From positions 1 to 33,233 of the forward strand of contig CANLJX010000018.1 of NCBI GenBank assembly GCA_947491545.1: a stretch of 33,233 nt of DNA, written 5' to 3'. Made by a program: the position numbers and the translations under genes. The notes below the pieces were generated by a model that saw nothing but the letters and a program-made list of their open reading frames with translations, ran no database searches and was not told where the DNA came from. Source of the stretch: Deltaproteobacteria bacterium (GTDB lineage: Bacteria; Bdellovibrionota_C; UBA2361; OMII01). How positions within the stretch are numbered: the stretch's first letter is position 1; the number at the start of each line of letters is the position of its first letter. Of this stretch, positions 1 through 33,233 are shown piece by piece.

Positions 1-1
1 A

Positions 2-274
2 AAACGAGAGCTGCGCCACATAAGCCTCGATGCGCTACGAAGCGGGGCGAATAGCTCGGCTGCATCTGCTGAGGATGTCATGGCGAACCTTGCGGAAATT
101 GTAGTTTCGTACGGTGCTGCCACCGCGGCCGACTCGATGGGGCGGCTTGTGTACCTTCTGTCAGACCCCAACGTGCTAACTAAGGAAGGCGTGCAGTCCT
201 TCGTTTCAGCCCTGGTGCGTGAGGCCAATCGCTCTCAGCGCGCCAGTGGAAATCCAAACTTCCTAAGGGCCTAG
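2..274 (+). CDS. 3' end of an unknown protein (truncated by window edge)
   Basis: The frame is open from the left edge of the window to a TAG at 272-274. This is therefore most simply the C-terminal 90 residues of a longer gene, although an internal ATG at 80 could start a 64-residue protein. The visible peptide is alanine-rich, probably helical, and ends in the polar tail SGNPNFLRA. I recognise no domain. The next gene, a HelD-like helicase, starts 86 bases downstream on the same strand, so the two may be co-transcribed. The function is unknown. The open frame is certain, but whether it is coding is only likely. Confidence 0.5.
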   Translation, partial: KRELRHISLDALRSGANSSAASAEDVMANLAEIVVSYGAATAADSMGRLVYLLSDPNVLTKEGVQSFVSALVREANRSQRASGNPNFLRA

Positions 275-360
275 AGCCCTGAAATCCGGGGCTATCCGTC
301 ACTGATGTCAGAAGGTGGCGAACGTGCTAAAAACGGGGGCTTCCTGAGAGTACCCCTAAA

Positions 361-2454
361 ATGTCCCTAGACCAGAAAGAGCAAGAGAGCATACAAGCCG
401 AGGAGCGAGTGTTCCAAACGGTGCATGGCTCTATCTCAAGCCAAGTTGACAGAGCTCGGTCGCGGTTAGCGATAGAGAATCAGCGTGCTCGGGCCCTGAC
501 CGCCGAGATTATGGAGACTCGCCGGGTCGATGACAAGGCGCTGCTCGCCTCGGACGAAGCTGTTTCGCACGGCTTAAAAGACGCAAAGCGCGAAGAGGTT
601 GAGACTCTCAAGAAGCAGCTCGATAATCCGTACTTCGCGCGAATTGAGCTTGAAGAGGAGTCTCCAGCGGGAAGTCTTGCGACGATCGAGTACAAGCTCG
701 GCTTTTCCGCCAATACAGAGTGCCGAATTATCGACTGGCGAAGAGCGCCGATCTCAAAGCTCTACTACGAGTACAAAGAGGGAGAAGAGTACTGCGAGGA
801 GATCCTTGGACGGGAGCGAAATGGCCGGGTCCGTACCCGGAACCGGATCGATGCCAAAGGCGGCAGGCTGGTGGGCATTGAGAACCGCTTTGGGAGCTTC
901 CGCTGGAACGCTGAGGACGGCGCGTGGGTTGCGGTCGGCGCCGGACGAGGTAGCAAGGGCTCTGATGGACAGCTCCCGGAGATTTTGTCTCTCATAACGG
1001 CCGAGCAGTTCCGGTCAATCACGGTTGATGCCAAGAACGCGGTGCTTATCCAAGGCATCGCAGGCTCAGGGAAAACTACTGTAGCTTTGCACCGCCTTGC
1101 ATGGCTCCTGCACAGCGACAACTCGCCGCTCAAGGCTGAGGAGGCGTGCGTGGTTGTCTTGAGTCCTGCCCTGCGTGCATACGTTGAGAATTCACTGCCC
1201 GCCGCAGGCTTAACTGGAGTTGGAGTGCGGACGTACCACGAGTGGGCGGCCAAGACATTCAAGGCGGCAGCGCGTGGCGAGGATGTGCGGATTGGGCGGG
1301 CCGCGACGGGGCAGCAGCCTCTCTCAGTTGCGCTCGTAAAGCGTTCTATAGAGATGCTCAAGGCGATCGACGTGCAGGTCCTGCCCCGCGCTGGAGAGCT
1401 GCCCAAGCTTGCGGATCTGCAGCGTGAACTGCTCCAGGTGCTCGCGGCTCTTGAGGGTCAAGGAACGCTTGCCCGTGACGCTGTGCGGCAGGCGCGAGAG
1501 CTTACCGAGAGAGACTTTGCTGACGGAATACTCGACTGGAACGACGATGCACTGCTGCTCCGAATCTTTCAGCGAATGACGGGCGGTGTGGCAACCGTGA
1601 GCGGGAAGGTCGGAAAGCTAGGGCACGTCGTAGTGGATGAGGTTCAGGACCTCTCCCCGGTGGAGCTGGCGACCCTGATTGACGCTGTCACGGACCGCAG
1701 CTCGCTTACCTTAGTAGGGGACGTTTCTCAGAACCTTGACCGCGCGCAGTCATTCCCGGGCTGGGACCAGCTCCGGCGCCACTGGAACTTCGCAGAGGAG
1801 ATGTCTCACTACGTGTCGCTTGAGGTGAGCCACCGCTCGACGCTCCCGATTATGCGTCTTGCGGATTACATCCAGCGCCGAGACCTGGTCAAATCCGGCC
1901 GTCCAGGCCGCACTCCGATCTGGTTCAAGTGCCGCAACGAGGCTCAAGGGATCGAGCACGTGCTGCAGTGGCTCACCAAGGCAGGAGAGCTCTACCCGAA
2001 TAGAATCGCGTGCGTTATCTGCGCTACCCCGCAAGATGCCAAGTTCGCCCACAAGATGCTGCAGCCGACGTTCGGTGCCCGAGTGCGCCTCGGCGACGAG
2101 TTCTCGTTCTCATTCGAAGAGGGAATACTCGTCACCGATGTTAGGCAGGCGAAGGGGCTTGAGTTCTTTTCGGTGCTACTCTGGAACCCATCTGCCCGCT
2201 CGTATCCGGCGGGAGGACTTGAACAGAATCTGCTGTACGTTGCCGTCACTCGCGCCGAAGAGAACCTGTGTATCGTTACTTGGAACAGGCCATCTCCGGC
2301 CCTGCCTGAATTTGGTGCCTCGCCCCTCATTCGCGCGCGTGATGTCTCTGCCGTGGAGGATGGTGACGAGCAAGAGAGTACAGTCGATCATCCGCTGCTC
2401 TCCGCGAATCCCTGGGCTCGATTCGGCAAGGGAGACGGCGAGCGGAATGGGTAG
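361..2454 (+). CDS. HelD-like superfamily I helicase/ATPase (UvrD/Rep family)
   Basis: This 697-residue protein resembles HelD (DNA helicase IV-like), a superfamily I motor that in Firmicutes and Actinobacteria binds RNA polymerase and recycles stalled complexes. Residues 1-110 are charged and probably coiled-coil. The HelD-style segment CRIIDWRRAPISKLYYEY follows near residue 125. Walker A is GIAGSGKTT at 232-240, Walker B is VVVDEVQDLS near 423, motif III is LVGDVSQNL near 454, and the C-terminal motif LLYVAVTRAEENL lies near 625. All ATPase motifs look intact. The ATG start is used because no better start with a ribosome site is visible; the upstream site is weak. The superfamily call is firm. 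The RNA polymerase-recycling role is inferred from the family, and a DNA repair helicase remains possible. Confidence 0.88.
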   Translation: MSLDQKEQESIQAEERVFQTVHGSISSQVDRARSRLAIENQRARALTAEIMETRRVDDKALLASDEAVSHGLKDAKREEVETLKKQLDNPYFARIELEEESPAGSLATIEYKLGFSANTECRIIDWRRAPISKLYYEYKEGEEYCEEILGRERNGRVRTRNRIDAKGGRLVGIENRFGSFRWNAEDGAWVAVGAGRGSKGSDGQLPEILSLITAEQFRSITVDAKNAVLIQGIAGSGKTTVALHRLAWLLHSDNSPLKAEEACVVVLSPALRAYVENSLPAAGLTGVGVRTYHEWAAKTFKAAARGEDVRIGRAATGQQPLSVALVKRSIEMLKAIDVQVLPRAGELPKLADLQRELLQVLAALEGQGTLARDAVRQARELTERDFADGILDWNDDALLLRIFQRMTGGVATVSGKVGKLGHVVVDEVQDLSPVELATLIDAVTDRSSLTLVGDVSQNLDRAQSFPGWDQLRRHWNFAEEMSHYVSLEVSHRSTLPIMRLADYIQRRDLVKSGRPGRTPIWFKCRNEAQGIEHVLQWLTKAGELYPNRIACVICATPQDAKFAHKMLQPTFGARVRLGDEFSFSFEEGILVTDVRQAKGLEFFSVLLWNPSARSYPAGGLEQNLLYVAVTRAEENLCIVTWNRPSPALPEFGASPLIRARDVSAVEDGDEQESTVDHPLLSANPWARFGKGDGERNG

Positions 2455-2962
2455 GTGAGGGCGCCTCCCTGCCCCAAAAAAGTCCATTGTCTGCCCCAAA
2501 GTTGTGTCGCCGTTGTCGGTGCGCTCATAAGCGAAGGGGCTGTCGCCAACGGCAGAGCAGCCAGGTAAAAAATCATCCGCTCGGATGACGGCAATCACGA
2601 AGAGCTCGACGTAGAATCGAGTGGGTGATAAGGAACGCAGAGGCAGGGCAAATTTCTGCCTTGGAATACACATCACGCCTCTTCCACATGAACGAGCGCG
2701 TGCCTGTTCATGATTGAGGACATGGAAAAGTTGCGCGGATAATGAGCACAAACAGTGCGGCGAGGGCAGAGAGAGGAGCCTCACCTTCTCCTATCCCTCG
2801 CTGTTCTCGCCGCTCTCTTTGTTCAAATATCCCCACGGGCACATTGACGTCGGCATGATACCCGGCAGCCCTGTCGATTTCACGAAGAGCCACAGTAAAG
2901 ACGTATCAACGCAAGAGGCTGGCACCGCCAGAGCGCCTCTCGGGGGCTAGCGCCTGCCATGA
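2455..2962. other. Gene-free stretch with small inverted repeats
   Basis: I see no convincing gene in these 508 bases; the short frames lack ribosome sites and recognisable motifs. Three small structures are visible. TGCCCCAAA occurs twice within 35 bases near 2468-2503. AGGCAG at 2641-2646 pairs with CTGCCT at 2656-2661. CATGAAC at 2687-2693 pairs with GTTCATG at 2706-2712. None has a T-tract that would make it a clear terminator. The stretch may hold the promoter of the SYLF gene downstream. Confidence 0.4.
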
Positions 2963-3037
2963 GTGATGAGCCCCGCAGTCCTACAGCATAAGACGGCTCA
3001 CGCCGTCCGGCAGCGCATTCTAGTAACTTCGAGCTGC

Positions 3038-3589
3038 ATGCTTCGTCTAGGCCTCAGATACGTAATCCTCGTGTTGCTCCCGCTGCTAGCCGTGGTTCGT
3101 GATGGGGCAGCTGACTCTGCCCAGGAGCTGCGCCGAAAAGCCGGGCGAGCGCTCAACCAGCTATACGCTTCGACTCCAGCGGCGAAAGCTATCGGGAATC
3201 ACTCTGCGGGAGTGCTCGTTTTTCCCGAGATATACAAAGGGGGATTTCTGGTGGGGGCTCAGTATGGCGAGGGGGTGCTCTTTCGCCGAGGCGCTGTGGC
3301 GGGATACTACCGCTCTACCGCGGGCTCGTTTGGCCTTCAGGCGGGTGCCCAGAAATTCGGTTACGCACTCTTCTTCGTCTCAGAGAAGGATCTGACGTAC
3401 CTTGACCGCTCTGCAGGCTGGGAGCTGGGGGTTGGCCCCAGCATCACGGTCGTTGACCAAGGGGTAGCGCGTTCTCTGTCGACGACAACCCTTCAGGACG
3501 GGATGTATGCGTTCTTCTTTGAACAGAAGGGGCTTATGGCGGGCGTCTCCCTCCAGGGCACAAAAGTAACCCGCATCCATCCGCGCTGA
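3038..3589 (+). CDS. SYLF-domain lipid-binding protein, secreted
   Basis: The product is a SYLF (DUF500/Ysc84-like) protein. In this family a small beta-rich domain binds phosphoinositides in eukaryotes; bacterial members are mostly exported and uncharacterised. The domain covers most of the mature protein: the pattern GVLVFPEIYKGGFLVGAQYG is followed by GVLFRRG, a YY-STAGSFGLQAGAQ segment, and the closing ALFF...GWELGVG and LSTTTLQDGMYAFF...LMAG segments. With the ATG at 3038 the protein has 183 residues and begins with a basic, hydrophobic signal-peptide-like segment (MLRLGLRYVILVLLPLLAVV). A GTG at 2963 would add 25 residues ahead of that signal, so I prefer the later start. The next gene, for a membrane protein, begins five bases after the stop, which indicates an operon. 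Confidence 0.85.
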   Translation: MLRLGLRYVILVLLPLLAVVRDGAADSAQELRRKAGRALNQLYASTPAAKAIGNHSAGVLVFPEIYKGGFLVGAQYGEGVLFRRGAVAGYYRSTAGSFGLQAGAQKFGYALFFVSEKDLTYLDRSAGWELGVGPSITVVDQGVARSLSTTTLQDGMYAFFFEQKGLMAGVSLQGTKVTRIHPR

Positions 3590-3594
3590 AGGCG

Positions 3595-4404
3595 ATGGCG
3601 AGTGACCCTTTCGACTATTTCTTCGATGTCATCCCACTGTGGGCGCTCTTTCTCCTCACTGTGGGATTGATTGCAGCAGCGCTTGAGGGAGGGTTCCAGG
3701 CCGGAAGTGCACGAAGGGGCTGTCGTGGTGATGAGCGAGAGAGTTTCGTTACCGCGATCGTGAGCGCGACCTTGGCGCTTCTTGGCTTTCTGCTTGCCAT
3801 GACGTTTAGCATAGCCGTGTCCCGCTTTGACGCTCGCCGCCATGCATTTCTGCGGGAGGTGAATGCGCTGGGGACTGCCTACCTCCGGGTCGACCTCCTG
3901 CCGGAGGCGCAGCGGGCGCAAGCGCGAGTCAGGCTGAAGGAGTACGTGGATGTTCGCCTGAGGGTTGTGGACGAGGGGCTCGTATCACAAGGGATTAAGC
4001 GTTCTGAAGAGCTGCATCGGGAGCTGTGGGTAATCGCCATGGAAGCCTCCCGTGAGGCGCAAAATCCGGTTGTGGTGGCGCTCTTTATCCAAGCGCTCAA
4101 TGAGGTAATTGACCTGCATGCCGAGCGAATTGTGGCGGCATTTCAGTCGAGACTTCCCGCGGCCATATGGGTCACGCTTTATTTCGTTGCTGCCGTTGGC
4201 ATGGCGGAGCTCGGCTATCAAGCCGCCTTGGCTGGCTCGGCCCGCTCTCCAACGGTATTGGGGCTCATACTCTCGTTCGCTGCGGTATTGTGGCTCGTGG
4301 CGAGCCTCGACCGCGCAAGAGAAGGACCGCTGCGGATTAGCCAGCAGGCGATGAGGGACCTGCAGGCGACGATGGCTTCTGGCCTGCGGCGCACGTTGCC
4401 CTGA
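3595..4404 (+). CDS. DUF4239 (bestrophin-like) integral membrane protein
   Basis: This 269-residue protein has four hydrophobic segments: about residues 13-33, 60-80, 180-203 and 212-235. Between the second and third lies the family's characteristic cytoplasmic stretch, with R-D-RR--FL-EVNALGTAYLRVDLLP followed by a long helix. That stretch (new N-A-xGTAxLR-DLLP) marks the bestrophin-like DUF4239 family. Members are inner-membrane proteins of unproven function, sometimes proposed to be anion channels. The gene starts five bases after the SYLF gene, so the two are probably translated from one message. The family assignment is good; no transport function can be read from the sequence. Confidence 0.78.
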   Translation: MASDPFDYFFDVIPLWALFLLTVGLIAAALEGGFQAGSARRGCRGDERESFVTAIVSATLALLGFLLAMTFSIAVSRFDARRHAFLREVNALGTAYLRVDLLPEAQRAQARVRLKEYVDVRLRVVDEGLVSQGIKRSEELHRELWVIAMEASREAQNPVVVALFIQALNEVIDLHAERIVAAFQSRLPAAIWVTLYFVAAVGMAELGYQAALAGSARSPTVLGLILSFAAVLWLVASLDRAREGPLRISQQAMRDLQATMASGLRRTLP

Positions 4405-4412
4405 CTCTTCGG

Positions 4413-4440
4413 CAGACCCACCGGATTATATCAGGGTCTG
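4413..4440. terminator. Hairpin after the DUF4239 gene, possible terminator
   Basis: CAGACCC (4413-4419) and GGGTCTG (4434-4440) form a seven-base-pair stem nine bases after the stop codon. No T-tract follows, so it is at best a weak or Rho-assisted terminator. Confidence 0.3.
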
Positions 4441-4602
4441 TGGCTGAAGCGATGGGGGAGAGTCACGAACTGATGTTAGGCAGTTTGGCGACCTTGCCTA
4501 GCGGCTCTTGAAAGCCTTGGGTCAGGGGCGGCTAAGCCCACCGAGTCGCACTGGGCCTGCGCGATTTGCTGCGGCCTTTGTTCCGGAACGCGAGCCGCAG
4601 CT

Positions 4603-5469
4603 CTACGAGGCACGAGGCAGCCCTGGTCGCTGTGGCCGCTCATGTCTTATCGCGATTTGCAGAACTTTTTGGTGGTCGTTCAGCACTGACGCCTGGGGCT
4701 CGACACCGGGAAAAGCTTCCAGGTGCATCTCCTTAAACTTTTCCGCCGATGTTTTTACGATATTTGCAAGGGCAGACCAGGCTACTGATCGTTGTGCTGC
4801 AGCAAATTCGCACAGCTTGTTGTAGGAGAATGCGGAATGGAAAACTCCAGAGCCCGCTGCTGACCAGAACTTGGCAGACGGCTGTTTCTCCCAGTAAGCC
4901 CTCTGCGCGGAGGTGTCGAGTTTTCCGTCTAGGATATTACAGGGTACAATCTGCTCCTCGGTTTGGCGAAGGAAATCGACGAGGTAGCCGCGAATGATGC
5001 TGCGGATTGCCGGAAGATGGGGATTCGACATGCGCTCCTCAGCCGCCGGTTGTTTCTCGAATTCTCCTGGCCCAGGGTTGCGATCACCCCTTGGCGCGTT
5101 GTGGAGGGAGTCTGCGGTTAAAGCCGCAAGAAAGCTCGCTCGCTCAATCTGTTGTTGAGGCGTCAGCTTCTCTTTTTTAGCGGATGCGTCTTCTTGCAGC
5201 GACGAGGCCTGGCCGGATTGTTCTTGGCTTTTCGCGGTGTCTACAGCAGCCCCCCTTGCGGCAGCGAGCCGATTTTTCGCCGTCTCATGCAGAGACTCTA
5301 TCACTCGCTCGGTTACCTTGTTCAGGAAGGGTTCGATCGGACAAGCGAGTTTCTCCGGGATTCTGAGCTTCAGAGTGTCGCTCCAGCTGCCAGCGCTCGC
5401 GGGCTCCGGTCGAGTGGAACTCGCAGGCTCCGGTCGAGTGGAATTGGACGGTTTTGAGGAAACACGCAT
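4603..5469 (-). CDS. Unknown protein, polar and helix-rich
   Basis: I do not recognise this protein. From the ATG at 5469 it has 288 residues. The frame extends to 5730, but that start would overlap the divergent HEAT-repeat gene and would add a low-complexity segment unlike a protein start, so the internal start is preferred. The N-terminus holds two copies of STRPEPAS encoded by a tandem 24-base repeat. Residues 40-140 are Ala/Gln/Glu-rich and probably coiled-coil. A more globular C-terminal half includes IIRGYLVDFLRQTEEQIVP and FWSAAGSGVFHSAFSYNKLCEF. There is no signal peptide or membrane segment, so it is probably cytoplasmic. It stands alone on its strand. The coding call rests on frame length and sensible composition. 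Confidence 0.6.
   Translation of the reverse strand: MRVSSKPSNSTRPEPASSTRPEPASAGSWSDTLKLRIPEKLACPIEPFLNKVTERVIESLHETAKNRLAAARGAAVDTAKSQEQSGQASSLQEDASAKKEKLTPQQQIERASFLAALTADSLHNAPRGDRNPGPGEFEKQPAAEERMSNPHLPAIRSIIRGYLVDFLRQTEEQIVPCNILDGKLDTSAQRAYWEKQPSAKFWSAAGSGVFHSAFSYNKLCEFAAAQRSVAWSALANIVKTSAEKFKEMHLEAFPGVEPQASVLNDHQKVLQIAIRHERPQRPGLPRAS
5403..5444 (-). repeat. Tandem 24-base repeat encoding STRPEPAS
   Basis: Two adjacent units, starting at 5403 and 5427, share GCTCCGGTCGAGTGGAA. They encode two STRPEPAS motifs near the N-terminus of the unknown minus-strand protein. Only about 18 bases of the second unit are kept. Confidence 0.75.
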
Positions 5470-5645
5470 AGTCGACCGGTATGGGCATCTCTTGACGGTA
5501 TGTGCGGTAAGGAGGGCCCCGCTGCGGCATTTCCAGAGAACAAGGGCGTTATTCTGGTCATGATCTGTCGCCTTCGATCTGGTCGGAGGCGTGAGCGAGA
5601 CGGGAATGATGACAAAAAAGCTCCGTTTCGGAAAGTAATGTAACG

Positions 5646-5658
5646 AGTTCGTCGAACT
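5646..5658. promoter_or_regulatory. Perfect 13-base palindrome between divergent genes
   Basis: AGTTCGTCGAACT is a perfect odd-centred palindrome. It lies just ahead of the HEAT-repeat gene and inside the divergent interval with the unknown gene that starts at 5469. Its position suits an operator, but I recognise no known repressor site. Confidence 0.25.
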
Positions 5659-5665
5659 TTCAGTT

Positions 5666-6022
5666 ATGGGAGGTCTCCGCCTACATTCAGCCTTGTGGCA
5701 CACTGTCTCAATGCTCGGCCTGTCCATCATCTCGGTGTTTGGCTCGGCATGCTGCGACGAGAAAGCGCTGCCCCATGCGTTTGAGCGTCTTCAGAGCGAG
5801 AGCGCCAGCGAGAGGAACAAAGCGCTCCACATACTCGGCCGCTGTGGGGGGCGAGCGGAACGTGCGGTGCCCCGCATAGCACAGCTCATGTACGATAAGA
5901 ACGTCGGTGTTGCTAGCTCGGCTGCCTATGCCCTGCGGCGCATAGACACCCCCTCTGCACGAGCTGCCTTAAAGACAGCGGAGGAGGCTCGCGCAAGGCG
6001 GACTACAACCTCAGCAAGATGA
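5666..6022 (+). CDS. Small HEAT-repeat protein, probably exported
   Basis: This 118-residue protein has a hydrophobic N-terminal segment (HTVSMLGLSIISVFGSACC), then two helical-hairpin units of the HEAT/PBS-lyase type: LQSESASERNKALHILGRCG and VPRIAQLMYDKNVGVASSAAYALRRI. HEAT repeats are protein-interaction scaffolds. The region around GSACC could be a signal-peptide end, but position -3 is glycine, so it is a poor lipobox. A later ATG at 5711 would start directly at the hydrophobic segment. The 3' end overlaps the convergent cold-shock/DUF1294 gene by 20 bases. The partner protein is unknown. Confidence 0.65.
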   Translation: MGGLRLHSALWHTVSMLGLSIISVFGSACCDEKALPHAFERLQSESASERNKALHILGRCGGRAERAVPRIAQLMYDKNVGVASSAAYALRRIDTPSARAALKTAEEARARRTTTSAR

Positions 6023-6611
6023 TGTCGAGAGATGTTTGGCTAAAAAAAGCTGGCTTGTAGCGGTAGAGCAGAATCAGCTGCGCGACCATCAGGGCGAAAA
6101 GAGCGAACCGGCCCGCATCCGTGCGGAACTTCGTGAGCACCAAGTACGAGGCTACCAGGGCACTCAAAGCCCCGCCGCAGGCGGCTACAAAGAAGAGAGA
6201 GGCCTCCAGCGGCTTTGTCTCGTACGTCATCGGTTGCCGAGCCAGGATGATGCTGAGGAGGAACGCGACAAAGTTAACAGAGATCACGTAGGCGTGGATG
6301 AAGGGGTACCCAACAGTAAACCGTAGGCCATACATCCCGATTGCTACGAGAAGCGGAGCAGCCACTAGCCAGAGCCACTCTCCAGGTCGGAAGAACTTAC
6401 GCCTGACTAAACGGATGTTAACCGCAACTACACCGCTTGCGGTCTGAACCACATCGAACATCACGTTCCGTCCGATCAGGGAGCCGATGTCGGCGGGCTT
6501 GTTCGTGAAGTCCGCCTCAGCGAATAGCACCGCCTGTGGGGTATCCTCTATGCGTATGACGCCGGTCCGACGGGTCTGATCGTGTGTGATTACTTGGCCT
6601 ATGAGGGACAT
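6003..6611 (-). CDS. Cold-shock-domain plus DUF1294 membrane protein
   Basis: From the ATG at 6611 the protein has 202 residues. Residues 1-65 (MSLIGQVITHDQTRRTGVIR onward, with VLFAEADF and NVMFDVV) follow the cold-shock beta-barrel pattern, although the aromatic RNA-binding residues are only partly kept. Four membrane segments follow. The last three (YVISVNFVAFLLSIILA, then ASLFFVAACGGALSALVASY, then FALFALMVAQLILLY) match DUF1294. CSD-DUF1294 fusions are a known, uncharacterised bacterial family. The frame extends upstream to 6701, but the cold-shock domain begins exactly at the 6611 start. The 3' end overlaps the convergent HEAT-repeat gene by 20 bases. Confidence 0.72.
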   Translation of the reverse strand: MSLIGQVITHDQTRRTGVIRIEDTPQAVLFAEADFTNKPADIGSLIGRNVMFDVVQTASGVVAVNIRLVRRKFFRPGEWLWLVAAPLLVAIGMYGLRFTVGYPFIHAYVISVNFVAFLLSIILARQPMTYETKPLEASLFFVAACGGALSALVASYLVLTKFRTDAGRFALFALMVAQLILLYRYKPAFFSQTSLDIILLRL

Positions 6612-6771
6612 GGTGACGAAGGCTCTCGTGTGCTCGGTATGAGGCTGCCGGTATACTACCCACTGATGACCGGTTAGCAAGGGGGCAGTCCGCTTCGCCA
6701 TAAGGGATTTTTCCGCGTTGCAGCCGGTACTTAGCCAGCACCGCGCCCAGCACCTTTTCTCTTTTTAAGGG

Positions 6772-6800
6772 TTGGAAAGAGCCAGTTTCGTGCTTACATT
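6772..6800 (+). promoter_or_regulatory. Sigma-70-like promoter for dnaJ-clpB
   Basis: TTGGAA at 6772-6777 and TACATT at 6795-6800 are separated by exactly 17 bases and lie 38 bases before the dnaJ-like start. Each hexamer matches four of six consensus bases. I see neither a clear heat-shock sigma-32 promoter nor a CIRCE operator in this interval. Confidence 0.45.
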
Positions 6801-6838
6801 CCTCAGAAGCTCATCTATCCAATCAGACAGGAACCAGC

Positions 6839-7792
6839 GTGAAATTTAGGGACTACTACGAGGTATTGGGGGTCGACCGGGGCGCCTCAGCAGAAGAGGT
6901 GCAGAAGGCGTATCGGAAGCTCGCCCGCAAGTATCACCCCGACCTCAATAAGACCAAAGAGGCTGAGGATCGCTTCAAGGAGATCAACGAGGCGAATGAG
7001 GTACTCTCGGACCCGCAGAAACGGCAGCGTTACGATGCGCTTGGTGCCAACTGGAAGCAGGGGCAGGACTTTCAGCCCCCTCCTGACTGGGACCAGGATG
7101 GCGGGTCGTTTCAGTGGCGCTTCGACGGCGGCAACGCCGGAGGCATGGAGGGCTTTAGCGACTTCTTTTCAGCGATCTTCGGCGCTAGCGGTGGAGCCTC
7201 GCCGTTCGGCGCAGAAGCTGGCTTCGGTGGCGGATACGCCGGTGCTCGCGGGGCGCGTGGATCGCGAAGGCGAGCGGCGCCTGCTCAGGAGGCGCAGCTT
7301 GACGTCTCGGTCGAGGATGCTTTCAACGGTGTCTCGCGCACCATTCAGCTACAGGATGCCTCCGGGAGAGCGAGGACGATCAACCTTAAGATTCCGGCGG
7401 GTACCGCTGATGGAAGCACGATGCGGTTGCCTGGAAAGGACGGCGAGGGCGACCTTTTCCTGAAGGTCAAGCTGCAGCCCCATCCGCGCTACTCGGTTTC
7501 AGAGAGCGACCTGACCGTGCGGCTGCCTATCTCTCCCTGGGAGGCAGCTCTCGGCTCAAAGGCAGACCTTGTTTTGCCTGATGGAACAATCAAGCTCTCT
7601 ATCCCTGCGGGCTCACAGAGCGGCGGCAAGCTTCGGCTGCGCGGGCGCGGTTTTCCCCTCAAGCAGGGCGGGAAAGGTGACGTCCTTGTGGAACTGAAGA
7701 TCGTTGTGCCAACGAAGCTCTCGGAGGAAGAGAAGTCGCTCTTTGAGCAGCTAGCCAGAACCTCCCGCTTCAATCCACGCGGCAACGCGTAG
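6839..7792 (+). CDS. DnaJ-family co-chaperone, CbpA-like (no zinc finger)
   Basis: This 317-residue J-domain protein would stimulate Hsp70 (DnaK) ATPase activity and deliver unfolded clients. The J-domain occupies residues 1-70 with the essential HPD at 33-35. A Gly/Phe-rich linker spans about 90-145 ([21 protein letters not shown]), and two C-terminal beta-domains follow ([20 protein letters not shown] onward). The zinc-finger cysteines of classical DnaJ are absent, which makes it a class B, CbpA-like protein of usual length. The start is GTG, supported by AGGA six to seven bases upstream. clpB begins 71 bases after the stop, and pairing a J-protein with ClpB agrees with joint action in disaggregation. 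Confidence 0.93.
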
Positions 7793-7863
7793 AAAGGGCT
7801 CGCATTGTCGCGGCCTGATGGTTACTTCACTCTGAAGGGATTTGTACTAGAGGAAACTGCATA

Positions 7864-10491
7864 ATGGACCTGCAACGATTCACCCAGAAGTCACAGGAGG
7901 CGCTCCAAGACGCACAAGCGCGCGCTGTGCGGCGCGGCAACACGGAGGTCGATGTTGAGCATCTTGTGTCAGCGCTGACGCAGCAGGAGGGCGGCCTCAT
8001 CCCGCGGCTCTTTGAGAAGATGGAGGTTCCGCTCCAGCCATTTGTTGACGAGATAGAGCGCGAGCTCGACCGACGTCCAAGCGTCTCAGGCCCAGGCCTT
8101 GAGCCAGGGAAGGTGTACCTCACAAATCGCCTCGGCCAGGTATTCGTCAAGGCTGAGGAGGAGGCGAAGCGGCTCAAAGACGAGTACGTTTCCGTCGAGC
8201 ACCTGCTGCTCGCTGCTCTGAGCGCGGATCCGAAGAGCCCACTTGCAAAGCTCTGCTCTCAGTTTGGGCTCACTCGCGACAAGCTCTTTGCGGCGCTCAA
8301 CGTTGTGCGCGGCAACCAGCGTGTGCAGAGCGCAAACCCGGAAGCCACCTACGAGGCCCTCGACCGCTACGGACGCGACCTCGTTCAAGAGGCGCAGAAG
8401 GGGAAGCTCGACCCAGTAATCGGCCGTGACGGAGAGATCCGGCGAGTCATCCGCATCCTTTCGCGAAAGACGAAGAACAATCCGGTGCTGATCGGAGAGC
8501 CGGGCGTGGGCAAGACCGCAATCGTCGAGGGGCTCGCGCAGCGCATTGTGCGTGGCGACGTTCCGGAAGGCTTGAGAGACAAGACGATCTTCTCGCTGGA
8601 CATGGGATCGCTTATTGCTGGCGCCAAGTATCGCGGCGAATTCGAGGAGCGGCTCAAGGCCGTGCTGCAAGAGGTTAAGAAGTCCGACGGGCGGATCCTC
8701 CTCTTCGTTGATGAGCTGCACACCATCGTTGGTGCCGGAAAGAGCGAGGGCGCGATGGACGCCGGAAACATGCTCAAGCCGATGCTCGCGCGCGGTGAGC
8801 TGCACTGTATCGGTGCAACAACGCTCGACGAGTACCGGAAGTACCTTGAGAAGGATGCTGCACTTGAGCGCCGATTCCAGCCGGTCATCGTTGATCAGCC
8901 GACGGTTGAGGACTCGATCTCAATTCTGCGCGGCATCAAGGAGCGCTTTGAGGTTCACCACGGAGTGCGAATTCAAGACAACGCCTTGGTGGCTGCAGCG
9001 ACCCTTTCAAATCGCTACATCTCGGACCGCTTTCTGCCAGACAAGGCGATCGACCTGGTGGATGAGGCGTGCGCCACGATCCGCACAGAGATCGACTCAA
9101 TGCCGGCGGAGCTCGACGAGATAACTCGGCGCATCATGCAGCTTGAGATTGAGGAGGCGGCCCTCAAGAAGGAGACCGACCGCGGCAGCCAGGAGCGGCT
9201 CAAAGCGCTCACCGATGAGCTGGCAGAGGCGCGCCTGCAAGCAGACGCGATGCGCTCGCAGTGGCAGAAGGAGAAGGGGGCTATCCACAAGCTCCAAGAG
9301 ATTCGGGAGCAGATCGAGCACATTCGCCGCGACATTGAGCGCGCTGAGCGGCAGTACGACCTCAACAAGGCGGCTGAGCTTAAGCACGGGAAGCTCCCGC
9401 AGCTTGAGAAGCAGCTCCACGAAGAGGAAGCCCGCATGTCGAAAGATGCCTCACACCGGCTTCTCCGAGAGGAGGTGACTGAGGGCGAGATCGCGGAGAT
9501 TGTCGCGCGCTGGACCGGTATTCCAGTGACACGGCTGGTCGAGGGAGAGAAGGCGAAGCTGCTCAAGCTAGACGAGATCCTGCACGAGCGAGTGGTCGGG
9601 CAAGATGAGGCGGTGCGGCTCGTTTCGGATGCGGTTATCCGTGCGCGCGCTGGCATCAAGGACCCGAAGCGACCAATCGGATCGTTTATCTTCCTTGGGC
9701 CCACCGGCGTGGGGAAAACCGAGCTTGCCAAGACTCTTGCTGAGACGCTCTTCGACACAGAGCAGAACATGGTGCGGATCGACATGAGCGAGTACATGGA
9801 GAAGTTCTCGGTGTCTCGGCTGATCGGCGCGCCTCCCGGCTACGTTGGGTACGAGGAGGGGGGGCAGCTAACGGAAGCGGTTCGTCGCAAGCCGTACTGC
9901 GTTATCCTCTTCGACGAGATCGAGAAGGCGCACCAGGACGTGTTCAACGTGCTGCTGCAGATCCTCGATGACGGCCGTGTGACCGACTCGCAGGGACGCA
10001 CAGTCGACTTCAAGAACACGGTCATTATCATGACCTCGAACATCGGATCGCAGTACTTGCTTGAAGGGATCTCATCCAAGGGTGAGATCACAGAAAGTGC
10101 GCGCAACCTCGTGATGCGCGACCTGCGCGGGCACTTCCGGCCGGAGTTCCTAAACCGTGTTGACGAGATAGTGCTGTTCAAGCCGCTGGCCCTCGAGGAG
10201 ACCACCAAGATCGTGGATCTGCTGTTGGCTGACGTGAGGGATCGCCTGGCTGATCGGGGCATATCGCTTGATGTGACAACTGAAGCTAAGGAGCTGATAG
10301 CGAAGTCTGGGTACGACCCCGTCTACGGAGCTCGGCCCCTCAAGCGCTTCATCCAGCGCGAGCTTGAGACCAAGATCGGCCGGGCGATTATCGCGGATGA
10401 GCTGCACCACGGCTCGACGGTGAGCGTCTCTGTGAAAGACGGCGAGCTTGTTGTCTCTGGTGGCGAGAAGTCGGCGCAGGAGGTGGCGTAG
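7864..10491 (+). CDS. clpB: ClpB protein disaggregase (Hsp104 family)
   Basis: ClpB is a hexameric AAA+ machine that, with DnaK and J-proteins, pulls polypeptides out of aggregates. At 875 residues it has the normal length. The N-domain covers about 1-145. NBD1 has Walker A GEPGVGKT at 211-218 and Walker [10 protein letters not shown]. The coiled-coil middle domain spans about 405-525 (the [22 protein letters not shown] region). NBD2 has Walker A GPTGVGKT at 612-619, Walker [12 protein letters not shown] and the sensor region [14 protein letters not shown]. No ClpP-binding loop is seen, which separates it from ClpA and ClpC. The ATG is preceded by AGAGGA. It is the second gene after the J-protein gene and probably shares its promoter. 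Confidence 0.98.
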
Positions 10492-10566
10492 CTCTTTAAT
10501 CGTTGGCAGGTTCTTTCGGAGGCGATAGAGCCACTAAAGAGAGATTGAAGCGAGGCATAGCACTCC

Positions 10567-10735
10567 TCCTCTTCATCTTAATCCTTCTCTTCCTCCTGCA
10601 CCTGCACCGACTCCTGCTCATAATCAGGGCATGCCCGCCGATTTCCTGCGGTGTCCGCCTTCGACGACCTGGACGAGGAAGAGGAATCCAGTGCAAGTGC
10701 AGGAGAATGAGAAGGATGAAGACAATGAGAAGGAT
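10567..10735. repeat. Long imperfect inverted repeat between convergent genes
   Basis: A pyrimidine-rich arm (about 10570-10608, with CTTCATC, CCTTCTC and CTCCTGCACCTGCAC) is mirrored by a purine-rich arm (about 10692-10735, with GTGCAAGTGCAGGAG, GAGAAGGATGAAG and GAGAAGGATAAG). It fills the 286-base interval between clpB and the convergent lipoprotein gene, which otherwise holds no gene. RNA from either strand could fold into a long imperfect hairpin and might end transcription from both sides. No T-tract marks a classical terminator. Confidence 0.6.
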
Positions 10736-10777
10736 AAGAGCCGATGGCTGTTGATCGCCTTTTTCGTCGCGCGATGA

Positions 10778-11323
10778 TTAATTAGGCAGGGACTCGACCG
10801 TCTTCTTGAGCTCTAGAATCTGGCCGGCCGAGTAGCCGATGTTAGAGGTCCACACGATGCGACCGTCTTTGGACAAAAGAACTGCGTAGGCGCTCTGAGG
10901 CCGTTCGTTTCCGAGCGCTGCTATGATCTTCGGCGCGTCCTCGTACACGGTTACAACCGATGCCCAGTCCGATTCAGGGATTCCGCTCCGCATGCCGCTG
11001 TTGATGAAGCCCTGGACCATCTGGGGCATCATCCCGGCGATAGTGGGCACCTCAACGATCTGAACAGGGATGTCGGCTTGCAGGGCGCCGAGGATCCAGC
11101 GGTCGATATCGAATTGCGACTTCTGCAGGTAGCCGACCAGCATTAGGGTTGGTTTCCCCAAGTACCGGTCCGGTAGAATAACCTCCTGCTTGGTCAAGCT
11201 TTCGCCGCGAACCCGCGGGAACGGCGCGTCCTTAAGCGAGGCGGGAGCAGGCACTGTGCTGCTGCACCCTGACACAAGCACCACGATAGCCAGAAGCGCT
11301 GAAAGAAAGCTTGAATTTCTCAT
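10778..11323 (-). CDS. Lipoprotein, thioredoxin-fold-like (possibly ATP10-related)
   Basis: This 181-residue lipoprotein has a signal peptide with a lipobox ending in VLVSGC near residues 15-20, so it is probably anchored in a membrane. The mature part reads like a redox-inactive thioredoxin fold: GKPTLMLVGYLQKSQFDIDRW replaces the usual strand and CxxC, and AYAVLLSKDGRIVWTSNIGY matches the C-terminal strand-hairpin. The layout recalls the ATP10 assembly-factor family of F-type ATPase, but I cannot confirm that. No CxxC is present, so it should not act as a disulfide reductase. Its ATG overlaps the thrS stop by four bases (ATGA), so it is translationally coupled to thrS. Confidence 0.72.
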   Translation of the reverse strand: MRNSSFLSALLAIVVLVSGCSSTVPAPASLKDAPFPRVRGESLTKQEVILPDRYLGKPTLMLVGYLQKSQFDIDRWILGALQADIPVQIVEVPTIAGMMPQMVQGFINSGMRSGIPESDWASVVTVYEDAPKIIAALGNERPQSAYAVLLSKDGRIVWTSNIGYSAGQILELKKTVESLPN

Positions 11324-13107
11324 GCCCCTGCCTCCACCTGTACGTCTGCAAAGTTGTCCATAATCCGCCCTTTCGTGAGGTACGCGAGGCGCTCAAGGAA
11401 CTGCTCCTTGGTGAGGGTTACCTGCTCTTTTACGCAGTAGCGACGCAAGGTGACGCTTCCCGTCTCGGCTTCCTTGTTGCCAACGATTAAGATGTTAGGA
11501 ATCTTTCTCGTCACGGCGTTTCGGATCTTCTTGTTGAAGGAGTCTGTCGAGTCGTCGACCTCAGAGCGGTACCCCTTGGCGTTCATCTCGGCACTAAACG
11601 CGTTGGCGTATTCGTTGCACCCTTCGTTGACCGGCACAACGACCGACTGTACCGGCGCGAGCCAGGTGGGGAAGGCCCCGCCATAGTGCTCAATCAGGAT
11701 TGCAAAGAATCGCTCCATTGAGCCGCACAGCGCGCGGTGGATCATGTAAGGACGCTTCTTCGCTCCGTCTGCATCGGTGAAGGTGAGGTCGAACCGCTCT
11801 GGCAGGTTGAAGTCAAACTGTATGGTGCTGAGCTGCCACTGCCGGTCGAGCATGTCCTTGACGCAGATATCGATCTTCGGGCCGTAGAAGGCGCCGTCGC
11901 CCTCGTTGAGGGAGTACGGCAAGCCGCTTCGCTCAAGAGCAGCCTTGAGAGCAGCCTCAGCGGCATCCCACTTCTCCTCGGCCCCCACGCGCTGCGGTGG
12001 TCGGGTGCTTAGGTACATGTGGAAGTCCTTCAGGCCGAAATCGCGAAGCAGTCCGACGCTGAACGAGAGCACTCTATCGATCTCGTCCGGCATCTGGTCC
12101 TCGCGGCAGAAGAGGTGCGCGTCGTCTTGGGTAAAGCCACGCACGCGCGTTAGCCCAGAGAGGGTGCCGCTGCGCTCAAAGCGGTACACGGTGCCCCACT
12201 CTGCGAAGCGCTTCGGCAGGTCGCGGTACGACTTGGGGACTGCGTCGAAGATCTTGCAGTGGAACGGACAGTTCATCGGCTTTAGGTAGTACTCCTGTCC
12301 CTCTACCTCGATCGGCGAGAACATCCCCTCCTTGTAGAACGAGAGGTGCCCGGAGGTCTCCCAGAGCGTAGAGCGGCCGATGTGGGGCGAGTACACGAAG
12401 TCGTAGCCGCCCTCAAGGTGCATGCGCTTGGCGTGCTCCTCAATCAGGTAGCGCACGAGAGCGCCCTTAGGGTGCCACAAGATGAGGCCAGAGCCGACTC
12501 CGTCGTGGTCGATGCTGAACAGATCCAGCTCACGGCCGAGCTTGCGGTGCTCGCGCTCACGCGCCAGCTCGCGCTTCTCGATGAAGCTCTTGAGCTCATC
12601 CTTGTTGCTGAACGCCAGGACGTACAGCCGGGTGAGCTGCTTGTTCTTCTCGTCGCCGCGCCAGTAAGCCCCAGCGAGAGAGTCAATCGCAAAGCAGTCC
12701 GGCGGAATTGCGCCAGTGTGCTCAAGGTGCGGACCAGCGCACATGTCTTCGAACGGGCCATTTGTGTAGAAACCGATCTCTTTTTCGCCACGCTCGATAA
12801 GCTCAAGGCAGTACTCCACCTTGTAGCCCTCGCCGCGTCCCTTAAGGTGCTCAACTGCTTCGGCTGCTGAGCGCTTCGAAGCGACAAACGGCTGTCGTTG
12901 GCCGATGATCTTTCGCATCGACTTCTCAATCTCCTTGAAATCCTCTGGAGTGAGCGGAGTGTCGAGATCGAAATCGTAGTAACACCCCGAGTCGATCGGG
13001 GGACCGAAGGCGAGCTTTGCGTTCGGTCGCAGCTTGAGCACCGCTTGGGCGAGCACGTGGGCTAGCGAGTGTCGCAGCGCGTAGAGGGGGTCGTTGTTGG
13101 CTTCCAT
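11320..13107 (-). CDS. thrS: Threonyl-tRNA synthetase, lacking the TGS domain
   Basis: ThrS attaches threonine to tRNA-Thr. The protein has 595 residues against about 640 in E. coli. It starts directly at the N2 editing domain (HSLAHVLA near residue 13, then CAGPHLEHTG), so the N-terminal TGS domain is missing. The class II core follows. The zinc ligands of the active site are visible as MNCPFHCK, DDAHLF and MIHRALCGSMERF, and motif 2 is near FAEWGTVYRFERSGTLSGLTRVRGFTQD. The anticodon-binding domain closes the protein. The start is the ATG at 13107; upstream DNA in that frame shows no TGS sequence. The usual neighbour infC is absent; a lipoprotein gene follows with a four-base overlap. Confidence 0.97.
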   Translation of the reverse strand: MEANNDPLYALRHSLAHVLAQAVLKLRPNAKLAFGPPIDSGCYYDFDLDTPLTPEDFKEIEKSMRKIIGQRQPFVASKRSAAEAVEHLKGRGEGYKVEYCLELIERGEKEIGFYTNGPFEDMCAGPHLEHTGAIPPDCFAIDSLAGAYWRGDEKNKQLTRLYVLAFSNKDELKSFIEKRELAREREHRKLGRELDLFSIDHDGVGSGLILWHPKGALVRYLIEEHAKRMHLEGGYDFVYSPHIGRSTLWETSGHLSFYKEGMFSPIEVEGQEYYLKPMNCPFHCKIFDAVPKSYRDLPKRFAEWGTVYRFERSGTLSGLTRVRGFTQDDAHLFCREDQMPDEIDRVLSFSVGLLRDFGLKDFHMYLSTRPPQRVGAEEKWDAAEAALKAALERSGLPYSLNEGDGAFYGPKIDICVKDMLDRQWQLSTIQFDFNLPERFDLTFTDADGAKKRPYMIHRALCGSMERFFAILIEHYGGAFPTWLAPVQSVVVPVNEGCNEYANAFSAEMNAKGYRSEVDDSTDSFNKKIRNAVTRKIPNILIVGNKEAETGSVTLRRYCVKEQVTLTKEQFLERLAYLTKGRIMDNFADVQVEAGA

Positions 13108-13139
13108 ACGAAACTATCCAGATATCGAGACCGGAAGTG

Positions 13140-13168
13140 ACTGTATCGTAGGGCAATAACTCTTTCAA
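13140..13168 (-). promoter_or_regulatory. Promoter of thrS
   Basis: On the minus strand TTGAAA (13163-13168) and TACAGT (13140-13145) are separated by exactly 17 bases, 33 bases ahead of the thrS ATG. The -35 box matches five of six consensus bases and the -10 box four of six. Confidence 0.55.
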
Positions 13169-13177
13169 TATAAGGTA

Positions 13178-13508
13178 TTTAAGGGGCAATGGCACACACA
13201 TACACTGAAAAACAGACGAGAAACCTCATGTTTCAAGCCGAATTCAGCGACTCCTCCTGTGATTAGAGAAGAAGCGGTGGGGTGGTATTATGTCCGACAG
13301 GGACCTAAGGGATACGCAACAAGGGTGCGGAGCGCAGCAGGCAGGCGTTGCGCCAAGGAGCGCGGGCAATCTCATGTTCATCGGCTTGTGCCTGGTGGCG
13401 CTCCTGGCGGGCGCTGGAGTCCCGATGTTCTTCACGGGCGGGGCTGATGAATGCTACCTCGAGGAATTGTTCGGCGCGGCGAATCCTTCGGGGTCCGTTG
13501 ACGGCTGA
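13178..13508 (+). pseudogene. Decayed copy of the fliL leader and 5' end
   Basis: A 72-codon frame at 13290-13508 is a degraded copy of the start of the fliL-like gene at 19128. Both begin MSD and both carry 27 codons up to the shared segment LMFIGL, then VALLAGAGVPMF. No insertion or deletion is needed over the first 50 codons. After the membrane helix the likeness fades and the frame ends. The similarity also covers about 100 upstream bases (the CTCATGTTT, GAATTCA and CTCCTCCT stretches and the final TTATGTCCGAC), so leader and ribosome site were copied too. It lacks the whole periplasmic domain and so is probably non-functional. It could still make a short single-pass membrane peptide. Confidence 0.8.
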
Positions 13509-13514
13509 TTTCTT

Positions 13515-13588
13515 GCCGGTTTGGCGCGCTCACTGGTTCAAAATCGCGCCCCTGGACACACTCGTCCCATGTTGGGCCAGTGAGCGCG
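13515..13588. repeat. Short repeated segment with 12-bp inverted ends, copy 1
   Basis: GGCGCGCTCACTGGTTCAAA opens this segment and is found again, almost unchanged for about 45 bases, at 18852. Here GCGCTCACTGG is matched by CCAGTGAGCGC near 13577-13587, so the segment is bounded by inverted arms of 11-12 bases and could fold as one hairpin. The copy at 18852 has lost the second arm. It lies directly behind the decayed fliL copy, whereas at 18852 it lies ahead of the intact gene. Confidence 0.7.
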
Positions 13589-13641
13589 TCTTGAAGAGCC
13601 GCGCTGCCCAGAGCCACGTATCAAGCCCTACTGCTCCGCCG

Positions 13642-14063
13642 CTTTACTCACAAGTAAGTGTTCCTTTTGAGTCGCAGATACACGAATCGCACTGAGCTTA
13701 CAGCCCATTTTTTGACATAGAAAAACTCACAAGTTTGAGAACTATAACCGAAGTGGCGCCCTAAAGAAGCGTAGCGTTTGCCGACCTGACATGAATTTCG
13801 CTTGAGGACCGTGAAAAAATAGCATCGAGCACTCGCTCGAACGAGGGACAACAAGCATCGGGGCCATCCGCGAATTCCAAGGAGGAGTCGTATAGTAACC
13901 GGGACTTGAGAAGCGAAGGCCAGAAGACTCAAGCGGAACGCCTCAAACCTCAGGCTGGGAACTGAAGTCATAAGCCTGGTTCAAAAGTGATAAGTCGCTA
14001 CCTGCGCCGAAGTAGTGTGAGGCTCCGACAATGGGCAGCACTTTGCTCACAAGTAGTGTTTCC
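13642..14063 (-). repeat. 400-bp dispersed repeat, copy A
   Basis: This is one of three copies of an imperfect repeat of about 400 bases (others at 15942 and 18158). Read on the minus strand it begins GGAAACACTACTTGTGAGCA, passes GAGGCGTTCCGCTTGAG and CTTCTCAAGTCCC, contains the hairpin CGAGCGAGTGCTCG, and ends near a CGTGTATCTGCGACTC segment. A second, variant terminal motif (GGAACACTTACTTGTGAG, 13647-13664 on the complement) sits at its far end, so this copy is flanked by direct repeats of about 23 bases. A minus-strand frame of 107 codons (13648-13971) crosses it. That frame is broken by stops in the other copies, so I do not call it a gene. Confidence 0.85.
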
Positions 14064-14219
14064 TTCATTCATAATCCGCCCTATTTTAGTGAGGCTGCTG
14101 CTCGTCAACATTGTCGGCGCTTCCCGAGATTGTCGTTCTGATGCCAGACTGTGACCGCAGACACTCGGATGTGGGCACCGCACTCTGTATACTCCATTGT
14201 GGAATCATCGATTCAACTC

Positions 14220-15857
14220 ATGACGCAATTCATCAATTCAAAAGAAAGTCTGGTCGTCGATTCCCTGGACGGCATCTTGCGCAGTTCGGGTGGTAGCAAT
14301 CTCGCCCGGCTTGATGGCTATCCGGCAATCAAGGTCATCGTGCGGACTGACCATCAGCCCGACAAGAAGGTGGCAATCGTGGCAGGTGGCGGCTCCGGGC
14401 ATGAACCTGCACATGCCGCATTTGTCGGTCCCGGCATGTTGACCGCCGCTGTTTGTGGCGAAGTGTTTGCTTCGCCTTCGGTTGATGCGGTATTTGCGGC
14501 CATCATGGCGGTGACCGGCAAGGCCGGCTGTCTATTGATCTTCAAGAATTACACCGGGGACCGGCTGAATTTCGGGCTCGCGGCTGAACGAGCCCGTGCA
14601 CATGGCTGCAAAGTCGAGATCGTTATTGTCAGAGACGATATTGCGTTGCCAGACATCGTGCAGCCGCGCGGAATCGCAGGCGTGATCTTTGTCGAGAAGA
14701 TTGCCGGTCATTACGCCGAACAAGGTCTACCGCTCGCGAAAGTCGCCGCCATCGCCCAGAAAGTAGCAGATAGCCTGGTTTCGCTCGGCATCGCACTAAC
14801 CTCCTGCACGTTACCCGGTATCGGGCGTGAAGACCGTATTCCAAAGGGCAAGGCAGAGCTTGGGCTTGGATTGCATGGCGAGCCGGGGGCAGAGTCAATC
14901 AACTTTCAGGGTGCTTCCGAGGCCGCGGCCACGGTTACGGACAAGCTATTTGCTAGTGTAACCAAGGCGAACAAATACGCACTCTTGATCAACAATTTAG
15001 GGTCGACCACGCTTCTTGAAATGGGGCTTATTGCGAATGAGGTGCTGAAGGGCAGGCATGGCAAGAAGATTAAACTGATTTGTGGTCCGGCCACGATGGT
15101 GTCCGCTCTTGACATGCATGGCTTCTCACTGTCGCTGTTGCCACTGAATGCAAAGTTCGAAGCGGCTCTCACATCGGCCGCCTCGCCGTTGGTGTGGCCG
15201 GGCATGAAATCTCATGTGGCACCTAGATTGGTCAAGTTGCCCAAGGCAATGAAAGGCAAGGCCATCAAGCCAAGTCGCAACGAGGCACTCGCAGCACTTG
15301 TGAAACAGATCTGCCGCATTCTTGAAGCAGCCGAGTCCCGACTCAATGTGCTCGACGCCCGCGTCGGCGACGGGGATACGGGCTCGACGATTGCGACAGC
15401 GTCGCGATACCTTGCAGCAGCTTTGGACAAGATGCCACTTGCCAAGGAACCCCAGTTCTTCGCGGCAGTAAGCGAGGCGATGACCCGCACTATGGGCGGT
15501 TCCTCGGGTGTGTTGCTAGCCATTTTCTTTGCTGCCGCCTCACAGGCCTCGGCATCGGGCAAGTCATGCAATGACGCCTTGAAGTTTGGGCTCGCCCGCA
15601 TGATGGAGTATGGGGGTGCCAAGGTTGGCGACCGCACCATGGTCGATGCCCTTGCTCCGGCCCTGGACGCGCTAAGCAGTTCTGGCAATGTCGCCGCTGC
15701 GGCCAAAGCCGCGCGCAAAGCTGCTAATGCCACGGCACACATGAGCGGAGCCCGTGCCGGGCGCTCGGCTTATCTCACAGCCGACAAACTTCTCGGTAAC
15801 AATGATCCCGGCGCTGAGGCTGTCGCTCTGCTCTTTGAAGGCTTAGCCAAGGCCTGA
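14220..15857 (+). CDS. dhaKL: ATP-dependent dihydroxyacetone kinase (DhaK-DhaL fusion)
   Basis: This enzyme phosphorylates dihydroxyacetone (and often glyceraldehyde) to feed glycolysis, using ATP in the fused form. From the ATG at 14220 it has 545 residues. The DhaK domain shows GGGSGHEP at 57-64, FKNYTGD near 108, and GLHGEPG with His219, the residue that holds the substrate covalently. The DhaL domain follows from about 345 with VGDGDTGST (nucleotide and metal site) and MGGSSG. All key residues are present. The frame opens further upstream to 14151, but the family begins near MTQFINSKE. The gene lies between repeat copies A and B, which face away from each other, with no metabolic partner nearby. 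Its placement suggests acquisition by transfer, which is inference. Confidence 0.95.
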   Translation: MTQFINSKESLVVDSLDGILRSSGGSNLARLDGYPAIKVIVRTDHQPDKKVAIVAGGGSGHEPAHAAFVGPGMLTAAVCGEVFASPSVDAVFAAIMAVTGKAGCLLIFKNYTGDRLNFGLAAERARAHGCKVEIVIVRDDIALPDIVQPRGIAGVIFVEKIAGHYAEQGLPLAKVAAIAQKVADSLVSLGIALTSCTLPGIGREDRIPKGKAELGLGLHGEPGAESINFQGASEAAATVTDKLFASVTKANKYALLINNLGSTTLLEMGLIANEVLKGRHGKKIKLICGPATMVSALDMHGFSLSLLPLNAKFEAALTSAASPLVWPGMKSHVAPRLVKLPKAMKGKAIKPSRNEALAALVKQICRILEAAESRLNVLDARVGDGDTGSTIATASRYLAAALDKMPLAKEPQFFAAVSEAMTRTMGGSSGVLLAIFFAAASQASASGKSCNDALKFGLARMMEYGGAKVGDRTMVDALAPALDALSSSGNVAAAAKAARKAANATAHMSGARAGRSAYLTADKLLGNNDPGAEAVALLFEGLAKA

Positions 15858-15941
15858 TTGGTTGTCCCGCCGCCGAGCTGCAAAGATGCAGACACGCTCA
15901 AACAAAGTCAGATGATGAAATAGAGCGCTACATATCCGGAA

Positions 15942-16340
15942 GGGAACACCTATGTGTGGGCAAAGTGGTACCCATACTCTGGGCACCACACTCCTTCTGC
16001 GCATGAAGCGAGGTGTCGCTTTTGTATGAGGCTCATAATTTCAGCTTTAATGCTGAGTGTTGAGGCGTTCCGCCTGAGGCTCCTGGCCTTCGTTTCTCAA
16101 GTCCCCGTTAGTACACGCCTCTTCTTTGAAGTGCACCGATGACCCCGGAGCTTGTCGTCTTTCGTTCGAGCGAGTACTCGACGCTATTTTTTTGGGTCCT
16201 CAGCACAATTACAACACATCGATGGGCGCTATGCTTACTTAGCCGAGCCTCTGCGCTGTAATGACAGCACGTGTGAGTTTTCTTATGTCACAAAATGGGC
16301 TGTAAGCTCAGTGGAATGCGTGTAACTCCGACACAAGCAG
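15942..16340 (+). repeat. 400-bp dispersed repeat, copy B
   Basis: This copy runs on the plus strand behind dhaKL, inverted relative to copy A. It begins GGGAACACCTATGTGTGGGC, keeps GAGGCGTTCCGCCTGAGGCT and TCTCAAGTCCCC, has the hairpin as CGAGCGAGTACTCG, and keeps the AAAATGGGCTGTAAGCTCAG segment shared with copy A. It looks the most diverged of the three. The interval 15858-15941 before it shows nothing I recognise. Confidence 0.82.
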
Positions 16341-16343
16341 ATT

Positions 16344-16402
16344 CCTCATCTGGAAGACCAGCAATATCAAAACGGACTCAGCGGGAGACGCTCCAGATGA
16401 GG
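16344..16402. repeat. 11-bp perfect inverted repeat at the end of copy B
   Basis: CCTCATCTGGA (16344-16354) and TCCAGATGAGG (16392-16402) are perfectly complementary arms around a 37-base spacer. They start four bases after the recognisable end of repeat copy B. Their role is unknown; they may be the ends of a small deleted element. Confidence 0.6.
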
Positions 16403-16455
16403 GGCACATTCATTAGTACCAGAAAACCGACTCCTGACTTGCAAGCCGACTGATG

Positions 16456-16495
16456 AAAAACTGCGGCATGCTTCCGCCCTCTTTCGGGCTATGCC
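16456..16495 (-). terminator. Intrinsic terminator of the DEAD-box gene
   Basis: On the minus strand, 76 bases after the helicase stop, GGCAT-GCCC pairs with GGGC-ATGCC around a purine loop. GCAG and five T bases follow. The placement and form fit an intrinsic terminator. Confidence 0.65.
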
Positions 16496-16570
16496 GTTGC
16501 GCGCAGGTGTCTCGTCCCGCGTTGCACAATCCGGCACCAGGTTTAATGTTCGTCCGTGGAGAACCGCGCG

Positions 16571-17740
16571 CTACCTTTCCGAGGACGGCGCCTGAAAGGA
16601 TGCCTCCTCGCCAACATCAAGCATCTGTCCTTCGCGAAGGATAACCTCACGAATAGAAATGCCGAAATCCCGTTCGAACTGCTTAACAAGCCGAACCTCG
16701 GGCCGAACTAAGACTGACACCGCAATCCCCTGGGCCCCCGCGCGTCCAGTACGCCCAACTCGGTGTAGATAGTCCTTTCCCTTGCTCGGAATATCGAGAT
16801 TGAATACGTGAGTAATGTTCGGAATGTCGAGTCCACGAGCCGCCACGTCTGATGCGATCATGACTGTCGCCTTCCCGCTGCGAAAGTTCTGCATAGCTTG
16901 TTTACGGACTTCTTGGTCGTGCGTGCTATGCAGGTCCACTACTGCGACTTTGTGATGTTCCAGCCGTGCAGCGAGGTCTTCAGCGGTTTCGTTTCGATGG
17001 GTAAAGACTATCGCCTTCTTGGTCTTTGTCGCATGCACCAACTTTCTGATGGTGTCCGCTTTGTCGCGTTGATCAACTACCACATAGTAGTGCTCAATGT
17101 TCGGATTAACGATTACATCATCGGTATGCAAGCGAACAAGCTGTGGCGACAGCTGCTCCATGACTTCTTTGCTCTTCGGTTGCTCCGTGGCAGACACGAA
17201 TACAAGCTGGCGTCGTCCTGGGCACGCACGAATCACTTTCTTAACAGCCTCAAGGCTCTCGTCTCCCAAAAGACGATCTGCTTCCTCGATGACGAGGGTC
17301 TTAAGCTCTGAGAGCTTTAGCTTTCCTCGCTCTAGAAGTTCAAGAATCCGGCCCGGAGTGCCCACAAGGATCTGGGGCTTCTTCTTCAGCTTCTCAATCT
17401 GTCGGTCTATCGCTGCACCACCGATCAACGAGGCACTGCGAATATCCATCCCTGAGTGCTGCGCCATTTCCGTGGCGACGCCGTGGATCTGAATCGCAAG
17501 CTCATGAGTCGGCACAAGGATAAGAACCTGCGCAGCTCGTACATCACACTTTAGGAGTTGAAGCAGGGGAAGTAGGTAGGCCAAGGTCTTTCCACTTCCG
17601 GTTTCGGCATTGATGTAGGTATCACTTCCGGGTGTAACAACAGGAAAGGCCTGAACCTGCACCGGTGTTGGTTCTGTAAACTTCTGCTTTTCCAATGCTA
17701 CAAGAAGCGCTGGAGCTAGACCGAATTGTTCAAAAGACAT
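16571..17740 (-). CDS. DEAD-box RNA helicase with EEAD in motif II
   Basis: This 389-residue ATP-dependent RNA helicase is of the kind used in ribosome assembly and RNA decay. The Q motif is FTEPTPVQ at 21-28, motif I AETGSGKT at 45-52, motif Ia VPTHELA near 76, motif Ib GTPGR at 127-131, motif III SAT near 184, motif V ASDVAARGLD and motif VI HRVGRTGRAG. Motif II reads EEAD at 152-155 instead of DEAD; the codons GAG GAA GCA GAT are plain in the DNA. Motif Ia also has His for the usual Arg (PTHELA). The protein has almost no C-terminal extension. It sits between repeat copies B and C and has its own terminator. The family is certain; the specific RNA target cannot be read. Confidence 0.95.
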   Translation of the reverse strand: MSFEQFGLAPALLVALEKQKFTEPTPVQVQAFPVVTPGSDTYINAETGSGKTLAYLLPLLQLLKCDVRAAQVLILVPTHELAIQIHGVATEMAQHSGMDIRSASLIGGAAIDRQIEKLKKKPQILVGTPGRILELLERGKLKLSELKTLVIEEADRLLGDESLEAVKKVIRACPGRRQLVFVSATEQPKSKEVMEQLSPQLVRLHTDDVIVNPNIEHYYVVVDQRDKADTIRKLVHATKTKKAIVFTHRNETAEDLAARLEHHKVAVVDLHSTHDQEVRKQAMQNFRSGKATVMIASDVAARGLDIPNITHVFNLDIPSKGKDYLHRVGRTGRAGAQGIAVSVLVRPEVRLVKQFERDFGISIREVILREGQMLDVGEEASFQAPSSER

Positions 17741-18157
17741 GGTAATACCCGAAACTCTTTGGCTAGATTGCCATCGTGAAACTCTCGCCTCATCAGAGAG
17801 ATCAGGATACTACCATTTTCGCCCAACTAAGCATAACGAGCGGAATGGAGACCTCTTAGGAACCCTAAGCCGCTCTTTTGTTGAGCGCGCCCGAGTTGCA
17901 AGCAAATACGTTTTAATCGTGGGAACAAGCGCCATCTGCTCTGCGAGGGAGTTGGCGAGCTCGATAGCCACTATTGAGGAAAAGAACTGTACAGAAAACG
18001 CCCAAGGTATGAGAGGTCTCTGCCCTGCTGTATGAGGTGTCAGTGAGCGGTAAGGTTCCCCTTAGAATCAAGCTGTACAGCATCACCACTGAGGCTAATG
18101 TGATTGGCAAGCACAGGAACTATCCTTGTTAACTTCACAAGCCTCTCGAATTCAAAA
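17741..18157. other. Gene-free interval before repeat copy C
   Basis: No gene with a recognisable product is visible. A minus-strand frame ending at 18040 reads RLVKLTRIVPVLANHISLSG and continues in protein-like fashion, which could be the tail of a lost gene. It runs straight into the repeat and lacks a credible start. The promoter of the DEAD-box gene should lie near 17741-17800 on the minus strand, but I see no clear boxes. Confidence 0.35.
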
Positions 18158-18560
18158 GGAAACACTACTTGTGAGCAAAGTGCTACCCATAGTCGGGGCC
18201 CCATACTACTTCTGCGCAGGTAGCGACTTATCACTTTTGTACGAGGCTCATGACTTCAGTTCTCAGTCTGAGGTGTGAGGCGTTCCGCTTGAGCCTTCTG
18301 GCCTTCGTTTCCCAAGTCCCCGATACTATACGTGTCTTCACTGAAATTCACCGATGGGCCGGGGGCTTTTCGTCTCTCGTTCGAGCGAGTGCTCGACGCT
18401 AGTATTTCACGGTCGTCGGGCGAGAATCATAACACATCGACCAACACCAACCTTCTTAAGGTAGCCGTCTCGGTTATGCTTCTGGAACTTGTGAGTATTT
18501 TGCGCTGTTTAAAAAAGGGCCGCACGCTCAGCAAGCTCCGTGTATCTCCGACACAAGTAG
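18158..18560 (+). repeat. 400-bp dispersed repeat, copy C
   Basis: This copy has the same orientation as copy B. It opens with GGAAACACTACTTGTGAGCA, identical there to copy A, and stays very close to copy A for about 170 bases (GCGCAGGTAGCGACTTATCA, then GAGGCGTTCCGCTTGAG). It keeps the hairpin CGAGCGAGTGCTCG and diverges in its last third. A stop codon just after the hairpin breaks the frame that is open in copy A. Confidence 0.85.
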
Positions 18561-18851
18561 ATTCGTCAGGGATCTCTGCGGTGTCTCCAGCCCCGAAGGC
18601 CTGCTCCCCTAACTGCGTTGATTGCTGCAAGAAGAGCGCCCAGGAGCACAGCGTCGGGAGCGAAGCCTTGCGCGATGCGACGTACAGCCTGTGCTTTAAG
18701 CGCTGCTCGTGCCCGGGAAGATCGAACCTCCCATTCCGCGAGCCGCGATTTGGAAAAAGCGCTAGATGCAATAGCGGCTCAGCGCGGCGCTAAGGACCAG
18801 GCTCTGGGCTGCCGATGTGGCGAAATGGGGGTGATGGGGCAGTGGAAGGCT
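18561..18851. other. Interval between repeat copy C and the short repeat, possible gene remnant
   Basis: The plus-strand frame around 18618-18800 includes an AAR-rich, helix-like stretch ending DLEKALDAIAAQRGAKDQAL. It could be a worn fragment of a real gene. It has no ribosome site or recognisable domain and runs into the short repeat, so I do not call it coding. Confidence 0.3.
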
Positions 18852-18900
18852 TTGGCGCGCTCACTGGTTCAAAATCGCGGCCCCGGACACACTCGTTCCA
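18852..18900. repeat. Short repeated segment, copy 2
   Basis: The first 45 or so bases (from GGCGCGCTCACTGGTTCAAA to GGACACACTCGT) match the segment at 13515 with only a few changes. The second inverted arm found at 13577 is not kept here. The bases from 18901 to 19127 form the leader of the fliL-like gene, half of which is also copied at 13178. Within that leader a frame reading MRNRPEFESIWDSVEDKYPH (from 18944) ends at 19018 and may be the tail of a lost upstream gene. Confidence 0.7.
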
Positions 18901-19127
18901 TCTTTCAAGAATTCTGCGACGCATAGAGCGGGCGGCACTGGCCTTGATGCGAAACCGCCCAGAGTTCGAGAGCATTTGGGACTCTGTCGAGGACAAATAC
19001 CCGCACAGTCTAGGGTAGTTAAGGGGTAACGACTTGCACAGACTGAAAAAGAGTGAAAAAACCTCATGTTTTCTCCTGAATTCACCGATTCCTCCTATCA
19101 GAAGGGAAGAAACGGTGGAGTAGCCTT

Positions 19128-19766
19128 ATGTCCGACGCGAAGGAGAAGGAAAAGCACGAAGAGGGCGGAGAGCAGCCTGCAGCCGCCAAGCCGAAGAGCA
19201 AAAAGAAGCTCATGTTTATCGGCTTGGGAGTAGTGGCGCTCCTGGCGGGCGCTGGAGTCCCGATGTTCCTGATGGGCGGCGGCGAAGAAGCTGCTGAGGA
19301 GGCTCACGTCGAGAGCGAAGAGCCAGCAGAAGAGGCGAAGCGCATGGAGACGCTCGACCTTGGGGTATTTATCGTAAATCTCTCAGAAACGTCATCCTTC
19401 CTCAAAACGCACATCATTTTTGAGTACGACGCGGCTGCCCTCGAACGTCAGACGATGTCAATTGAGGGACATGCAGGCGCTGGCGGTGGCGCTGCTGGCG
19501 GGTCCGGAGAAGGTGGCGGCCATGCTGGTGGCGGCGGCGAAGGAGAGGCCGCTGGTGGCGGCACTCCACACTACCTGGCCAAGAAAGAGAATATCTTCCG
19601 GCACACGGTGATACGGATCCTCTCCTCGAAGAGAGTTGAGGATGTGCTGACCCCAGACGGAAAAGACTGGCTCAGCGAGGAGCTCGTTGAAGGGCTCAAT
19701 GCTGCAATCGGACTGGAGCAGCCGGTCGTCTCTCAGATCTACTACACAGAGTTTATTATCCAGTAG
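19128..19766 (+). CDS. FliL-like flagellar basal-body protein with Gly-rich insert
   Basis: FliL is an inner-membrane protein that surrounds the stator and supports flagellar torque. This 212-residue protein has a charged cytoplasmic tail (1-28), one membrane helix (29-50), an acidic linker (51-72) and the FliL domain: LGVFIVNLSETSSFLKTHI, then IFRHTVIRILSSKRVEDV, EELVEGLNAAI and the closing VSQIYYTEFIIQ. A Gly/Ala/His-rich loop of about 32 residues (114-145) splits the domain, which is unusual. No other flagellar gene is in the window. The next gene starts ten bases later. A decayed copy of its 5' end lies at 13178-13508. The domain is clear; use in the flagellum is inferred from the family. 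Confidence 0.85.
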   Translation: MSDAKEKEKHEEGGEQPAAAKPKSKKKLMFIGLGVVALLAGAGVPMFLMGGGEEAAEEAHVESEEPAEEAKRMETLDLGVFIVNLSETSSFLKTHIIFEYDAAALERQTMSIEGHAGAGGGAAGGSGEGGGHAGGGGEGEAAGGGTPHYLAKKENIFRHTVIRILSSKRVEDVLTPDGKDWLSEELVEGLNAAIGLEQPVVSQIYYTEFIIQ

Positions 19767-19776
19767 CAGGCCAGCT

Positions 19777-20343
19777 ATGCGCCTCGTAGGCTACCTCGTA
19801 GGCAGTCTAATCTTGGCGATAACCGGTGGCGGCTCGCATGCACGAGAAGAGTGTCCGGTTGAGATCTCGTACGCATACTATGAGGTTGATGGAGAGACTT
19901 TCGCTGATATTAAGGAGTCGATCCGCTCTCGCGGCCCGGTAGATGAACGCGGAAAGCAGCGATACGCCCGCACGGACTGGAAGGTCGACTGGCGCTGGGA
20001 ACGTGATGACAACGGTGTTATTCGTCCAGGCTCGGTCAAGGTTCTCTGCAAAGCCGTGTTGACCCTCCCACAGCTGAACTCAACGACGAACCTCTCTCCC
20101 GCTGAGGCTGATCGATGGAAGGCTTATCAGCAGCTCCTCTTGCGCCATGAGCTAAACCACGTGCGACATGTAGAGGCGATTGCTACTGAGATCCCGCGCC
20201 GTATCAAGCAGCGGCAGGAGCGCTACGGGAAGGTCTCCGCCAAGAGCGCGCAGCGCGTTGCAAAATCTGTCCTGCAGGATATTAGAGAGCTAGACCGCTC
20301 GTACGACTCCTACACCGTGCACGGCGCAACGGAGGGCATTTAG
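19777..20343 (+). CDS. Secreted DUF922-type zinc metalloprotease
   Basis: From the ATG at 19777 the protein has 188 residues. It begins with a signal peptide (MRLVGYLVGSLILAITGGG, cleavage probably after SHA). The mature part starts CPVEISYAYYEVDG, carries a WKVDWRWE strand, and holds the zinc-type motif RHELNHVRHVE near residues 122-132, followed by a basic helix and a C-terminal LDRSYDSYT. This pattern fits the DUF922 family of putative Zn-dependent proteases. An upstream ATG at 19687 would lie inside fliL and ahead of the signal peptide, so it is not used. The ten-base gap after fliL suggests co-transcription. The substrate is unknown. Confidence 0.78.
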   Translation: MRLVGYLVGSLILAITGGGSHAREECPVEISYAYYEVDGETFADIKESIRSRGPVDERGKQRYARTDWKVDWRWERDDNGVIRPGSVKVLCKAVLTLPQLNSTTNLSPAEADRWKAYQQLLLRHELNHVRHVEAIATEIPRRIKQRQERYGKVSAKSAQRVAKSVLQDIRELDRSYDSYTVHGATEGI

Positions 20344-20386
20344 CTACTTTGAAGCTCCCAAAATTAAGCGAACATTTTTTCAAAGC

Positions 20387-20416
20387 GGGAACGGGAACGG
20401 GAACGGGAACGGGAAC
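20387..20416. repeat. Five tandem GGGAAC units in a convergent interval
   Basis: GGGAAC is repeated five times without error at 20387-20416. GTTCCC-containing copies in the opposite sense follow at about 20478-20502 (CCGTTCCCGTGGCCGTTCCC), so the two can pair across about 60 bases. A further ACGGGAA occurs near 20548. The array lies in the 222-base interval between the convergent DUF922 and thrC genes, which has no other content. It may serve as a structured stop for both transcripts. Confidence 0.85.
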
Positions 20417-20565
20417 CGCCCCGCATGCGGTAGAGCCTTGCGCTAATCGCGGCGGAGCCGCTTCCGTATCCGCAGCCGTTCCCGTGGCCGTTCCCGGTTG
20501 GGAGGTCTCTTGCTGCGACACTGAGTCACCAGGAGGAGAACCTGAAACGGGAATGCAACCGGGCA

Positions 20566-21873
20566 TCACCCCGCCACCAAGACCCCCCGCAGCTCCGCAT
20601 ACGAATTCGCAAGCGCCTCTTTCCACCCCGGCGCTTCAAGCGCTGCTCTGAGCTGAATAGGCAGCTCTGGATCAATTCCGATAGCGCGCCGCACGACATC
20701 CGCAAACTTAGCAGGGTGTGCGGTGCCAAGCACGAGCCCTGGTGCTTCGCTTTGGCTGGCCTGGCGGAAATGCTCAAGGGCGTGAACTCCAACCGCGGTG
20801 TGCGGGTCAAGGATGTAGCCGCTCTGCTCATACGTGGAGCGGATGGTCTTGATGGTATCCTCCTCACTCACACTGAAGCTAGAGACGTCAGAGCGAACAC
20901 GCTGAACCGAGCCACCGAAGAGTGATGAAATGCGGGCGAAGTTGCTCGGGTTCCCAACATCCATCGCGTTGGAGATAGTCTCAATTGACGGCTGGGGATG
21001 GAAAGCTCCGCTCTGGAGGTAGTGTGCGAAGACCGAGTTGGCGTTCAGGGCAGCGATAAAGTGCCCGAGTGGGGCTCCCACCATCTGCGCCAAGAGCCCG
21101 CCCGTGATATTTCCTAAATTGCCGCTAGGGACTGAGACGAGCGGGCGACTCTCGCCCTTAAAAAGAAACGCCGCATGCATGTAGTAAAACATCTGCGGGA
21201 GAAGGCGCGCGATATTGATTGAGTTGGCGGAAGTCAGCGCGGTGTATTCAGTCAGGGAGCGATCTGCCAAGGCCTGCTTAACGAGCCGTTGGCAATCATC
21301 GAAGGAGCCGTCCACCTCGTACGCTGAGACGTTTCCGCCAAGAGTTGTCATCTGCTTCTCTTGCACCAGGCTCACCTTGCCGCGCGGGAAGAGCACGCAC
21401 ACACGGATGGGAGCGGAGGGCGTCGGGTCGAAGAAGGCGTTAGCGACCGCGCTGCCGGTATCCCCCGATGTCGCTACGAGCACCGTAAGGCGCCGAGAAT
21501 CCGAGCCCCAGAAGAGCTTAAAGAGCCGAGCCATGAAGCGTGCCCCGAAATCTTTAAAAGCGCAGGTTGGGCCGTGGAAGAGCTCAAGCACCGAGGTCGT
21601 ACTCGATATCGGGGTAGTGGGGAAGGGGAAGGTAAAGGCTTCCTGGCAAAGATGCTTTAGCTGCTCGCGATCGACCTCGGTACTGAGGAAGGCGTGGGCA
21701 AGCTCGTAGCTAAGCAGTGGGAAGGGGAGTGACTGAAGTCGTGCAAGCTCAACTGGGCCCAGACGCGGCAATGAGAGCGGAACGTAGAGGCCTCCATCAG
21801 GCGCGAGCCCCGACAACACCGCTTCGCGCCAAGTAACTCTCGCTTCAGGATTGGAGGTGCTCGTGAGCAGCAT
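20566..21873 (-). CDS. thrC: Threonine synthase
   Basis: ThrC converts O-phosphohomoserine to threonine with pyridoxal phosphate, the last step of the pathway. It is 435 residues long, close to E. coli ThrC (428), and of the same group. The cofactor lysine is in HGPTCAFKDFGARFMARLF (about residue 107). The phosphate-binding VATSGDTGSAVANAF and the downstream SVPSGNLGNITGG are intact. The ATG at 21873 is chosen over a GTG at 21876 because it lies six bases after AGGGG at the end of thrB. The gene follows thrB with almost no gap, so translation is coupled. Confidence 0.97.
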   Translation of the reverse strand: MLLTSTSNPEARVTWREAVLSGLAPDGGLYVPLSLPRLGPVELARLQSLPFPLLSYELAHAFLSTEVDREQLKHLCQEAFTFPFPTTPISSTTSVLELFHGPTCAFKDFGARFMARLFKLFWGSDSRRLTVLVATSGDTGSAVANAFFDPTPSAPIRVCVLFPRGKVSLVQEKQMTTLGGNVSAYEVDGSFDDCQRLVKQALADRSLTEYTALTSANSINIARLLPQMFYYMHAAFLFKGESRPLVSVPSGNLGNITGGLLAQMVGAPLGHFIAALNANSVFAHYLQSGAFHPQPSIETISNAMDVGNPSNFARISSLFGGSVQRVRSDVSSFSVSEEDTIKTIRSTYEQSGYILDPHTAVGVHALEHFRQASQSEAPGLVLGTAHPAKFADVVRRAIGIDPELPIQLRAALEAPGWKEALANSYAELRGVLVAG

Positions 21874-21876
21874 CAC

Positions 21877-22830
21877 TTACCCCTGAGCTAGCACGGCTGC
21901 GCCGTGAGGGTTAACGCGCGACACGTGCACTACGCTCCCCAGCGAGAGGCGAGCAAACTCCTGCTGCATCGCAGTGCCCACGGCCTTTGCGGCCTCAAGC
22001 GATCCGCTAAGGGCAAAGATCGAGGGCCCAGAGCCAGAGATCGAGCAGCCGACGGCGCCGGCGGCGAGGGCGGCTGCCTTCACCTCAAAGAAGCCAGGGA
22101 TGAGCTGCGCCCGTTCAGGCTCGATGATCTTATCTTCAAGAGCCCGTCCCATCAGTGCCACGTCGCCCTGAAATATTCCGGCGACTAGGGCTGCCACGTT
22201 GCCCCACTGTGCCACGGCAGCTTCAAGCGAGACTGAGCGTTTCAGCACACGACGCGCGTCGTGAGTCTTAAGCTCAAGAGATGGTGATGCGACAGAGACC
22301 CACGCCCCAGCTGGAGCAGGCAGCTCGATCACATCGAGGGGCTCGTAGCTGCGGATAAGAACGAATCCGCCGAGGAGCGCGGGGGCGACGTTGTCTGCGT
22401 GCGCGGCGCCACACGCAACGCGCTCACCCTCCATGGCGAAGGGCAGGAGCTCTCTACGAGAAAGGGGGCGACCGAGGAGCTCGTTGGCAGCCACAACTGC
22501 TGCGACAGTGCTGGCGGAGCTTGAGCCGAGACCGCTACCAATTGGCAGGCCCTTTTCAATTCTAAGCTCTATGCCGGTACTGGGAAGTGAGTATCCTGAG
22601 CGTGAAAGATGCTGGAGCAGAGCGGCAACCGATACACCAGCGGTGTTTCGCTCGGGGTCTCGCGGGAGCAGCCTCTGGTCGCCTGAGATGTCAGTGATTC
22701 GAACTCCGGGGGCTCCAGCCAGGCACGCCACCACCGTGTCGCCCGGCGACTCAAGCGCGAAGCCGAGCACATCGAAGGCGGAGCCGACGTTGGCAACAGT
22801 AGCTGGCGCAAAGACTCGCACGCTCTTCAT
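21877..22830 (-). CDS. thrB: Homoserine kinase
   Basis: ThrB phosphorylates homoserine with ATP, giving the substrate of ThrC. It is a GHMP kinase of 317 residues. The N-terminal strand VRVFAPATVANVGSAFDVLG, the phosphate-loop motif PIGSGLGSSSAS at 96-107 and the C-terminal CSISGSGPSIFAL are all present. The ribosome site AGGTGAGGA overlaps the thrA stop codon and lies five bases before the ATG. It is the middle gene of a tightly packed operon. Confidence 0.97.
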   Translation of the reverse strand: MKSVRVFAPATVANVGSAFDVLGFALESPGDTVVACLAGAPGVRITDISGDQRLLPRDPERNTAGVSVAALLQHLSRSGYSLPSTGIELRIEKGLPIGSGLGSSSASTVAAVVAANELLGRPLSRRELLPFAMEGERVACGAAHADNVAPALLGGFVLIRSYEPLDVIELPAPAGAWVSVASPSLELKTHDARRVLKRSVSLEAAVAQWGNVAALVAGIFQGDVALMGRALEDKIIEPERAQLIPGFFEVKAAALAAGAVGCSISGSGPSIFALSGSLEAAKAVGTAMQQEFARLSLGSVVHVSRVNPHGAAVLAQG

Positions 22831-22837
22831 GCAGTCC

Positions 22838-25306
22838 TCACCTGGCTACCCGAATGATGTCCGAGAAGACACCGGCTGCGGTCACTTCCGCGCCAGCGCC
22901 CGGGCCTTTGACGACGAGCGGCTGCTTGCAGTAGCGCCGTGTCGAGAACGCAACCAGGTTGTCTGCTCCACGCAGGGCGCAGAAAGGATGGTCGAGGGCC
23001 ACGGAGCGCATCCCGATCTCAGCCGAGCCGCTCTCGCAGTCGATGAATGCGCCGAAGTAGATCCGCTTCCGGTCGTTCTCGGCCTCCTCAAGAAGCTGCT
23101 CAAAGTGGTGGTCAAGCGAATGAAGGTTGTCCATGAACTCCCCGAGCGACCATGCGCTGGCTTCGGCCGGCAGCATCGGTGTCACCTTTATCTGGTCGAA
23201 CTCAAGCGCTACACCCGCCTCGCGGGCGAGGATAAGAACCTTTCGGGCGACGTCCATTCCCGAGAGATCCTCGCGTGGGTCGGGCTCAGTGAAGCCTTGC
23301 TCCTTGGCCTCCTTCACTGCAGCGCTGAACGGCACTCCGTTCGCCATAGAGTTAAAGATGAAGCTTAGGGTGCCAGAGAGCACGGCCTCAATCGCGCGCA
23401 CCGTGTCGCCGCTTCTAACCAGGTCGGCGAGGGTGCTCAAGACCGGCAGGGCGGCTCCGACGCAGGTCTCGTGCAGGAAGGGAACCCGGCGAGCCAAGGC
23501 CGACTCGCGCAGCTCGGCGTAGAGCGCCATTGGCCCCGAGATGCCGCGCTTATTGGGCGTGACAACCGCGATGCGCCGCTCAAAGAGGCTCGGGTAGAGC
23601 TTCGGCAGGTCATCGCTCGCCGTACAGTCGACGAAGACTGAGTTGGGCAGGTTTGCCGAGATCGCGTGGTCGAGGAAATCCTTCGGATCATAGCGGAGGT
23701 GAGCGTCGAGCAGGTCAGTTGAGATCTGGAGCGGCTGTAACGGATCCGCCGAGAGCGCCATCTTGCGGCTGTTGGCGAGGCCTCGGAGCTGAAGGTCGAT
23801 CCCGAGTGTCTTCTGGAGCGTGTCACGCTGTGATGAGAGCTGTTGCAGCAGCGTTGAGCCAATCAAGCCGACACCGACGATCCACAGGTTGATGGTCTTT
23901 GAGTTGCCGAGGAAGAACTCGTCGTGCAGGGCGTTTAGGGCCTTCGATTCGTCCTTGTCTGAGATAACGGCTGAGATGTTTAGCTCCGAAGATCCTTGGG
24001 CTATGGCAACCACGTTCACGCCGTTTGACCCGAGGGCCGTAAAGACCCTGCCGCTCATGCCGGGGGAGTGGCGCATGTTCTCGCCTACAATGCTCACAAT
24101 TGCGAGCCCGTCTTCGACCTGCAGCGGCTCTATTAAGCCGGAGCGAATCTCAAGCCCGAACTCCTCTTCGACTGCGCGAGAGGCGCCCTCGATTGAGCCC
24201 GGCTCTATCGCGCAGCAGATTGAGTGCTCTGAGGAGGCCTGCGTGATGAGAATCACGTTGATGCGGTGAGCCGCCAGTGCGCGAAAGAAGCGCATTGCTG
24301 TGCCTGCCACCCCGACCATGCCGCTGCCCTCGAGCCGCACGAGTGCCAGCTTGTTAATCGAGGAGATGCCGGTAATTGGGTGTGGGTGCCGCTCGGCAGA
24401 GCCGACGATCCGGGTGCCTGTGCTCCCCGGCTTAAAGGTGTTTTTGATCACGATTGGAATCTGGGCATCAACAGCCGGCTGAATCGTTGGAGGGTAGATG
24501 ACCTTTGCGCCGAAGTGGCAGAGCTCCATCGCCTCTTCAAAGGTTACCTGCGGTATCGGGAAGGCCTTTGGCACTTTCCGCGGATCCGCAGTTAGCATCC
24601 CGTCGACGTCTGTCCAGATCTCAATCTCAGTGACGCCCAGCGCTGCGCCCAGCAGAGCAGCCGTTAGGTCAGAGCCGCCGCGTCCCAGAGTAGTAGTGTA
24701 GTTTGAGCCTCGAGAGGCGCCGATAAAGCCGGTCACTACTTGCACTTCAGGATGTGCTGCGAAGTGCTCAAGGACCTTAGGGCCGGAAGCAGCTCGGTCG
24801 GGGCGGGCGTTACCGAAGTCTTCGCTCGTCACAACTACGTCCCGAGCATCGAGCAGCTCTGCCGTGTGGCCGCGAGCAACGAAAGCCTCAGAGACGATGA
24901 ACGCGCACAGCCGCTCTCCGAAGCTCATGATCTGATCGAGTGTGCGAGGGCTACATTCACCAACGAGCCCAACCCCCTGCAGGAGGTCTGAGAGCTCATT
25001 GAGCATCACCTTCACGGATGCAAGCGATGAGCTGCGCTGAGTTGCAGGAAGCAGTTCCTGGAGCGCGTCTAGGTGGCGGCGCTCAAGGGCCTTCAAGCCA
25101 TCTGCGAGCGAGCCGTCACGAGCCGCCGCCTTGGCTGCGAGCTGGATGAGAGAGTCCGTCACCCCTTGGAAAGCGGAGACGACGACAGCCCGAACCTCTC
25201 CCGGCAGGTAACGCGAGGTGTCAGTGACGATCTCGATAATTGAAACGATGCGTGCCGGGGTGCCGACAGAGGAGCCCCCGAATTTGAGCACTTTGCTGCG
25301 TTGCAT
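22838..25306 (-). CDS. thrA: Bifunctional aspartokinase/homoserine dehydrogenase
   Basis: ThrA catalyses the first and third steps from aspartate to homoserine. At 822 residues it matches E. coli ThrA (820) in length and order. The aspartokinase domain opens with KVLKFGGSSVG and carries TLGRGGSDLTAALLG. ACT-type regulatory modules occupy about 310-460 (SGMVGVAGTAMRFFRALA, then VEDGLAIVSIVGENM), where threonine feedback normally acts. The homoserine dehydrogenase domain begins near 470 with LWIVGVGLIGSTLLQQL and includes FLHETCVGAALPVLSTLADL and the GTLSFIFNSM segment. AAGGGAAGG lies about seven bases before the ATG. I see no Thr/Ile-rich leader peptide, so E. coli-style attenuation is not supported. 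Confidence 0.97.
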   Translation of the reverse strand: MQRSKVLKFGGSSVGTPARIVSIIEIVTDTSRYLPGEVRAVVVSAFQGVTDSLIQLAAKAAARDGSLADGLKALERRHLDALQELLPATQRSSSLASVKVMLNELSDLLQGVGLVGECSPRTLDQIMSFGERLCAFIVSEAFVARGHTAELLDARDVVVTSEDFGNARPDRAASGPKVLEHFAAHPEVQVVTGFIGASRGSNYTTTLGRGGSDLTAALLGAALGVTEIEIWTDVDGMLTADPRKVPKAFPIPQVTFEEAMELCHFGAKVIYPPTIQPAVDAQIPIVIKNTFKPGSTGTRIVGSAERHPHPITGISSINKLALVRLEGSGMVGVAGTAMRFFRALAAHRINVILITQASSEHSICCAIEPGSIEGASRAVEEEFGLEIRSGLIEPLQVEDGLAIVSIVGENMRHSPGMSGRVFTALGSNGVNVVAIAQGSSELNISAVISDKDESKALNALHDEFFLGNSKTINLWIVGVGLIGSTLLQQLSSQRDTLQKTLGIDLQLRGLANSRKMALSADPLQPLQISTDLLDAHLRYDPKDFLDHAISANLPNSVFVDCTASDDLPKLYPSLFERRIAVVTPNKRGISGPMALYAELRESALARRVPFLHETCVGAALPVLSTLADLVRSGDTVRAIEAVLSGTLSFIFNSMANGVPFSAAVKEAKEQGFTEPDPREDLSGMDVARKVLILAREAGVALEFDQIKVTPMLPAEASAWSLGEFMDNLHSLDHHFEQLLEEAENDRKRIYFGAFIDCESGSAEIGMRSVALDHPFCALRGADNLVAFSTRRYCKQPLVVKGPGAGAEVTAAGVFSDIIRVAR

Positions 25307-25427
25307 GAGAAACCTTCCCTTCGAAGGCTAGGATGAGAAGGGGGGCTGGAACGTAGCGGAAGTTGCACCCTAAGGGCTCGAAACGAAGAGCAAAACAGTG
25401 TGCAATTTGGGATGGGGAGAGAGGAAA

Positions 25428-25502
25428 TCGGGGTAAAAGGATTTGAACCTTCGACCTCACGGTCCCGAACCGTGCGCTCTAGCCGGACTGAGCTATACCC
25501 CG
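25428..25502 (-). tRNA. tRNA-Pro (anticodon CGG)
   Basis: A complete cloverleaf can be folded by eye on the minus strand, 75 bases long. The acceptor stem is CGGGGTA with TACCCCG and discriminator A; the C1-G72 pair and A73 are typical of bacterial tRNA-Pro. The anticodon arm is CACGG-TTCGGGA-CCGTG, so the anticodon is CGG, reading CCG. The T loop is GGTTCAAATCC. CCA is not encoded. It lies 121 bases upstream of thrA on the same strand. Confidence 0.95.
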
Positions 25503-25620
25503 CTAAGTTATCGAAAACATAGTGCCAACTGCTCTAGGTTGCAAGGGTTTCACCTTCTTTTTCCTGTAGCACTATCAAGTAGATGACCGATTAGGGGTTT
25601 TTGTCGCGATCGTTATGCAA

Positions 25621-25640
25621 CGGTTCGAATCCGACCGGGA
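25621..25640 (+). other. tRNA 3'-half-like fragment
   Basis: GGTTCGAATCC (25622-25632) is a textbook tRNA T-arm core, followed by GACCGGGA. Only three T-stem pairs form and no matching 5' half exists upstream, so this is not a tRNA gene. It may be a remnant of one or chance. Confidence 0.25.
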
Positions 25641-25721
25641 ATAACAGAAAAGGACCGGTTGAATCACCCGAGGCGGATCTGACTGCCCCGGTGTAACAAG
25701 TTTTTTCATGCCCTTAGGGTT

Positions 25722-26567
25722 ATGGCAGACACCAAGATAGAGCAGCGATCGCAGGAGCACGCGGCGAAGCAGGATGACCTCCTGTGGACCTCTAAGCTTG
25801 CGGCTGGCCAGACTCAGGCGCTGGCTGGGCGGCTCATGCCTTCCCTCAAGTCGCGCATCGCTGGAATTCTCGACGAACGGTTCGAACGCTTTTTTAAATC
25901 CGTTGAAGATCAGGCTGCTGGCGCAAAGGAGGGAAGCTCCGTCAAGGGGAACGGAACCGAGACGTCTGCAAATGAGACACGCGCGCAGCCGTCGCAAGCC
26001 TCTAAGACACAAGATGCTGTGACGCTCGTGCGTGGGGCCTTCGATGCCGCATTGAGCGAGGCACCCCGCTTCTCGCCGCAGGCTGCTGGAGCTGAGTCCC
26101 GAGATAATCGCGAGCGACCGCCAACACAGCAGCAGGTATCCCGAAAACAGGCGCATGCGCAGCAGCTCGTCAAGATCGCCCAGTCGGCACAGCAGTCATG
26201 GGTCGCTTTCGCTGCGCAGTTAATCGGCGCAAATCTTAAGCGCCTGGGCCTTGAGCCCTCAGAGCTAGACGACATTCGGCTTTTTCTTATCCGTCAGGGT
26301 GCGGCCTCGTACGAGGAGCTAAAGAAGCTGACTCGCCTCCCGGATTCCCTCGATCCCGCAGCGGAGCTGAAGGCCCTAGAGGATATAAAGACCTTGATGC
26401 TTGCGTACGTAGTGCAGGCAACGCAGGAACAGATACTGAGCGATTTGGAGCTAGACGAGCAGAAGGAGCCAATCGGCTTTGCGAAGCCGATTGTGAACCG
26501 GTTCTCAGATATTCCGGAGAAAGAGGTCGACCCGAGCAAGCTGCTTGAGCTTGGGTTGGCGCTGTAG
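25722..26567 (+). CDS. Unknown helical cytoplasmic protein
   Basis: I do not recognise this 281-residue protein. It is hydrophilic, with no signal peptide or membrane helix. Residues 1-65 look helical (RLMPSLKSRIAGILDERFER). A polar, Ser/Thr/Gln-rich linker spans about 66-145. The C-terminal half is again helical, with VKIAQSAQQSWVAFAAQLIG and LKALEDIKTLMLAYVVQATQ. The ATG has only a weak AGGG ahead of it. A second unknown gene starts 13 bases after the stop with a good ribosome site in the gap, so the two form an operon and probably act together. Confidence 0.7.
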   Translation: MADTKIEQRSQEHAAKQDDLLWTSKLAAGQTQALAGRLMPSLKSRIAGILDERFERFFKSVEDQAAGAKEGSSVKGNGTETSANETRAQPSQASKTQDAVTLVRGAFDAALSEAPRFSPQAAGAESRDNRERPPTQQQVSRKQAHAQQLVKIAQSAQQSWVAFAAQLIGANLKRLGLEPSELDDIRLFLIRQGAASYEELKKLTRLPDSLDPAAELKALEDIKTLMLAYVVQATQEQILSDLELDEQKEPIGFAKPIVNRFSDIPEKEVDPSKLLELGLAL

Positions 26568-26580
26568 CAGGAGAGAGCAC

Positions 26581-26973
26581 ATGTTTGCGGTGATCGGAAG
26601 GTACGACGAAGTTTTTAAGATAGAGATGGATGGCTGGAGCTTTGGCATCTCGAACTATCCTGGTGAGGTATCGCCGTCGATAGTGCATCGTATCGTGCGC
26701 GAGCTCGCGTCGTCATTTCAGGCAGCGATTGAGCACAATGTCGTGATTGATATCCTTGGCCTTGCCCAGAAGTTTTCTGAGTCGGCGAAATCGCTCTTGC
26801 ACCCTGAAGAGATCGCTCTCGCTATGGTGGCACAGCTCCCGAATCCAGCGATCCTCACGGAGGAGCAGCGCTGCGTGCTCGGCCAGGTTCTTGACCGAGT
26901 TGACCAAGCCCATAGCGGCGCGCTCAACAACTTCTATCGGCGCTGGAATCTCGGTGTTCGTGATGCAGCGTAG
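26581..26973 (+). CDS. Unknown small protein
   Basis: From the ATG at 26581, preceded by CAGGAGAG, this is a 130-residue protein without signal peptide or membrane helix. An upstream start at 26545 would overlap the preceding gene and lacks a ribosome site. The N-terminus is beta-like (MFAVIGRYDEVFKIEMDGWS); the rest is helical, with two Leu/Ala-rich helices and the closing SGALNNFYRRWNLGVRDAA. I know no family for it. It is the second gene of an operon with the unknown gene at 25722 and converges on the small minus-strand gene at 27078. Confidence 0.68.
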   Translation: MFAVIGRYDEVFKIEMDGWSFGISNYPGEVSPSIVHRIVRELASSFQAAIEHNVVIDILGLAQKFSESAKSLLHPEEIALAMVAQLPNPAILTEEQRCVLGQVLDRVDQAHSGALNNFYRRWNLGVRDAA

Positions 26974-27077
26974 CTCTAGCAACCGCGCGCAGAGTCTCCC
27001 AGAAAGTAGGCGGGAGAGAGTCGTACAGCTTCAACCGTAATAACGAGCATCGAAGCCTCGTCTCCCTCTGCCTCGGA

Positions 27078-27407
27078 CTAATCTCTTTCTTTTCGAGGTC
27101 GTCCGCGTTTGCGCTTGCGCCTGCGGTTGCCCATGTCAATCCAGAGCAGCTTGTCCCGTCGAGAAGAAGCGCCGATCGCTTTTCTGGACAGAAGGCTGCG
27201 GATAGCTCGCTGCTCCTTTGCGCTCGATTTCTCAAGCAGCTGTCGCAGACGAAGCCCTCTGTTTGCCACCAACACCCGCAGGTTTAAGAGCTGCTTGTTC
27301 AGCTCCTCTTTTTCCCTGCAGCGGTTTCTTATCTGGCGAAGGCAGAGGCTAAGCTCCTCCGAGATTGTCTCCGCTTCCAAAACCGCCGTGCAGACTCGTT
27401 TGGCCAT
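27078..27407 (-). CDS. Small coiled-coil protein with basic AT-hook-like tail
   Basis: This 109-residue protein is mostly one long helix rich in Leu, Glu and Arg (EELNKQLLNLRVLVANRGLR). It ends in the strongly basic tail RRRKRKRGRPRKERD, whose RGRPRK core is AT-hook-like, suggesting nucleic-acid binding. The start at 27407 has GGGGG about five bases ahead and aligns with the start of the sister gene at 28020; an ATG at 27455 would place the start inside the leader hairpin. The KEQRAIRSLL and LLWIDM segments recur in altered form in the sister protein. The function is unknown. Confidence 0.6.
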   Translation of the reverse strand: MAKRVCTAVLEAETISEELSLCLRQIRNRCREKEELNKQLLNLRVLVANRGLRLRQLLEKSSAKEQRAIRSLLSRKAIGASSRRDKLLWIDMGNRRRKRKRGRPRKERD

Positions 27408-27455
27408 GTTTGCCCCCAGAGTGCGCGTGAAATCAAGTAAGAACCTGGCGCACAT

Positions 27456-27543
27456 CAGGCTCTCTCGCCGTCACGCCGCTGCGTGCCGGAAAGAGAGCCT
27501 GAAAAAAACCTGGCCGTACGACTCTTCCCATATGAAGGCGGCC
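27456..27543 (-). promoter_or_regulatory. Hairpin/T-tract/hairpin leader of the 27078 gene
   Basis: Read on the minus strand, a hairpin (GGCCG with CGGCC, 27543-27512, with CTTC/GAAG inside) is followed by T7 (27508-27502). A second, very stable hairpin follows at once: CAGGCTCTCT with AGAGAGCCTG (27501-27456), with CCG-CACGC/GCGTG-CGG stacked inside. The first hairpin with the T-tract looks like an intrinsic terminator; the second lies in the leader of the small gene. The same arrangement occurs at 28058-28154. Confidence 0.6.
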
Positions 27544-27686
27544 GGGGGACCCTGGCTACGCCGATACGGCGCAAGCCTCTCACATCCGTATTTCTTAAGA
27601 CAAAAAGTTCCCGCGGCTGTCGGAATTAACGAGAAAAAGTCGTTTATGCGCCGGAATAGCGAGACGATGGGGGGAGATGCTCGGCC

Positions 27687-27710
27687 AATAAAACACAGTC
27701 AAAAACTGTG
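27687..27710 (-). terminator. Short intrinsic terminator of the 27745 gene
   Basis: On the minus strand, 35 bases after the stop, CACAGT-TTTTG-ACTGTG is followed by TTTTATT. The stem is only six pairs, so efficiency may be modest. An exact palindrome GGAGATCTCC lies just upstream of it at 27712-27721. Confidence 0.55.
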
Positions 27711-27744
27711 CGGAGATCTCCCTCGCAGCGATGACAGAAGCTCT

Positions 27745-28020
27745 TTACGAGTCAGTCGTTGGCGCACTTAGCAGATCCTTCCACAGGTGCTTCTCCTGAG
27801 GGAGCTTAAACCTCCTCCGTTGACGATCAAGGGCGGCGTCGATAGTTCTCCGTTCACCATCCGAAGCCGAAGCGAGAATCGACCGAAGCTCAACTTCAAG
27901 GCTTGAGCGCTCAAGTCTAGCCACAATCGATTTTCGCCTGTATTCGGCCTGACGTCGCTGCTTGTCAGCGATGCGCCGTATCAGATCATTCGCCCGTTCT
28001 ATCCGTTGAGAGCTTTCCAA
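27745..28020 (-). CDS. Small coiled-coil protein, sister of the 27078 gene
   Basis: This 91-residue, highly charged protein is predicted to be nearly all helix (RRIADKQRRQAEYRRKSIVA). The start is the TTG at 28020, because a near-perfect AGGAGG lies seven bases upstream; the longer frame from 28038 would include that ribosome site. The segments ERRTIDAALDRQRR and KHLWKDLL resemble EQRAIRSLLSRK and KLLWIDM of the neighbouring protein, and the upstream DNA of both genes is alike, so the pair probably arose by duplication. It lacks the AT-hook-like tail. The function is unknown. Confidence 0.65.
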   Translation of the reverse strand: MESSQRIERANDLIRRIADKQRRQAEYRRKSIVARLERSSLEVELRSILASASDGERRTIDAALDRQRRRFKLPQEKHLWKDLLSAPTTDS

Positions 28021-28057
28021 GAGCGGACCTCCTATCAAGCAAGAGCGCCGCGAAGTG

Positions 28058-28154
28058 CGGGAGCTCTCACCGTAGCAGGCTCGCCTGCGGCGGTGGGAGC
28101 TCCCGAAAAAACCTGTTTGCCGAGCATCTTCCCAAAAGCGAGAAAAAGATGCTC
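28058..28154 (-). promoter_or_regulatory. Hairpin/T-tract/hairpin leader of the 27745 gene
   Basis: On the minus strand GAGCATCTT pairs with AAGATGCTC (28154-28122). A ten-base spacer and T6 (28111-28106) follow, then a nearly perfect hairpin of about 48 bases (28105-28058; CGGGAGCTC arms with GCAGGC/GCCTGC at the tip). The first part could end fadJ transcription; the second lies in the leader of the small gene. Spacer sequence CAGGTTTTTT and the TTCTTACTTGAT/CTCTTGCTTGAT stretch after the hairpin are shared with the element at 27456-27543. Confidence 0.62.
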
Positions 28155-28242
28155 CTCTCCTCGGCTCTTGTCAAAAGGGAGCGAAAAGCGAGCGGGGCTG
28201 CATGCTTAGTGGTGATGCTCAGCGCCAGGCAGCGACGGTTCA

Positions 28243-30348
28243 CTACTGAGCAACCGCCCGCTCTACACGCAGAGAGAAGGGCGAGTACCGAGAGCCGAAG
28301 CGCCGCTCAAGCTCGGAGAGCTTCGAGTGAATCAGCGCAAGCCCGCGGCTGTGCGCAAAGTGCAGCACTCCGCCCCTAAAAGGCGGGAAGCCGATCCCCA
28401 TCACGGTGCCGAGATCGATCTGCTTCTCGGCGAGTTCTCGGTCACTTCCGGCGACACCCTCGTCTAAGCACTTCATCGCCTCATTGACGAGGTGGTACAC
28501 AAGCCGCTCTGCGATCTCTTCGCGTGAAGCTGCCGTTTCTGGCCTTGCCGGAAGCCCAAGTGCTGAGGCGAGCCCCTCCCACGGCTTGCTCTCCTTGCCG
28601 TGGTATTCGAAGAAGCCAGCGCTAGACTTCCGCCCTTTGCGCCCAAGCTCCATCAGCTTCTCGGCGAAGTTCGGCACAGCCATGCGCTCGCCGTAGCCTT
28701 CAACCATGATCTTTGACACGTGCGCTGCAACGTCAAGACCGACCTCGTCGAGCAAGCGGATCGGTCCCATCGGCATGCCGAAGGCAAGGGCTGCGCCGTC
28801 AATCTCCTGAACCGAGTGCCCCTCCTGAAGGAGGTACACCGCCTCGTTAAGGTAGGGAATGAGGATGCGGTTTACAAGGAAGCCCGGTCCGTCGCGCACT
28901 ACGATTGGAAATTTCCCCATCTCGGTGGCGAGAGCTGCGACCTTCGCGATGGCTTCGTCGCTCGTCTTTTCGCCGCGAATAATCTCGACGAGGGGCATCT
29001 TCTCTACAGGGTTGAAGAAGTGCATCCCGACGAATCGCTCTGGGTGCGGCAGACTTTCAGCCATCTCAGTGACTGAGAGAGATGAGGTGTTCGACGCGAG
29101 GATGCAGGCAGGCGACACCTCCTTAGCGAGCCCGGCGAAGATCTTCTTCTTGAGCCCCATATCCTCGAAGACGGCCTCGATCGCGATCCCTGAACGCGAC
29201 ACCGTATCGCTTGAGAACTGCAGCCAGTCGATGCGGTTACCGACCGCCGCGCGCTCGAATGAAGAAAGGTAGCGCAGCTTCGAGAGCTCCTTCGTTACGT
29301 GGTCTTTGCCGCGCTTGAGCGAGCTCTCCGAAGTGTCTTTGACGATTACCTGGTGCGAGGAGCGAGCGAGGGCTCCAGCTATCCCCGCGCCCATCGTGCC
29401 GGCGCCGACTACCAGCGCGTGCATCTTCTCTATGTCTTTGCGAGCTGACTTTCCGAGAGCCTTGGATGCTTCAGTCAGGAAGAAGATGTGCACGAGTGAC
29501 TTGCTTTCAGGAGTAACGATCAAGTTTCCAAGCTCTCGAGCCTCGATCCCGAGCGCGTCAACGCGACTCCGTCCGAGCCCTGAGACGGTAAGGTCAAGCG
29601 CCTTCGGTGGGGCAGGGTAGAAGCCTTTGGTTTGGGCCATCATGGCAGAGCGGGCGCGGCTTCGAACAAAGGAACGTCCGAGGAGATTTGAAGAGAGCAG
29701 CCAATCAGCGAGGCGCAGCTTGCGTGGCTTAGGAAGCCGCTGTCCTCGCGCGATCTCCTCGGCGCGCGCAAAGATCTTCTCTGCCGACACAACCTCGTCT
29801 ACCAGCGAGGCTTTTAGTGCTTGCGAGGCCTTGAGAGTCTTTCCGGCGAGGATTATGTCGAGAGCCTTCGGAAGCCCCACCACGCGCGGCAAGCGGTACG
29901 TCCCGCCGAAGCCTGGGAGGATCCCGAGCTTCGTTTCTGGGAGGCCGATCGAGCTGGCGGGCAGGTCGGCGATGATGCGGTACTGGCACGCGAGAACCAT
30001 CTCGCAGCCGCCACCGACACATGGGCCGCCGATCGCCGCTACCGTCGTAATGCCAAGGTCCTCAAGCTGGTCGTAGGCGCGCTGTCCCTGGGCAGCTAGC
30101 TCTGAGCCCTTTGTTGGCTCGGTCACGCCCTGGATAAGAGAGATATCCGCCCCGACGCAGAACGATTCGATTGAAGGGGCTCGGACAACGAGCCCACGGG
30201 CGTTTGACTGGGCGACCTTTGAGAGGGCGGCAACGAAGGAGGTAATCCTGGCGGGGGTGAGGGTGATTGCACGCTCCTCTGGGGCGCCTAAGGTGAGTGT
30301 TGCGACTAGTCCGTCGCTGGAGAAAGAGAGGTCAACTGTGCCGGTCAT
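28243..30348 (-). CDS. Fatty-oxidation multifunctional protein (enoyl-CoA hydratase/3-hydroxyacyl-CoA dehydrogenase)
   Basis: This FadB/FadJ-type alpha subunit performs the hydration and NAD-dependent dehydrogenation steps of beta-oxidation. From the ATG at 30348 (GGAA nine bases upstream) it has 701 residues. The N-terminal crotonase domain shows CVGADIS, the oxyanion-hole region GGPCVGGGCEMVLAC, and GLPETKLGILPGFGGT with the two catalytic glutamates. The dehydrogenase domain has VVGAGTMGAGIAG, HFFNPVEKMPLVEIIRG and GPGFLVNRILIPYLNEA. FadB and FadJ cannot be told apart here; the short length favours FadJ. No thiolase (FadA/FadI) gene adjoins it, so its partner must be encoded elsewhere. A 113-base gap separates it from divergent cysQ. 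Confidence 0.95.
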   Translation of the reverse strand: MTGTVDLSFSSDGLVATLTLGAPEERAITLTPARITSFVAALSKVAQSNARGLVVRAPSIESFCVGADISLIQGVTEPTKGSELAAQGQRAYDQLEDLGITTVAAIGGPCVGGGCEMVLACQYRIIADLPASSIGLPETKLGILPGFGGTYRLPRVVGLPKALDIILAGKTLKASQALKASLVDEVVSAEKIFARAEEIARGQRLPKPRKLRLADWLLSSNLLGRSFVRSRARSAMMAQTKGFYPAPPKALDLTVSGLGRSRVDALGIEARELGNLIVTPESKSLVHIFFLTEASKALGKSARKDIEKMHALVVGAGTMGAGIAGALARSSHQVIVKDTSESSLKRGKDHVTKELSKLRYLSSFERAAVGNRIDWLQFSSDTVSRSGIAIEAVFEDMGLKKKIFAGLAKEVSPACILASNTSSLSVTEMAESLPHPERFVGMHFFNPVEKMPLVEIIRGEKTSDEAIAKVAALATEMGKFPIVVRDGPGFLVNRILIPYLNEAVYLLQEGHSVQEIDGAALAFGMPMGPIRLLDEVGLDVAAHVSKIMVEGYGERMAVPNFAEKLMELGRKGRKSSAGFFEYHGKESKPWEGLASALGLPARPETAASREEIAERLVYHLVNEAMKCLDEGVAGSDRELAEKQIDLGTVMGIGFPPFRGGVLHFAHSRGLALIHSKLSELERRFGSRYSPFSLRVERAVAQ

Positions 30349-30461
30349 GGTCTTTTCCGAAAATCGTGGGCTTGAGCCGCTAAGCGCCCAGCCTTGTTGC
30401 AAGATATCAGCGCCGATTCCGCCGTGTCGACATACAATTCGCGGGCGGGTACTATTGTCGG

Positions 30462-31316
30462 ATGCCGTTACGACCCCCTGCGAACCAAGATATCCCCGGA
30501 GCCTCCGATTGGGCGGCGAAGGTAGAAGCCTTTGGCGGGCTCGACTTCGTGGTCGGAGTTGCTCGCCGAGCCTCGGCGGTCATTCTTCAGGTGTACTCTC
30601 GGCCGCTAATCCAGCAGCACGAGAAGGAGAATGGCTCGCCCGTGTCCGAAGCCGATCTCGCTGCGGCATCTCTCATCGAGCGCGAGCTGAGCATCACTGG
30701 CATTCCGGTTGTGTGCGAAGAGAGCGTCACAGGTGAGGCAACGGCGGCGCCGCTCTTCTGGTTGGTTGACCCGCTCGATGGCACAAAGGAGTTCCTCGCA
30801 AAGAACGGCGAGTTCACCGTCAACATAGCACTTGTGTCCGGCGGAGTGCCGGTCCTCGGCGTTATCGCGATCCCAGTCTCAGGCGAGGTGTACGGCGCGG
30901 TGAAGGGCTGCGGAGCGCTGCGTATCGTGGGCGAGAGTGCTGTGCCGATCCGAAACACCCGTACAGTTGAGAGCTTAGTTGCTGCCGTCAGCCGCTCGCA
31001 CGGCTCTGATGCGGGAGACCGGTGGCTCTTGTCACACGGAGTAACGGAGCGCGTTCAGTGCGGCTCGGCGATCAAGTTCTGTCGTGTGGCTGAGGGAGTT
31101 GCGGACCTCTACGTCCGTTTCGGCCGAACGATGGAGTGGGACACTGCGGCTGGGCACTGTATCCTTGAGGAGTCCGGGTGCAAGCTAGTCGTTGCGGACT
31201 CGGGTGAGCCCCTAAGGTATGGGAAAGCAGGCTTCGATAATCCTAGCTTCGTTGCGTGCCGGAACGACCTTGCCTTCGGTCCCGAAGATTCCTCAAAGGC
31301 GGTCGGAAATCTTTAG
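30462..31316 (+). CDS. cysQ: 3'(2'),5'-bisphosphate nucleotidase CysQ
   Basis: CysQ removes the 3'-phosphate from PAP, the by-product of sulfate assimilation and phosphopantetheine transfer. The protein has 284 residues and belongs to the lithium-sensitive inositol-monophosphatase superfamily. The metal ligands are visible: SEADLAA (about 62-68), CEES (85-88), DPLDGTKEF at 103-111 and MEWDTAAGHCILEESG near 224. The KEFLAKNGEFTVNIALV stretch after the DPLDGT motif is typical of CysQ rather than SuhB. No sulfur genes adjoin it. Another member of the superfamily is possible but less likely. Confidence 0.88.
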   Translation: MPLRPPANQDIPGASDWAAKVEAFGGLDFVVGVARRASAVILQVYSRPLIQQHEKENGSPVSEADLAAASLIERELSITGIPVVCEESVTGEATAAPLFWLVDPLDGTKEFLAKNGEFTVNIALVSGGVPVLGVIAIPVSGEVYGAVKGCGALRIVGESAVPIRNTRTVESLVAAVSRSHGSDAGDRWLLSHGVTERVQCGSAIKFCRVAEGVADLYVRFGRTMEWDTAAGHCILEESGCKLVVADSGEPLRYGKAGFDNPSFVACRNDLAFGPEDSSKAVGNL

Positions 31317-31341
31317 CGCGCAGTGACGTGTCTTGGGGGCA

Positions 31342-31863
31342 CTACTGCTGGTCGCAGATCTCAAAAAAGAATCCCTCGGTGGGCGCGAGCCGCACCGAGC
31401 GCTCGAAAAGATCAGACGGAGAAAAGCTGATTTGGACCGGACCACGCACGCGTTCCACACCGCGGTAGAACCTCCTCGAAGCTAGCTCTGCGTTCACTTC
31501 AGCCAGCAGCTCAGTGAGCGTCCTGCTGGACGTCACTGTTCCGTTTGCATCGGTTGCTTGGGCAAGGCTGACTGTGATGAGTCTCGATTCACCTTTGCGG
31601 TTGCGGCCCTGGAACGAGAACGTCGTGGTGATGTCGGCACCCTCGATCGCTCGACGGGAGCGGTTCCTGCGATATGTGGACGAAACCGTGATCGTGTCGG
31701 TGCGGGCGAGGCAGCCCGCGTTCCTGATGGCGGTGCGCGTTTGGTCTCCAAGGAAGCTGCGTAGAACAGCATCAAATGGCGGGGTCCCCATCGCCCAGCC
31801 GAATCTTGCAGCTCCGGCTGCTACGAAAGCCGCGACTATGATTGTAATTGCCTTGCTTCTCAT
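31342..31863 (-). CDS. Unknown exported protein
   Basis: This 173-residue protein starts with a hydrophobic signal or anchor (MRSKAITIIVAAFVAAGAAR). The remainder alternates polar and hydrophobic residues like a beta-rich domain (DTITVSSTYRRNRSRR, ITTTFSFQGRNRKGESRLIT) and closes with a helix and GFFFEICDQQ. Two cysteines, in NAGCLAR and at the C-terminus, could form a disulfide. I know no family for it. It converges on cysQ with 25 bases between the stops. Confidence 0.65.
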   Translation of the reverse strand: MRSKAITIIVAAFVAAGAARFGWAMGTPPFDAVLRSFLGDQTRTAIRNAGCLARTDTITVSSTYRRNRSRRAIEGADITTTFSFQGRNRKGESRLITVSLAQATDANGTVTSSRTLTELLAEVNAELASRRFYRGVERVRGPVQISFSPSDLFERSVRLAPTEGFFFEICDQQ

Positions 31864-32102
31864 CGCCTAAGGATAGCAGCCACCACCTCCCGTTGGATAC
31901 TGTTGAGCCGAAGGTATGCGACCCCTATTCGCATTAGTAGTTTTTACAAAACAAAAGCAGCCCCAGGACACCCCAGGTCCCCTTTGGCAGGGTTAAGCCC
32001 CCTTGATTACTACGATTCAAAGTCTGGTTGCTCTGAATTGCGCCTCCTGCTGGCCCGGTTAAATTGTTTCCCTGACCGGTGTTTCAAGGTCGAGCCTTCG
32101 GT

Positions 32103-32108
32103 TATACT
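32103..32108 (+). promoter_or_regulatory. Possible -10 box ahead of the sulfatase-like gene
   Basis: TATACT lies 50 bases before the start codon; TGTTTC, 17 bases upstream, is a poor -35. The rest of the 294-base interval 31864-32157 shows no gene or clear repeat. Confidence 0.3.
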
Positions 32109-32157
32109 TCCGCAGGTCTTTTTCAAGCCCCTAACCTCACGAAAGTAGGTAAGAAGT

Positions 32158-33233
32158 ATGAACCAACGTCGAGCTCTCCTGATCGCTTTGCTAGCTGTGG
32201 TAACCGCCCTCGTAATCGGGAGGTTTCAGTCCACGAACGTTGCCAAGCGCAGCGTGCTGGTGCTGATGCTCGACACCCTGCGTGCTGATCACCTGGGAGC
32301 TTACGGGTACAAGCGTGACACAAGCCCAGTGCTCGACCAGTTCGCGCGTGACAACGTGAAGTTTTCGTATGCGGTCACGGCCGCCCCATGGACTCCGCCC
32401 TCGGTCGCCTCGATGTTCACAGGGGTGTACCCGGCCACGCACGGCTGGATGCCGCCGAATCGCCGCGACGAAGTTAAGCAGATGGCGGTGAAGCTCGACC
32501 AGAACCTGACCACGCTCGCTGAGACATTCAAGGCCAACGGATTTTCGACAGCGGCCGTCTCGCCGAACCCTTGGATAACGGAGGAATTTGGCTACCAGCA
32601 AGGCTTCGACACCTTTACGTTCGCCTCACGTGCGCCGGCGGAAGAGATCGTGAAGATCGGCACTGCCAAGATCGACGAGCTGGCAGAGCAGGGGAAGCCC
32701 TTCTTCGTCTATCTTCACTTCTTGGATCCACACGACCCGTACAACCCGCCTGGCAAGTACAAGACAGCCTTCACGGGCGATGTGCCAGGCCGCACCTACT
32801 CGCCCAAGGAGCTTGGACGCATGAACCTCTACGACGGCGAGATTCAGTACATGGACTCCCAGATCGGAGCGCTCTTTAGCCACCTGAAAGAGCAGGGTCT
32901 CTACGACGACCTGACCATCCTCGTGGTTGCAGACCACGGAGAGCAGTTTATGGAGCACGGGCAGCACGGCCACGGTCATCAGCTCTTCAACGAAGAGGTT
33001 CACGTCCCGCTCTTCGTCAAGTCGCCTAAGACCCAGGCTGCGCGAGTCGTCGATGTTACGGCGAGCACAGTAGATATTTTCCCGACAGCGCTCGAGGCGG
33101 CGGGGATTGCGGTTCCCGCTGGCCTCCCAGGGGTTTCGCTTCTGGACGACGCAGCGCTTGAGGCTCGCGACGGGGTCTTCACCGAGATCCAGAAGGATTT
33201 TACCCAGAAGGCTTTCACCACCCCGGATGGCCT
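32158..33233 (+). CDS. Sulfatase/alkaline-phosphatase-superfamily hydrolase or transferase (truncated)
   Basis: The first 358 residues are present; the frame is still open at the right edge. AGGTAAG lies shortly ahead of the ATG. A hydrophobic segment (residues 5-20) is a signal or anchor, placing the enzyme outside the cytoplasm. Metal-site motifs are LDTLRADHLGAYG (39-51) and VVADHGEQFMEHGQHGHGH. Where true sulfatases have the Cys/Ser-x-Pro-x-Arg motif, this protein has APWTPPSVASMFTG, so the nucleophile is probably Thr79 and the formylglycine motif and its Arg are missing. That favours a phosphoester- or phosphotransferase-type activity, such as lipid or glycan head-group transfer, over sulfate release. 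The substrate cannot be read. Confidence 0.85.
   Translation, partial: MNQRRALLIALLAVVTALVIGRFQSTNVAKRSVLVLMLDTLRADHLGAYGYKRDTSPVLDQFARDNVKFSYAVTAAPWTPPSVASMFTGVYPATHGWMPPNRRDEVKQMAVKLDQNLTTLAETFKANGFSTAAVSPNPWITEEFGYQQGFDTFTFASRAPAEEIVKIGTAKIDELAEQGKPFFVYLHFLDPHDPYNPPGKYKTAFTGDVPGRTYSPKELGRMNLYDGEIQYMDSQIGALFSHLKEQGLYDDLTILVVADHGEQFMEHGQHGHGHQLFNEEVHVPLFVKSPKTQAARVVDVTASTVDIFPTALEAAGIAVPAGLPGVSLLDDAALEARDGVFTEIQKDFTQKAFTTPDG

Follow-up and report, generated by a model that had tools for sequence, protein, structure and literature searches.

What are the blocks of T-tract and hairpin that precede each of two adjacent small orphan genes, here called A and B, and do they act in the control of these genes? 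The genes lie in a 33,233-nt stretch of DNA (the window), contig 18 of an assembly of 3.0 Mb and 84% completeness from an uncultured bacterium, whose named relatives are metagenome assemblies from freshwater and estuarine environments labelled Proteobacteria or delta proteobacterium. We see about an even chance that the blocks are a genus-restricted, undescribed cis-acting 5' leader RNA that controls orphan small proteins, probably via a shared host factor. Since a small gene of no relation to A and B, at another place in the genome, has a similar leader, the block is probably a gene-control element not described before.

Genomic context of genes A and B

Genes A and B occupy an interval bounded by fadJ and by gene C, which is convergent to B (Table 1). 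In more distant members of the order (G025, G027, and G017), fadJ and gene C adjoin, about 50 bp apart, so that A and B were inserted between the two in one subclade. The A orthologue in the relative G011 and the B orthologue in G006 are likewise placed between fadJ and gene C, and the interval has different content in other members of the genus (G010 and G009).

The stretch between fadJ and gene C is a hot spot for insertions (L092:3480-4440; L093:240-2130): G010 has a toxin-antitoxin-like pair of the Gp49/HTH type there, and G009 has a Y1 (IS200-like) transposase-type gene along with a small cysteine-rich, secreted-looking protein. Gene D (281 aa) and gene C (130 aa), together at 25722-26973 on the plus strand, are without a confident family; gene C, present in 29 of 58 genomes, is conserved throughout the order and has a weak FliM-like match.

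Table 1. Positions of genes and leader parts in the window, and of C57-type leaders with their genes
Feature	Position	Strand	Basis and remarks
fadJ	28243-30402	-	domain matches
Leader A, hairpin H1 (GAGCATC..GATGCTC)	28122-28154	-	fold
Leader A, GGGAAGA in 3' half of H1	28133-28127	-	GGGRAGA kept in all four leaders
Leader A, T6 tract (CAGGTTTTTT)	28106-28111	-	sequence; T7 in G011 orthologue
Leader A, hairpin H2 (9 bp, 1x1 loop, 5 bp, 2x2 loop, 5 bp)	28058-28105	-	fold, compensatory changes, CM match 86.8 bits
CTTGAT linker directly before SD of A	28034-28039	-	sequence; CTTGGG in G011
AGGAGG, SD of gene A	28033-28028	-	sequence
Gene A, 91-aa basic helical orphan protein, TTG start at 28020	27745-28020	-	ORF; G011 orthologue; AlphaFold
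Terminator-like stem + TTTTATT, just after gene A	27693-27711	-	consensus scan only; regional number at chance level
Leader B, hairpin H1, terminator-like, flush with T-tract	27509-27546	-	loop contains CATATGGGAAGAG
Leader B, T7 tract (CCAGGTTTTTTT)	27502-27508	-	sequence; identical in G006
Leader B, hairpin H2	27456-27501	-	fold, covariation with G006, CM match 89.5 bits
Leader B, third stem H3 (GTGCGC..GCGCAC)	27421-27453	-	fold; encloses CTTGAT at 27437-27432
Gene B, 109-aa basic helical paralogue of A, ATG start at 27407	27078-27407	-	ORF; G006 orthologue; AlphaFold
Gene C (130 aa), conserved	26581-26973	+	convergent to B
C57-type leader + gene for 100-112-aa protein	L233:1498-1996	-	
C57-type leader + gene for 100-112-aa protein	L234:1270-1785	+	
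C57-type leader + gene for 100-112-aa protein	L235:1258-1773	+	
C57-type leader + gene for 100-112-aa protein	L236:1477-1998	-	

Two fast-evolving paralogues

The initial annotation described two neighboring minus-strand genes for small, basic, helical proteins whose C-terminal halves can be aligned, one of them with an AT-hook-like tail, and the analysis bears out this description. The proteins have pI values of 10.8 (A) and 11.5 (B), and their AlphaFold models are all-helical (pLDDT of 92 for A and 86 for B). The likely starts differ from those of the longest ORFs, and gene B has GGGGGC as its SD. Proteins A and B are homologous (local score = 71, z = 5.1, 0 of 1,000 shuffles), and protein A aligns with the B protein of G006 at a z of 7.4; judged by these alignments, A and B are diverged paralogues. 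Protein B has a long helix (2-60) and a C-terminal AT-hook (RKRGRPRK), of which KRGRPRK is present also in the G006 orthologue. The charge, the helices, and the AT-hook in B suggest that both are probably small nucleic-acid-binding proteins.

The A orthologue in G011 is 36% identical (E = 7e-10), with TTG start, SD position, and length all matching, and the B orthologue in G006 is about 31% identical over the aligned part. Because fadJ and gene C are 73 to 80% identical between these same genomes, A and B evolve fast. A profile of the family (A1) returned the same four genes only, from 3 of the 46 genomes of the class and phylum that were searched. Sequence and profile searches of Pfam, NCBIfam, and PDB matched no known family to either protein, and a fold search with protein A (Foldseek) gave nothing significant (best E of 1.3, in PDB). 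In searches for anti-phage defense or phage proteins, PADLOC and PHROG models gave no significant match for either protein, viral contigs contained no relative of A or B, and phage and plasmid records contained none of A; a mobile or viral origin was rejected on these absences in viral contigs (A and B) and in phages and plasmids (A). The terminator-like stem after gene A suggests that A and B are separate transcription units, to the extent that a consensus scan with a chance-level count can suggest it.

Layout of the leaders

In both leaders, we observed the layout GGGRAGA-N12-14-GG-T6-7-H2-linker-SD, in which hairpin H2 is 46 to 48 nt long and has its first base directly after the T-tract. 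The T6 or T7 tract followed by a stable second hairpin had been noticed ahead of both genes, and the abutting H2 and the folding of the leaders against shuffles (z = -3.2 for A and -4.1 for B) agree with that reading. The shared linker bases that had also been pointed out, CAGGTTTTTT and CTTGAT, are indeed common to leaders A and B. The pattern GGGRAGA-N8-18-GGTTTTTT has exactly two sites in the bacterium's own genome, namely, leaders A and B; as a genome-wide motif, GGTTTTTT was not supported, with SMGGTTTTTT not enriched over a reversed control. The promoters of A and B showed no convincing -10, and TTTTGACAAG is conserved before A. The arms of the third stem of leader B, H3, are identical in G006 and hence offer no covariation test.

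A conserved upstream ORF over the H2 hairpin of leader B (..RFFSG.LS..GERA) was considered and rejected because the GGGAAGAG frame differs between leader B and its G006 counterpart (a 1-nt gap) and because the changes follow the base pairs. Two possible relics of a lost partner's leader were seen in the relatives: in G006, a CAGG-T8 accompanied by a short hairpin lies upstream of B (L091, about 2100-2200, minus strand), and in G011, a GAGG-T7 lies downstream of A (L108:590-599, plus strand).

Conservation and rarity of hairpin H2

The initial annotation held that the hairpin stems differ in sequence and keep their form, as under selection on structure, and H2 fits this well. Across the four leaders, from three genomes (A, B, the A leader of G011, and the B leader of G006), H2 has 19 pairs, 10 of them with two-sided changes, and 92.1% of its cells are paired, against 34 to 49% with the partners slid; none of 500 shuffles reaches 92.1%. 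Given such compensatory changes in two paralogues and two orthologues, selection on the structure of H2 is well supported, homogenization of the inverted-repeat arms being a rival account.

A covariance model spanning GG, T-tract, H2, and tail (R1), in line with the search of relatives that had been proposed, found H2 kept in G011 (A) and G006 (B) and matched the four A/B leaders only among 58 genomes, three further matches being the reverse strands of the same hairpins. The hairpin is also rare for its place: in 833 kb of the own genome, 3 of 257 tracts of at least six T's are directly followed by a stem of at least 8 bp, and the H2 stems of A and B are the longest of these (9 and 10 bp), a stem of at least 9 bp occurring at 0.07% of random positions. 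Leader identity is 61 to 76% for A and B, compared with 56 to 57% for the coding parts, as counted over the longer length. The cells include 3 of G-U and 2 of A-C, a balance that does not distinguish RNA from DNA for the A/B leaders alone.

A similar leader before an unrelated gene

When R1 was run with laxer filters on three genomes, a third site emerged in the own genome, on contig C57 (C57:6695-6789; E = 0.0034). The gene behind it, located between a rhodanese-domain gene and feoB, is small (106 aa) and fast-evolving, with orthologues in G006, G010, and G011 at 31 to 33% alignment identity, and its protein shows no homology to A and B (hhalign probability of 0.1). The first part of this leader consists of a hairpin (GUGAGCUCUUAUCGGAG..UGCGACGAGGGCUCAC), a linker, and GGUUUU (or GUUUU), and the second part of a long hairpin with a CUCYCUUGA core followed by GGAUGGG; a TTGGACTTA box is conserved upstream of the gene.

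The three C57 leaders tested fold with z values of -5.0, -6.1, and -6.0. Their consensus structure, derived from the same four leaders of four genomes on which it was scored, has 37 pairs, 97.3% of cells paired, and 13 two-sided changed cells (0 of 500 shuffles), in an alignment that includes conserved columns uninformative on pairing. G-U cells number 18 and A-C cells 1, an excess indicating that the sense-strand RNA of the gene is the selected form. Identity is 57 to 69% in the leaders versus 51 to 57% in the coding parts, again counted over the longer length. The C57-type leader, which is not in Rfam, is the strongest structured RNA observed in the analysis.

Without any model, we also scanned 1.87 Mb of the own genome for a run of at least four T's followed by a hairpin with 11 or more net pairs and, after it, an SD and an ORF. 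Five places came up, namely, leaders A and B, the leader on C57, a repeat of low complexity, and an inverted-repeat hairpin of the ACAAAGAGAGC type. A model built from the C57 leaders (R2) does not recover the A/B leaders, and common descent of the two leader types thus rests on one R1 match and the layout; their convergence is possible. In roughly half of the own genome, R2 found nothing but C57 itself above background, and a 21.9-bit match on contig C21 (L212:15981-16049) was not accepted, as it overlaps the start of a 98-aa ORF.

Alternative explanations

The first hairpin, H1, had been called terminator-like in both leaders, which stood for B but not for A. In leader B, H1 is flush with the T-tract, with one C-A mismatch, and a flush stem is present also in the G006 orthologue, where CCTGGAC..GTCCAGG replaces the window's stem and the stem changes are partly compensatory. 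These features would suit a transcription attenuator, in which H1 and the U-tract form an intrinsic terminator with regulated read-through and H2 is merely 5' end structure. However, the stem of leader A ends about 10 nt before its U6, the A leader of G011 is without a good flush stem, and upstream stems of at least 7 bp are not enriched at T6 tracts of the own genome (34% versus 32% at random positions). The hairpin-then-U-tract order of known intrinsic terminator and attenuator leaders is shared by leader B, a GC-rich stem flush with the U-tract is not found in all copies, and the strongest hairpin here comes after the U-tract. The conserved upstream part is GGGRAGA-N12-14-GGT6, not the H1 stem, and H2 and H1 do not overlap, so that no antiterminator is evident. 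H1 is the weakest part of the element and H2 the strongest; attenuation at the T-tract has weak support, confined to B, and as an account of the whole element we consider it quite improbable. Lower still we place the possibility that H2 is a DNA inverted repeat without RNA function, either one whose arms are kept alike through template-switch (quasipalindrome) mutation or a hairpin element that is mobile. Template switching is known to homogenize the arms of imperfect inverted repeats (PMC8604942, PMC7202029), and the own genome has repeated hairpin families. Yet the exact place of H2 between T-tract and SD is kept in two paralogues and two orthologues, its sequence is not repeated elsewhere, and the 18:1 excess of G-U over A-C in the C57 leaders would not be expected from homogenization of arms.

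Autogenous control, which we regard as unlikely but ahead of the other alternatives, would mean that proteins A and B recognize the leaders of their own genes and hold down the expression of themselves and of one another, in the manner of H-NS/StpA or ribosomal-protein leaders, the target being the hairpin and U-tract in RNA or, through the AT-hook, the T/A tract in DNA. In its favor, the two proteins are basic and helical, the AT-hook is kept in both B proteins, the leader was retained by both paralogues after duplication, and there is a precedent in H-NS and StpA, paralogues with negative auto- and cross-regulation (PMC6936261). On the other hand, G011 keeps T7 and H2 and its only family member found is without an AT-hook, which argues against a loop between AT-hook and T-tract, and a protein family unrelated to A and B has a similar leader. 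The suggestion of the initial annotation that the leader RNA is the target of the proteins found no direct support, and the same two observations weigh against it, leaving it a possibility of low probability. Unrelated proteins with the same kind of leader make a shared host factor likelier than self-binding. They could also mean that the RNA is kept while the protein changes: a genus-specific leader RNA would be the conserved, functional part, and its partners at several chromosomal sites would be small basic proteins that are unrelated to one another and soon replaced, the whole perhaps serving in conflict or defense; this we find doubtful, ranking it between autogenous control and attenuation.

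Proposed role of the leader

Under the reading that we prefer, a cis-acting leader RNA served by a shared host factor, each paralogous orphan gene carries its own leader copy, made up of a GGGRAGA-bearing upstream hairpin, a single-stranded GG-U6-7 platform, the long stable H2, and then the SD region. The leader may set the protein amount, with translation and mRNA decay controlled after the promoter. The U-platform between the two stems could be the docking site for a trans-acting cell factor, either an RNA-binding protein or a small RNA, and H2 would hold this platform in place and keep upstream structure away from the ribosome site. The own genome has a clear CsrA gene (L247, minus strand, reading frame near residue 5727), and since GGGRAGA and GGAUGGG fit the AnGGA core poorly, CsrA control is only a lead; no Hfq motif was found in 62% of the own genome.

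If this reading is true, the leaders make up a structured-leader family new to description, from a bacterial genus not yet cultured, and are better conserved than the genes behind them. They would then offer a way to study how orphan genes of short lifetime come under regulation, and would suggest a trans-acting RNA-binding factor for which one can look.

Comparison with known elements

At the gathering threshold, the single Rfam match in the window was a tRNA, and at an E of up to 1 Rfam gave nothing meaningful for the A/B or C57 leaders. A conserved RNA structure lies directly upstream of orthologous genes at both A/B and C57, and the element would work like structured 5' leaders in general, without membership in any named family. 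Like the diverse S15/rpsO leaders, which are autogenous ribosomal-protein leaders (PMC4137082), the A/B leaders are structured 5' leaders before small basic protein genes and keep their shape over their letters; in contrast to them, the A/B proteins are orphan and nonribosomal, the leader layout is common to two unrelated protein families, and binding is putative.

The pair also recalls the DNA-bridging H-NS-like proteins (H-NS, StpA, Lsr2, MvaT) in its long N-terminal helix, which in B may serve oligomerization, its paralogy, and the C-terminal AT-hook motif of B, with one member lacking the putative DNA-binding tail (compare H-NST). The likeness is in layout only, as the AT-hook of B is a bare basic tail, and no sequence or fold similarity of A/B to H-NS, Lsr2, MvaT, or Rok was found in Pfam, NCBIfam, PDB, or Foldseek searches. 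In type III toxin-antitoxin systems (ToxIN), a structured RNA lies just upstream of a small protein gene, as in A/B. The leaders differ in that they hold no tandem RNA repeat and no terminator between RNA and gene was shown at A/B, and Pfam and PADLOC revealed no ToxN/CptN/TenpN-type protein.

The many near-identical copies of a MITE or REP family were not found for this element, which has two copies here and one diverged site. MITE- or REP-like hairpin families do occur in the own genome, namely, ACAAAGAGAGC..GCTCTCTTTGT (L193, L196, L202, L203, and L265), GTTTTCGGCGC..GCGCCGAAAAC (L198, L204, L220, and L221), and TACTACAAGGTCTCTGAGA (L197 and L209).
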